NCBI GenBank assembly: GCA_947311255.1
Contig: CAMZKL010000016.1
Coordinates: forward strand, 35,340-99,339
Source of the DNA: an uncultured Chlorobiota bacterium
GTDB taxonomy: Bacteria; Bacteroidota; Bacteroidia; Bacteroidales; JAADGE01
Reading direction: 5' to 3'
DNA length: 64,000 nucleotides
The position numbers and the translations under genes are program-made. Below are positions 1-64,000 of this stretch, piece after piece; the first letter of the stretch is position 1; every line of letters begins with the position of its first letter. The notes under the pieces were generated by a model, which had not been told where the DNA came from, did no database searches, and saw only the letters and a program-made list of their open reading frames with translations.

Positions 1-3000
1 AGCGGAATAGTCCACATTTTAGCTTTTGGGCTGTTATGAGAATTAAGTGTTAAGTTTTGAAGATGAATTGTTGAATAAATTCCAAATTCTTGATTAACAT
101 CTGTATTTCCATTCCCAAGAGTAATTGTTGTTCCGGAACTTAAATTACTTGTTGCAGGGTCAAGATATAAACTTGCAAAAGTAGGGTTAGTTTGTTGACT
201 TACAATTGTTAAACTTCCAGCAGTGTGTGTAAAATTACTTCCTGTATTTAGAATTTCAAAAACTCCTCTGTTCCCTTCGGGAGCAGAATTTTTACCAACT
301 ACAACTGTTCCGCCTGTTTGGATGTAATTTAATATGCCGGAAGTTGAGTTTAAACCTCTTCTGATTTGAGACCCAACTGTTAGAACTCAACTTGAAATTT
401 CTAGTGTTGCATTTCCAGATGATGAATATTGAATATAGTTATTTCCGTTATTTGCATTGTCGTCCATATTTACAGCACCTCCTGATATGAGTAATTTTCC
501 ATCAAGAAGAATACCTGTATCATCTCCCGAAGCATTTACTTGTCCTGCTCTAATTTCTAGTGCTGCTTCGACAGGGATTTCAAAATTGTCATCGCCGGTT
601 GTGAGGTCTATATTTATAGCTGCGTTATTAAGAATAAGTGTACCATTCTTCATTTCGAGTGCTTTTTTAACTCCTGCACCAAGAGTTGGTCCATTAAGGT
701 TAAAGTCATTTTGAAAAGTGAAAGTATTTGTTTGGTTAGTACCTTTATTCATTTCAATACGATACAAATCCATAATTGTCCCACCTGTATTTGTGTATGT
801 ATTGTTTGTTTCGCCATCTAATTCAAGGATTACACTAGTTCTATCTGTTGCTGTGAAAAGGTCTATATTATCTTCATTTATAATAATATCTCCTCCAACT
901 ATGAATCTGTGTTCTAATGTGCTTGCAACTCCCGGGTCATCCACCATTATAGGGTCAGAAATAACCACATTCCCTTTTACAGTAACTGTTACAGGACTTC
1001 CAGTAGCCGGGAAATGAAAATTACCTCTATTTGCTTGCCAATCTTGGTCTGTTATTCTTAAATTCCTTTTAATTAGAATATCATCTGCTGCAATAATATC
1101 GTAACAGTGATAGCCTGAAACTAAATCATAATTGATTACAAGGTTTGCTTGATCAATTGTATAATGTGCTGATTCAAAAAATACAGAAGGAGCTGGTTGA
1201 GGGATATTATTCATAGTGTAAGAAGAACCTCCTGAAGTTGTAAAAATTAGATATCTGGAACTGCTGTGAGAAGCAAAATCTCCAAAATCTCCACTAACTA
1301 CCGGACTTACATGCCTATTGAATGAAATTGTCCCGGTACCTTTTACTACACCAATATCATAAGGTACTGTATTTACGTAAAATTGTACTCGCGAGCCAGC
1401 ATTTGTAAGGTTTACCTCAGCTGGATTTTGTGAACTTGGTTGTGCTGTCCCTGCATTTGTATTATCAACATCCATAATATCACCAGCACTAATAATGACA
1501 ATACTTCCTGCTGTGGGCACTTGGTTTTCTACCCAATCAGCAGCAGTAGTCCACCTTCCACGATTAGGGGGATTTTTTGTATGAGCATTTGAGTGAAAAA
1601 TTGCAACAGTACCGGTAAACCTTGCAGTTACTCCCGCAGTATAGTTTGCTTTTTCAAGAGTAAAACCTGTATCAGTTTGCCCGTTAAATGTAATTCTGTT
1701 ATTTCCTGCATTTACACCTTCATTTTCAGGAACTGTTTCATCTTCATAGCTTCTTGTATAAGGATTCTCATCTAAAACTTTCCCTGCCACATAATTTGTT
1801 TCTGTTCCTACAATATCAGAATCATCATAATCAAACTGAACAGAAGTAACAGTTGGTAGTGTAGTAAAATCACTATAGCCAACTCTCCAATAATAATCAA
1901 GCAAATCGCCACTTCCTAAATTTGTTGTTTGAAGTTCGCCGTCAACAGGTCTTATTGTTATGTATCCGTCATCTGAAAAGTTGCTTACTATTACTCTAGC
2001 AGGAGTGTATCTGTTTGAAGTAGTTCTAGTTCCAAGAGGAAATGTATATGTCCCGTTTGCAGTTGTTAATATTGATATGCCGCCGTCAGAATGATTTCCG
2101 TCAGAATATATCATTCTATTAACATTTGCTTGATTACGTGTAAGATTGTTAGGAGTAGAATTGAGATGTAAATAATCAACTTTAAGATTATAGGATGCTA
2201 TATTATATAAACCCTGAAAAAATCCTATTCTTTTTATATAAATATCACTTGTAAAAGTAATAGTTCCTGTAGAGTTGAATTTTATATTTCCAAATAAAGC
2301 CCCATTTTCAGATAGAACTGTTAAATCTCCGTCTCTGAACATTACATATGCTGTTCTTGGAGTTGTTCCATGCGTATAAAAACCCAATTCACCAATTTTA
2401 GAAACAAAAACTCCTTGAAAAAGTCTAACGGATTGTCTTCCTTGGTCAAGAATTCCGCTTTCAATTCTGCAATCATTTACAACATGAACCAAACGATTGT
2501 GCCACTCAGCACCTACCACATTAGGGTCTTTGTTCGGATCTCCCATAACAGTTATTCTTGTCCCTTGTGATTTGTTCACTGTAAAGTTGTAGAAATATTG
2601 CTCATATCCGTCATCTGTATTATGCCCGATATATAATTCTCCATCTTCTGCTCCGTTGAAAATAGTTGTATTTGTTCCGTAAACATAAGAGGCCCCTTCT
2701 TCAATAGAAAAGTTTCGTCCTACTGTTAAGTTTTCATTGTTAGTAATAAAATCATTAATTGATGCCTCTAATGTTAAATCGTTTAATACAACAAGTGGTT
2801 GTGCCGCTAAATCGGCATCAGAATTTCCGTTAATATTTGTTCCTGCATCTAAAACATGGTCAGCTGAATTGCCGGCAGTATTTCTCATAATTAAATTATA
2901 AAAAGGTGCCGTCGAAGTAATTTTGAAATTATTTGTAGTTCCTGCAATCTCGGCAATTACTGTTCCGCCTGTTATATTTATATTTGAAGCATCAGAGCCT

Positions 3001-5717
3001 ATAAAAATACCTCCTGAATTAGAATCCGAACCATTTGCATCATATATATGTAATGTTCCTCCTGACATATTAAATACATTGCCAGGATAAGTCATTGAAA
3101 AGTGATAATAATTACCATTAGTATTTGTCGGATTAATTATATTTGCACTACCTCCTGATTGAATATAACTTCCTACATGAGAAGCACCTAGAACTGATGT
3201 TCTTATTTGATTTGCAGTTAATGTGCCACCTTCAACTTGTACTGAACCTGCACCTCTTAAAGTAAATCCTTGCGGAACAAGAGCTTCAAAAGTTCCTGCT
3301 GTAATTTTAGCAACACCATAAGGTACAATTGCATTGGAAGGTGAACTTGTTGATACTGTACCGCCGTCAACCCAAAGCATCGCAGCCTCTGAAATATTGT
3401 AATTACCGTTTCTGTTTAAATGTGGAATTTCAACATTGTTTCTAATACGAACAGTACCTCTTAATAAACCTAAAGCATTATTATTTGAAGCTAGTTGGGC
3501 AAGTCCGCTATGAGCCTGGTGTGCATATCCAAAAAGTTTAAAATTAGCTGTTGAACTTGCAGAGATTGATAATTCATAGGTCATATCAGTACCTTTATCT
3601 ATTTCAATTCTGTAAAAATTAGTTATTCCGTTGCAAAGTACTGTTTGATTAGAGTTGTTACTTAAAAAGTTAGCATCTACAATACCGTTTGTTGCTTCTC
3701 CATCGTAATATGCGGAAACTAAAGGTAAAGTCCTGTTTGTAAACTTAACAGTACCGTTGTTAGTAAAATTTCCATATATATTAAATTGATGCCTTGCATT
3801 TGCTGTGCCAGTTAAAATTTGACCAGTATTTTCAATAAAAACGTTTCCTTTAACAGTTAAATTTAAGTTTGTTGTTGATGCGTTGTCATTAATTTGGAAA
3901 TTTCCTGTCTCAATAACTAATTTTCCGTTAATTGTATAGTCTGCAAGTTGTGTTATTGTATTTCCTGGTGCTGATAAATCAACTTCCATATTGAAAAAAG
4001 TATGAGCAGTTGCTAAGTTGTATGAACCACCTTGCCATACAACAGTACCTTCTCCTTGTCCTGCTGAAACGAAATGGGTTGCATCTCCCAAAGGGAAATT
4101 ATCGCTTGCAAGTCTTATTCTTCCACTTCCATTTATTTTTGTAAAATTGTGTCCTGTTGTTGTTCCTATATCTAAAATTCCATCCACAACAATATCTGCA
4201 ACAATTTTATTGTTTGTTGTAATTGTAATGGTTTTACCGGTGTGAATAATGACTTTATCTCCTGAAAGTGGAATTTCATTAGCAGGATTGTTTGGCAATG
4301 AACCTGATGGGTCTAATGTCCAAAAAGTTGGAGTGTCCCAGTCTCCACTTGCAAGAGCATACCACGTTCTTCCTGCAACGCCTTCTATTGGACTGTTTGT
4401 TTGATTGTCAGTTCCTATGGTATAATAACCATCTGATAAGTTTGCATTTGCGATATTAAAAAAAACTTGGTCAGCATCTAAAGTTCCTTGCGATGCTACT
4501 GTAACTTTTGAATATGCACCTGTTGTGGCAGCTCTGTATAGTAGCACATAGTTTGCCACATTTGCAGGATATTCTCCGTCTGTTAGTGCTTCTTTAAAAT
4601 CAAATATAAGTTTAGCATCTATTCCATCAGTTGAGTTTTTTTTAATATACCACTGTCTTGCCCATGATGCTTGTGTACTTGCGGGTAAATCTCCTCCAGT
4701 ATAAGTTGTTGTTGAATTATTTGTTGTATTAGAATGTCCCAACATAAGATATTCTCCATTTGCAAGGGATGAATTCCATTCGTAAAGATATAATCCTCCG
4801 GAAGAAGTTTGAGTATGATTTCCATCTGCTTCTTGTCCAATACCTGCTATGTTATGCACATAAGAAGCATTGTTTCCTGTATATTTATCATTAGCAGGTG
4901 TTGCAAAAGCAAGATTATATTTTTCGCTTAGGTAATTTTCAACAATTAGTCTTTGTGCTGAATTTAAGAATGAGTTATACATAATTATTTCGGCAATTTC
5001 TCCTTGGAATGCTTGATTTGGAGCAAATGGTGCTCCGGTTCCGGAATTATCTTGTTCACCTCCAATAGCCAATCTTCCTCCTGAGGGAATAGAACCAGTC
5101 CTTGTTCCTGTATGTATTTGATTGCCATCTCTGTAATAAATAATATTACCTCCGCTACTTTTCCATTTGTGAGACATTATTTGCCAACTCCCCGAGTTAT
5201 AGTCAGGTTCACCTGCAGGAGGATTATAAACTCCTCCATTTATAAATGTCATCATATTATTGTTATCATATAACAGAAAAGCATTATCAACAGTTGAAGT
5301 ATTATATGAAATAAGTCCATCTCCAGAATCTGTAGTTTTATAAATCACAAAATTTGTTATTCCTGATGTTGGCATATCATTAAAAGGATCTATAACTATT
5401 CTGTTATTTACTTTTGAAAATTCTGCTCTTGGATGTCCATTAATATTTCCAGCATTATCTCTAAAAATTGGTGTAAACCCAGAAGTTAATTGAGTTAGGT
5501 TATTTCCATTTCCTGAAACATCATTCCAAGTTGCGAGGTCATTTCCATTTGTATAAGCCAATGTGCTAGCATCAAGCCAAAGTACATTTTTAGGTTGGCC
5601 AGCAGAACCATCAGTACTGCCAACACCACCTGGTCCTGTTTGAGAATAAAGATTTAAACTTAAAAAACTAATTAAAAGAAAGATAAAAGTTTTTTTAGGT
5701 TTTAGATTAATTTTCAT
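1..5717 (-). CDS. Giant LamG-like/DUF8202-type surface protein with beta-helix-like repeats; runs off the left edge, interrupted by in-frame TGA at 387-389
   Basis: ORF 387..5717 has a signal peptide (MKINLKPKKTFIFLLISFLSLNLYSQ), LamG-like region and G/T/N-rich repeats. My translation of 386..1 in the same frame (VLTVGSQIRRGLNSTSGILNYIQTGGTVVVGKNSAPEGNRGVFEILNTGS...) has no stop to the window edge. Confidence 0.8.
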
Positions 5718-6010
5718 ATTTATAGATTTAATTGGTTAATATTATCTTTTAGTTTTATAAAAGAATATGATATATACTTCAAGTTCTGTGCCAAAGGGGA
5801 ATGTTTTAGGTAAACATAAGGTTAACAGATATTTTAAGTGATAGAGTTTATTTCAAATATTATATGATAGTACAGTTTTTTAGATAAAAGGTTGCATTAT
5901 TTTGACGAAAGGATAGTTTTATTACATAAATAGAGTGAATTAATGTCTTCAATTATTTTTGCAGTAATAAAAATAATAACTTAGGAGTGCAATTTTTAAT
6001 GGTAATTTAT

Positions 6011-6018
6011 TATTTTTG
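6011..6018 (+). promoter_or_regulatory. Possible Bacteroidetes -7 element (TATTTTTG) upstream of iorA
   Basis: Matches TAnnTTTG, 47 nt upstream of the ATG; no convincing -33 element. Confidence 0.35.
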
Positions 6019-6065
6019 CGAAAGTGGTAAGAATATAAATTTACGTATATAAAATACTAAAAAAA

Positions 6066-7676
6066 ATGGATAAATTACTTTTATTAGGAGACGAAGCAAT
6101 TGCACAAGCTGCAATTGATGGCGGATTATCTGGTGTATATGCATATCCGGGTACTCCCTCAACAGAAATTACAGAATATATTCAAAAGAATAAATACGCA
6201 AAAGAAAAAGGAATTCATAGCGAATGGTCAGCAAATGAAAAAACTGCTATGGAATCTGCAATTGGGATGTCTTATGCTGGAAAACGAGCAATGGTTTGCA
6301 TGAAACATGTAGGATTAAACGTTGCTGCTGATGCTTTTATGAATTCATCAATAACTGGTGTTAATGGAGGACTTTTAGTTGTTGTTGCAGATGACCCTTC
6401 AATGCATTCATCTCAAAATGAGCAAGATTCTCGTTATTTTGCTGATTTTGCTTTGATGCCAATATTAGAACCTTCAAATCAACAGGAAGCATATGATATG
6501 ATTTATGATGGGTTTGAATTATCTGAAAAGTTTAATACCCCAATCTTAGTTAGAATTACTACAAGGCTTGCACATTCAAGAGCTGGGATTTCTAGAAAAG
6601 GAGTAAAGAAAGAAAATGAAAATTCATTGCCCTCTGACCCTAAGCAATTCATTTTACTTCCATCAATTGCAAGAAAAAATTATAAAGTTCTTATAGGAAA
6701 TCAAGTTCATTTTGAAAAAGCATCAGAAGAATCTAAGTATAATCGATATTTTGAAGGAAAAGATAAATCATTAGGAATTATTGCTGCCGGAATTTCATAC
6801 AATTATCTTATTGAAAATTATGAAGATGGCAAAGCACCCTTTCCTGTATTAAAAATCAGTCAGTATCCTTTACCTTCTGATATGATAAGGAAAATTTATG
6901 ATGAATGTAAAGAAATTTTAGTGTTAGAAGAGGGTTATCCTTTTATTGAAAATAAATTAACCGGTGTATTGGGCGATAAAAAAATAAAAGGGCGTTTAAC
7001 AGGAGATTTACCTAGGGATGGAGAGCTTAATCCAAACCATGTTGCAGTTGCATTGGGATTAGAAGAGATAAAAAATGATGTTATTCCAGAAGTTTTAGAA
7101 GCTAGACCACCAGTATTATGCCCTGGTTGCGGACATACTGACGTTTTTAATGCATTGAATGAGGTTATGGCGGATTATGGATCAGGGAAGGTATTTTCTG
7201 ATATTGGTTGCTATACTCTTGCAGCATTACCACCTTTGAATGCAATTAATACCTGTGTTGATATGGGAGCTTCAATTACAATGGCAAAAGGTGCAGCAGA
7301 TGCAGGGATGAAAAATGTTGTTGCTTTTATTGGAGATTCAACTTTTACTCATTCGGGTATGACAGGATTATTAGATTGTGTTTATGAAAAAAGCCCTGTA
7401 ACAATTATAATTTCTGATAATGACACAACTGGAATGACTGGCGGGCAAGCATCCCATGCCGAACATGTTTTACATCAAATATGTAAAGGTTTAGGGGTTG
7501 AAGAGGAACATATAAGAAGTTTTATTCCTTTAAGAAAAAATCACAATGAAGCTCTTGAAATTTTAAGAGAAGAAATTGAGTATGAAGGAGTTTCTGTAAT
7601 TATTCCTCACAGAGAATGTGTAAGAACTTTGGAAAGAAAACATAAAATTAAAGCTAAAATTAAGAAAATGAAGTAA
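6066..7676 (+). CDS. iorA: Indolepyruvate ferredoxin oxidoreductase alpha subunit (TPP-dependent), without C-terminal ferredoxin domain
   Basis: GDEAIAQAAIDGGLSGVYAYPGTPSTEI; PPVLCPGCGHTDVF...SDIGCYTLAALPPLNAINTCVDMGASI TPP-binding motifs. Confidence 0.9.
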   Translation: MDKLLLLGDEAIAQAAIDGGLSGVYAYPGTPSTEITEYIQKNKYAKEKGIHSEWSANEKTAMESAIGMSYAGKRAMVCMKHVGLNVAADAFMNSSITGVNGGLLVVVADDPSMHSSQNEQDSRYFADFALMPILEPSNQQEAYDMIYDGFELSEKFNTPILVRITTRLAHSRAGISRKGVKKENENSLPSDPKQFILLPSIARKNYKVLIGNQVHFEKASEESKYNRYFEGKDKSLGIIAAGISYNYLIENYEDGKAPFPVLKISQYPLPSDMIRKIYDECKEILVLEEGYPFIENKLTGVLGDKKIKGRLTGDLPRDGELNPNHVAVALGLEEIKNDVIPEVLEARPPVLCPGCGHTDVFNALNEVMADYGSGKVFSDIGCYTLAALPPLNAINTCVDMGASITMAKGAADAGMKNVVAFIGDSTFTHSGMTGLLDCVYEKSPVTIIISDNDTTGMTGGQASHAEHVLHQICKGLGVEEEHIRSFIPLRKNHNEALEILREEIEYEGVSVIIPHRECVRTLERKHKIKAKIKKMK

Positions 7677-7745
7677 AGATTTCATACAAAGAATATATTG
7701 AATTAAGTGAACTTTACATAAAAACAAAATCATAAAATAAATAAT

Positions 7746-8327
7746 ATGAAATCAGATATAATTTTATCAGGAGTAGGGGGGCAAGGCATTTTGTCAATTG
7801 CTGCAACAATAGGAACAGCTGCATTGCAAAAAGGTTTGTATATGAAACAATCTGAGGTTCATGGAATGAGCCAAAGAGGTGGCGATGTTTCATCAAATAT
7901 GAGAGTGTCAGACAAGCCGGTTGCATCAGATTTAATTGCAAAAGGAAAAGCTGATGTAATTATCTCGGTTGAACCGATGGAATGTTTAAGGTATATATCA
8001 TTCTTAAAACCAGATGGTTGGCTAATTACAAATTCAAAACCTTTCAATAATATTTCTAACTATCCGGATTTGGAAGATATTTTTAATGAAATAAGAAAAG
8101 TAAAAAATCATATAATAATTGATGCAGATGCAATTGCAAAGGAATTAAAATCTATACGATCTTCAAATATCGTAATGCTTGGTGCTGCATCGCCATATAT
8201 AGATATGGAATATGATAGTTTTAAGGATGCTTTGAAAGCAATTTTTGGTAAAAAAGGGCAAGAAATTGTTGATAAAAATATTGAAGCCTTGGATAAAGGA
8301 AGGGAATTTACTTTGAGTCAGAAATAA
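7746..8327 (+). CDS. iorB: Indolepyruvate oxidoreductase beta subunit
   Basis: MKSDIILSGVGGQGILSIAATIGTAALQKGLYMKQSEVHGMSQRGGDVSSNMRVSD is the 2-oxoacid oxidoreductase gamma/beta signature; adjacent to iorA. Confidence 0.9.
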   Translation: MKSDIILSGVGGQGILSIAATIGTAALQKGLYMKQSEVHGMSQRGGDVSSNMRVSDKPVASDLIAKGKADVIISVEPMECLRYISFLKPDGWLITNSKPFNNISNYPDLEDIFNEIRKVKNHIIIDADAIAKELKSIRSSNIVMLGAASPYIDMEYDSFKDALKAIFGKKGQEIVDKNIEALDKGREFTLSQK

Positions 8328-8794
8328 TGAGTTCTAAAAAAATGCAAAAATTATTAAGGCGGGTATCATGGTATCCGCCTTATTTAGGTGCAGGAATTAA
8401 ACTAAAAAAGTATAATAAAGATTTTACTTGTTTTGAAGTTGAGTTAAAAATGAGATGGTTTAACAAAAACTTATTTGGAACTCATTTTGGAGGTTCATTA
8501 TATGCAATGTCCGATCCATTTTTTGTTTTTATTGTGTTGAATTATTTGGGGCAAGAATATGTTATTTGGGATAAGTCTGCAAAAATAATTTTTATGAAAC
8601 CAGGAAAAGGAATTGTAAAAGGTGTTTTTAAAATTAAGAAATCAAGACTTCAAGAAATTAAAGAAGAAATTAATATTATAGGTAAAAATACATATATATT
8701 TACAGGAGAAATAAAAAATTCAGCAAATGAAATTGTGGCAAAAGTTGAAAAGGAAATTTATATTCGAAAAAAAGATTATAATAGCTTTCTTTAA
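8327..8794 (+). CDS. DUF4442 domain protein (hotdog-fold thioesterase-like)
   Basis: MRWFNKNLFGTHFGGSLYAMSDPFFVFIVLNYLG; start overlaps iorB stop (TAATG). Confidence 0.75.
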   Translation: MSSKKMQKLLRRVSWYPPYLGAGIKLKKYNKDFTCFEVELKMRWFNKNLFGTHFGGSLYAMSDPFFVFIVLNYLGQEYVIWDKSAKIIFMKPGKGIVKGVFKIKKSRLQEIKEEINIIGKNTYIFTGEIKNSANEIVAKVEKEIYIRKKDYNSFL

Positions 8795-9792
8795 ACTTTT
8801 AAGCTCGCAGGTCTAATGCTTTCATCTTTTTTTCTGAAAATAAGCCTTCTAAAAATATTATATAAAATTCCTGCCCCATAAGAACATAATTGAATAAAAG
8901 AAGCAAAAACACTTAACACCCCAATTTTAATACTTTTGTTTTGAATACTTGCATCAGTAAAAAATATGATTGCAATTAATGAAAGAGATGCTAAATACAA
9001 ATAAAAAAGAAAAGGATTTATAAAAAATGAAATCCACCCTAAGGCAATGTAAATAACAAATAAACTTGGTAAAAAAAAGATTGGTTTTAAAGCAGTGCCA
9101 TGTCGCATTTGGAGGTCTATTCTTGCTTTACCATGTAAGAATAATTGAGTTGCAAATTTTTTAAAATTTATTTTTCTTTTGTGAAAAACTTTTGCATCTG
9201 GAATTAGAGATGTTTTATAACCTTTTGCATGAAGCCGCATACTTAAATCTATATCTTCGGCAACTTTTAAATTGCTGTATCCGTTTACTGAAAAAAAAGC
9301 ATTTCTTGAAACTCCCATATTAAAACCCCTAAGTTGATATTTGCCTGCATGTACTTTTTTTCCTCTAATGCCCCCTGTTGTGAGCATAGAAGTCATGGCA
9401 TAATTTATTGCTTTTTGAACATTAGAAAATGATTTTTCAGCATCATCGGGTCCTCCAAAACCATCAACTTTATTTTTTTTAAGAAACTGATTAACTTTTT
9501 TAATGTAATCCGGCGGAACAATACAGTCTGAATCAATAAAAATAAAAAAATCTCCTTTTGCATTTTTGCAACCAAAATTTCTTGAAGGGCTTATTCCAAG
9601 ACCTTTTTTGTGGAAATGAGTTACAGAAACTTTATCTGAATAGAAATTTACAACATCTTTTACAGAATTATCAGGACTAGCATCAACAATAAGAACTTCA
9701 AAATTACTTTCAGTTTGTTTTGTCATACTTTCAAGAAACTCTTTTACATCTTCTTTTCGCTTAAATGTGGGGATAACTATTGAGAAAAACAT
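8791..9792 (-). CDS. Glycosyltransferase family 2
   Basis: FFSIVIPTFKRKEDVKEFLESMTKQT...FIFIDSDCIVPPDYI; GT-A fold with C-terminal TM segments. Confidence 0.9.
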   Translation of the reverse strand: MFFSIVIPTFKRKEDVKEFLESMTKQTESNFEVLIVDASPDNSVKDVVNFYSDKVSVTHFHKKGLGISPSRNFGCKNAKGDFFIFIDSDCIVPPDYIKKVNQFLKKNKVDGFGGPDDAEKSFSNVQKAINYAMTSMLTTGGIRGKKVHAGKYQLRGFNMGVSRNAFFSVNGYSNLKVAEDIDLSMRLHAKGYKTSLIPDAKVFHKRKINFKKFATQLFLHGKARIDLQMRHGTALKPIFFLPSLFVIYIALGWISFFINPFLFYLYLASLSLIAIIFFTDASIQNKSIKIGVLSVFASFIQLCSYGAGILYNIFRRLIFRKKDESIRPASLKV

Positions 9793-9829
9793 CTTTTAAA
9801 TAATATTAATGAAGTTATTTTTTGCAAAA

Positions 9830-10711
9830 CTAAAAAAGAAACCTTTTTCTGAAATTATAATAAGGATATTTTTTTGCTCCAATTTCATTTTGTAAGTTTA
9901 TGTGATTTGAATTTATTCCAAAGAAATCAAGAGTAACTGCAGTTTCAGAATTATTTTCAATATAGTTATTTATTAATCCGCATAGTGCTTTTTTGTTTTT
10001 TGCTTCTTTCGAGTGTACAGAATAAACAATATTTACAGTATTATGAGAAGAAATAAGCAGAATCGCTGCAATTAGTATGTTCTTATCGTTAAAAGCCCCT
10101 ATAATTTTACCTTTATTTTTTCTTAATGAAACTGCTGATAGTAATCTTAATTTATCATTTGTTTTTTTGTTGAAATTATCTTCAATAGAGGAAAGAAGGA
10201 CTAAACCATTAGGCAAAATACCGTTATTATAAGATATTTTATTTTTTTTTGCAATTTCAATGTCTTTGTTGAACTTCTTAGAAAATGACTTTTTAATTAT
10301 AGTGTAAGGACTTATTAAATCAAGTTTAAAAGATTCTTTTTTAGAATGCTTTACTTTTTCAAAAAGATTTAAATTCTCAGTTTCTATATTAATAAACTTA
10401 AAATTAGAATAAATTTTTTTTTGTATTTCAATTAATGTTTTAGAAGATATACTGTTTGAAATAAATAAATTTATTTTACTGAAAAAAACCGGTTGAAAAA
10501 GACCATATATTTTTGTAATGTTTTTAACAGGAAGAGGTATAACAGCAACATATTTTCCAACTATTATTGCGTCCCACTTTTTACAAACAGAATCTAGATA
10601 CCAAGAGTAAGCAAATGCACTTCCGTTTTGAGAATGTGAAATACATTTGTCCCATAAATTGTAATCTATATCTTTGTTATTTACGTATTTAACTTCCTTA
10701 ATGGAACTCAT
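9830..10711 (-). CDS. Hypothetical protein, GNAT/FemAB-like acyltransferase fold suspected
   Basis: Intact 293-aa ORF in same-strand cluster; NGSAFAYSWYLDSVCKKWDAIIVG and later acetyltransferase-like segment. Confidence 0.55.
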   Translation of the reverse strand: MSSIKEVKYVNNKDIDYNLWDKCISHSQNGSAFAYSWYLDSVCKKWDAIIVGKYVAVIPLPVKNITKIYGLFQPVFFSKINLFISNSISSKTLIEIQKKIYSNFKFINIETENLNLFEKVKHSKKESFKLDLISPYTIIKKSFSKKFNKDIEIAKKNKISYNNGILPNGLVLLSSIEDNFNKKTNDKLRLLSAVSLRKNKGKIIGAFNDKNILIAAILLISSHNTVNIVYSVHSKEAKNKKALCGLINNYIENNSETAVTLDFFGINSNHINLQNEIGAKKYPYYNFRKRFLF

Positions 10712-12169
10712 TTATTTATTTTTCAAAATAAATTTATCATAAATAAGCAAACCTATAACAGTTGCTATTCCTATTGCACTGAAAATATACCATATTTGTG
10801 AGGGATTGTATGTATCCCATAAGTATTGAGTAAGTTCAATGCTAGAAAAATTCATTTGTTTAGCAGCTTCTTCAAAAAATTGATTTTGGGTGAAATTTTT
10901 GCTTATTTCAGGTATTTCTAATCCCCTTTCTGCAATTTCTATTTTTAGTAGTGAAGTTTTGTCTGATAAGTTCTGATAAACATTTCCCGATAAAAATCCT
11001 GTAAAGAAATTTCCTGCAGCAACCGGTAAAAATGAAGTTCCCATGTAAAGAGCTTCTTTTCCTTTTGGAGCAATTTTTCCAACATATTCAGTAAATTTTG
11101 GAGAACTTGCCATTTCGCCTATTGCAAAAATAAAAATTCCAAAAATTAAATAAAAAGGATTGTTTGTTGCAAATGTTAAACCTATTCCAATTGCATTAAT
11201 AATTATTCCTGTTATAATTGCATTTACAGATTTTAATTTCATAACAATTGTGGAAACAATGATTTGTAGTAGAACAATTAATCCTGCATCTAAATTAATT
11301 AGCATTTCAGGTGCAATATCATGCTGTTTTGTTCCTAAGAAACTTGCTAACCAGGGAGAAATCTTATGAATTGAATTGTACAAAGCAGAAGTATCAATCC
11401 ATTGGTTAATAAAATTAGGTAATGTGTAAAAAAGTTGGTTAAACATTGTCCAAAAACCAATCATTATAAATAAGAAAATTAACAGTTTTTTATCTTTTAG
11501 GGCAGTATAAATATTTGATAATGAGGTTTTTATGGTGTCAATAAGTTTGCTTTTGGATTTTTCTCTGTCTGGTTCTTTATAGAATAAAATAACAATAAGT
11601 AAGTTAATTACTAATGCAACAATTGACATATAAAAAACAAATCTCCATCCTGTATTGTTATTCATATGCCTAAGTTTTGAAGCAATAAAAGGGCCAATAA
11701 ATCCTCCAATATTAACAATCATATAAAAAATCCCGAAACCTATTGAAGAAGTTTCATCATCTGTAGTTTTAGCAATTGTTGCAGAAATTACAGGTTTAAA
11801 TAATGCTGCTCCTATTGCAACCCATAGGAAAGCGGCAAAAACTGAATAATATTCTGTAAAATAACTCATCATAAAATATCCTGAAGCATATATTGAATAT
11901 GCAACAATTAATATTTTTTTGTAGCCTATTTTATCCGCAATTGCACCTGTAATAACAGGCAAAAGATATAGTATTGCAGTAACAATTCCCATCATTAAGC
12001 CTTTTTGGCTTTGTGAGAATCCTAATGCCCCTGTATCTGTTGAGTTTGTAAGATATAATGCAAGCACTGTAAATAAACCATACCATGCAATACGCTCAAA
12101 CATCTCCATTGTGTTTGCTACCCAAAACACTTTAGGAAACTTTTTTATTATTTTTGAAAATTTGCCCAT
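10712..12169 (-). CDS. MFS / POT-family (peptide) transporter
   Basis: NTMEMFERIAWYGLFTVLALYLT...GAIADKIGYKKILIVAY; about 12 hydrophobic segments. Confidence 0.8.
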   Translation of the reverse strand: MGKFSKIIKKFPKVFWVANTMEMFERIAWYGLFTVLALYLTNSTDTGALGFSQSQKGLMMGIVTAILYLLPVITGAIADKIGYKKILIVAYSIYASGYFMMSYFTEYYSVFAAFLWVAIGAALFKPVISATIAKTTDDETSSIGFGIFYMIVNIGGFIGPFIASKLRHMNNNTGWRFVFYMSIVALVINLLIVILFYKEPDREKSKSKLIDTIKTSLSNIYTALKDKKLLIFLFIMIGFWTMFNQLFYTLPNFINQWIDTSALYNSIHKISPWLASFLGTKQHDIAPEMLINLDAGLIVLLQIIVSTIVMKLKSVNAIITGIIINAIGIGLTFATNNPFYLIFGIFIFAIGEMASSPKFTEYVGKIAPKGKEALYMGTSFLPVAAGNFFTGFLSGNVYQNLSDKTSLLKIEIAERGLEIPEISKNFTQNQFFEEAAKQMNFSSIELTQYLWDTYNPSQIWYIFSAIGIATVIGLLIYDKFILKNK

Positions 12170-12420
12170 ATTTAAATTTTTAAGATGCGAATATAATTAT
12201 ATAATTATAAAAAAATGGTTCTCCTAATCTTTTATGAAGAGTAATTGTTTATTTTCTAGATATTTTAATGATACAATTTATAATTATTCAATGATATAAT
12301 GCTTTTGAAATCCGCATTAAGTAAATGTTTTCAAGATTGTTTTTACATGGGTTTTAATTTGTTTTTTATATTTAGTTCATTCAATAATGTGAAAAATTCT
12401 AAAAGTTGAATTAGACATCA

Positions 12421-13113
12421 TCATATAATCCCTTCGTCAGCAAAGCTGTAATAGTCTGAATAAGAAACAATTACATGGTCAAGTAAAGAAACGTCAATAG
12501 TTTTGCAAGCGTCTTTTAATTTTTTTGTAATTGAAATGTCTGAATTGCTGGGTTTTGTATTGCCGGAAGGATGGTTATGGCAAACAATTATGCTTGATGC
12601 TGTTTTTTCAATTGCAGCTTTTAAAATTATTTTTATGTCAATTACTGTCCCTGAAACACCACCTGAGCTAATTTTTTTTATTTCCATAATTTTGTTTGCT
12701 CTGTTCATTAAAATCAACCAAAATTCTTCGTATGGTAAGTCGCCTAATTTATGTCCAAAAATTTGAAAAATGTCTTTGCTATTTCTAATCTTCTTTCTTT
12801 CAATTACTTCCGAGATTTTTCTTCTTTTCCCTATTTCAAGTGCAGCAATTATTGAAATTGCTTTTGCTTCACCAATTCCTTTAAATTTTTGCAGTTCATT
12901 AACATTTAGTTTTGCTAAGTTGTTAAGATTATTTTGGGTATCAGATAATATTCTTTTTGATAGTTCAACAGCAGATTCTTTTCTATTTCCTGAACCTATT
13001 AATATTGCAATTAATTCAGCATCGGATAAACTGTCTATTCCTTTATTTAAAAGTTTTTCTCTGGGTCTGTCGTCACTTGCCCAATTTTTTATTGAAGTTT
13101 TTTTATAGTGCAT
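12421..13113 (-). CDS. radC: RadC family (JAB/MPN domain) protein, ends in tandem TGA TGA
   Basis: SIKNWASDDRPREKLLNKGIDSLSDAELIAILIGSG...VCHNHPSGNTKPSNSD...LLDHVIV...YYSFADEGII. Confidence 0.92.
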   Translation of the reverse strand: MHYKKTSIKNWASDDRPREKLLNKGIDSLSDAELIAILIGSGNRKESAVELSKRILSDTQNNLNNLAKLNVNELQKFKGIGEAKAISIIAALEIGKRRKISEVIERKKIRNSKDIFQIFGHKLGDLPYEEFWLILMNRANKIMEIKKISSGGVSGTVIDIKIILKAAIEKTASSIIVCHNHPSGNTKPSNSDISITKKLKDACKTIDVSLLDHVIVSYSDYYSFADEGII

Positions 13114-13348
13114 TAAATGATTTAATAAATTGTAAATATTCTTAATTTGTAAGGTGCAGGTTTATAGTATGTTATATGTTTGTGGTAAATATATTTAATA
13201 TTTTATAAGTTTTTTTATGGAATAAATGCATAATTATCATCTCATAGTCAAACAAACATAATTAAACAATTAACAAAAGATTTATGAGATTTAATTAACC
13301 TAAACCTAAAACTTATTAATCTAAATTAACAAACAAGGAAAACTGAAA

Positions 13349-13377
13349 AACTACTCTTAATTGAGTAGTTTTTTTTA
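13349..13377 (-). terminator. Hairpin with flanking T/A tracts (potentially bidirectional)
   Basis: AACTACTC-TTAATT-GAGTAGTT with T-run on + strand and A/T flanks on both sides, immediately after the stop of the 13375 ORF. Confidence 0.6.
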
Positions 13378-13936
13378 TATTTTTATTCTCATAACTAATA
13401 CATCATTAACTTGTATAGTGTTTTTTTTCCATTTATCAAATTCTTTTTTTACTTTTATGCCTACAATATAATCGGATATTTGCATAGTTTTTATTGAATA
13501 TTTATAAGCATTTTTATAATCTTCTTTTTTCCAAAAAATTTCAGAAAATCTTTGATATGCAATTGCAGTATATTTTATTTTATGAGTTTTTAAAGATTCT
13601 TTTTCAATTTCGTTACAATAAAATAAACTTGAATCATATTTGAATTCTTTGTAGTAAGAGCGACTTATAATATCTAAAAAACTAAGTTTCTTCAATGTTT
13701 TATTTATTTTTTCAGAAAATGTTATTCCTATTTTAGCATACGATATGGCTTCGAGGTAATTTTTTTTGTTATTATTTTTTTAAAATATCTAAAAGTAAGT
13801 TTGTTTTTATGTCGTAATTTGTGGAATTATTGTAAGAATTTATCAATGAATCAATTTTATATTCTTGCGAAAAACTTATTAGAAAATTTAATAAGATATA
13901 ATAACTTGTTAATATTATTTTAAAAGTAAAATTCAT
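13375..13936 (-). pseudogene. Internally deleted and frameshifted TPR-SpoIIE phosphatase remnant
   Basis: ATG at 13936 opens MNFTFKIILTSYYILLNFLISFSQEYKIDSLINSYNNSTNYDIKTNLLLDILKK**; the other frame resumes NNKKNYLEAISYAKIGITFSEKINKTLKK...; C-terminus EFDKWKKNTIQVNDVLVMRIKI resembles the end of the SpoIIE protein at 56566 (YNWKANSLQIDDILILGFKI). Confidence 0.65.
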
Positions 13937-13952
13937 TTGAGAAATTATGAAG

Positions 13953-15785
13953 TTATTTTTTAAGTTGAATAATTAATGATGATTTTTTATCTATAGTAAT
14001 TTTATCAAGATTATAAATCTTTTCTGAAATTATATCTTTTCCACTTGAATAGCCTTTCAAAATTTCATTAAAACGTTTGCAGTCAACAGTTCTTTCTTCT
14101 AAATTATTATTGTTAAGTAAAATCATAACTGCCTTATTTTCGATATATCTAAAATATACATATACATTATTTTCAGGAACAAAATGTAGAAATTTACCTT
14201 TTGTAATAGCTTCATTTGTTTTTCTAAAATCTGCAATTTTTTTTATGTAATTGTAAATTTCGTTTTGTTCTTTTGTTCTTCCTTCTTTTGTGAAAGCGTT
14301 AATTTTATCATTTTTCCATCCTCCCGGAAAATCTGTTCTTATGTGTCCGTGCCCTTTATGTTCATGCCCAGTTGTAAGAATTTCTGTTCCGTAATAAATC
14401 ATTGGAATACCTCTGCAAGTTAATAAAAAGGCTAAACCCATTTTCAACTTGTTAATATCTTCTCCCACGGAAGTGAAATACCTGTCTAAATCATGGTTGT
14501 CTAAAAAGATTAGATTATTTCCTGCATTTTTATATAAAAAATCTTGTGCAAGAATGTAGTATATTGAAGATAAACCTTCTGTCCAACTGTCACTTTGGTT
14601 AAAGGCATCTCTGCTTGCATAATAAAGAGGAAAGTCTGTTGTTGAATTAAGGTTTGAATTATAATTGCCGGAAATAGGGCTATTTCCACTGAAATATGCA
14701 GTGAAGGCAGGTTTTTGCAACCAAGTTTCTCCTAACAAAGTGAAATCGGGGTATTCCTCATGTACTTTTTTTGCCCAGTCAGCCATAAAGTCTTTAAAAG
14801 GGTAGGGCTGTGTGTCCATTCTAATTCCGTCTAAATCTGCAAATTCAATCCACCATAAGCTGTTTTGTATCAGGTAGTTTGCAAGAAAAGGGTTGTGTTG
14901 GTTTAAATCAGGCATATGTTCGTCGAACCAACCTTGTGTCATTCTTTTTCTATCGTTTTTTGATGCGTGAATATCAGAAATTGTACTTCCTCTAAAATTT
15001 GAACGATAATCCGGATTTGTATTTGCCCAATTTTTCGTTGGTAAATCTTTCATCCACCAGTGGTTTATACTGCAATGATTAAATATCATATCCATTATCA
15101 ACTTCATGTCTTTTTTATGAAGTTCATCTGCAAGTTTTTTGTAATCTTGGTTTGTGCCGAAACGTGGGTCTGTTTTATAAAAATTTGTTATTGCATAGCC
15201 ATGATAAGAATATTTAGGATTATTGTTCTCTATTGTTGGATTTAGCCATAGTGCTGTTATTCCCAAGTTTTTTATGTAATCTAAATTGTTTATAACTCCT
15301 TCAATATCACCACCATGTCTGCCGTTTGGGTCTTCTCTGTTTGTTTTTTCAAGAATCCCGACAGCTGTGTCATTTTTAGTGTTTCCATTTGCAAATCTGT
15401 CCGGCATTAATAAATAAATGAAATCGGCACTTGAAAAACCTCTTTTTTTGTTTGATTTTTTTTTCAGCTCATATTTGTGTTTTGTAAGAATTTTACCGTT
15501 TGTAAAAATTATGTCAAAAGTACCAGGTTTAGCATCTTTATTTATTTTAATGTCCACAAATAAATAATTTGGATTGTCAACTCTATTAACTTTTAGAAGT
15601 TTAACTTTATCAGAAATTATTTGCACTTTTGAATCTGTAATTTTTTTGCCGTGAATAAGTAATTGCAAATTTGGATTTTTCATTTTTACCCACCAATTTG
15701 GCGGTTCAATTTGTTGTATGTAGTTTTCTTGGGCAGAAATAGAAACAGATGCAAATAAAATTATTAAAAATATCAGTTTCTTCAT
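13953..15785 (-). CDS. GH13 alpha-amylase family (cyclomaltodextrinase/neopullulanase-like) with N-terminal Ig-like domain
   Basis: IYLLMPDRFANGNTKNDT, GGDIEGVINNLDYIKNLGITALWLNP, DGIRMDTQPYPF, LLGETW, FLDNHDLDR. Confidence 0.93.
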   Translation of the reverse strand: MKKLIFLIILFASVSISAQENYIQQIEPPNWWVKMKNPNLQLLIHGKKITDSKVQIISDKVKLLKVNRVDNPNYLFVDIKINKDAKPGTFDIIFTNGKILTKHKYELKKKSNKKRGFSSADFIYLLMPDRFANGNTKNDTAVGILEKTNREDPNGRHGGDIEGVINNLDYIKNLGITALWLNPTIENNNPKYSYHGYAITNFYKTDPRFGTNQDYKKLADELHKKDMKLIMDMIFNHCSINHWWMKDLPTKNWANTNPDYRSNFRGSTISDIHASKNDRKRMTQGWFDEHMPDLNQHNPFLANYLIQNSLWWIEFADLDGIRMDTQPYPFKDFMADWAKKVHEEYPDFTLLGETWLQKPAFTAYFSGNSPISGNYNSNLNSTTDFPLYYASRDAFNQSDSWTEGLSSIYYILAQDFLYKNAGNNLIFLDNHDLDRYFTSVGEDINKLKMGLAFLLTCRGIPMIYYGTEILTTGHEHKGHGHIRTDFPGGWKNDKINAFTKEGRTKEQNEIYNYIKKIADFRKTNEAITKGKFLHFVPENNVYVYFRYIENKAVMILLNNNNLEERTVDCKRFNEILKGYSSGKDIISEKIYNLDKITIDKKSSLIIQLKK

Positions 15786-15841
15786 TTTATGTGTTTTTAT
15801 AGAAAGATTAATTGTTTTTAAAGTAGTTGAAATATTAAGTA

Positions 15842-16162
15842 TTAAACTAAATCTCTAATTTCAATGAGCATTGATTTAATGTTTTTTAGTTTTTTAATAA
15901 CTTCAAAATTTTGAATAGTAGAGTTTTTATTTTCTTTAAGTTTTAGCTTAGCCCCTTCTAGAGTTAATCTTTTTTCTTTTACAAGGTGGTAAATTAAATG
16001 TAAGTTGTTAACATCTTCCAGAGTGAATAGTCTGTTTCCTTTTTTGTTTCTTTTTGGTTTTAAAATACTGAATTCATTTTCCCAATATCTTATAAGAGAA
16101 ACGTTTACATTGAACATTTCAGCAATCTCGCCAATTGTGTAGTATAATTTTGTTAATTTCAT
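15842..16162 (-). CDS. MerR-family transcriptional regulator
   Basis: YYTIGEIAEMFNVNVSLIRYWENEFSILKPKRNKKGNRLFT. Confidence 0.9.
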   Translation of the reverse strand: MKLTKLYYTIGEIAEMFNVNVSLIRYWENEFSILKPKRNKKGNRLFTLEDVNNLHLIYHLVKEKRLTLEGAKLKLKENKNSTIQNFEVIKKLKNIKSMLIEIRDLV

Positions 16163-16267
16163 TATAAGATTATTTTAATTTTTATATTACAAAATTATTG
16201 AAATATACAGGAAATAATTCAACATTATTTTTTTACAAATTTATTTAAATTTTTTTAAGAATAAAAA

Positions 16268-16945
16268 TTAGTCATCTAATAAATCCGGTCTTAGTTTTTG
16301 AGTTTTTTCTTCTGCTTGTTGCATTTTCCAATTATCAATTTTTTTAAAGTTACCTGAAAGTAAAACATCGGGAACTTTAAGTCCTTTATATTCAGAAGGT
16401 CTTGTATAAACAGGAGGTGCTAATAGATTGTCTTGAAAAGAATCTGAGAGGGCAGATGTTTCATCAGAAATTGCACCAGGAATTAATCTTACAATACTGT
16501 CAATAATTACTGCTGCTGCCAACTCACCACCTGTTAGCACATAATCTCCAATAGAAATTTCTTTTGTAATGTATTGATCTCTAATTCTTTGGTCAATTCC
16601 TTTATAATGTCCGCAGAGTATTAAGATATTTTTAAAAGATGAAAATTTATTTGCAGTTTTCTGGTTAAATTTTTCTCCATCAGGCGAAGTGTAAATTATT
16701 TCATCATAATTTCTTTGAGATTTTAAATATGAAATTGCATTATCAACAGGTTCAATCATCATAACCATTCCAGCTTCGCCACCAAACGCATAATCGTCAA
16801 CTTTTTTGTGTTTGTCTGTTGTAAAGTTTCTTAAATTATGTATATGTATTTCTGCGAGTCCTTTTTCTTGCACTCTTTTTACAATTGAATGTTGCAGAGG
16901 GCTATCTAATAATTCCGGGAGGACTGTTAATATATCTATTCGCAT
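16268..16945 (-). CDS. trmD: tRNA (guanine-N1)-methyltransferase
   Basis: [21 protein letters not shown]...[17 protein letters not shown]...[13 protein letters not shown]...[16 protein letters not shown]. Confidence 0.97.
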
Positions 16946-17007
16946 TTTTGCTGTTTTAAAAAATGTTAAGTTTCAAATTTCGTCAAATATATGCTTTGCA
17001 ATTAAAT

Positions 17008-17946
17008 TTATCCGTAATAATGTTGCAATATAGCCCCAATTTCCATAAAATATGCTATTCCAACATGAATAATTATTCCTCCAAAAATATTTCTTTTTGC
17101 TAATGCGTGAACACCCAAAATAAAACCGCCAAAAAAAGAACTAATTGCTTCGCCGGCAGGTTTTCCAAAATGAATAATTACATATGCTGCTGCCATTGGG
17201 AGCACTGCTTCTCTTCCCAAAACTCTTGACATCCCAATAACTAATGCTCCTCTGAACATAAGCTCTACACTAATGAAATCTGTTCCGTATGCAAGTTCAA
17301 AAATGCCAATTGTTTGTAATTGACTTAATCCAAATACAGGATCTCTATTCCAAAATTTATATTGAGGATAAGATTGCTGAAAATCAGCTTGAAAAGATGC
17401 TAATGCAATTAATGGAATCATAAGTATTAACATTAAAAGGAAAGGTCTGTAATTCATACCTTTGTATCTTAATCCATATAAATGTTTATCTTTTTTATCG
17501 TAATATGATTTAACTGCAAAGAAAATAATTAAAAAAGGAATAATTCTTTTAAGTTCTTCCATTATTCTTATAGAAAAAAATCTTTCTCCTCCTTTAAATT
17601 GTGTAAAGTCAAAAAATGAACGATATTGCCAAAAAGCTATAAAAACACCAAATGTTCCAAAAAAGATTAAACTTTTTACCCAAAACTCTGTTTGTTTTAG
17701 TTTGTGTTGTTGTTTTTTTATGAAAAGTACAGGAATTATTACTGCATAATAAGGTGTTATGTAAAATAATGGATAAGCCCAAAAACCACTTAACTTTCCA
17801 TAGTTTTTGTCAACATAGCTATCTTCAAAGTCATATTTGTAGTTAAGGTATAGTGCGATAGCAAGAAAAAGAAAAGTATATAAATAAGCATAAATATTAA
17901 AATCTTTTTTCAGGAAATCTCTTATTTCTATAATAATTTCTTTCAT
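17008..17946 (-). CDS. CPBP-family intramembrane (CAAX-like) protease
   Basis: Multiple TM segments, EAISSFFGGFILGVHALAKRNIFGGIIIHVGIAYFMEIG C-terminal motif. Confidence 0.65.
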   Translation of the reverse strand: MKEIIIEIRDFLKKDFNIYAYLYTFLFLAIALYLNYKYDFEDSYVDKNYGKLSGFWAYPLFYITPYYAVIIPVLFIKKQQHKLKQTEFWVKSLIFFGTFGVFIAFWQYRSFFDFTQFKGGERFFSIRIMEELKRIIPFLIIFFAVKSYYDKKDKHLYGLRYKGMNYRPFLLMLILMIPLIALASFQADFQQSYPQYKFWNRDPVFGLSQLQTIGIFELAYGTDFISVELMFRGALVIGMSRVLGREAVLPMAAAYVIIHFGKPAGEAISSFFGGFILGVHALAKRNIFGGIIIHVGIAYFMEIGAILQHYYG

Positions 17947-18260
17947 TTTTAGTTCAGTTTTTAAAGAATTGCCGAAAATAGATAAAAAAAACTAAAATAT
18001 TTTTTTCATTTCAAACTTTATCATTATACTTGCAATATATTTGAAACGAATTTCAGTTTCATCCTGAATTTAATCACTTAATCATATTTAAAGAATTGAA
18101 TACATACGATAATATCGTAATTTCAATATTTATATATTCTTCAAACTATATTCTATAAAAAAATATCCAAGTTGAAAATTGATATACAAACTACTATATA
18201 ATAAATCTACAATAAATATATATTACTAAGAAAACTAATTAAATAATTAAAAAAATATAA

Positions 18261-20003
18261 ATGTACGACATTTTAGAACTTCAAAAAATGAAGGTTCTTG
18301 ACTTGCGTGAAATAGCAAAAGGACTTGACATTAAAAAAATTGACAAATTTAAAAAACAAGACTTGATTTATGAAATCTTAGATCAAGCCGCAATTAAAGG
18401 GAATCAACCCTCTGCTAAAAAAAATGAAGAAAGAAAAACTAATACTAGAAAGCCTGTAAAACCAAAAAAACAGCCGCAGAAAGTAAATAAAAGTTTTCAG
18501 AAAAAAGAGAACATAACAGAACATAAAAAAAATCTTAAGATTGAAAAAACTTCTGAAAAAAAAACACCAATTAAGCAGAAACTTCTTGATAATAAAAAAG
18601 AAGTAAAAACTTCATCTCCTATCCAACAAAAACAAAGGAAACCTGTAGAAAGGCGAACTGATGAGAAAAAAACGGAGAATAAACAACACGAAAAGAAAAA
18701 AGAACACAAAACTTTTGAAAAAAAACAAGATAATAAACCTGAGAATAAATTTCAAGATAAAAAAAACGAAAATAAGCCAGAAAACAGGCATGTTAAGAAA
18801 GATAATAATGCAAATCAAAATAATAAGCATAAAAAACATCCAGACAATAATAGAAACAAAAGTTTTAATCCAAAACACGAGTTTGATGCAATTATTCAAA
18901 GTTCAGGTGTTTTAGAAATTATGCCTGACGGATATGGCTTTTTAAGATCGGCAGACTATAATTATTTTAATTCACCTGACGATATTTATGTTTCGCAATC
19001 CCAAATTAAACTTTTTGGTTTAAAAACAGGAGATACTGTAAAAGGTCAAATAAGACCTCCAAAAGACAGCGAAAAATATTTCCCTCTTATAAAAGTTGAC
19101 GGTATAAACGGAAGAAAACCAGAGAATATTAGAGATAGAATTCATTTTAAACACCTTACACCACTTTTCCCAGATGAAAAGTTTAATATAACAGCTAATA
19201 AACCTTCACTCTCAGCTAGAGTAATAGATTTATTCTCACCTATAGGAAAAGGGCAAAGAGGATTAATTGTTGCTCAACCAAAAACAGGAAAAACTGTTTT
19301 GCTTAAAGAAATTGCAAATGCAATTGCTAATAATCATCCTGAGGTATATATGATTGTTCTACTTATAGATGAACGTCCAGAGGAGGTTACAGACATGGAG
19401 CGAAGTGTAAATGCAGAAGTTGTTGCTTCAACCTTTGATGAACCGGCAGACAGGCATGTGAAAGTTTCTGAAATGGTAATTCACAAAGCAAAAAGATTAG
19501 TGGAATCCGGACATGATGTTGTTATTCTTTTAGACTCAATTACCAGATTAGCAAGAGCATACAATACTGTCTCTCCATCTTCCGGGAAAGTTCTATCGGG
19601 TGGGGTAGAAGCAAGTGCATTGCATAAACCTAAAAGATTTTTTGGGGCAGCCAGAAATATTGAAAATGGAGGTTCTTTAACAATTATTGCAACTGCTTTG
19701 ATTGATACAGGTTCAAAAATGGATGAAGTTATTTTTGAAGAATTTAAAGGAACAGGAAATATGGAACTTCAATTAGACCGAAATTTATCAAATAAAAGAA
19801 TATATCCTGCTGTTAATATTACAGCTTCAGGTACAAGAAGAGAAGATCTTTTATTTGGAAAAGATTTACTTAGTAAAATGTATATTCTAAGAAAATATTT
19901 AGCAGATATGAACCCTGTTGAAGCTATGGAATTTATGAAAGAAAGATTAATGAGAACTAGAAGCAATGAAGAGTTTATTATTTCAATGACTTCTGGAGAT
20001 TAA
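18261..20003 (+). CDS. rho: Transcription termination factor Rho with long K/E/N/Q-rich insertion
   Basis: [74 protein letters not shown]; low-complexity segment about aa 45-205. Confidence 0.97.
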
Positions 20004-20023
20004 GGCTTAATATTTGTATAATG

Positions 20024-20068
20024 AAATGCACTTGACCATAACAAATTGGTTAAGTGCATTTTTTTTTC
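20024..20068 (+). terminator. Intrinsic terminator downstream of rho
   Basis: AAATGCACTTgACCAtaacaaaTTGGTtAAGTGCATTTTTTTTT inverted repeat plus T-tract. Confidence 0.85.
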
Positions 20069-20098
20069 TTAAAATCTATTTATATCTAAATTTTATTA

Positions 20099-22483
20099 AT
20101 GAATAAGTTTTTTTTAGTATTTTTCTTTTTTCTTTTTTCTTTAAAATCATTTTCACAACAAGTTTTTGTTGTTGATGAAAATATGAAACCAATTGAGCAC
20201 GTTGTTATTTATAACGATTTTCATTCTGTTTTTACAAATTTTATGGGAAAAGCTGATGTAAGTGAATTTGTTGATAATAAGATAATTATATTTAAACATA
20301 CTTCTTATAAAGATATTCATATTTCATATGAAGAAATTAAAAATAACAATTTTACTATTAAATTAACAGAAAGCACACTAAATCTCAATGAAGTTGTGAT
20401 TTCTGCAAACAGTTGGGAACAAAATAAAAATGAAGTCCCTAACAGAATTAATGTAATTTCAAAAAAAGTAATAGCATTTAATAATTCTCAAACAACTGCA
20501 GATTTATTGAAAACGTCTGGCGAAGTTTTTATTCAAAAAAGTCAACTTGGAGGAGGAAGCCCCATGATTAGAGGCTTTTCCGCAAACAGAGTGTTGCTTG
20601 TCGTTGATGGAGTAAGAATGAATAATGCAATATTTAGAAGTGGGAACTTACAAAACGTTATTTCATTAGATGCAAACTGCATTGAAAACTCCGAAATTAT
20701 TTTTGGACCTGGTTCAGTTGTATATGGTAGTGATGCTCTTGGCGGTGTAATGGATTTTCATACTTTAAAACCAAGTTTCTCAAAGCATGATAGCCTTAAA
20801 TTTTCAGGGAATGCAATGATGAGATTTTCATCAGCAAATAATGAAAAAACAGGGCATATTGATTTTAATATAAGTAGAAAAAAAATTTCAAGTATTACAA
20901 GTTTCTCATACAGTAATTTTGATGATTTAAAAATGGGAAATATTGGAAATGAAGAATATAAAAGAACAGAATATGTTGAAACAACAGAAGGTATTGATGT
21001 TGTTGTGAAAAATACGAATGGAAATATTCAAAAATTTTCAGGATATAATCAAATTAATTTAATGCAGAAAGTTAGTTTTAAACCCACTAAGTTTTGGAAC
21101 TTAACTTATGGTTTCCATTATTCAAAGACTTCTAATGTTCCTCGCTATGATAGGCTTTTGCAATATAGCAAAGGTAAATTAAAATACGCAGAATGGTTCT
21201 ATGGACCACAACAATGGATGATGAATAATTTTACTTTTAAAAAAACAAAAGAAACAGTATTGTTTTCAAAAGCAAAATTAGTATTAGCACAACAAGATTA
21301 TTCTGAAAGCAGACATGACCGGAAATTTGGCAATGCAGAAATAAGAAAAAGATATGAAAATGTTAAGGCTTTTTCAGCAAATCTTGATTTTGAAAAGAAA
21401 CTTAAAAATAAATTATATCTTTTTTATGGGACAGAATTTGTTTTAAATAAAGTCTATTCAATAGGAAAAAAAGTTAATATTAATGATGGTACTGAAACAA
21501 TTGTTGCAAGTCGTTACCCAAATAATTCTACTTATTCGAGCTTTGCTTCTTATATTTCTTTTAAGAAAAATATTACAAAAAAAATAACTTTTAGTAGTGG
21601 AATAAGATATAATAGAATTTATGCTTATGCAAAATTAGATACAGTATTTTATGATTTTCCTTTTCAGGCAATAGATTTAAATTTAGGTGCTTTTAACGGA
21701 AGTGCCGGTTTTGTTTTCAGACCAGATACTTGGCAAATAAGTGTTAATTTATCTTCCGGATTCAGAGCTCCAAATATAGATGATATGGCAAAAGTTTTTG
21801 ATTCTGAACCTGGAAGTGTTATTGTGCCTAATGATGATTTAAAACCGGAACTTGCATATAATACAGATTTTGGAATTGTAAAAATAATAAATAATAAGAT
21901 TAAAATTGATGTTACAGTATTTTATACTTTCTTGAATAATGCACTAATTAGGAAAGACTTTACTTTTAATGGACAAGACTCAATTTTATATGACGCAGAA
22001 ATGAGCAAAGTTCAAGCCATTGTTAATGCTGATAATGCAATTATTTATGGTTTTCAAATTTCATTAAAAGCAGAATTAATTAATAATCTTAATTTATCTT
22101 CAAATTATACTTTTACAAAAGGCTTTGATTCTGAAAATAAACCATTAAGACATGTAGCTCCGGCATTTGGAACTACACATTTAATATTTCAGAAAAATAG
22201 ATTTAAATTTGATTTGTATTCCGAATATAATACTCAAATTTCGGCTGATAATTTAGCTGAATCTGAAAAAAATAAAAAATATATGTATGCTATTGATAAT
22301 AAGGGTTATCCATATTCTCCTTCTTGGTGCACTTTTAATATAAATTCTTCATGGAAAATAAATAAAACTTTTACTATAAAAGCCGCTGTTGAAAATATTC
22401 TGGACTATAGATACCGTCCATATTCTTCCGGAATTGTTGCAGCGGGTAGAAATTTTGTTTTTTCATTGAGGCTTAATTTTTGA
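20099..22483 (+). CDS. TonB-dependent outer-membrane receptor
   Basis: Carboxypeptidase-like N-domain, plug (GGGSPMIRGFSANRVLLVVDGVRMNN), C-terminal barrel ending LRLNF then TGA. Confidence 0.93.
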   Translation: MNKFFLVFFFFLFSLKSFSQQVFVVDENMKPIEHVVIYNDFHSVFTNFMGKADVSEFVDNKIIIFKHTSYKDIHISYEEIKNNNFTIKLTESTLNLNEVVISANSWEQNKNEVPNRINVISKKVIAFNNSQTTADLLKTSGEVFIQKSQLGGGSPMIRGFSANRVLLVVDGVRMNNAIFRSGNLQNVISLDANCIENSEIIFGPGSVVYGSDALGGVMDFHTLKPSFSKHDSLKFSGNAMMRFSSANNEKTGHIDFNISRKKISSITSFSYSNFDDLKMGNIGNEEYKRTEYVETTEGIDVVVKNTNGNIQKFSGYNQINLMQKVSFKPTKFWNLTYGFHYSKTSNVPRYDRLLQYSKGKLKYAEWFYGPQQWMMNNFTFKKTKETVLFSKAKLVLAQQDYSESRHDRKFGNAEIRKRYENVKAFSANLDFEKKLKNKLYLFYGTEFVLNKVYSIGKKVNINDGTETIVASRYPNNSTYSSFASYISFKKNITKKITFSSGIRYNRIYAYAKLDTVFYDFPFQAIDLNLGAFNGSAGFVFRPDTWQISVNLSSGFRAPNIDDMAKVFDSEPGSVIVPNDDLKPELAYNTDFGIVKIINNKIKIDVTVFYTFLNNALIRKDFTFNGQDSILYDAEMSKVQAIVNADNAIIYGFQISLKAELINNLNLSSNYTFTKGFDSENKPLRHVAPAFGTTHLIFQKNRFKFDLYSEYNTQISADNLAESEKNKKYMYAIDNKGYPYSPSWCTFNINSSWKINKTFTIKAAVENILDYRYRPYSSGIVAAGRNFVFSLRLNF

Positions 22484-23719
22484 TTTATTAATCTTAATAG
22501 TCTTATTTTTTATAATTGGCTTTGCCCAAAAACTAATGCTTAAAACATAAGCAAGTGCTAAATAATTTAAGAACATTCCTGTTTTTAAACTTGTAAGGTC
22601 GCTCAAAAAACCTATTAAAAGTTGAACAACTGCACCACCCATAATTCCTGTCATTAAAATTCCGGCAAATGAACCGTGATGTTTTAAAACAGAATTTAAT
22701 GCTAATGAAATTATTATAGGGTACATTACTGATAAAAACAATCCGCTGACTTGAAATGAATACAAAGAAATTTGTGCTGTTCCGAATAATGCTCCCGTTA
22801 AACTTAAAAGAGCAAGAATTGTAAATATTTTAAGAACTAATTTACTGTCAATTAATTTTAGTAAAACCAAACCAATTATTCCTCCTATTGTAAGAAGTCC
22901 CCAGAAATTTCCAACTGAATTTGCCCCAACTGTCTCATAATCAAACCCATGATATACTTGCAGGAACTTTGACATCCAATATGAAATTCCTTGTTCTGCA
23001 CCCACATAAGCAAAAATTCCTAAAAAATAAAGAATAACTAACTTGTTTTTAAATAAGTCAAAATAACTTTCTTTTGTTCCGACTTTTTCGTCTTCTTTAA
23101 GCTCAATTTTCGGAAAAGAAAAAAATAAAATTAAAAAAATCATTATTAAACTTGCAATTGCAAATAACCAGTAAATTGATACCCACGACATACTTTCCGG
23201 TGTTAAATCTGAAAGTGTTTTTATGAAAAATCCTTGACTGTTATTATTAATGTTTGTAACTAACCAAGAATAAATTTTAGGACTGATAAATGATGCTGCA
23301 CCAAAAATTAATTGAGCAAGAACAGATGTAAAAGCATAATGTTCCTCACCTCCGGCAACTCTGAGTAAAGGGTTTATAACTACTTGTAAAATAGCCATTC
23401 CTGTACCGATGGTAAATAATGAAAAAATAAAAATTCCGAAAGAAGGCAGTTCAGAAAATAAAATTGAACCCAATAGTGCAAGAACAAATGCAAAAATCAT
23501 CATTTTTTTAGCACCATATTTTTCTAATAGAAAACCTGCCGGAATTGACATTACACCATAAGCAATAAAAAAAGAAAAGGGTAAAAAACCTGCCATTGTT
23601 TCGCTAAGACTGAAACTTGACGAAACACTCGGATTTAAAGCCCCAAGAATATTTGTTAAAAATGATATTACAAAAAATGTTATAAGTATAAGTAATACAA
23701 TGGCGTAATTTCTTTTCAT
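22463..23719 (-). CDS. MFS sugar transporter (FucP-like)
   Basis: YAIVLLILITFFVISFLTNILGALNPSVSSSFSLSETMAGFLPFSFFIAYGVMSIPAGFLLEKYGAKKMM; stop TGA overlaps convergent gene. Confidence 0.85.
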   Translation of the reverse strand: MKRNYAIVLLILITFFVISFLTNILGALNPSVSSSFSLSETMAGFLPFSFFIAYGVMSIPAGFLLEKYGAKKMMIFAFVLALLGSILFSELPSFGIFIFSLFTIGTGMAILQVVINPLLRVAGGEEHYAFTSVLAQLIFGAASFISPKIYSWLVTNINNNSQGFFIKTLSDLTPESMSWVSIYWLFAIASLIMIFLILFFSFPKIELKEDEKVGTKESYFDLFKNKLVILYFLGIFAYVGAEQGISYWMSKFLQVYHGFDYETVGANSVGNFWGLLTIGGIIGLVLLKLIDSKLVLKIFTILALLSLTGALFGTAQISLYSFQVSGLFLSVMYPIIISLALNSVLKHHGSFAGILMTGIMGGAVVQLLIGFLSDLTSLKTGMFLNYLALAYVLSISFWAKPIIKNKTIKINKSKIKPQ

Positions 23720-23751
23720 TGTTCTATTTTAAATTTTGTAAATAAAAATAT

Positions 23752-23780
23752 ATCTGCCTGTTTTTAAAAACAGACAGATA
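23752..23780 (-). terminator. Terminator hairpin after PKD lipoprotein gene (end of susCD operon)
   Basis: ATCTGTCTGTTTTTAAAAACAGGCAGAT inverted repeat followed (minus strand) by ATATATTTTTATTT. Confidence 0.65.
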
Positions 23781-23799
23781 TTTATAAGATGCTATTTTT

Positions 23800-24642
23800 C
23801 TATGGAATATCAGGATTTGTTCCTTTTTTCTTAAAACTCCAACCCCAACCTGTTTCTTCCGAATCTAATTGGTCTTGCCACAAAATTAATTGGTTATCTG
23901 TTAAAAGTTTTATTTCATAAGTTCCGTTTATTGTTGTTGCCGGATTTGTACAATCAATGTTATAATCAAGAATATACGGATTTTTAACTGTTAAAGTCAT
24001 ATTTTCGGTATCAAGAATAAATGTTCCGTGTACACCTTCATCGCCTTCAACATGATGGTATGTATAATTTATTCCTCCGGTTAAATCAAAAACCATTTCC
24101 CCGTTTATATCAGGCGTTATTTGTACACACTGTCCCCAACTCCAACTTGGTTGCCATCCATCGCCGTTCCAAGCATCAAGTTCTGCTTGATTTCCTGTTT
24201 GGTAGCAATAATCCGGTAAACCTGTTGCGGGGTCTGTATTATACACCCAGGTTGTTCCGGAACCTGCACCTGTAAGTTCTTTCCACACAGGCATATTTGC
24301 AACTTCAGGGTCATTATTATCTACTGTAAAAGTTTTTGTTGTTGTTATTCCTTCGCCTCCTGTTCCTGAAATTTTGCAAGAAACCGTATAATCGCCAGCA
24401 AAAGGGTAGTATGATGTAACTTTCTGTCCTGTTGCTACTTGTCCGTTTCCTAAATCCCATGAAAAAATAAAACTTCCTTCGGATATTGCCGTAAAAACCG
24501 GATTGTATGGGTCTGAATTGTTAATTTTAATTTCTCCTGATGTCGGAGGATTTCCAAGACTGCCAAATTTGTCTTTTTGCGGTTGGCAAGAATAAAGTAT
24601 CGCCAAAATAAATATTATTGTAATATATTTTATATGTTTCAT
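23800..24642 (-). CDS. PKD-domain lipoprotein (SusE/F-like position)
   Basis: Lipobox ILAILYSCQ; EGSFIFSWDLGNGQVATGQKVTSYYPFAGDYTVSCKISG PKD motif. Confidence 0.8.
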   Translation of the reverse strand: MKHIKYITIIFILAILYSCQPQKDKFGSLGNPPTSGEIKINNSDPYNPVFTAISEGSFIFSWDLGNGQVATGQKVTSYYPFAGDYTVSCKISGTGGEGITTTKTFTVDNNDPEVANMPVWKELTGAGSGTTWVYNTDPATGLPDYCYQTGNQAELDAWNGDGWQPSWSWGQCVQITPDINGEMVFDLTGGINYTYHHVEGDEGVHGTFILDTENMTLTVKNPYILDYNIDCTNPATTINGTYEIKLLTDNQLILWQDQLDSEETGWGWSFKKKGTNPDIP

Positions 24643-24658
24643 AATATATGCTTTTAAT

Positions 24659-26134
24659 TTAATAAGGATTTTGTGTTAAATTAGGATTAAGATTTATCTC
24701 AATTTGAGGAATCAGAAGGTATCTTTTATTATCTGTAAAGCCGGTAATTAAATTACCCCTTCCTGTTCTCATTAAATCCCAATATCTGTGTCCTTCCATT
24801 GCAAGTTCAACACGTCTTTCGTGATATACTGCCTCTAATGGGTCGGAAATAGTAGATGTTCCTAGACCAACTCTTGCTCTAACTCTGTTTACAGGTGTTT
24901 GCCAGTCTCCGCCAATATGTGCAGCTGCTTCTGCTTGCCATAATAATACATCTGCAAAACGAATAACATGTAAATTCATTCCCGCTTGGTCTTCTCCGTT
25001 TCCTCTTTGGCTTGCCGGCAATGCTCTTTTTTGATTATAATATCCAGTGTAACTATCTGGATTATGTACGGGGTCTTGCAGGGTATAAAAAGTTTCCTCA
25101 TCTCCGGTCCCTGCCCATAATACTTCTAAATTTGTAATTATTGTAGAATCTCGTCTTGGGTCTGTTGCTTCAAATTCGTCATATAAATCTTGTGTAGGTT
25201 GGTCAAATCCCCATCCTCCGTTTCTGTCATCACGGCTTCTCATAATAACTTCAAGATGTGCTCCTTCATTTTCGTCTAACCAACCCGGCATTTGAAAATC
25301 TTTAAATTGAATATCGAAAACAGCTTCTACTCCATTATCTGCATCAATTGTAAAGAGATGTCCGTAATCAGTATCTAAATCAAATTCTCCCGAATCAACA
25401 ACTTCTGTTGCAGCATCATAAGCATCTTGCCATTTTTCTTCAAAAATATATGTTTTTGTAAGCAGAGCTTTTGCAGATCCCCAAGTTGCTCTTCCTATTT
25501 CTTGTGCCGATAAACTGCTTTTTTTCGGCAAATCAATAATAGCTTCTTTCAAATCTTTTTCAATTGCTGCATAACATTCTTCAATAGTATTTCTGGGATT
25601 AGTATATTCCGAAGGAGCAAGAATATGGTCAACAATAGAAACTCCGCCAAAAGTTTTCACTAAATTAAACAGATAAAAAGCACGTAAGAATTTTGCTTCT
25701 GCAATAACTCTTTTTCCGACAACATTGCTAACATATTCATTGCCCGTTACACCTTCTATTAATTTATTTGCCCGGTTTATTCCTATGTAAAAGTCTCTGT
25801 ATCTTTCATATACTAATGGGTTTTCGGCATTTGCACTAAAAGTTGTAAGTGCAAAAATTTCTGCATAGTCGCCGTCTCCACCACCGCCTTTTTCTGCATC
25901 ATCGGAACAAGCATCACCAATTGCCCATTCTGTTAATTGAGAATAATTATATCTTCCCAAAGGGTCATAAACTCCTGCCAAAGCATTTAATGCGGCATCA
26001 TCGTTTGCAAAATATGCGGCATCTGCCATTGTCGGAGGCGGAGTATTTAAAAAATCTTTTGTATTACACGATTGTATCACAATTATTGTGAATAAAAGTG
26101 ATAATGATTTTAATATTATTTTTTTTATGTTCAT
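24659..26134 (-). CDS. RagB/SusD family nutrient-binding lipoprotein
   Basis: Lipoprotein; VIAEAKFLRAFYLFNLVKTFGGVSIVD, RFADVLLWQAEAAAHIGG, RRVELAMEGHRYWDLMRTGR. Confidence 0.95.
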   Translation of the reverse strand: MNIKKIILKSLSLLFTIIVIQSCNTKDFLNTPPPTMADAAYFANDDAALNALAGVYDPLGRYNYSQLTEWAIGDACSDDAEKGGGGDGDYAEIFALTTFSANAENPLVYERYRDFYIGINRANKLIEGVTGNEYVSNVVGKRVIAEAKFLRAFYLFNLVKTFGGVSIVDHILAPSEYTNPRNTIEECYAAIEKDLKEAIIDLPKKSSLSAQEIGRATWGSAKALLTKTYIFEEKWQDAYDAATEVVDSGEFDLDTDYGHLFTIDADNGVEAVFDIQFKDFQMPGWLDENEGAHLEVIMRSRDDRNGGWGFDQPTQDLYDEFEATDPRRDSTIITNLEVLWAGTGDEETFYTLQDPVHNPDSYTGYYNQKRALPASQRGNGEDQAGMNLHVIRFADVLLWQAEAAAHIGGDWQTPVNRVRARVGLGTSTISDPLEAVYHERRVELAMEGHRYWDLMRTGRGNLITGFTDNKRYLLIPQIEINLNPNLTQNPY

Positions 26135-26146
26135 AACTTTAATGTT

Positions 26147-29100
26147 TTAAAAGGTTAAATTAATTCCTAAACTATAAACTCTTGCTTGCGGGTAAAAACC
26201 TCTGTCAACTCCAATGTCAAGCGGATTATAATTATTTGTGCCTATTTCTGGATCTAGTCCCGAATATTTTGTAAGAGTATATAAGTTTTGAGCATTTATA
26301 TAAATACGCAATTTTTGTAAATGTGTTTTTTTAAGAATTGATGAACTTAAACTGTACCCTAATTGCAAAGTTTTTATTCTTAAAAAAGAACCGTCTTCAA
26401 TAAACCTGTCAGACATTAAAGAATTGTTAACATCAGCAGCATTCATTCTGGGGTAGCGAGCATCGTTTTGTGTGCCTTCACCTGTCCATCTGTTTGTCAT
26501 ATCACTTCCAAGGTTCCAAGTTGCAGTAGATGATCTTTTATAAAAAGATGTTCCGTTAAAAATTTTATTTCCCTGAACTCCTTGCAATGCTAAATTAAAA
26601 TCAAAACCTTCGTACATTAAGTTTGCATTTAAAGCAAAAGTGTATTCCGGAAGCGGACTGCCTAGGAAGAAAAAATCTAATTCTCCGTCGTTATCAGCAT
26701 CAACATATCTAACATCACCAGGAGCAACATTTGTTTGTGCTGATTGTGCATCAATTTCTGCTTGATTTTGAAAAATTCCGTCTGTTTTGTAGCCATAAAA
26801 TTGTGCAATCGGTCTTCCTGCAACAGTTCTTGTAACATTATAAGAGTTCATAAAAGGAGCACCGTCAATAAACGCATCTTCAACACCGAGGCTTATAACT
26901 TCATTTTTAATTTTACTGAAATTAAGACCAAATGAATATTTTAATTTTTTATCATAATTTGTATAAACTGTTGAAAACTCTATTCCTGAATTTTTCATAT
27001 CTCCGACATTTTGAACAGGAGGTGATTCAATACCTGTTTGTGCAGGAACCGGTTTTGACATAAGCATATCAGTTGTGTTTTTAATGAAATATTCAATTGT
27101 TCCTGATAATTTTCCTTTAAAGAAGCCGTAATCTATTCCAAAATTTGTAGTTGTTGAAGTTTCCCATTTTAATTCAGGATTTCCCACGCTCGGAAATGAA
27201 CTTCCGGAAACAAGATTGCCTCCCCAAATATAATTTGCACCCGAACTTGCAGTTGTAACAGCAGAATAGGGAGGAACACTTCCTTGATTTCCGATTTGTC
27301 CCCAACCGGCTCTTAATTTTAAGTTGCTGACATTCTTAAAATCTTGCATAAATCCTTCTTGCGAAATTACCCAACCAGCAGAGAATGAAGGAAAATATCC
27401 CCAAATATTCTTTTTAGGAAATTTTGAAGAGGCATCTGCTCTGAAATTTGCGGTTAATAAATATTTATTGAGATAGTTATAATTAATTCTTGCTAAATAT
27501 GAAAGCATTTTTGTTTGACTTATACTTCCCCAAACAGTTGCGGCATTATTTCCTGTTGCATTATCAATATATCTTATATCTGGGTTGTCTGATGGAACAT
27601 TGTTAACTGAAATGCCGTTGTATTTATATTCAAAACTGTATGTTTCGGCACCGATTAAAGCACTTAAAGTATGTTCTCCGTATGATTTTTTATAGTTTAA
27701 TGTGTTTGACCATTGCTTTGTAAGTCTGTTAGAATTGTTTTTGAATAAATTACTGATTGAGTTTTGTTGAACAGAACTTACATAATAAACAGGTTTATAT
27801 TCATCGGTTTCGCCAAAAGAATATTCCAAAGAATAACTTGTTTTGAAATTTAGATTTTTTGCTATTTTAAGGTCTGCGAAAATATTTCCGATGGTTCTGT
27901 AAACTACATCATTATTGTTAGTGTATTCTAGTATTGCAGCGGGGTTCCAAGTGTCATTGTAAATGCCTGCTGCATATGTTCCGTCATCATATTTGACTTG
28001 TGATGCCGGGTCTTTTGAAATTGATGTAATAATTATGCTTGTCCATTCGTCTTGTTCTGCAACATTTTTGTATTTATCTTTTGCAAGAGTAATGTTTTCA
28101 CCGATTTTTAACCAAGATTTTACATTGTAAGATGAGTTTGCTCTGAAAGAAATTCTGTCGAAACTTGTTTTTTTAACAATACCTTCTTGCTTAAAGGTGT
28201 TTGCACTAAAAAAATAGTTTCCTTTTTTATTTGCGCCTGAAAAAGAAATGTCATTACTGTTTATTACAGCATTTTTATTTGATATTTCATTGAACCAGTT
28301 TGTGTTTTTTAATGCAGAGGGGTCGGTTATCGGGGCAGTATTTCCTGCTGCAACCATTGCTTCATTTTTTAAAGTTCCCCAAGTTTGGGCATCAAGAACA
28401 TTTGTTGAACGCCAGAAATTTTGAACTCCGTAGTATGAATTAAAAGTAACTTGTCCGCCTTTTTTTCCTTTTTTTGTTGTAATAATTACAACTCCGTTTG
28501 AACCTCTTGAACCGTAAATTGCTGTTGCAGATGCATCTTTAAGTACTTGTATTGATTCAACATCGTTTGTATTTAAAAAATCAACATCGTCAACCATCAT
28601 TCCGTCAACAACATATAGAGGTTCAGAATCATTAATTGTTCCTATGCCTCTAATTCTTACCATAACACCTCCGCCGGGAGTTCCTGAATTTGATGTTACA
28701 CTGACTCCCGCAATTTGTCCTTGCAATGCTTGGTCAATTGTGCTTACCGATTTTTTTGCAACTTCATCCATATCTACTACGGAAACAGAGCCTGTGAGAT
28801 CTTTCTTTTTTTGAGTTCCGTATCCAACAACAACAACTTCATCTAAGTCTAATAAATCAATATCAAGTTGAATATCTATTTTTGTAAGATTTTTTATTTC
28901 AATAGTTTTAGGGATATATCCTATGTAAGAAACTTGAATGGTTTTTGTAACTTCAGGTACATTAATTGTGTATTTTCCGTTAGAATCAGTAATAGTAGCA
29001 ATGTTGGTATTAGGTATAATTACAGTAGCACCAACTATTGTTTGATTTGTGTTTGATGCAGTAACAGTTCCCGATATTATTTTTGTTCTGTTTTGTGCAT

Positions 29101-29191
29101 TTATATTACTTTGTATCAGTAATAAAAACGTAATTAAAAAACTAAGTTTAATAAAAACGTTTGTCTTTGATTTTGTTTTAAAAATATCCAT
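26147..29191 (-). CDS. SusC/RagA family TonB-linked outer-membrane protein
   Basis: ISGTVTASNTNQTIVGATVIIPNTN; LDEVVVVGYGTQKKKDLTGSVSVV; EPLYVVDGMMVDDVDFLNTNDVESIQVLKDASATAIYGSRGSNGVVIITTKKG; ends NLTF. Confidence 0.97.
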   Translation of the reverse strand: MDIFKTKSKTNVFIKLSFLITFLLLIQSNINAQNRTKIISGTVTASNTNQTIVGATVIIPNTNIATITDSNGKYTINVPEVTKTIQVSYIGYIPKTIEIKNLTKIDIQLDIDLLDLDEVVVVGYGTQKKKDLTGSVSVVDMDEVAKKSVSTIDQALQGQIAGVSVTSNSGTPGGGVMVRIRGIGTINDSEPLYVVDGMMVDDVDFLNTNDVESIQVLKDASATAIYGSRGSNGVVIITTKKGKKGGQVTFNSYYGVQNFWRSTNVLDAQTWGTLKNEAMVAAGNTAPITDPSALKNTNWFNEISNKNAVINSNDISFSGANKKGNYFFSANTFKQEGIVKKTSFDRISFRANSSYNVKSWLKIGENITLAKDKYKNVAEQDEWTSIIITSISKDPASQVKYDDGTYAAGIYNDTWNPAAILEYTNNNDVVYRTIGNIFADLKIAKNLNFKTSYSLEYSFGETDEYKPVYYVSSVQQNSISNLFKNNSNRLTKQWSNTLNYKKSYGEHTLSALIGAETYSFEYKYNGISVNNVPSDNPDIRYIDNATGNNAATVWGSISQTKMLSYLARINYNYLNKYLLTANFRADASSKFPKKNIWGYFPSFSAGWVISQEGFMQDFKNVSNLKLRAGWGQIGNQGSVPPYSAVTTASSGANYIWGGNLVSGSSFPSVGNPELKWETSTTTNFGIDYGFFKGKLSGTIEYFIKNTTDMLMSKPVPAQTGIESPPVQNVGDMKNSGIEFSTVYTNYDKKLKYSFGLNFSKIKNEVISLGVEDAFIDGAPFMNSYNVTRTVAGRPIAQFYGYKTDGIFQNQAEIDAQSAQTNVAPGDVRYVDADNDGELDFFFLGSPLPEYTFALNANLMYEGFDFNLALQGVQGNKIFNGTSFYKRSSTATWNLGSDMTNRWTGEGTQNDARYPRMNAADVNNSLMSDRFIEDGSFLRIKTLQLGYSLSSSILKKTHLQKLRIYINAQNLYTLTKYSGLDPEIGTNNYNPLDIGVDRGFYPQARVYSLGINLTF

Positions 29192-29222
29192 ATGTTTTGT
29201 TTATTAATTATTGTTTCAAATT

Positions 29223-30263
29223 TTAATTCAAATAGTTTATATAATCGTTTCGCAGAACAGAAGCTGAATTACTGTTCGGTCCGGTGGGGCACATATCTTT
29301 ATAATATTGATATGTTATAATCCTTCGTACATAGTTTGCTGAAATATCTAATTTTTGTTTAAGTGTACTAAAATTTTCGGGCGTGTTGTCGGGTTTAAAT
29401 GTTTCAATGTCAGCCCAAAATGCTCCTTCGTAATTACTGTCCGTATATAATCCTTTATTTGCTGCTTGGAAATATGAGTCTAAGTTGTTAACAGTACAAT
29501 GATTTACTCCTATTCCGTCTTGCAACAAAATTAAGTCTAAATTGCAAGATCCCATTCTTTTCATAAATGTTCTGAAAGTGCTTATATCGGTTAAATTTTC
29601 ATTAAAAAAAACAGTTGTTGTAACTGGTTTATCACTAATTTCTTTGCAGTAGCTAGAAAGAGGGTTTATTAAATTGTTTTTTAAGATGTTAAAATTGTTT
29701 TCGCTGTTATAATAATACGGCGCAGCTTCATGAGAAATATACCAGCCTGCAAATGCTTTGTTATGTTTAAATGCTTGCCAAATATCATCTGCTAGTTTTT
29801 TAGACCTTTGAACATGAATGTTTAATTCACTTGTGTTTGTTGTATTGCTCCAAAAGTTTTCATTAAAATATAAGCCCGTAAAAACTTTAATATTATTTTT
29901 TTCTGCTGATTTAAATAAGTTGGACAATGCATTTTCATACTTAATTGTACTGTATGTATTTTCGGAATTTGTCCATAAATATTCATTATAAGCTGTATAT
30001 TGAATAAAAAGAATTTTTATTCCGATTTCTTTCATCTCTTGCATATGTGTATCCCATTGAGAATCTGTCCAACTTGTTTTATTCCAAAAATCAATAAATG
30101 TTCCGTTTATATATGCCGATGTTGACCCGTTTCCTGCAATAATTGTTGTATCATTTGCCTGTGGTTCAGCTTCGGGATCAATAGGTTTGGGCTTACATGC
30201 AAACAAAATTATTACAAGCATAGGGAAAATAATATTTTTTTTATGATATAGAAAAGTTAGCAT
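29223..30263 (-). CDS. DUF4434-like putative glycosidase lipoprotein
   Basis: Lipobox IILFACK; INGTFIDFWNKTSWTDSQWDTHMQEMKEIGIKILFIQYTAYNE; FAGWYISHEAA. Confidence 0.7.
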   Translation of the reverse strand: MLTFLYHKKNIIFPMLVIILFACKPKPIDPEAEPQANDTTIIAGNGSTSAYINGTFIDFWNKTSWTDSQWDTHMQEMKEIGIKILFIQYTAYNEYLWTNSENTYSTIKYENALSNLFKSAEKNNIKVFTGLYFNENFWSNTTNTSELNIHVQRSKKLADDIWQAFKHNKAFAGWYISHEAAPYYYNSENNFNILKNNLINPLSSYCKEISDKPVTTTVFFNENLTDISTFRTFMKRMGSCNLDLILLQDGIGVNHCTVNNLDSYFQAANKGLYTDSNYEGAFWADIETFKPDNTPENFSTLKQKLDISANYVRRIITYQYYKDMCPTGPNSNSASVLRNDYINYLN

Positions 30264-30284
30264 AATGAATGAGTATTTGATAAA

Positions 30285-30309
30285 AAGGCGGTATAATATT
30301 AACCGCCTT
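30285..30309 (-). terminator. Hairpin/terminator inside PUL between the CBM-T9SS gene and the DUF4434-like gene
   Basis: AAGGCGGTtaatattatACCGCCTT followed (minus strand) by TTTATC. Confidence 0.65.
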
Positions 30310-30322
30310 ACATTAAGTTAAA

Positions 30323-31156
30323 CTACCTGATTATGTTCATTTTCATTGTTTTTGATAAATCGGAAGTTTTTAAAGTATAGAAATAAATACCTGATTTAAG
30401 GTTTTCAACATTAATATCAACAGTATTATTTCCTGCTGGAAAATTATTGTTAATAGCATCTATTATTTTTTTTCCGGAAATATCATAAATTGAAATATTT
30501 ACAAAATCGGGTTTTTCCAATGTGAATTTTATTGCAGTAAGATAGTTCGCAGGGTTAGGAACATTTTGCGATAAAGTAATTCCGGAATTTTGAATGTCAG
30601 TAACATTTGAACCTGCAAGTTCAATTAAATGAATGTCATCAAGCCAAACAATATTTCCTGTTCCTATTGCTCCAAGTTGAAAAACATAGTTACATTCACC
30701 AGTAACATCTGCAACAAAAGTTTCTTCAAAAGTTTGCGGACTTGTGCCAACGCTTAGAGTACTTGTGTAATAGTTATCCCAAGGGCTGTTAACTTCTTGA
30801 ATTACTTGTTCAACTGTTATGTCGGTATTTGCAACAGCAGTATATTTTACTGTGTAACTTTTTCCGCTTATAAGTCCTCCCGAAATACTTTGTGCAAAGC
30901 CAAATTCCCAACTTTCGCCTCCGCCTCCGGTTAAAGTTATTTTAGCACTGTTTGTTCCTTCAAGAACGCTTGTATTATCTATTTCTGCTGTTCCGTTTGT
31001 TTCTCCCCAAACTTCCCAATTGTTAAGTGCATCATCAAAAGAATTGTTCAAAAGTATCTCTGTTTGAGAGTTTACGTTTAGATTACTTCCCAAAAAGAAA
31101 ATCAAAAATAATGATATTGAGAAGAGCGATTTTAAAAAAGTATTTTTAAGTACCAT
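30323..31156 (-). CDS. Carbohydrate-binding-module protein with T9SS C-terminal sorting domain, no catalytic domain
   Basis: Likely start is MVLKNTFLK (ATG at 31156); LLNNSFDDALNNWEVWGETNGTAEID CBM4_9-like; SQNVPNPANYLTAIKFTLEKPDFVNISIYDISGKKI T9SS domain. Confidence 0.85.
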   Translation of the reverse strand: MVLKNTFLKSLFSISLFLIFFLGSNLNVNSQTEILLNNSFDDALNNWEVWGETNGTAEIDNTSVLEGTNSAKITLTGGGGESWEFGFAQSISGGLISGKSYTVKYTAVANTDITVEQVIQEVNSPWDNYYTSTLSVGTSPQTFEETFVADVTGECNYVFQLGAIGTGNIVWLDDIHLIELAGSNVTDIQNSGITLSQNVPNPANYLTAIKFTLEKPDFVNISIYDISGKKIIDAINNNFPAGNNTVDINVENLKSGIYFYTLKTSDLSKTMKMNIIR

Positions 31157-31181
31157 AATAAAAAAATTTAAAAGTGAATAA

Positions 31182-32294
31182 TTAATTAAAATTTGCTGAT
31201 GAAATAAAAATTTCATTGCTTATTGATTGTTTATATGCGTTAAGTGCCTCCGGAGAACTGTCAATTCTAAGAAGTGTTGTTCCAAAGTTTTCATTCCAAT
31301 ATGAAACGGCTTTAATTTCTGGGTAAAAATTTCCGTTTTCTTTAACAGAATTTAAAGCATTTGTAATCCATTGCGGTTTTTGATGTGCTTCATTATCAAC
31401 AACTCCCCATTCAAGTATTGCAATTGGTTTTCCTGTTGCGGAAATTGATTTTACTTCATTCCAACCGTCGTTTAAAATGTTTTGAAATTCGTTCCAATCA
31501 TCATTTGGTTCTTGTTTTCCATATACACTGATTCCAATCCAATCTATATAATCGTCACCAGGATAGTATCCTTTCATGTTATTCCAACTTGTTTCAGGAT
31601 TTGAGTAAATATCAATATGAAAAAACCATGTTATGTTTATTGCACCTTCATTATTACAAATGTCAATTATGTGTCTGTATGCATCTCTGAAACGTTCCAT
31701 TCCGTCGTATAGATTATTGGCTCCGTATTCATTTTTTGTGTTTCTTCCGTTATATTCTGCATTCCAAGGAAACCAATCTCCGTTAACTTCGGTGCCGAAT
31801 TCAACGAGCAAAGGGATTTTTGTGTTTTTTGCTTCTTTTGCCCAAAGTTTTAGGTCGTTATCAAAGTTTCCGTCAATAAATTTTTGCATTGTGTAAACCG
31901 GGTCTGGTCCTCCTTCGTTGAAATTTGACCTTGGCATCATTCTTATAAAAGGTATTCTTCCTAAATTATGAATGACAGAAACTTCCTGGGAGGGAAATTT
32001 AATTCCCCCTTTTTCAGAAGTCCAATTGTTTGAAAAATAAACCCAAGTTAATTGTTTGTTTGCTAATGTTTCAAAATCTGTAATTCTGTTTTGTGTAACA
32101 ATATCTTCTGTTCCGCCTAAATCCGGAAAAGCAGAATGATATATTTTATTATTTTCGGGTATTGCCAATTTCATTCCTGTTAAGTCTGTTGTGTCACCTT
32201 CAACAGGTTTAATTGGTTCCGGTCCTTTGCAAGAAGAATTTGCAAAAAGGAAAAAACTTATTGTTATGAATAAATATTTTGTTTTATTTTTCAT
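31182..32294 (-). CDS. GH26-like glycoside hydrolase lipoprotein
   Basis: PLLVEFGTEVNGDWFPWNAEYNGRN; AYRHIIDICNNEGAINITWFFH; GYYPGDDYIDWIGISVYG; IAILEWGV. Confidence 0.85.
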   Translation of the reverse strand: MKNKTKYLFITISFFLFANSSCKGPEPIKPVEGDTTDLTGMKLAIPENNKIYHSAFPDLGGTEDIVTQNRITDFETLANKQLTWVYFSNNWTSEKGGIKFPSQEVSVIHNLGRIPFIRMMPRSNFNEGGPDPVYTMQKFIDGNFDNDLKLWAKEAKNTKIPLLVEFGTEVNGDWFPWNAEYNGRNTKNEYGANNLYDGMERFRDAYRHIIDICNNEGAINITWFFHIDIYSNPETSWNNMKGYYPGDDYIDWIGISVYGKQEPNDDWNEFQNILNDGWNEVKSISATGKPIAILEWGVVDNEAHQKPQWITNALNSVKENGNFYPEIKAVSYWNENFGTTLLRIDSSPEALNAYKQSISNEIFISSANFN

Positions 32295-32297
32295 TTT

Positions 32298-33911
32298 TTA
32301 TTGAGAGAATGATGCATTTGAAATAAATAATGAATTGTTTACGGCATTTCTATATGCGTTTTTTGCCGAATTTGATGAATTTATTTTTAAGTTAACATTA
32401 AAACCGTTATCATTAAAGTTTTCGTGCCACCAGCACATTGCATCAATGTCTTCTGCATATGTTCCGTTAGGTCCTACTGCATTGTATGCATCTGTAATCC
32501 ATTGAGATTTGTTGCCTAATGAGGGATAATCTATAACACCCATTTCAAGAACAGCAATGGGTTTGCCTGAATTTGAAATTGATGATATTTCTGCCCAATT
32601 ATCATTCAGCATATTTTCAAAAGACCACCAACCGTCATTTGTATCTTGCGGTCCGTAAACACTAAGTCCAATCCAATCAATATAATCATCGCCAGGATAA
32701 TAATCTTTCATTTTGTTCCAGCTTACTTGGGGGTCGTTGTCTGCATTTACATGAAAAAACCAAGTTACATTATTAACACCTCTTGAATTAAAAATGTCAA
32801 TAATATGTCTGTATGCATCTCTAAAACGTTCAGCTCCGTCATATTTGTCAGGATTTCCGTATCCTGTTTTGTTATTTTTACCATTCCATTTTGCATTCCA
32901 AGGAAACCAATCTCCGTTACATTCTGTTCCAAATTCAATAAGCAAAGGATATTCCACAGCTTTTGCATTGTCAGCCCATTGTTCTAATTCTGCATCAAAG
33001 TTACCGTCTATAAAAGCTTGCATTGTGTAAACAGGGTCGGGAGTATCTTCATCTTCATTTCTTGGCATTATTCTGATAAACGGTACTTTTCCTGCATTAT
33101 GAATAATATTTACTTCTGATTGCGGAAAGTGTATTCCGTCAAACCAATTGTCTGAAAAGTATGCCCATGTAATATCTTTGTTTGCAAGGTTTTCAAAGTT
33201 ACTGATTTTATTTGCAGAAACTTCATCTTCAAAACCTCCGAAATTTGTGTATGCCGAATGATAAATATGTGTTCCGCTTGGTTCTAAAAGTTTTGTTCCC
33301 GTTTGCTGGTTTTGTGTTTTTATTTCAATAACTAAATAATCTAAATTGCTGTTTTCGTTTGCATTATTAGATTTATACATTAATCTTATTTCTCCGTTTG
33401 ATGATTTAATAAAGTTATTTGAAGTTTTTGTCCACTCATTGCTTGACCATTTCCAATCTTGTGCAAATGTATTTTTGCCGAGAGTTACCCATTTGTTGGT
33501 TGAAAAATTTCTTATTTTCCAATACCATTTTTGACTGTTGTATTTTCTTCCTTTGTAGTTTGTTTTTACTTTTATTTCTACAACTTCACTTTTGTCTATA
33601 TCATCAGGTAAATAAAAATATATGTATCCTTGATAACGTTGACTGTTTGGTTGAAAATCAATATATTTGTTCCAATTATCTTGTGTTCCTGATTGGTCTT
33701 TTGTGTTTAATTTGCTTAAAGGTGCATCTTGCCAATATCCTTTGCTGTTTGTTATATGGTCGACATATAAAGTATGAGTAATACTTTTATCGGCAGTAAT
33801 TATCGGAGAATTATCGGGTGTTATAGATTTTTTTTGAATTATGTTTTCTTTTTTGCAAGAAAATGCAAACATAATTATTAAAATAAATGTAAATTGTTTT
33901 AAATTTTTCAT
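32298..33911 (-). CDS. GH26-like glycoside hydrolase with extra N-terminal (DNRLRE-like) domain, paralogue of 31182..32294
   Basis: PLLIEFGTECNGDWFPWNAKWNGKN; DYYPGDDYIDWIGLSVYGPQDTNDGW; IAVLEMGV; N-terminal beta domain. Confidence 0.85.
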   Translation of the reverse strand: MKNLKQFTFILIIMFAFSCKKENIIQKKSITPDNSPIITADKSITHTLYVDHITNSKGYWQDAPLSKLNTKDQSGTQDNWNKYIDFQPNSQRYQGYIYFYLPDDIDKSEVVEIKVKTNYKGRKYNSQKWYWKIRNFSTNKWVTLGKNTFAQDWKWSSNEWTKTSNNFIKSSNGEIRLMYKSNNANENSNLDYLVIEIKTQNQQTGTKLLEPSGTHIYHSAYTNFGGFEDEVSANKISNFENLANKDITWAYFSDNWFDGIHFPQSEVNIIHNAGKVPFIRIMPRNEDEDTPDPVYTMQAFIDGNFDAELEQWADNAKAVEYPLLIEFGTECNGDWFPWNAKWNGKNNKTGYGNPDKYDGAERFRDAYRHIIDIFNSRGVNNVTWFFHVNADNDPQVSWNKMKDYYPGDDYIDWIGLSVYGPQDTNDGWWSFENMLNDNWAEISSISNSGKPIAVLEMGVIDYPSLGNKSQWITDAYNAVGPNGTYAEDIDAMCWWHENFNDNGFNVNLKINSSNSAKNAYRNAVNNSLFISNASFSQ

Positions 33912-33923
33912 AACTTTTATTTA

Positions 33924-36788
33924 TTATTGATATTTATCTTGAACAATAAAAGGTTGTTTCCCTTCTAAATCTTCTTTTGAAAATTTTGCAGTTATAGTTT
34001 TTTCTTCTCCCGGTAAAAGGATTAAAAAGTTGTCAGACCAAAATGTCGGTAAAACTTCTTCTCCATTTTTTCCTTTTGTTATCATTAATCTTTTCATAAA
34101 AGCAAGTTTTTTACTTGTATTTTTAACTATAACAGTTGCCATAATTTCATTTTCTTCGTCTTTAAGAGTTGATTTTATAACTAAGTTAACATTTTCAAGA
34201 TTTGCTAAATCCGTAAAATCTACTCTTTTTGAGAGTTCTTTACTGTCAAGCCTTGCACGTTTTAAAGCTGCATAAACTTTTTTGTCAAGTTTGTTGCTTT
34301 CGGGAGCAAACCAATAGAAATTGTCGGATAAAATGTTGTTTTTGTCGTCTTTCAGAATTAATTTTACAAAATATGTTGATTTTATATTTTGTGGTTTTTT
34401 TACAGAAAATACTTCTGTATATTTATTTTCTTCTATGTTTAAATTTTCTTCTTTTTCAGAAATTACATTTAAATTAAAATCATAAACTTTAACAGATACT
34501 TTTAAGTTTTTATATTGCTTGTATGTTGCATTAATAACAGAAACTTTAAAATTATTTTCATTTAGTTGAATATGAAGTGGTTCCATTGCTTTTTTTGCAA
34601 AATAATATGCCGAAGTAGGGTTTAAATACCAATCGTAAAGTTGCCAAACAACAGTAGGCCATGTTGAATTAAGTTTCCATAACATTACTCCGCTTGTAAT
34701 GTCCCACATTCTGTGATTTGCAGCTTCGTACATTGCTCTGTAACTTGCAGCATTAATATATTGTGCATTTTTTATATATTCTTGAGCGGTTTTTGGTTTT
34801 CCGTATCGTGAGCGTAAAGCAACATCGTATGCTCTGTACACATATCCGTCATCGTCCCATGCTCCGTGATGTGCCCATTTTTTATTCAAAGGATAAATGT
34901 CTGTTTTTTCTGATTTTTCAATATCATTAATAAACTTTTTCATGCTCGTGTATGTAGGAACGGAAGGTACACCGAGTTCATCTCTGAACATTTGTTGTTT
35001 AACAGATAAAACCATATCGTAATAATACTTGTGAGGGTACCATGTGTAGTCGGGAGCACCGTCGTCGGTTATACCTAATGGTAGATCTTCTTTCATATAG
35101 GGGGTTAATTTGTCAACATCCCAGTCGTAGCTGGAAGTTGGGACAAATTCTCCTGTAGGATGATTTTGTTTTAGAAGTTTTTTTACAGGGTTATATATTT
35201 CTTCTCTAACGATTGTTTCGCATTGAAGCGTCCAAAGAGATAGGGAAGGGTGGTTTCTGTATCTTTTAATAATATCGTCGGCATTACTTATCGCTAAATC
35301 GGCATCTTTAGGGTTTGCAAATGATGCTGTTCCTGGGTAAGATGTCCAACACTGGAAGAATGTTTCCCACATCATAAGTCCGTATTTATCATATGTTTCC
35401 ATGACATATTCGGGAGGCGAAGGCATATCTTCATTTGCAATCATTACAACATTTGCGTTTGCCAAAAGTCTTGCTTCATTGTACATTCTTTTTGGGTTCA
35501 TATTAAGCATCATATCTGGTTGTAACCATCCGCCTCTAGCAAATATCTTTTTCCCGTTTACCCAAAATATTCTCCCGAATTCACCGTCAATTTCTTTTAA
35601 TGTATTTGTAAGTTCTCTGATGCCGAATGTTGTTTCGCTTATATCGGAAATTTTTTTGTTTTTAATAAATTCCAATTTTAATTTATGAAGGTTTTGATTT
35701 CCGTAACCGTTTGGCCACCAAAGCAAGGGGTTTTTAATACTTAATTGTGGAAAGTCATTGTAATCAACACTTACGGTTATTGTTTTGTTTGCAGGAATTT
35801 CAACTTGTTTTTCGAAAGTTATTGTTTTAAAATTACCTTTCATTTTTTTCTTATAGCTGTAAAAATCAACTTCTTTTACAAAATCAATTGTTCCTTTTAT
35901 TTTTCCTTTAACAGGTTTGTTAGAAGTATTAATAAGTTCGGCACTAATTGTTAAGTCTGCTTTTGTTGTGTCCGGCAGGTTAAGTTTTGTAATAATATAC
36001 GGGTTTGTAATATCAACATCATTTGTAAATGTTAAAAATACATCTTGATAGATACCCATATTTCTGTCTCTTACAACGGGAGCACAATCCCATCCGGCAG
36101 AAAATTTAAGAGTTGCATCTTTAAATATTTCTGTTCCCCAACCTCTTTGAGGTCCGAAAACTTCTAATTGAGCACCCGGATATGGAGTTCCGATGTTATC
36201 AACTTGATAAATTTTTACGGCAAGTATATTTTTTTTATCTTTATTTACATAATCAGTAATGTTAAATTTGTATCTTTTAAACATTCCGACCATATTTTTT
36301 GCATTGGTTAGTTGTTTTCCGTTAATCCAAACGTCTGCTCTGTAATTTATTCCGTCAAAATTTAACCAAATATTATTGTTTGTGTTTTCTTTTTCGATAT
36401 TAAATTCAGTTCTGAACCAATAGGGGTTTTTAAAAGGATTCGGATGGTTTTTGATATGTGAATATTTTTCTAAATTTAAGCGTTTGTTTAAAGAGTCGGA
36501 AGCATCAGGAATAAGGAAATTGTTTAAATCAAAATGCGGATCGGGGTAAATATTTGCATTAACAAGAGCTCGTAAAACTGTTGTAGGGACTTCCACGTTT
36601 AACCATTTTTCATCTTTAAATTGCGGTGTGGAAATTTCTTTATCTTTTTCTGGTATTTTTAGTGATGATATTAATTTCCAATCTTTTAGAAATTGTTTTT
36701 TGAAGATGTCTTTATTTTTGTTATCTTTATTGCAAGAGAAGAAAGATAATAATATGATTATTAATATGTTAATTTTTATATTTTTCAT
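33924..36788 (-). CDS. GH2 family hydrolase (exo-beta-D-glucosaminidase / beta-mannosidase-like)
   Basis: WLNVEVPTTVLRALVNANIYPDPHFDLNNFLIPD; PYWFRTEFNIE; NIWLNFDGINYRADVWINGKQL; ARGGWLQPDMMLN; LQCET. Confidence 0.88.
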   Translation of the reverse strand: MKNIKINILIIILLSFFSCNKDNKNKDIFKKQFLKDWKLISSLKIPEKDKEISTPQFKDEKWLNVEVPTTVLRALVNANIYPDPHFDLNNFLIPDASDSLNKRLNLEKYSHIKNHPNPFKNPYWFRTEFNIEKENTNNNIWLNFDGINYRADVWINGKQLTNAKNMVGMFKRYKFNITDYVNKDKKNILAVKIYQVDNIGTPYPGAQLEVFGPQRGWGTEIFKDATLKFSAGWDCAPVVRDRNMGIYQDVFLTFTNDVDITNPYIITKLNLPDTTKADLTISAELINTSNKPVKGKIKGTIDFVKEVDFYSYKKKMKGNFKTITFEKQVEIPANKTITVSVDYNDFPQLSIKNPLLWWPNGYGNQNLHKLKLEFIKNKKISDISETTFGIRELTNTLKEIDGEFGRIFWVNGKKIFARGGWLQPDMMLNMNPKRMYNEARLLANANVVMIANEDMPSPPEYVMETYDKYGLMMWETFFQCWTSYPGTASFANPKDADLAISNADDIIKRYRNHPSLSLWTLQCETIVREEIYNPVKKLLKQNHPTGEFVPTSSYDWDVDKLTPYMKEDLPLGITDDGAPDYTWYPHKYYYDMVLSVKQQMFRDELGVPSVPTYTSMKKFINDIEKSEKTDIYPLNKKWAHHGAWDDDGYVYRAYDVALRSRYGKPKTAQEYIKNAQYINAASYRAMYEAANHRMWDITSGVMLWKLNSTWPTVVWQLYDWYLNPTSAYYFAKKAMEPLHIQLNENNFKVSVINATYKQYKNLKVSVKVYDFNLNVISEKEENLNIEENKYTEVFSVKKPQNIKSTYFVKLILKDDKNNILSDNFYWFAPESNKLDKKVYAALKRARLDSKELSKRVDFTDLANLENVNLVIKSTLKDEENEIMATVIVKNTSKKLAFMKRLMITKGKNGEEVLPTFWSDNFLILLPGEEKTITAKFSKEDLEGKQPFIVQDKYQ

Positions 36789-36803
36789 TTTGTGTTTTAT
36801 TAT

Positions 36804-37688
36804 TTATAAAGCTAATGCTGCTGCACCGATAAAGCCGGCATAGTCTCCGAGTTCTGCAAAAACAATTTTTATTTTTTGTGCAGGGACTTCACAAATGTTT
36901 TTTAATAATTGTTTTTCGGTATGTTTTAAAAAGAATTTTCCAGCATTAGAAATTGAGCCTCCTAATATTACAATTTCAGGGTCTAAAATATTTATGCTCC
37001 ATGCCATTGCATAAGCTAAATGTTCTCCGAATATTTTCCAAGTTTCCAAGGCATCTTTATCATTATTTTCGGCAAGTTTAAAAATTTCGACAGATTCCAT
37101 GTCTTTTCCCGACACGGATTTGTAAATTTTTGAAACGCCTTTTCCTGAGATGTAATCTTCAATTATTCCAGATTTGTACGGAGAAATCCAAATTTCACCA
37201 GCAGTTTGGGTTGCACCATTTAGAATTTTACCGTTAATAATTACTGCAGCTCCAAAACCTGTTCCCAAAGTAAAACCTAATACATTTTTTTTGGATTTTC
37301 CTGCTCCGAAAATAGTTTCGCCGAATATTAAGCAATTAGCATCATTATTAATAAATACTTTTGTATTAAAATAATTTGCAATTGTATGTTGTAACGGAAA
37401 ATAATTCATGGTAGGAAGTTGTGGACATTCCAGAATTATTCCTGTTTTTATGTCCAAAGGACCTGTTGTTCCGATTCCAATTCCGGCAATATTGTTTATG
37501 TTAACTTCTAATCTGTCAAAAATAGTTTCAATACTTGACGTTATTCTTTGAATAATTCTTTCAGATGGGTCATGCCCGTCGGTCGGAATCTTAACAGGAA
37601 CGCATAAAACTTTACCTTTTTCGGATATTGCACCTGTCATAATTTTAGTTCCGCCTAAATCAACTCCTATGTATATTTTTTTTGCCAT
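36804..37688 (-). CDS. ROK family sugar kinase
   Basis: YIGVDLGGTKIMTGAISEKG; GIGIGTTGPLD; INNDANCLIFGE; GFTLGTGFGAAVIINGKI. Confidence 0.92.
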   Translation of the reverse strand: MAKKIYIGVDLGGTKIMTGAISEKGKVLCVPVKIPTDGHDPSERIIQRITSSIETIFDRLEVNINNIAGIGIGTTGPLDIKTGIILECPQLPTMNYFPLQHTIANYFNTKVFINNDANCLIFGETIFGAGKSKKNVLGFTLGTGFGAAVIINGKILNGATQTAGEIWISPYKSGIIEDYISGKGVSKIYKSVSGKDMESVEIFKLAENNDKDALETWKIFGEHLAYAMAWSINILDPEIVILGGSISNAGKFFLKHTEKQLLKNICEVPAQKIKIVFAELGDYAGFIGAAALAL

Positions 37689-37702
37689 ATTAAGGTTTTT
37701 GT

Positions 37703-38755
37703 TTATTCAACAGCTGTTACTTTTGCTCCGTGTGAAAAACTGCCGGCTTCAAATCCTTTATTTTTTGCATATTCATCAATATAAAGCTGAATGGGTATTA
37801 TACTTTCAATTGAAAATAAGAATTCATCTTGTTCCGGTATATTTAAGATTTTTATTTTATTGTTTGAGATATTTATTTCTGAATTAGTAATAATTAAAAC
37901 TTTGCCTCCGAAGTTTGCAATATCTTTTGCCATTTTTAGGTTTTGCTCAAAAGTTTTTCCTTTTGGAATAAATATTATTGTTTTTACACCTTCTTGAACC
38001 ATTTCTATGGGGCCGTGTCTGAATTCTCCACCGAAATATCCGGTTGCCGCAACTTTAATGGCTTCTTTAAACATTAGACTGCTTTGCATTGCGGAAGCAT
38101 AGGCAGGTCCTCTTGCAATTATTTGTATTGTTTCTATGTTGCCGAAAAAATAAATGTGTTTTGAAATGTTTTTTTGATAAAAATTAATTCTTTCTTCAAC
38201 ATCAATAATTAATTTTTTGATTTTTTTAATTTTACTGTCATTCCATTCATCATTTATGTACCATGCAAAGATGTATGTTACAAGAAGTATTGAAACAAAT
38301 GTTTTTGTTGATGTCATTTTTTCCTGTCCTGCATTACTGTACAATGTATAATCTGATTTTTTGTCAAGAGTACTGTTTTTGGTATTTGTAATTCCTAAAC
38401 ATTTAACTTTTTTAGGAATATTTTTTAATATTTCAACGACTTCGTAGCTTTCTCCTGATTGAGAAAAGCAAACGAGAAGTGTTTCCTTATTAAGCACTTG
38501 AAAATTATAATGTAATAATTCGCCGGCATTAATTACAAAAGTACTTATTCCCATTTTGCTGAATATATTTGATGCTGCAAAAGATGTGAAATAAGAACTT
38601 CCCATTCCCGTAAAAATTATTTGCTCAAATTCATTGTTTCTCAGCATTCTTTTCAGTGCGGATAAAGTTTTTAAATTATCTTCATTTAAATACAGTTTTA
38701 GTGTATTTTCTAATGCTTTCGGTTGTTCTGTAATTTCTTTTAAAAATAAGTTCAT
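37703..38755 (-). CDS. SIS-domain sugar-phosphate isomerase/deaminase (GlmS/AgaS-like)
   Basis: GMGSSYFTSFAASNIFSKMG; CFSQSGESYEVVEIL; GRGPAYASAMQSSLMFKEAIKVAATGYFGGEFRHGPIEMV; likely ATG at 38755 overlaps upstream TAA. Confidence 0.88.
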   Translation of the reverse strand: MNLFLKEITEQPKALENTLKLYLNEDNLKTLSALKRMLRNNEFEQIIFTGMGSSYFTSFAASNIFSKMGISTFVINAGELLHYNFQVLNKETLLVCFSQSGESYEVVEILKNIPKKVKCLGITNTKNSTLDKKSDYTLYSNAGQEKMTSTKTFVSILLVTYIFAWYINDEWNDSKIKKIKKLIIDVEERINFYQKNISKHIYFFGNIETIQIIARGPAYASAMQSSLMFKEAIKVAATGYFGGEFRHGPIEMVQEGVKTIIFIPKGKTFEQNLKMAKDIANFGGKVLIITNSEINISNNKIKILNIPEQDEFLFSIESIIPIQLYIDEYAKNKGFEAGSFSHGAKVTAVE

Positions 38756-39678
38756 TATTTTACTTTTATCATTTTTAAATTCCAAATAGTTTTTTCTTTA
38801 TCAAGTGCATGTGAGTATGATACATATAGTTTATTGTCAATTACATACTGGAAAGCACATGCATCATTATTTGAAAGTATCGGATTGTTTTTTGCTCTTT
38901 TGTAATTGCCGTCTATTTTATCGGAATAAAAGGCATTAGTAACCCATTTTCCGGATAGTTTTCCGGTGTCAAATTCTTCAACTAAAAGATAGTATGTATT
39001 GTTATAAAATGCTATTGAAGGAGCAGCAATGGTTTTTGATAAAGAAATTATGAATTTTGGTTTGCTGTCTTTAAGTTTTAAAATATTATTTGATTTTTTT
39101 ATGGCAATATTCCATTTTTTGTTTGTTTTTGCTCTTTCAGTACCGTTATAATAAAAGAGATAAAAATTATTGTCGTTTTTATTAAAATAAATAAAAGGGT
39201 TTTGGTTTTGTTTTCCTTTTTCAAAAGGCACAATAACTGTCTTATTGTTGAAGTCTGTTCCGTCTTTGCTTGTCTGCATTACAATTCTGCTGTCATAAGA
39301 TTTATTATATTCAGCATAAAACATATAAAAAGTTTCATTTGCAAAAATAACTGTCGGCCATCTGCAATTTTTATTTATTATTGGGTTGTGTTCATATTTT
39401 TCCCAATATTCTAAATCGTTGCTTCTGGCAAGACCGCTTTTTTTTACCAATGGATTTGTGTTGTTATAGTGGTCCAATCCGTAATATGCCCAATATTTAT
39501 ATCCGTCTTTATTGGCTTCAACAATTGAAAATGTGTGTACTTTATTTGCATCCCAATTGCATTTGTCTCCTTGTAAAATTACTGAATTCCAAACAATTGA
39601 CGGATATTCATTTTTTTGAGCAAATGTTTTAGCTCCGAATATTAAAAATATTAATAGACTTAATTTTAGGGTTTTCAT
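38755..39678 (-). CDS. Five-bladed beta-propeller glycosidase (GH43/GH32/GH130-like)
   Basis: Signal peptide; KSGLARSNDLEYWEKYEHNPIINKNCRWPTVIFANETFYMFYAEYN; KRAKNNPIL. Confidence 0.7.
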   Translation of the reverse strand: MKTLKLSLLIFLIFGAKTFAQKNEYPSIVWNSVILQGDKCNWDANKVHTFSIVEANKDGYKYWAYYGLDHYNNTNPLVKKSGLARSNDLEYWEKYEHNPIINKNCRWPTVIFANETFYMFYAEYNKSYDSRIVMQTSKDGTDFNNKTVIVPFEKGKQNQNPFIYFNKNDNNFYLFYYNGTERAKTNKKWNIAIKKSNNILKLKDSKPKFIISLSKTIAAPSIAFYNNTYYLLVEEFDTGKLSGKWVTNAFYSDKIDGNYKRAKNNPILSNNDACAFQYVIDNKLYVSYSHALDKEKTIWNLKMIKVK

Positions 39679-39856
39679 TTGTATAAGTTTGTTTAATTAA
39701 TTCATTTTAAATAAGTTGCTTGTGCGTTCGTATTTATAACACTTGTGTTGTTTTTATATTGGAACATTTGCTTTTTTGCAAGTAATTTGTATGCCTGTTT
39801 ATAGTTATACCCTTGTGTGTCAAAATTTTGGAATGGGTATTTTATTTTATTAAAAT

Positions 39857-40639
39857 TTATACAGTTGTAATTTTCACTCCTAATTTTTCATACATTGATA
39901 ATTCGGTATCTGTCATTTTTTTTGTAGTTATTATTTTATCAAGTTTTTCAATTTTAGAGATTACTGCCAAACTACGTCTTCCGAATTTAGATTCATCTGC
40001 AAGCAAAATAATTTCGCCGGAAACATTTATCATTGTCTGTGTTGTGCTTGCTTCGTTTATGTTTGGAGTTGTTAATCCGTGTTCAAAATCAATTCCGTCT
40101 GTTCCTAAAAACAGTTTGCCGGAAGATAATCTTTTCAAAACGGTTTCTGCCAAGGGTCCGATTAGTGTTAATGTGTCTTTAAAAAGGTTACCTCCTGTTA
40201 AAATTACTTCAATATTTGAATTTATTAATTCAACTGCTATATTTAAAGCATTAGTAATAACAGTTATGTTTTTTTTGTTAAGTATTTCTTTTGCTAATAA
40301 ATTTGTGGTTGAACCGGAATCTAAAATTATTGTATCTCCTTCTTTAATCAACTTTGCAGCTTCTTTTACGATTCTTAATTTTTCATCAAGAAATATTTTT
40401 TCTTTTTCGGTAAGAGCTAAACCTCTAAATAACTGATTGTTTTTTATAGCTCCTCCGTGTGTTCTTTTTAAAGCTCCAGACTTTTCTAATACAGCTAAAT
40501 CTTTTCTGATGGTAACAGCTGTTGTATTGAATTTTTCAATAAGGTCATTTGTTGAAATCCTATTTTTTTTATCAAGAATTTTTAAAATTTCCTCTCTTCT
40601 TTCTTCTTGAAAAATGTTATTTTCACTTACATACTTCAC
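39857..40639 (-). CDS. DeoR/GlpR family transcriptional regulator
   Basis: RREEILKILDKKNRISTNDLIEKFNTTAVTIRKDLAVLEKSGALKRTHGGAI; DSGSTTNLLAKEI. Confidence 0.95.
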   Translation of the reverse strand: MKYVSENNIFQEERREEILKILDKKNRISTNDLIEKFNTTAVTIRKDLAVLEKSGALKRTHGGAIKNNQLFRGLALTEKEKIFLDEKLRIVKEAAKLIKEGDTIILDSGSTTNLLAKEILNKKNITVITNALNIAVELINSNIEVILTGGNLFKDTLTLIGPLAETVLKRLSSGKLFLGTDGIDFEHGLTTPNINEASTTQTMINVSGEIILLADESKFGRRSLAVISKIEKLDKIITTKKMTDTELSMYEKLGVKITTV

Positions 40640-40687
40640 TGCACTATCTTTTAGTTTTGCATTTAAAATAATTTACTAGTATTTAAG

Positions 40688-40717
40688 TTCGTTTACTTTC
40701 GTTTACTTTCGTTTTGC
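40688..40717. promoter_or_regulatory. Triplicate operator-like repeat upstream of DeoR gene
   Basis: TTCGTTTACT-TTCGTTTACT-TTCGTTTTGC, exact 10-bp spacing, about 50 bp upstream of the DeoR start. Confidence 0.6.
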
Positions 40718-41210
40718 AATTATAGGACATTTTTTTAATTTTACAAAACAAAATGTTGTATAACATAATTTTTTGTGTTATGATATTTTTTAATAGCATT
40801 TATAGATGTACAACTAATTTTATAGATATGTTTTACTTTATTGCCGCTAAGTTCAGATTTTATTATTTCACTTAATTTTTAACTTAACCCAATATCTACA
40901 CAAGGAGTATTCTTCCTTTTTATGAAGCATTTTGTCATTTTATGTATTTATATACAAGTTCATTCTTTTTTACTCATCTTAGAAAAGAACTTTTAAATAA
41001 TACGTATTAATTATCTCATATTCAGACAACAATAAAGATTAAAAAAAAAGAAACTTAATACTTAGGAAATTTGGAAATACTTAAAATTTACAGTATTATA
41101 ATATGTTTATATTCAATAAATTATAAGTTGCAAATATTGATTTTATATTTGAGAAAAGAATTTAAATTCTAATAATTAGATTTTTAAAATAATTTATTAG
41201 TTTGCCATGC

Positions 41211-42011
41211 TTAATTTTTTATTATTTTAAAGTAGTTTTCAGAAATTATTTTTAATATTTCATTATTTGTTGAAAAATGTGTTGTATTTATTTGATTTAC
41301 AGCTAAAACACCAATTGATGTCCCTGTTATAAATGCGGCATCAAAGTTTGCTATTTCTTTCAAGAAAATATCTTTTTCTAGAACTTTAATATTTTTTTTG
41401 TTGCAAATTTTAAATATAAAATCTCGTGTTATTCCTTTTAAAACATCTCTTGATTTTGGAGTTGTAAGTTTGTTATTTTTAATGAAAAATATATTTGACT
41501 TACTGCATTCCGTAATTTTATTATTTTTAGATATTAATAATGTTTCAAAGACATTTTTGTTTTTTGTATTAGATTTAAGAAACTCTCTGAGTTTATAGTT
41601 TATTACTTTTGCATTTGGGTCTATACGTTCAATTTTTTTAGAAATAATTTTCACTCCGTATTCGTAAACATCAGCTTTAGGTTCAATGTTTTGTAGAAAG
41701 AAACAAATTAATGTATTTTTTCTACCATAAAATCTTATTACAAACTTTAACCTACCATTTTTAATTTTATTGATTTCAATAAGTTTTAAAACTTGTTTTT
41801 TTACCTCTTTATCAGAAATTGAAATTTTTAAATTTTTAATTTCTGCAGATTGATGGAATCTTTTTAAATGCTCATCAAAAAAAAGAGGAGAATAATTTGA
41901 AATTTTAATAACTTCATAAATTGAGATTCCTTTTTCCAATTCTGAAATTTGAAAATCTTTTACAGGAATCTTTTTTCCATCAACTATAAAATAATTTGCT
42001 ATACAAGGCAT
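41211..42011 (-). CDS. Aminotransferase class IV (BCAT/ADC-lyase family)
   Basis: EKGISIYEVIKI; FFDEHLKRFHQSAEIKNL; NKITECSKSNIFFIKNNKLTTPKSRDVLKGITRDFIF. Confidence 0.88.
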   Translation of the reverse strand: MPCIANYFIVDGKKIPVKDFQISELEKGISIYEVIKISNYSPLFFDEHLKRFHQSAEIKNLKISISDKEVKKQVLKLIEINKIKNGRLKFVIRFYGRKNTLICFFLQNIEPKADVYEYGVKIISKKIERIDPNAKVINYKLREFLKSNTKNKNVFETLLISKNNKITECSKSNIFFIKNNKLTTPKSRDVLKGITRDFIFKICNKKNIKVLEKDIFLKEIANFDAAFITGTSIGVLAVNQINTTHFSTNNEILKIISENYFKIIKN

Positions 42012-42124
42012 AATTTATTGTAATTTAATGCAAAATAAAATATAAATTCGTAAAAATTGTTAAATTTGAGAAAATTAAAGAAATCTTTAATATTTTTATG
42101 CTTTTAATCTTCAAAAACTTATAG

Positions 42125-42847
42125 ATGAAGTTATATACTGATAAAGTTGTGAAAAGATACGGTAAAAGAACCGTAGTAAAAGGCATTTCCTTAGATGTTA
42201 ACAAAGGTGAAATAGTTGGGTTACTAGGGCCTAATGGAGCTGGAAAAACTACAACTTTTTACATGATTGTCGGTTTTATAAGACCAAATGAAGGGAATGT
42301 TTTTTTAGACAATATAAATATTACAAAATTACCAATGTATAAAAGGGCAAAGATGGGTATTGGTTATTTGCCACAAGAAGCATCCGTTTTTAGAAATTTA
42401 TCTGTTGAAAATAATATAAAAAGTGTTCTTGAAATGACAAAAATGTCAAGAAAAGAACAAAAAATACAAACTGAAAGGTTAATTGAAGAATTTGGACTAG
42501 ATCATATTCGTAAAAGTAAAGGAATTCAGCTATCTGGAGGAGAAAGAAGAAGAACCGAAATTGCAAGAGCACTCGCAATTAATCCTGCTTTTATTCTTTT
42601 AGACGAACCCTTTGCAGGTGTTGATCCTATTGCTGTTGAAGATATACAATCAATTGTAAGAACATTGAAGGAAAAAAATATTGGAGTGCTAATTACCGAT
42701 CACAATGTTCATGAAACTCTCAGGATAACAGATAGATCTTATTTGCTTTACGAAGGCAATATTTTAGAAGCCGGAACAGCGGAAGATTTAGCATCTAATC
42801 CTGAAGTAAGAGAAAAGTATTTAGGAAAGAATTTTGAATTAAGATAA
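42125..42847 (+). CDS. lptB: LPS export ABC transporter ATP-binding protein
   Basis: [75 protein letters not shown]. Confidence 0.95.
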
Positions 42848-42850
42848 TTT

Positions 42851-42895
42851 AAAAGAGTTCAATTTTTAAAAATGAAAATGAACTCTTTTTTTTTA
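42851..42895 (+). terminator. Intrinsic terminator after lptB
   Basis: AAAAGAGTTCAatttttaaaaatgaaaaTGAACTCTTTTTTTT. Confidence 0.8.
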
Positions 42896-42908
42896 AGTAT
42901 GACTTTTT

Positions 42909-44636
42909 TTAAATACCTAAATCAGTTTTTATTTCTTCAATCTTTACTTCAAGCATAGAATTAATTTCTTCAAATTTATCTTTACAACATAAATTAGATT
43001 TTAATCCTATATAAAACTTTATTTTTGGTTCAGTTCCAGAAGGTCTTACTGTAATTTTATAACCATCTTCGGTAAAGAATTGAATAACATTAGATTTTGG
43101 AAGATTTATGGTTTCAACTGTGTCTGTTACAATGTTTTTAGATTGTTGTAAAAAATAATCTTTAACTTTTGTGATTTTTGAAGCTGCAATAGTTTTTGGA
43201 GCGTTTTTTCTAAAATTATCCATCATTGCTCTAATTTCCTCATTTCCCTTTTTCCCTTTTTTAACAAGGTTTACTAATACTTCTTTATATAAGCCAAACT
43301 CAATATAAATATCAATAAGCATTTCATAAAAAGATTTTCCTTGTTCTTTTGCCCAAACAGCGGCTTCGGAAATGAGTGCTGCGGACATAACAGCATCTTT
43401 GTCTCTTACAAACTCTCCAGCTAAATATCCATAACTCTCTTCGCCCCCGCCAATGAATAATTTTTTACCTTCGTTTTCTTTAATTATTTCAGCAATAAAT
43501 TTAAAACCTGTTAAAGTATCAAAATACTCAATATTAAATTTGCGAGCAATATCTGCAAGTAATTCAGAGGTTACAATTGTTTTTACAATGTATTCATTCC
43601 CTTTTATTAAATTTCTGTCAATTTTTGATTTTATAAGAAAATAAATTAATACTGATGCGGTTTGATTTCCGTTTAATAGTATAAAATTGTTTTTTAAGTC
43701 TTTAACTGCAATTCCTACACGGTCTGCATCAGGGTCAGTTGCTAAAACTAAATCTGCATCTACTTCTTTTGCTTTTTGAATAGCCATTTCAAGGGCTTCT
43801 GCATTTTCCGGATTTGGAGAAATTACAGTAGGGAAGTTACCGTCAACAATATCTTGTTCTGGAATATTAAAAATGTTTTTAAAACCGAATGCTCTCAAAG
43901 TTTCGGGAACAAGTTTAACTCCTGTGCCATGGATAGGAGTGTAAACAATTTTAAAATCATCATGTTTTTCAATAATATCTTTAGAAACAGATAAAGTTTT
44001 TAGTTTGTTTAAATATAAGGTGTCAAAATCTTCTCCAAGACTAATTATATTTCTTTTTATACTTTCAAATTTTATATCATCCACATTTGTAATCTTATTA
44101 ACTTCGGATATAATGTTTTTATCATGAGGTGCAACAACTTGTCCGCCATCATCCCAGTATGCTTTGTAGCCATTATATTCTTTTGGGTTATGTGAAGCAG
44201 TTATAACAACACCACTTTGGCAATTAAAATGTCGCATTGCAAAAGATAATTCTGGGGTAGGTCTTAAACTTTCAAATAAATAAACCTTAAAACCATTTGC
44301 AGAAAAGATGTCTGCTGTAAGTTCTGCAAAATATCTGCTGTTGTTTCTGTTGTCATGGGCAACAGCAACTTTTATTTGTTTTAGATTAGAGAAGTTTTTA
44401 ATAATATAGTTACTTAAGCCTTGAGTTGCTGCTCCAATAGTATATTTATTAACTCTATTGGTGCCAACTCCCATAATACCTCGCAAACCACCAGTTCCAA
44501 ATTCTAAATTTTTATAAAAAGCGTCTTCTAATTCTGTAGGGTTGTTTTCAATAAGTTTTTTAACTTCTTTTTTAGTCGCATCGTCATATTTTCCATTAAG
44601 CCAAATTTCAGCTTTTTGTAATATGTTATTTTTCAT
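42909..44636 (-). CDS. Phosphoglucomutase/phosphomannomutase
   Basis: FGTGGLRGIMGVGTNRVN; GVVITASHNPKEYNGYKAY; DPDADRVGIAV; RPSGTEPKIKFYI. Confidence 0.95.
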   Translation of the reverse strand: MKNNILQKAEIWLNGKYDDATKKEVKKLIENNPTELEDAFYKNLEFGTGGLRGIMGVGTNRVNKYTIGAATQGLSNYIIKNFSNLKQIKVAVAHDNRNNSRYFAELTADIFSANGFKVYLFESLRPTPELSFAMRHFNCQSGVVITASHNPKEYNGYKAYWDDGGQVVAPHDKNIISEVNKITNVDDIKFESIKRNIISLGEDFDTLYLNKLKTLSVSKDIIEKHDDFKIVYTPIHGTGVKLVPETLRAFGFKNIFNIPEQDIVDGNFPTVISPNPENAEALEMAIQKAKEVDADLVLATDPDADRVGIAVKDLKNNFILLNGNQTASVLIYFLIKSKIDRNLIKGNEYIVKTIVTSELLADIARKFNIEYFDTLTGFKFIAEIIKENEGKKLFIGGGEESYGYLAGEFVRDKDAVMSAALISEAAVWAKEQGKSFYEMLIDIYIEFGLYKEVLVNLVKKGKKGNEEIRAMMDNFRKNAPKTIAASKITKVKDYFLQQSKNIVTDTVETINLPKSNVIQFFTEDGYKITVRPSGTEPKIKFYIGLKSNLCCKDKFEEINSMLEVKIEEIKTDLGI

Positions 44637-44854
44637 ATTTTCTTAAATTTTAAAATTTATGTAAAAATGCTTATTTTTTTTAATAAAAAAAAACATCTCA
44701 TTTTAATTCTTTATAATAATATGTAATTTGTTTATTACCAGTTAGATATAAATATTATTAACAATAATTAACATTTATTGCAATTCTATATTGCTGAATT
44801 TTAGATAGTTGCAGATATTTTGAAAAAATATTTGAAAATTAAATCATTTTGAGT

Positions 44855-44885
44855 TTGTAAGAATGTTATTTTTTTGTTAAGTTTG
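44855..44885 (+). promoter_or_regulatory. Bacteroidetes-type sigma promoter upstream of second susC
   Basis: TTG (44855-44857), 20 nt, TAAGTTTG (44878-44885): TTG-N20-TAnnTTTG. Confidence 0.65.
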
Positions 44886-44929
44886 TGGGATAAAAATGAA
44901 TTTAATTGTTAACTAAAAATTGTTTGTTT

Positions 44930-47900
44930 ATGAAAAAACTAATGCTATTACTGGCATTCTTCTCAATTGTAGGAATGCAAGTTTATGCTCAAAAAACGGT
45001 AACAGGTACAGTTATTGATGACTCAGGAGAAGGTGTTCCCGGAGTTAGTGTACTTGTAAAAGGAACAACAGTAGGTACGATGACTCTTGGTGATGGTACG
45101 TACTCCGTAGAAGTTCCTGATGGATCTAACACTTTAGTATTTTCATACATTGGTATGGAAACTCAAGAAGTTGCAATTTCCGGAAATGTTATGAATGTTA
45201 CATTAAGTGCATCAAGTGAAGATATTGATGAAGTTGTTGTAACAGCTTACGGTATTGTAAGAGAAAAACGTGAAACTACCTATCAAACTGAAAAAGTTTC
45301 TAGTGAAGAACTTATGACTAGTGCACCTACAAGAGCTGCTGCTGGTTTAGTAGGTAAAGTTGCCGGTATGCAGGTTAATCTTCAAGATAATGGAGTTAAG
45401 CCTAATGCGCAAATTCTTTTAAGAGGTTTAAGATCTGTAAGTGGAAATAATGAAGCACTTGTTGTAATTGATGGTTCAATTTCTTCTATGAGTGCATACA
45501 ATGACCTAAATCCAAATGACATTGAAAGTCAAAACATTCTTAAAGGAGCAAATGCTGCTGCCCTTTATGGTTCTAATGCAGCAAATGGTGCTTTAATTGT
45601 TGTTACAAAAAAAGGAACTTTATCTGAAAAACTTACTGTTGGTTTAAATTCATCAGTTACGTTTGAAAAAGTTGCTTATATGCCAGATTTTCAAGATCAA
45701 TATGGTACTGGTTGGGCTGGTGCTTATGACAATGTTGAGAATACAAACTGGGGACCACGTTTTGACGGAACTCTTCGTCAAATTGGACCAACATTCCCTG
45801 CAGGCCATGCATTAACTACTCAAATGGTTCCTTATGCTCCTGTTAAAGATAATCTTAAAGATTTTTTCCAAACAGGTAATACTATCATTAATGATATTTA
45901 TTTAAAAGGTGGTAATGAAACAAGTACATATTATTTATCTGTTGGAGACCAAAGAACAAAAGGTATTGTTTTAGATGACTCTTACAGAAGAAATACAATA
46001 AGAGTTAATGCTTCAAAAACTATTGATAAAGTTGTTTTAAGTTCAAATATCAGTTTCTTAAATGACAAGGTTGATGTTGTTGGTGATAATATAGGAGATC
46101 AAGATAGACCTTTATATTGGTTTGTTTTAAATACATCTGCAAATATTCCTTTATCAACTTACAAAGACTGGGAAAATCCTAAGAGTTATGCATATGCTGA
46201 TAATTATTATAATGCATATTACCAAAACCCATATTGGGCAATAGGGACTAACAGAAATATTGATTACTCCAACAGATTTAATGGAACTTTTAATGTTAAA
46301 TATGATGTTTTTGATTGGTTAGTTTTTAATACTAATTTTAATGTTAATAATTCTTGGGGAACTGGTAAAGATTGGAGAGCATCACAAGCCTATGATGCAA
46401 CTCTACAACCATCTCATTCTTATGTAAGCTCTAAAGTTGAAGATTTTGAATTTCAAGATTCAAGATATAACTTAAATGCAATATTTTCTTCCAATAATAA
46501 TTTAACTGATATGATTTCTTTAAAAGTTAATTTAGGAGCTGCAACTGATTCAAGAAAATACAGAGAAAGTACTATTACTGCAAACAATCTTAGTATAGAA
46601 GGTTTTTATGATGTTTCTAACGGAACAGGATCACCTGTAATTAATGTTAATCAATCACAAAGAAGAGGAATTGGTGTTTTTGGAGATATGACTTTAGGTT
46701 ATGGAAATTTTATTTTCCTATATGCTTCTGGAAGACAAGATTGGACTTCAACATTACCTGTTGATAATAACAGTTATTTTTATCCTTCTGTTGGTCTTTC
46801 TTTTGTTGCAACTGATGCAATATCTGCATTGAAAAATAATAGTATTTTATCCGATGCAAGATTTACAGTAAGTAATTCAACCGTATATTCTTCTTTCAGA
46901 CCATATTTGACTAATGAATCATATAGTCAAGCCGGAGGTTTTCCTTATGGAGATGTGAACGGATTTGATTTGTCAAGAACAGCTATTGATCCAAACATTA
47001 AAAAAGAAAAACTAAATACAACTGAAATTGGTATGAATTTATCATTTTTAAAAGACAGAATTAGTTTAGCTACTTCGTATTATATGACTAAAACAACCGA
47101 TTTAATTACTTACACAACTCCTTCAACAACATCTGGTGCAACAAGAGTTCTTACAAATATTGGAGAATTACAAGGTAAAGGTGTTGAATTAACTCTTGGT
47201 GCAACTGTATTAGATATGAAAGGATTCAAATGGCAATTAAATGCTAATTATACATCAAATTCCTCAAAAATAATTTCTATCAAAGATGATTTGGATGAAA
47301 TTAGTATTTGGAGTACTGATTCTTGGGGTGTATATGCTGTGAAAGGTGAAGAATTCCCTCAAATTAAAGCAAATACCTATAAAATGCATGATGGCAAATT
47401 TATTATTAACCCATCTACTGGATATCCAATTCAAGAAGAAGGTGTTCATAATATGGGAAGAACAACTCCTAAATATATAGCTGCCTTAACTTCAATATTT
47501 ACATATAAAGGCTTTTCTCTTTCAGCAACTGGAGATTACAGAACAGGACATGTATATTACGAGCAAGGATCTGATGTAATGGAATTTACAGGAAGATCTG
47601 TTGCAAGTGTTTCTGCAAACCGACAAGATTTTGTAATTCCTAATTCTGTTTACGAAACAAGTCCTGGAGTTTTTGTTGAAAATACAAATATTCAGGTACA
47701 AGGTGGAGATATGAATTATTGGAAAGATATTTATAATCAAGTGAAATCTAATTATATAAAAGATGCAAGTGCTCTTAAAATTAGAGAATTAACTTTCTCG
47801 TATGAACTTCCAAAGAAATTTGTAAAGAAAGCAAAATTAGAAAAATTAAAAATTGGTTTTGTAACAAGAAATCTTAAAACTTGGTTGCCCGCAGATAACA

Positions 47901-48037
47901 GATTCTCTGATCCTGAGTTTAAAAATCAGGTTTCAAGAGGAGGAAGTACTACACCTGCGAATGCTATTGGTATTGGTGGATATATGCAATCTCCTCCAAC
48001 TTGGTCATACGGATTTAATCTTAATATTGAATTTTAA
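44930..48037 (+). CDS. SusC/RagA family TonB-linked outer-membrane protein
   Basis: Start MKKLMLLLAFFSIVGMQVYAQKTVTGTVIDDSGEGVPGVSVLVKGT; IDEVVVTAYG; ends FNLNIEF. Confidence 0.97.
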   Translation: MKKLMLLLAFFSIVGMQVYAQKTVTGTVIDDSGEGVPGVSVLVKGTTVGTMTLGDGTYSVEVPDGSNTLVFSYIGMETQEVAISGNVMNVTLSASSEDIDEVVVTAYGIVREKRETTYQTEKVSSEELMTSAPTRAAAGLVGKVAGMQVNLQDNGVKPNAQILLRGLRSVSGNNEALVVIDGSISSMSAYNDLNPNDIESQNILKGANAAALYGSNAANGALIVVTKKGTLSEKLTVGLNSSVTFEKVAYMPDFQDQYGTGWAGAYDNVENTNWGPRFDGTLRQIGPTFPAGHALTTQMVPYAPVKDNLKDFFQTGNTIINDIYLKGGNETSTYYLSVGDQRTKGIVLDDSYRRNTIRVNASKTIDKVVLSSNISFLNDKVDVVGDNIGDQDRPLYWFVLNTSANIPLSTYKDWENPKSYAYADNYYNAYYQNPYWAIGTNRNIDYSNRFNGTFNVKYDVFDWLVFNTNFNVNNSWGTGKDWRASQAYDATLQPSHSYVSSKVEDFEFQDSRYNLNAIFSSNNNLTDMISLKVNLGAATDSRKYRESTITANNLSIEGFYDVSNGTGSPVINVNQSQRRGIGVFGDMTLGYGNFIFLYASGRQDWTSTLPVDNNSYFYPSVGLSFVATDAISALKNNSILSDARFTVSNSTVYSSFRPYLTNESYSQAGGFPYGDVNGFDLSRTAIDPNIKKEKLNTTEIGMNLSFLKDRISLATSYYMTKTTDLITYTTPSTTSGATRVLTNIGELQGKGVELTLGATVLDMKGFKWQLNANYTSNSSKIISIKDDLDEISIWSTDSWGVYAVKGEEFPQIKANTYKMHDGKFIINPSTGYPIQEEGVHNMGRTTPKYIAALTSIFTYKGFSLSATGDYRTGHVYYEQGSDVMEFTGRSVASVSANRQDFVIPNSVYETSPGVFVENTNIQVQGGDMNYWKDIYNQVKSNYIKDASALKIRELTFSYELPKKFVKKAKLEKLKIGFVTRNLKTWLPADNRFSDPEFKNQVSRGGSTTPANAIGIGGYMQSPPTWSYGFNLNIEF

Positions 48038-48050
48038 AACTATATAAAAT

Positions 48051-49547
48051 ATGAAAAATATAATAAAATATACAACAGTGCTTTTACTAACAGGAGTGTT
48101 GCTGTTTACATCTTGTAAAGAATATTTAGATGTAAATACTGACCCGAACAATCCAACTGAGGTTTCTCCGGATTTAATTCTTCCTGTTGCACAAAAATAC
48201 ACAGCAAACATTATGAATGCTTCTGACGCTGGCGGGAGAAGATTAGCAGCCCTTTCAAACTTAATGATGTATAATTGGAGTCAATCTGATGGATTTTCAT
48301 GGTATAATGATGAGTTTAACTATTTAGTTACAACAAACTTTTATAGTGCTCTTTTTGACAGAGTATATCCTTATGCTTTGAAACAATATACTGAACTTGA
48401 AAATCTTGAAGCTGAATATGACTATTATAAAGCAATTGGAATGATTATGAAAGCATATCATTTTCAAATTTTGGTTGACTTATACGGAGACATACCTTAT
48501 TCTGAGGCATTACAAAGAGCCACAATTCCAACTCCAAAATATGATGATGCACAGACAATTTATGAAGATTTAATTGTGAAATTAACAGCAGCAATAGATT
48601 TAATTAATAATGTGCCAGAACTTCATAAAACGCCAGATACAGATGATGCTATTTTTGGTGGAGATATGATGAAATGGAAACAATTTGCCAATTCAATTAA
48701 GTTAAGAATTCTTACAAGACAAATGAGTATGTCTGGAAGAAGTGCTTATTTAACAGCTGAATTTGCAGCAATTGCAACTGAAGGCTCTGGATTTATTGAT
48801 GCTGATGTAGCAATTAATCCTGGTTATTTAAAAGAAAAGAATAAACAAAATCCATTTTGGAATCTTTATGGAAAAGATGAAGGAGGAACTTTAACTTTAA
48901 CAAGCAAAGCAACTTGTGCAACACAATGGGTTTTAGATTATTTAACTAATTCAAATGACCCAAGAATTGATTTTATATATGAAAAACCTGCTGACGGACA
49001 TTTAGGCGTTCCTCAAGGGCTTAAAGATTATGATACACCTATCCCAGATGTTTATATGCCAGACAAAGTATCTAATTTAGGACCAGGCGTTTTAAAGGGA
49101 CCCTCACAAGGTGCTGTTATTTATACATTAGCAGAATGTAAATTTAATCAAGCAGAAGCTGCATTGCCAGGAAATGGATATTTAGCTGCAAATCCAAAAA
49201 GTCTTTATGAAGAAGGTATAGAAGCTTCTTTTGCATATTTAGGTGCAACAGGTGCAAGTACTTATTATGGTCAAAGTATGAACAATGTTGGATATGATGC
49301 TTCTGCAAATAAATTAGAAGCAATTATAACACAAAAATGGATTGCAATGAACAGTATAACAGCCGAACAATCTTGGTTTGATTATAGCAGAACAGGTTTT
49401 CCTTCAAACCTTCCTGTTCCAATGTTTGCTCCTACTACTGACAGACCGGTAAGATTATTTTATCCTTCAAGCGAAATATCAGCTAACGGAGGAAATGTTC
49501 CTACACAACCAGATGCTTTTACTGCTAAAATATTTTGGGCAAATTAA
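48051..49547 (+). CDS. SusD/RagB-like lipoprotein
   Basis: LLFTSCKEYLDVNTDPNNPTEVSPDLILPVAQ; ARAFHFQ-like AYHFQILVDLYGDIPYSEAL. Confidence 0.93.
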   Translation: MKNIIKYTTVLLLTGVLLFTSCKEYLDVNTDPNNPTEVSPDLILPVAQKYTANIMNASDAGGRRLAALSNLMMYNWSQSDGFSWYNDEFNYLVTTNFYSALFDRVYPYALKQYTELENLEAEYDYYKAIGMIMKAYHFQILVDLYGDIPYSEALQRATIPTPKYDDAQTIYEDLIVKLTAAIDLINNVPELHKTPDTDDAIFGGDMMKWKQFANSIKLRILTRQMSMSGRSAYLTAEFAAIATEGSGFIDADVAINPGYLKEKNKQNPFWNLYGKDEGGTLTLTSKATCATQWVLDYLTNSNDPRIDFIYEKPADGHLGVPQGLKDYDTPIPDVYMPDKVSNLGPGVLKGPSQGAVIYTLAECKFNQAEAALPGNGYLAANPKSLYEEGIEASFAYLGATGASTYYGQSMNNVGYDASANKLEAIITQKWIAMNSITAEQSWFDYSRTGFPSNLPVPMFAPTTDRPVRLFYPSSEISANGGNVPTQPDAFTAKIFWAN

Positions 49548-49565
49548 TTTAAAAAATTTTAAAAT

Positions 49566-50405
49566 ATGAAAAATATAAAATATATAATACTGTTATTTAT
49601 AAGTTTTGCAATGATTAGCTCTTGCGACTTATTTAAAAAAGATGAAACATTTGTTGAAAATAGCAAGGGTCCAAACTTTGTAACTTTTGAAAAAAGTAAT
49701 ATCATTTACTCACAAGTAGCAACAGGTGATGAATATACTTTTGAAGTTGAAATTAAAGTGGCTGGACCAACAGTTGCTGATTTAACTGCAGATGTTCCTG
49801 TAACAATTGAAATAGATCCAACTTCTACTGCTATCGCAGGAACTCATTACAGATTTGACAATAATACATTGACATTAAAAGCAAATAATAATTATTTAGG
49901 TAAATTCTATGGGACTATGATAACTGATGGTATAGTTGCTCCTCTTCCTGCTGATCCTAAGATTATTTTTAAAGCTAAAGTAAATGGTGTTGATGGTGTT
50001 GTTGCAAGTGGAAAGCCTGTCACGGTTAATCTTGTTTATGGTTGCCTTTCGCATTTTGAAGGAACTTATGATGTAACTACTCAATATACTGCTTATGATG
50101 GAAGTGTATCTACTTTAACTTGGACAGAAGATATTACTAAAACTGGAGTTGAAGAATACAGAACAACACGAGTTGGACATTGGACTCCTGTACAATTAGG
50201 AGGAACTCCTGGTTTTACATTTTTTAATAAATGTGATGACTTTTCTGTCCCTGGACAAAATTTAGTTGATTTATACGCAAATTGGGTTTCAGGAAATGGT
50301 AGTGCTAATGCAACAGGTGATACTTTAACGTTTAATTATACAATTTGTTACCCTAAAGGTAGCGATCATTGTAGAAGTTATTCTTGCGAATTTGTAAAAC
50401 AATAA
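49566..50405 (+). CDS. SusC/D-associated surface lipoprotein (Calx-beta-like N-terminal region)
   Basis: Lipobox MISSCD; VTIEIDPTSTAIAGTHYRF. Confidence 0.7.
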   Translation: MKNIKYIILLFISFAMISSCDLFKKDETFVENSKGPNFVTFEKSNIIYSQVATGDEYTFEVEIKVAGPTVADLTADVPVTIEIDPTSTAIAGTHYRFDNNTLTLKANNNYLGKFYGTMITDGIVAPLPADPKIIFKAKVNGVDGVVASGKPVTVNLVYGCLSHFEGTYDVTTQYTAYDGSVSTLTWTEDITKTGVEEYRTTRVGHWTPVQLGGTPGFTFFNKCDDFSVPGQNLVDLYANWVSGNGSANATGDTLTFNYTICYPKGSDHCRSYSCEFVKQ

Positions 50406-50429
50406 TTAATAATTTAAAATAAAATTATA

Positions 50430-51269
50430 ATGAAAATAAATCTTAAATATAATATATTTGGGTTAGCTTTGTTGATTATAGTCAGTGTTATGGGCTGTAA
50501 AGAAAAGAAAGTTACGGACCCTATTGATCCTGCGGTTCATCCCGTAGCAACATTCACTACCGATTTTACAGGTAATAGTGTTTTTGAAGGTGATACAATA
50601 AAATATACAATCACAATTGATAAAATGCTAACAAGATCACTTACTTTTTCTTTAAAAGTTACAGATACAACTGCTACGGCTGTAGATGGAGAAGACTTTA
50701 CTTGGGAACCAGTTGTCATGGCTCCATATACAAATGAAGTTACTTTTAATGTAATTTTTAAAAATACTAGTGTTCCTAGAGCCGTTCGTACTGCAAAATT
50801 CGAAATAGGTGTGTTCCAGTTAGCTGAAAAAAACTTACTAGGACCAGCTACCAAAAATCCTGTACATAACCTTACAATTATGAATAATAATGCAAGATTT
50901 TCTTTTGAATGGACTCCTGCAGCTGAAGGTGAAGATGTAAATGATATGGATATTGTAATAGTTAATGAAGCAATGACAGCAGTTATGGATGGATGGGCAG
51001 GAGCTACAAGTAATAATCCTGAATATACTGCTTTATTAGGAAGTGTTGATGATGGCACTTATTATTTAGAAGTTGATCCGTATGATATTTACAGTGCTGC
51101 TATGAATTTCACGCTAATTAGCCAAGGTTCTGGTCTTAGTATTAATACTGGAACAGGAACATTTGATATGAGTCAACTTGATACATACGAAGATGGTGGA
51201 GTTGGTAAAAGAATAATGAAAATTGTTAAAGTTGGCAATGAATATACTTTTACTCAACTTATAAATTAA
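50430..51269 (+). CDS. Calx-beta-like lipoprotein
   Basis: Lipobox SVMGCK; VFEGDTIKYTITIDKMLTRSLTFSLKVTDTTATAVDGEDFTWEP. Confidence 0.7.
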   Translation: MKINLKYNIFGLALLIIVSVMGCKEKKVTDPIDPAVHPVATFTTDFTGNSVFEGDTIKYTITIDKMLTRSLTFSLKVTDTTATAVDGEDFTWEPVVMAPYTNEVTFNVIFKNTSVPRAVRTAKFEIGVFQLAEKNLLGPATKNPVHNLTIMNNNARFSFEWTPAAEGEDVNDMDIVIVNEAMTAVMDGWAGATSNNPEYTALLGSVDDGTYYLEVDPYDIYSAAMNFTLISQGSGLSINTGTGTFDMSQLDTYEDGGVGKRIMKIVKVGNEYTFTQLIN

Positions 51270-51293
51270 ACTTTCATTATTAAATGATAATTT

Positions 51294-51327
51294 AAGAAGC
51301 TGTCTTTCAAGGCAGCTTCTTTTTTTA
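51294..51327 (+). terminator. Intrinsic terminator ending second SusC/D operon
   Basis: AAGAAGCTGtctttcaaggCAGCTTCTTTTTTT. Confidence 0.85.
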
Positions 51328-51364
51328 TTTAGAAATATTATATTTGCAAAATATATATTAGTGT

Positions 51365-52438
51365 ATGTCTATAAAAAAAAATAAAAAATCGGCACTATCC
51401 ATAAAAAAAGGAGTATCACAAGTTAAAAAACTTGATAAAAAAACAATAGTTAAATATACTTTGTCTAAAAAAACTAGAAAAACGCCCAAATTTTTTTTAG
51501 AAGGTATTTTGAAAAATAATATATCTGTTTTAAGCCAAGCAATAACTTTAATTGAAAGTTCAAAAAAAGAACACAAAGATAAATCTCAAGAAATAATAAA
51601 CTTATGTTTGCCATATTCCGGAAAGTCTCTACGGGTTGGCATTACGGGAGTTCCTGGTGTTGGTAAAAGTACATTTATTGAGGCTTTGGGAATGATGTTG
51701 GTTAACAAAGGGAAAAAAGTTGCTGTTCTTGCCATTGACCCTTCAAGTAAAAAGTCTGGCGGGAGTATATTGGGAGATAAAACAAGAATGGAAGAATTAA
51801 GTGCAAGTAAAAATGCTTTTATCAGACCTTCGCCAGCAGGAAGTACTTTGGGAGGTGTAACCCGAAAAACTGCGGAAACAATTATCCTTTGTGAAGCGGC
51901 TGGTTTTGATGTAATCTTTGTTGAAACAGTTGGTGTAGGTCAATCGGAACTTGCAGTAAGTTCAATGACAGATTTTTTTCTTTTGCTTATGCTTGCAGGT
52001 GCCGGAGATGAATTGCAAGGGATTAAACGAGGCATTATGGAAATGGCAGATGCAATTGTTATAAATAAAGCAGATGGAGATAATATAAATAAATCTAGAC
52101 TTGCTATGGCAGAATATAAAAATGCTTTACATTTGTTTCCTGCATCTAAATCCGGTTGGATTCCAATTGTTAAAACTGCATCTGCATATACAAAAAATGG
52201 TATTGAAGAGGTTTGGGACACAATTTTGGAATATGAAAAACTTGTAACAAAAACATCTTATTTATTTCAGAAAAGAAACGAGCAAGCAAAATACAGAATG
52301 TATGAAACTATAAACGAAGAGTTGAAAAATCGTTTTTATAATGATATACAAAATAAAAAAAAGATTTCAGAACTTGAAAAGAAGGTTCTTTCCGGAGAAA
52401 TTAGTCCTTATTTTGCTGCAAAAGAGCTTTTAAAATAA
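51365..52438 (+). CDS. meaB: Methylmalonyl-CoA mutase-associated GTPase (MeaB/ArgK family)
   Basis: RVGITGVPGVGKSTFIEALGMMLVNKGKKVAVLAIDPSS; GGSILGDKTRMEELS; DVIFVETVGVGQSE. Confidence 0.96.
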   Translation: MSIKKNKKSALSIKKGVSQVKKLDKKTIVKYTLSKKTRKTPKFFLEGILKNNISVLSQAITLIESSKKEHKDKSQEIINLCLPYSGKSLRVGITGVPGVGKSTFIEALGMMLVNKGKKVAVLAIDPSSKKSGGSILGDKTRMEELSASKNAFIRPSPAGSTLGGVTRKTAETIILCEAAGFDVIFVETVGVGQSELAVSSMTDFFLLLMLAGAGDELQGIKRGIMEMADAIVINKADGDNINKSRLAMAEYKNALHLFPASKSGWIPIVKTASAYTKNGIEEVWDTILEYEKLVTKTSYLFQKRNEQAKYRMYETINEELKNRFYNDIQNKKKISELEKKVLSGEISPYFAAKELLK

Positions 52439-52920
52439 TATTTTTAATTTTAGAGTAACTATTAAATGTATTAACTGAACATGGCAAACTCATACTTTTA
52501 TTTTTCAACACAATTTATGAAATTTAATAATTAAAACTAAGGTTTTTTAAGAATAATGAAACTAAAAAATGTAAAAATCAAAAATTAATGTTATCGTGAC
52601 ACGTTAAAACGAGACAAGATTCAATGCAAATTAATAATTTTAATTAAGTATGAGTTTACCCTTGATTAACTGAAGCCTTTCATAATTCCTTAACATAACA
52701 TACTGTATGAAAATTAAATAAAATTGATTAACGATTGCTTTATTTCATGTAAAATTGGATTTTTGTCCATAACTTATTGATATTTTTGTATAAATATTGA
52801 ATAATTTAAATTGTACTGCATTGGCATAAATGTTATTGTTAGACAAAAATAAATTTGGAATCTTGTTTTTACATAGTCATAGAAGCCGTGGGTTTAAAAG
52901 TACTATACTCATTAATTTGT

Positions 52921-53706
52921 TTAACTTTTTCCAAACTTCTCAAATACACCTAAACCAAATAAAGCGAAGTCAAATTTTACAGGGTCTTTTTTATCAAATT
53001 GTTTTAAATTATCAGTAAGTTCCTCAACTGCTTTCCAATCATTTTGTTTTCTTGTTAGCATACCCAATGCTCTTGCCGTATTTCCTACGTGCACATCTAA
53101 GGGTATTTTTAATGCAGAAGTAGGAATATCTTTCCATAAACCAAAATGAACACCTCTTTTATCTTTTCTAATCATCCACATAAGAAACATATTTAAGCGT
53201 TTTGCAGCCGATTTTTTTTCAATATTTGCAATATGCTTTTCTGTTCTTTTTTCGTGTGGTAGTTCAAAAAAAATTTCTCGGAAGTATTTTATTGCAGAAT
53301 AAATTGTTCTGTCAGTTTTGTACCCTTGTGTAAAAACTTCTTCTAACCCTTTATGGTTCTTGTATATGTATTGAAGAGCAGCAAGAAAATATTTGAAATC
53401 AACAAGTTGAAATGTCCTGTGTGTAAAGTCATTTATGTTTTCTAAATCAGCTTTTGATAAATTAATAATGAATTCATAAGGATTATTATGCATAATATCA
53501 ACAATTTTTTTTGCATTTCTAATAATCATCTTTCTGTTTCCCCATGCTATTGTTGAACTTAAAAAAGCAATAATTTCAATATCTTCTTTTTTTGAAAATT
53601 GGTGTGCTATTTGAATCGGGTCAGATTTGATAAACTCAGGTGTATTATACTGATTATGTTTTTCTTCTAGAAGTTCTTTTTGAGTATTTTTAGAAATTTT
53701 ATTCAT
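52921..53706 (-). CDS. TIGR02757 family protein
   Basis: SDPIQIAHQFSKKEDIEIIAFLSSTIAWGNRKMIIRNAKKIVDIM; LNMFLMWMIRKDKRGVHFGLWKDI. Confidence 0.9.
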   Translation of the reverse strand: MNKISKNTQKELLEEKHNQYNTPEFIKSDPIQIAHQFSKKEDIEIIAFLSSTIAWGNRKMIIRNAKKIVDIMHNNPYEFIINLSKADLENINDFTHRTFQLVDFKYFLAALQYIYKNHKGLEEVFTQGYKTDRTIYSAIKYFREIFFELPHEKRTEKHIANIEKKSAAKRLNMFLMWMIRKDKRGVHFGLWKDIPTSALKIPLDVHVGNTARALGMLTRKQNDWKAVEELTDNLKQFDKKDPVKFDFALFGLGVFEKFGKS

Positions 53707-53776
53707 TTTTTAATATTATCTTGCAACTATTATTAAATTTATCATCATAAAAGTAAATAATATAAATAATTAAAAC

Positions 53777-56233
53777 ATGAATAAATTAAGTTTTCTTTCA
53801 ATATTGATACTATTTTCAATATCTGTTAATTCTCAGGTAAGAAATGTTAATCCGGACAAAAATTCAGAGCCATGGCTGTTAGGAGGATTGCGAATCCCTT
53901 CGCAAGAGGAGATTAATAAAATACCGGTTGTAGTTAATTCGTATGAAAAAAGTAATAAAGACTTACCAACAACACTAGATAATTCTACAAAACCTTATTT
54001 TAGACCTGTTTTCAATCAAACTGATGGGAGTTGTGCACAAGCAAGTGGTATTGCATATAGTTTTACCTATGAAATTAATAGAGAAAGAGGAACTAGTGCA
54101 AATTCAGGTGAAAACCAATATCCTTCTCATTACACCTACAATTTTTTGAATAATGGAGATGGTGCAAATGGTTCTTGGTTTTGGGATGGCTGGGAAATAA
54201 TAAAAGCAAATGGTTGCCCAAATGTTTCTACTTATGGAGGGCTTGCAGATAACGGTGCTAAATACTGGATGAGCGGTTATGGTGATTATAGAACAAATAT
54301 GAATAACCGTGTAAAAGATGTTTTTTCTATTGATGTTTCTACACCTGATGGATTAGAAACTTTAAAACATTGGATGTATGATCATCTAGAAGGAGAATCC
54401 GATGGTGGACTCGTAAATTTTGGAGCAGGAATTAGTGATGGAGATTATAATATGACTTGGGATAATATAATTACTAAATGGCATAATTCTGCTAATCATG
54501 CAATGACTTTTGTTGGTTGGGATGATAATATCGAATATGATTATAATAATGATGGAAATATTACAAATGATGTTGATATAAACGGAGATGGAATTGTAAA
54601 TATGCAAGATTGGGAAAAAGGTGCATTGCTAATGGTAAACTCATGGGGAACTTGGTGGGGGAATAATGGGAAAGCATATGTTATGTATAAATTACTTGCA
54701 GATCCTATTTCAGAAGGAGGTATTTTTTCAAATAAAGTTTATTCAATACATGTAAAAGAAAGTTGTACTCCGCAACTAACAATGAAAGTTAAAATTGCAC
54801 ATAATTCAAGAAATAAAATTAAGATTTATGCAGGAGTTTCTTCTGATTTAAGTGCATCAGAACCTGAAAATACAATTTCTTTTCCTTTGTTTAATAAACA
54901 AGGTGGAAGTTATGATATGCGTGGAAATTCGTCAACACCAATTGAAATTACTCTTGATATTACTCCTTTGTTAAGCTATGTAAATAGTGGAGAAAATTCT
55001 AAATTCTTTCTTTTAGTTGATGAAAACGATGGAACAGGAACATCTACTGGGCAAATTTATGATTTCTCAATTGTTGATAATGCAAATACCGAAATAATAT
55101 GCAATCAGCATAATGTTGCAATTGTTAATGATGATATCACTACTTTAAGTTTAAATGGAAATGTTTCTTTTGATTCTCCAGAGATTACAACAATGAGTCT
55201 TGATAATGCAATTGTAAATCAAACATATTCGCAACAATTAAATGCTACAGGTGGTACACAGCCATACAATTGGTCGGTTGTAATTGAGTATAATGAAGAA
55301 AACTTAAATGATGCTTTCCCCATAGCAACAAATCTATTAACACCAACAGATTATGATGATGGATATGCTTCTAAAACGATTGATTTTGAATTTCCTTTCT
55401 TTGGAGAAGAATATAATCAATTATATATTTCTACTGACGGATCTATTGTTTTTGAGCCTCAGTTTTCATATATTAGAAGTGAAGATGCTATAAAAGGGGC
55501 AAAAGTAATATCTGTTTTTGCGTCAGATTTAATGATTTTCCCTGCTAATGGAGATGGACTTTTTTATGAAGGGGATGAAAATAGTGCAACTTTTAAATGG
55601 AAAACTTCTTTGTATGGTAATGAATCTGCAAATATTGAAGTTGCTCTTAAATTATATCCCTCAGGTGAAATTAAATTCTTTTATGGAGATAATATAACCG
55701 ATGGTTTAGTTTGGGCTGCAGGTATATCATATGGAGATAGGATTAATAGTGTGATTTCTTCAAATTCGGGAATTTATAATCCTGATAATGAAAAACTGAG
55801 ATTTATATCTATACCATTTCCAAAAGGAATGTCAATAACAAATGAAGGTGTATTTGAAGGAACTCCAACACAAGAAAATGGTTCTTGGAATATTAGTTTT
55901 GCTGTTACAGATTATAACAATATAACTAAAATAAAACAACTTACTTTTGCAACTTCAAGTTCTGAAGTTCAAAATATAGACAAACAATTTGTTGAAATTT
56001 ATCCCAATCCTGCAACAGATTTTCTAAATATATCATACTTATTAAAAAATGAGTCTTATGTGAAGATACAAATTTTAGATATTACAGGAAAAATTATTAA
56101 AACCCTTATAAACGAAAAACAAAGGGCAGGAGATTATAATGTTTTTAAAAATATTAATATTTCTTCTGGTTTATATATGTTAAGAGTAGAAGTAAATGGT
56201 AATTTATTTTCGAGGAAACTTATTATAAAATAG
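53777..56233 (+). CDS. C1 (papain-like) family secreted peptidase with T9SS sorting domain
   Basis: FNQTDGSCAQASGIAYSFTYEI; NHAMTFVGWDD; VNSWGTWWGNNGKAYVMY; C-terminal EIYPNPATDFLNISYLLKNESYVKIQILDITGKI. Confidence 0.9.
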   Translation: MNKLSFLSILILFSISVNSQVRNVNPDKNSEPWLLGGLRIPSQEEINKIPVVVNSYEKSNKDLPTTLDNSTKPYFRPVFNQTDGSCAQASGIAYSFTYEINRERGTSANSGENQYPSHYTYNFLNNGDGANGSWFWDGWEIIKANGCPNVSTYGGLADNGAKYWMSGYGDYRTNMNNRVKDVFSIDVSTPDGLETLKHWMYDHLEGESDGGLVNFGAGISDGDYNMTWDNIITKWHNSANHAMTFVGWDDNIEYDYNNDGNITNDVDINGDGIVNMQDWEKGALLMVNSWGTWWGNNGKAYVMYKLLADPISEGGIFSNKVYSIHVKESCTPQLTMKVKIAHNSRNKIKIYAGVSSDLSASEPENTISFPLFNKQGGSYDMRGNSSTPIEITLDITPLLSYVNSGENSKFFLLVDENDGTGTSTGQIYDFSIVDNANTEIICNQHNVAIVNDDITTLSLNGNVSFDSPEITTMSLDNAIVNQTYSQQLNATGGTQPYNWSVVIEYNEENLNDAFPIATNLLTPTDYDDGYASKTIDFEFPFFGEEYNQLYISTDGSIVFEPQFSYIRSEDAIKGAKVISVFASDLMIFPANGDGLFYEGDENSATFKWKTSLYGNESANIEVALKLYPSGEIKFFYGDNITDGLVWAAGISYGDRINSVISSNSGIYNPDNEKLRFISIPFPKGMSITNEGVFEGTPTQENGSWNISFAVTDYNNITKIKQLTFATSSSEVQNIDKQFVEIYPNPATDFLNISYLLKNESYVKIQILDITGKIIKTLINEKQRAGDYNVFKNINISSGLYMLRVEVNGNLFSRKLIIK

Positions 56234-56565
56234 TTTTTGGTATTTTTTTCATTGTAGTTTGATAAATTTTTAAATTTACAAAGTTAAGCTACACCGACAC
56301 TTTGTGTACAGATAATAATTAGAATACTAAAAATAAATAGTTTAGAGGATGATTAATGTCTATTTTCTCTCCCATTTAAGTTGGAGCTTATAAATACCAC
56401 TATTTATAATGGTTTTAACCCGTCTTTTAATGTCTTTTTTCGGACAACGATGATTTATTCGTTTTAAACTTATATGCTAAAAGACGTTTTTTTATTTTAT
56501 TTGTTAGTTTAGTCTAAAAAACTAAAATACTAAAAGAAACCTAGCAGGGAGGGAACCAAACTAAT

Positions 56566-59500
56566 TTATATTTTGAATCCTAAAATTAAAATATCATCAA
56601 TTTGTAAAGAATTAGCTTTCCAATTATAGAATGTTTCTTCAATAATTTGTTGTTGCTCATCCATGTCTTTATCTGAAATTTCAATAAGTAGTTCTTGGAA
56701 ACGTTTTATTTTAAATTTTTTGCCTGTTTTTCCGTTAAATTGATCAACATAGCCATCTGAGAACATATAAACAATATCATCTTTTTGAAGTTGGAATTTT
56801 ATATTCTTAAATGGAATTTCTTTAATAAATACTCCAACAGGATTGAATGTTGGTTGCAGAACAATTATTTCTTTGTTTCTAACTATGTATAGAGGATTAA
56901 TGGCACCGGAATATTCAAACTCATTAGTTTTTTTATTTAAAGCACAAATAGCCATTTCAATTCCTTCGTCTCTTTCTTCAAGCCTACCTTTTTGTTTTAA
57001 TAAAACTTTAATTTCTTTTCTTAATTCTTCAAGTACCTGACTTGGTTGTGTTATTTTTTTATTCGAAACAATTTCTGTTAGCATAGAAATACCAAGCATA
57101 CTAACTAATGCGCCAGGTATCCCGTGTCCTGTGCAATCTGCTGCTACAACAACAACATGATGTTCTCCCTTTGATTTGTATTCTTTTGCCCAATAAAAGT
57201 CGCCACTTAAAATGTCTTTTGGTTTATAGAATAAATTAAATTCTTGAAAGTTATTTCTGAAAATTTGCAATGAAGGAAACATTGCATCTTGAATTTTTCC
57301 TGCATAATTAATACTGTCTGTAATTTTATCATTACTTGTTTGTAATTCTTCTTTTTGTTCTTTTAACTCTTCTTTTTGCGTTTTAAGTTCTCTGGTTCTT
57401 TCGTTAACTTCATTTTCTAACTTACGTTTTGCTTTTTTTAGAGAGCGGGTTCTTAATTCAAATATTGAGAATGTTATTACAATTAATATAAATAGCATTA
57501 AAGTAGTAAACCAAGTTTCTTTCCAAAAAGGTGCCTTAATTTCAAAAGAGAAAGTTGCAGGAACTATATTCCAAATGTTGTCATTATTTGCAGAAATAAC
57601 TTGAAATTGATATTTTCCGGGAGTAATATTTGAAAAAACAGCAGTTTTTACAGTGCTTGGTGGGGACCAATTATCATTTTGTCCAATCAATCTGTAAGAG
57701 TATTTTACACTCTTAGGATTTGAAAAACATAAGCCTATATAATTTATACTAAGGTGGTTATTGTTATAAGGTAAAACTAAATTTTGAGGAATATTTTTGT
57801 AATTTACAGAATCTGTATATATATGCCAATTAGTTTTTTTAAAAAATAATCTAATACTAGAAATGTAAATTTTATTTTTAATAGTATTAGTTTTATCAGC
57901 TGATTTATTGTATTTTGCTGCTCCATTAACCGTTCCAAATCATATATCTCCATTTTTGTCTTCCAGTGCAGCATTTATATTTGTTTCAATCCCAATAAAA
58001 CCTTCATTTTTTGTATAGTTTTTTATATCAATAAGCTCATTATTTTTATTGAAGATTAATTTATCAACACCTTTTTCACTTCCACACCAAAGGTTTCCTT
58101 CTGTGTCAGAAAAAAGGAGATAAATATTGTCAGAACTTAAACCGTCTATTTTTTGAAATTGTTTAAATACATATTTTCCGTTTTCTTTGGTTATTTTAAA
58201 AACTCCGTTAGAGCCTGTTCCCATCCATAATGTTCCTTTTCTGTTAATAATTGTTCTGTAATATACTTTTTCAATATTTGTATTTATTTTTGTAACATTT
58301 TTCCCATTATATTTGAAAAGTCCTTCGTTTATAGTTCCAATCCAAATATTATTTTCATTATCTTCGCAAAATGTCATTATATCTTTGGCATATAAACCAA
58401 TTTCTTTTCCAAATTGTTTAACATTTGTACCATCATATAAATATACACCTCTACTATTTGTTCCAAACCATAAATTGTTTTTACTATCTTTATAAATTGT
58501 TAAAATTCGTTTGGGAATTTCCTCGCCAGAAGAAGTTTTTATTTTTGAAAATGTTTTCCCGTTATATTTTATTATTCCGTTATTTCCCGAAGCAAACCAA
58601 AGATTACCAAATTTATCAGTTTCAACATCAAAAAAATGATTGTCTATTGTTCCGTTGTCTTTATTATAGTATGTGTATTTCTTTCCGTCAAATTTTGTTA
58701 ATCCAAATCCGTAAGTACAAAACCAAATATTACTGTCCATATCTAAGTTCATTCCCATAACAATCTCATTCTCAAAAGTACTAATTTTATCATAATGAAT
58801 AAAGGGAATTATGGTATTGAGCATTGTTGCACCATTTCTACCTCCTATCCAAATGTTTTTTTCATTATCTTCAAAAATTGATAAAACTGCAGTGTTTGTA
58901 AGGCCATTTTTTGCAGTAATATTATTGAATTTATTGTCTTTTAAAAAACCGCAACCTGCTTGTTCAGAAGAATATCAAAGGTTATCGTCAGAATCAATAA
59001 GAACATTATTAATGTTGTTATTTAATAAACCGTTTTTTAATGTAAAATTTTGTATTGTAAAATCAGGAGATATTTTGTAAATACCAAAGTTTCTAGATGA
59101 AATCCATATATTTCCTTTTTTGTCTTCGGCAAAAGAAGTCATTGGTTTAACAATATTATTATAAATTTTAGGGATTTCAGTAAAATTGTTATCCTTAAAT
59201 TTGTATATTTTTCTGTTGCCTAATGCTAATATATCTCCATTTTGTTTTATTAAAAATTGAATAGGATGTATTTTCTTTGATATTTTTAAAATTACACCAT
59301 CATCAAAAATATTTGTCCCTTTAAGTGTTGATATTATTATCCTGCCATCATTTAATTCAAAAGTTCTTAAAATAAAATTTGAGAATAAGCCTTCTTCTTT
59401 AGTGAAAGTTTTAAATTTACCTTTTTCTAATTTAGACAGCCCATTTTTTGTTGAAATCCAAATTCGTCCTTTCTTGTCTTGTATAATATGTGAAACAATA

Positions 59501-59751
59501 TTATTTTTAAGACCATTTTTGTTATTGTAAATTTTATAATTAAATCCGTTAAATTTTACAGCACCGTTTTGAGTTGCAAACCATAAATACCCTTCTTTGT
59601 CTTGTGTTATATAATCTGCATTAGATTGCGGAAAGCCGTTATCTACTGAATAATTTTCGTAATTAAAAAGTTGTGCATCCGAAATGCTTACATTATAGAA
59701 TGATGTTATTATAATTAAAAATAGAAACTTGTATTTTCTAATTCTGTGCAT
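56566..59751 (-). CDS. Two-component regulator propeller (Reg_prop) / Y_Y_Y / PP2C-SpoIIE sensor phosphatase, interrupted by two in-frame TGA codons (58975-58977 and 57940-57942)
   Basis: Three ORFs (58975..59751, 57940..58824, 56566..57690) are in the same frame (spacing multiples of 3) and no other stop occurs. TGAs fall in SDDNL[TGA]YSSEQ and DKNGDI[TGA]FGTVNG, matching the repeat DxxGNLWxGT. Confidence 0.88.
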
Positions 59752-59772
59752 TCTATTTTGTTAAATTAAAAT

Positions 59773-60225
59773 TTAATTTAAAAGAATTTTTTTAACTTCA
59801 GAAGCAATTAATTTACCCTCTGCTTTTCCTGCAAGTTCTTTTGAAGCAAAACCCATAACTTTTCCCATATCTTTAATCCCAGAAGCTCCTGTTTTCTCAA
59901 TTATTTCTTTTATTATAGCAGCTACTTCAGTTTCTGTTAATTGTTTAGGTAAATAAGGTTGAATATATTTAACTTCTGTCATTTCTTTTTCGTATAAATC
60001 ATCTCTGTTTTGGGTTTTATATATTTCAGCAGAATCTTTTCTTTGTTTAACCATTCTTTGAAGAGTTTTAATTGCTTCGGCTTCACTAATTTCATTATTC
60101 CCTCCTGCAGAAGTTTTAATTAATAACAGCTGAGCTTTTATTGCTCTTAGAGCAGATAATTTATCCTTTGCCCTTTCTTTCATAGCAGTTTTTATGTCTT
60201 CGTTAATTTGTTCAAATAGTCCCAT
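59773..60225 (-). CDS. GatB/YqeY domain protein
   Basis: MGLFEQINEDIKTAMKERAKDKLSALRAIKAQLLL; GASGIKDMGKVMGFASKELAGKAEGKLIASEVKKIL. Confidence 0.95.
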   Translation of the reverse strand: MGLFEQINEDIKTAMKERAKDKLSALRAIKAQLLLIKTSAGGNNEISEAEAIKTLQRMVKQRKDSAEIYKTQNRDDLYEKEMTEVKYIQPYLPKQLTETEVAAIIKEIIEKTGASGIKDMGKVMGFASKELAGKAEGKLIASEVKKILLN

Positions 60226-60335
60226 ATTGTTTTTTTTATTTTATAAATATCCTTTAAAAAAAAAGGAAGAATTTGTAAAGTTATAAAAATTAAATAATTT
60301 TCTATTCAAAAATTTTATATTTGCAATCACAATTT

Positions 60336-61853
60336 ATGGCAGACTTATTTAAAAATATATTTCTATTCAATCAAGATGCTCCTTTAATTTTTACAAGGTT
60401 TTATTTTTGGGCTTTCTTTGCTGTTGTAATGGCATTTTATTCGGTCATTTATAAAAAAGAAAAGCCAAGAAACGCATACTTATTTATAATAAGTTTATTC
60501 TTTTATTATAAAACAAGTGGAATTTTCTTTCTTCTATTAATTTTTTCTACAATTGTTGATTTTTTTATTGGAAAAGCAATTTATAAGTCAGATATTAAAC
60601 TAAAAAGAAAACTTCTTGTTGCATTAAGTATTGTTGTAAACCTTTCGGTATTAGTATATTATAAATATTCAGGTTTCTTTACGGAAAGTTTTAATTATCT
60701 GTTTGATGCTCAGCTCAAACCTGTTGATTTGCTTGCAAAATGGACAAATCAGTTTGCAGGAACTCATTTTACAATAGATAAAATAATTCTTCCTGTTGGA
60801 ATTTCATTTTTTACATTTCAAACAATAAGCTATTCTGTTGATATTTATAGGAAAAAACTAAAACCTGTTGATAGTATTATTGATTTTGGCTTTTATGTTT
60901 CATTTTTTCCTCAATTAGTTGCAGGACCAATTGTTAGAGCATCAGAATTTATTCCGCAATTATATAAAAAATATCAACTTACAAAAGCTGAATTTGGTCT
61001 GGCAATTTTTATGATTTTAAACGGATTAATTAAAAAATTAGTCATAGCAGATTATATCGCTGTAAATTATGTGGATAGAGTTTTTAGTAATCCTCTTACA
61101 TATTCAGGTTTTGAAAATATTATGGCATTATATGGATATTCCATTCAAGTATATTCAGATTTCTCTGGTTATACAGATGTAGCAATTGGAGTAGCTCTAC
61201 TTATGGGATTTAGACTTCCGGTAAATTTTAATTCACCATACAAAGCATTACATACAGGAGAGTTCTGGAAAAGATGGCATATTTCACTATCAACTTGGCT
61301 AAAAGATTATCTTTATATTCCATTAGGTGGAAATAGAAAAGGAAATCTAAGAACAAATTTTAATTTAATGCTAACAATGTTGCTCGGAGGATTATGGCAC
61401 GGAGCAAGTTGGCAATTTGTTATTTGGGGAGGTCTTAATGGTATTGGACTTGTGATTTATAAAAATTGGAGAAAAATTACTCCTTTTAGAGATAGTAAAA
61501 GTTTAGCAATAAGGTTTTATGCAATTTTTTTAACTTTTAACTTTATTACTGTTACAAGAATCTGGTTTAGATCTGAAACAATGGAAGTTGCAAATAATAT
61601 TATGTATCAAATTACTCATGCTGTGCATATAAATCAGATTTGGGAAATGATTATTGCCTATAAAAATGTTTTTGTTTTAATGCTTATTGCAATGATTATT
61701 CATTGGTTGCCGGTAAGAATAAAAGATTTGTATAAAACAATTTTTATTAACTTACCGCAATGGGCAAAAGCAATAGCAGTAATAATTGCAGTTTTTATAA
61801 TTTGGCAAGCAAGAACAGCTGATTTACAGCCATTTATATATTTTCAATTTTAA
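60336..61853 (+). CDS. MBOAT family O-acyltransferase (AlgI-like)
   Basis: FPQLVAGPIVRASEFIPQL; YSDFSGYTDVAIGVALLMGFRLPVNFNSPYKALHTGEFWKRWHISLSTWLKDYLYIPLGGNRKG; GGLWHGASWQFVIWG. Confidence 0.95.
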   Translation: MADLFKNIFLFNQDAPLIFTRFYFWAFFAVVMAFYSVIYKKEKPRNAYLFIISLFFYYKTSGIFFLLLIFSTIVDFFIGKAIYKSDIKLKRKLLVALSIVVNLSVLVYYKYSGFFTESFNYLFDAQLKPVDLLAKWTNQFAGTHFTIDKIILPVGISFFTFQTISYSVDIYRKKLKPVDSIIDFGFYVSFFPQLVAGPIVRASEFIPQLYKKYQLTKAEFGLAIFMILNGLIKKLVIADYIAVNYVDRVFSNPLTYSGFENIMALYGYSIQVYSDFSGYTDVAIGVALLMGFRLPVNFNSPYKALHTGEFWKRWHISLSTWLKDYLYIPLGGNRKGNLRTNFNLMLTMLLGGLWHGASWQFVIWGGLNGIGLVIYKNWRKITPFRDSKSLAIRFYAIFLTFNFITVTRIWFRSETMEVANNIMYQITHAVHINQIWEMIIAYKNVFVLMLIAMIIHWLPVRIKDLYKTIFINLPQWAKAIAVIIAVFIIWQARTADLQPFIYFQF

Positions 61854-61882
61854 AAAAAGTATGTTTAATATAATGAATTATT

Positions 61883-62434
61883 ATGACTCAAAATTTACCG
61901 GATAAAATAATATATTCAAAAGAAGTTATTGAATTTGTAACAGTTGCAAATGAATATTGTATGCTTTTAGAAAGTTTAAATTTATTAACAAGAGAACAGT
62001 TTGTTAAGCAAACATATAACATTTTAACATTACTGCATTTAAAAGCAATTATTTTACCTAAACCCAAAGATATTTCAAATGCAAATACAGAAAGTTTTGT
62101 AAATGAAGCAGATTGGCATTTTATTGATAACGGTATTTCTAGAAAATTAGGAAGTTTAGAGACATACTCCGAACTGCGAGAACCATTAGACCCCGATAGT
62201 GTTTTAAATGTTAGTATTTCTGAATGTTTAACAGATACATTTCAAGATTTAAAAGATTTTACTCAGATATATCAATTTGGCAATGAAGATGCTATAACTG
62301 AGGCATTGTGGGAGTGTAAAAATAATTTTGAACAAATTTGGGGATCAAGAATTATTCTTGTTTTAAAAGAATTTCATAATTTAATATATGGGAATGTAGA
62401 TTTTACAGAAGATAAGAAAAATGAAAAAGAATAA
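61883..62434 (+). CDS. DUF5063 domain protein
   Basis: DKIIYSKEVIEFVTVANEYCMLLESLN; intact ORF. Confidence 0.75.
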   Translation: MTQNLPDKIIYSKEVIEFVTVANEYCMLLESLNLLTREQFVKQTYNILTLLHLKAIILPKPKDISNANTESFVNEADWHFIDNGISRKLGSLETYSELREPLDPDSVLNVSISECLTDTFQDLKDFTQIYQFGNEDAITEALWECKNNFEQIWGSRIILVLKEFHNLIYGNVDFTEDKKNEKE

Positions 62435-62449
62435 CTTTTTAAGATTTAG

Positions 62450-63103
62450 ATGAATAAAATTGAAATAATAAAAAAAACAATAAAATTTGTAAAAGAAACA
62501 TTAGCAGAAGCAGATGGTTCGCACGATTGGTTTCATATTGAAAGAGTTTTGAAAAACACACACTTAATTCTAAAAACCGAAAAAGCAGATGAATTTATTT
62601 GCGAACTCGCCGCTTTGCTTCATGATATTGCTGACCACAAATATCACAATGGAGATGAAACAATTGGAGTAAAAGTAACGAAAAATTTCCTGTTAGGTTT
62701 AAATGTTGATAATCATGTAATTACACAGGTTGTTAATATTGTTAAAAATATATCTTTTCTTGGCGGACATAAAACAAGTAATTATTTCTCTCCAGAATTT
62801 GCCGTTGTTCAAGATGCAGACCGATTAGATGCAATTGGAGCAATAGGCATTGCAAGAACATTTGCATATGGAGGATTTAAAAAAAGAGAAATTTATAATC
62901 CTAAAATTAAACCGAATTTAGGCATGAGCAAAGAAGAGTACAAAAAAAGTACAGCTCCTACAATTAATCATTTTTACGAAAAATTATTTCTTTTGAAAGA
63001 TAAAATGAATACCAAAACAGGAAAAGAACTTGCCGAAAATCGTCATAATTTTATGGAAATATTTTTGAATCAGTTTTATGATGAGTGGGATGGAAAATTA
63101 TAA
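62450..63103 (+). CDS. HD-domain phosphohydrolase
   Basis: DGSHDWFHIERVLKNTHLI; ELAALLHDIADHKYHNGDE; VVQDADRLDAIGAIGIARTFAYGG. Confidence 0.93.
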   Translation: MNKIEIIKKTIKFVKETLAEADGSHDWFHIERVLKNTHLILKTEKADEFICELAALLHDIADHKYHNGDETIGVKVTKNFLLGLNVDNHVITQVVNIVKNISFLGGHKTSNYFSPEFAVVQDADRLDAIGAIGIARTFAYGGFKKREIYNPKIKPNLGMSKEEYKKSTAPTINHFYEKLFLLKDKMNTKTGKELAENRHNFMEIFLNQFYDEWDGKL

Positions 63104-63133
63104 TGCTTATAAAATTTGAAAATAAATAGTAGA

Positions 63134-63619
63134 ATGAAATATATTTCTGTAATATTAATAATGTTTGTTTTTGCATGTAATACTAACAAAATATTATTGT
63201 CAAATAAATACGAAATAAAACAAAAACAGTCTATTGATATACTTCTTGATAATTGGCACAAAGCTGCAACAAATACAGATTTAGAAAATTATTTTAATAA
63301 AATGACAAACGATGCGATTTATTTAGGAACTTATGCAAGTGAGCGATGGACAAAAGATGATTTCTATAAATTTTGCAAACCCTATTTCGATAAAGGAAAA
63401 GCTTGGAATTTTAAACCGAAAAATCGACATATATACGTTTCAGGAACCGGAAAAATTGCTTGGTTCGATGAAATTTTAGATACTTGGATGGGCAATTGCA
63501 GAGGTTCCGGCGTTCTTGTATATAAAAACCGAAAATGGAAAATAAAACAATATAATCTTGCCGTTGCCGTTCCAAATGATATTATTAAAAATTACGTAAA
63601 ATTGTTAAAATCAAAATAA
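63134..63619 (+). CDS. SnoaL/DUF4440-like (NTF2 fold) lipoprotein
   Basis: Lipobox MFVFACN; LLDNWHKAATNTDLENYFNKMTNDAIYLGTYASERWTKDDFYKFCKPYF. Confidence 0.8.
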   Translation: MKYISVILIMFVFACNTNKILLSNKYEIKQKQSIDILLDNWHKAATNTDLENYFNKMTNDAIYLGTYASERWTKDDFYKFCKPYFDKGKAWNFKPKNRHIYVSGTGKIAWFDEILDTWMGNCRGSGVLVYKNRKWKIKQYNLAVAVPNDIIKNYVKLLKSK

Positions 63620-63624
63620 ACCTT

Positions 63625-63717
63625 ACAAACTTTCAACTTTATGAACTTTTAACTTTATAAACTTTCAACTTTAAGAACTTTTAACTTTATGAACTTTTAA
63701 CTTCACAAACTTTCATC
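63625..63717. repeat. Degenerate about 16-bp tandem repeat (6 copies)
   Basis: Unit (A/T)(R/A)AACTTTYAACTTTA repeated: acaaactttcaacttta/tgaacttttaacttta/taaactttcaacttta/agaacttttaacttta/tgaacttttaacttca/caaactttcatc. Confidence 0.85.
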
Positions 63718-63759
63718 TGTTCTTTGTTAATAAAAAGTTTAAAAACTTATTTAAACCAG

Positions 63760-63790
63760 TTGCTCTTTACAAACTTAAATCTTACTTTTG
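63760..63790 (+). promoter_or_regulatory. Bacteroidetes-type promoter upstream of 63825 gene
   Basis: TTG (63760-63762), 20 nt, TACTTTTG (63783-63790): TTG-N20-TAnnTTTG. Confidence 0.65.
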
Positions 63791-63824
63791 CACTTTCTTA
63801 ATACATAGTTTTTTAAAATAACTT

Positions 63825-64000
63825 ATGCAAAAAAAGAGCGGGGTTGATATAAACCTCGGAAACAAGTCCTCAAAAATCGCTTACAACTATGCGATTGAGA
63901 CTTTCCCAAACAGAAAAGGAAAGAGAGGAGCCGTCGCCTCAAAATCAAAAGGCGGATTTTCAAATTTATTAATTTTCGGAAAAGAACGTATCGGCATAGG
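63825..64000 (+). CDS. Phosphoribosylformylglycinamidine cyclo-ligase (AIR synthase)-like, partial at right edge
   Basis: MQKKSGVDINLGNKSSKIAYNYAIETFPNRKGKRGAVASKSKGGFSNLLIFGKERIGI, resembling PurM N-termini. Confidence 0.6.
   Translation, partial: MQKKSGVDINLGNKSSKIAYNYAIETFPNRKGKRGAVASKSKGGFSNLLIFGKERIGI

Follow-up and report, generated by a model that had tools for sequence, protein, structure and literature searches.

The question raised by this locus is whether a sensor gene with two in-frame TGA codons, each standing where a tryptophan is expected, is still translated in full through some reading of UGA as Trp, or has only lately been broken by point mutation. The window, by which we mean the whole stretch of 64,000 nucleotides that was analysed, corresponds to C16:35340-99339 of a 2.81 Mb assembly in 75 contigs with an estimated completeness of 94.5%, which has the features of a metagenome bin. 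The gene and its parts are as follows.

56566..59751, minus strand, C16:91905-95090 in the assembly: the whole reading frame of the sensor, 1062 codons from ATG to TAA, with a signal peptide, Reg_prop propeller repeats, Y_Y_Y, a transmembrane segment and a SpoIIE-type phosphatase
58975..58977, minus strand: in-frame TGA at codon 259; TGG in the sister species, Trp in 10/10 covering relatives
57940..57942, minus strand: in-frame TGA at codon 604; TGG in the sister species, Trp in 11/11 relatives
58975..59751, minus strand: fragment 1, an ORF of 258 aa with the N-terminal propeller repeats
57940..58824, minus strand: fragment 2, an ORF of 294 aa with the middle propeller repeats, the frame itself being open from 58974
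56566..57690, minus strand: fragment 3, an ORF of 374 aa with the end of Y_Y_Y, the transmembrane segment and the SpoIIE phosphatase, the frame itself being open from 57939

The initial annotation, made from the letters and their open reading frames, had joined three adjacent ORFs into one frame with these two TGAs as the only stops between them. Reading the frame confirms both statements: it runs for all its 1062 codons on the minus strand, shows no indel against the sister species, and has TGA 259 and TGA 604 as its sole stops ahead of the terminal TAA. The gaps of 50 and 83 codons given there also hold, as the distances to the next ATG, GTG or TTG; with ATG only, the second becomes 147. On this frame Pfam finds Reg_prop repeats, Y_Y_Y (676-739) and SpoIIE (863-1059), while the signal peptide and the transmembrane segment were assigned by eye, and the product is accordingly annotated here as a putative membrane sensor with a PP2C-like phosphatase output. 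Both TGAs occupy the Trp slot of the repeat motif (NLW and DIW), which is coded by TGG in the other repeats, and both are followed by U (UGA-U).

The nearest relative is the sister species G004 (contig CAMZKV010000045.1 in the public collection, labelled 'uncultured Chlorobi bacterium'), where a gene of equal length and 97% protein identity carries TGG at both sites. In the alignment with 11 further homologues, 10 of which cover column 259 and 11 column 604, Trp is invariant at both columns, just as the initial annotation had supposed from the repeats. Among the matches listed, from the genus and 393 genomes of the order, only the copy in this genome is interrupted, and its stops break conserved domains that close relatives keep intact.

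As for the selection on this gene, dN/dS against G004 falls from 0.197 upstream of the first TGA, through 0.118 in the stretch between the two, to 0.076 downstream of the second. When the missense changes are polarised with outgroups, 16 fall on this genome's side and 12 on the side of G004, with 9 unresolved, and none of the 16 hits a column that 8 or more of the 11 relatives conserve. The low dN/dS together with the clean record at conserved columns shows that purifying selection acted on the gene through nearly its whole history and that the stops are young. No relaxation after the stops is seen (16 against 12 missense changes), a result that a very recent origin would leave identical, and it bars the label of an established pseudogene. 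The initial annotation expected a decaying gene to carry frameshifts or TAA and TAG codons as well, an argument that proves too strong, since a young nonsense allele need not show them.

Besides the sensor, a coding-potential survey of 2.05 Mb, of a kind that would miss stops near gene ends and all frameshifts, brings up few genes indeed whose continuous coding frame contains an in-frame stop. The TAA and TAG candidates that were translated were rejected as adjacent genes with non-ATG starts, the TAG at L258:10803 being the exception. The cases that stand are located as follows.

1..5717, minus strand: the window part of a giant surface-protein gene, whose frame continues outside the window to C16:30626 and ends in TAA
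387..389, minus strand: the third in-frame TGA of the window, at codon 1777 of about 3476 of the giant surface protein; relatives have Gly
L258:10803-10805 on contig C9, minus strand: an in-frame TAG in a TPR/PAS histidine kinase; G004 has GAG

In the giant surface protein, which has a Pentaxin-like match near its N terminus, 1699 open codons follow the TGA with no frameshift. Four homologues in the genus have Gly at this column (GGT, GGC, GGA and GGA), and the TGA is thus most simply derived from GGA. The histidine kinase has a dN/dS of 0.19 against its G004 counterpart (L295) at a DNA divergence of about 11%, with only 2.5% in one flank; that counterpart in turn carries three in-frame TAA codons elsewhere, and the two copies have no stop in common and no frameshift. 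The search for other interrupted frames, as proposed in the initial annotation, does bring up further stops: one TGA at a Gly position and one TAG. The large accessory genes of this lineage thus carry point stops of several kinds, and at more than one type of residue.

The sensor is also far from being alone in its genome, where at least 24 further places match it as a query, mostly its SpoIIE-type C-terminal half, and a loss of the sensor would plausibly be buffered by them. No TGA is seen in these paralogous places. The SpoIIE-type output proteins form a large family for a genome of 2.8 Mb (C2, C5, C9, C36, C63 and C69 are among the contigs concerned), and this family is partly tandem, for example as two adjoining copies on C2.

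Whether the genetic code itself has changed was approached through the tRNAs and the terminators, the survey of the latter covering 2.05 Mb, or 73% of the assembly. An Rfam search with the tRNAs typed finds one tRNA-Trp in the whole assembly, with anticodon CCA and 100% identical to that of G004, and no second Trp-like tRNA; no tRNA with a UCA anticodon is found in the 73% scanned. The anticodon stem TCGGT/ACCGA has five pairs, and the tRNA is therefore not of the form with a 4-bp stem that is known to read UGA (PMC13092985); G24 and A9 are kept (in our own numbering), so that the G24A change put forward as a possible sign of suppression does not turn up, nor, in the 73% scanned, does the UCA anticodon. 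A selenoprotein reading of UGA was rejected, as no match to RF01852 over the cut-off exists anywhere in the assembly, and the weak matches to this model fall on the positions of ordinary tRNAs, most of them with a long arm. Among the 919 ORFs of 250 aa or more, 60 end in TGA, the three cases in the window included, which leaves 57 others; a second count gives 61 of 949 ends, again with the three window cases. In the genus comparison the share is similar, at 5 of 55 ORFs at 200 aa, a small sample. The window cases aside, those ORFs that stay open for longest beyond their TGA enter non-coding sequence or meet the start of a new gene. The 981 long ORFs of the 2.05 Mb contain 4,891 TGG codons, and the only TGAs found at Trp positions there are the two of the sensor.

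The release factor gene prfB, whose state had been proposed as a further check, calls for some care. No gene of this genome passes the 370-bit cut-off of the family model, whose sole hits here are a prfA-like gene at 291.6 bits and a short gene resembling ArfB; by comparison prfB is present in G004 and in most relatives, in G004 with the classical CTTTGAC frameshift site. The alignment of the G004 neighbourhood of prfB to C42 of this genome breaks off 78 bases before the contig end, and the next 17 kb of G004 (L145:3155-20000) have no orthologous match anywhere in this assembly. That missing stretch of at least 17 kb holds, in G004, a T9SS plug gene, LolA-like genes and a SusD-like gene besides prfB. 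Because the whole stretch is absent and its absence begins at a contig end, what is missing is a piece of the assembly, probably a lost contig, to which the absence of prfB is traced: the gene is not in the assembly, its surroundings are not there either, no clean loss is indicated, and the genome may still carry prfB.

Taken with these data, the proposal that this species has reassigned UGA to Trp, or suppresses it efficiently, by loss of prfB and a suppressor tRNA, finds no support and appears highly improbable, and a changed code was rejected on the terminator use, the tRNA, the TGG counts and the TGA at Gly. In its favour are the two TGAs at invariant Trp and the prfB not found; against it are the fate of the prfB region, the 57 other TGA ends, the unchanged CCA tRNA, the paralogous places free of TGA and the TGA of the giant surface protein, an adhesin, at a Gly position. 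A milder form, in which the ordinary tRNA-Trp(CCA) reads both UGAs as Trp at a low level with no special machinery, is possible, if on the whole unlikely. The gene would then stay weakly functional and under selection, since the correct residue is inserted. Such a reading suits the two invariant Trp sites and the lack of other decay; Trp is moreover the main residue put in at UGA in E. coli (PMC11126739), some misreading of UGA by tRNA-Trp is expected in bacteria, and in-frame stops in genes with dN/dS below 1 are reported to be widespread in bacteria, mostly short-lived (PMC7918605). The main reason for leaving it some weight lies in the expected numbers of mutations. A random nonsense mutation here would be of the TGG>TGA type in 3.6-16.7% of cases, and each nonsense mutation should be accompanied by 12-17 missense changes; under neutrality, the chance of a second nonsense before any missense at a conserved site is about 1 in 6 to 7, and that of both hits being TGG>TGA is of the order of a percent, before allowing for the post hoc choice of the pattern. 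A double TGG>TGA without other damage is therefore mildly improbable under pure neutral decay. Speaking against low-level readthrough, UGA-U is a strong termination context in E. coli, where a following U lowers readthrough (PMC5289835), and T is likewise the most frequent base behind the TGA ends of this genome (28 of 60); passing two leaky stops in series would leave hardly any full-length product, and the TGA at a Gly position is unfit for a rescue specific to Trp. The stronger proposal, in which the reading of UGA as Trp reaches a useful level in this species, termination holds the synthesis of the sensor at a low level and TGG>TGA is near-neutral in this gene, seems improbable.

The stops may alternatively come from the assembly, the population having TGG and the contig carrying two wrong bases or the haplotype of a rare strain, a reading that we consider doubtful. 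The 75 contigs, the gaps and the incomplete estimate are what is expected of a metagenome bin, and isolated stops are found in two further genes. On the other hand, random error that gives two nonsense codons would bring about 25 missense changes over conserved columns, where none of the 16 changes lies, and neither the indel-free sensor nor the low dN in neighbouring genes, among which 45000-48037 is left out, fits with it. An error motif at both sites was rejected, since TGGT is all that the two contexts have in common, and the gene keeps its Trp codon at seven further TGGT sites. The assembly-error option of the initial annotation thus stays as a rival, weakened in that the many missense changes which random error should have left are not seen. 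It is also conceivable, with very little probability, that the gene is split and its fragments are made separately from internal starts, for example as a membrane-anchored phosphatase without its sensor. The ATG at 58824 and the TTG at 57690 permit internal ORFs; fragment 3, however, would begin inside Y_Y_Y at a TTG. Selection also covers the stretches between each stop and the next start, which is uninformative here because the stops are too recent.

We thus prefer, at a probability of roughly 60%, the explanation by two very recent G>A mutations (TGG>TGA) in a dispensable sensor gene, in this lineage or in the sampled population, which is the best supported of the options that the initial annotation had offered. 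It is favoured because both sites are TGG in G004 and the other listed homologues are free of stops, because other large accessory genes carry point stops of other kinds, because decoding is standard by the TGG counts, the TGA ends and the CCA tRNA-Trp, and because both stops precede U, a context that lowers readthrough in E. coli (PMC5289835). The mostly short-lived in-frame stops of PMC7918605 fit the case as well. Against it stand the lack of any sign of relaxed selection and the double Trp>TGA pattern, somewhat unusual though chosen post hoc. According to this explanation, the two mutations would lately have arisen in a functional sensor-phosphatase gene that the rest of the genus keeps intact; most likely, ribosomes would stop at UGA-259 and release a partial propeller without the transmembrane or phosphatase part, and the gene, one of many paralogues, would be a nascent pseudogene or else a loss-of-function allele that is still segregating. 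We infer that the TGAs are genuine alleles and no artefacts of assembly, and that the cell produces little of the full-length protein.

In comparison with known systems, the gene shares with the Reg_prop / Y_Y_Y / SpoIIE sensor phosphatases of Bacteroidota its domain layout and its intact orthologues through the genus, and differs by the two TGAs that occur only in this genome. The in-frame-stop genes described in 2021 (PMC7918605) are similar in being point nonsense in an otherwise intact and recently constrained gene, isolated and short-lived on the evolutionary scale, whereas the sensor has two TGAs in one gene, both at Trp; that study moreover focuses on stops common to several genomes, while those of the sensor are in no other species here. 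With the UGA=Trp codes of Mycoplasmatales, Zinderia and JAKLIH01 (PMC13092985) it has in common TGA at Trp positions; unlike in those, TGA here ends genes, the tRNA-Trp is the ordinary 5-bp CCA form, TGG outnumbers TGA by thousands to two, and another TGA sits at Gly.

If full-length protein were made, this would be a natural Trp-directed readthrough of UGA by which an uncultured lineage keeps one of its signalling genes alive, and the untouched G004 gene, 97% identical, would serve as its control. On present evidence an ordinary snapshot of recent gene loss is more likely, and the case illustrates that TGAs at Trp positions can suggest recoding while the tRNA, the terminator use and the relatives indicate otherwise.
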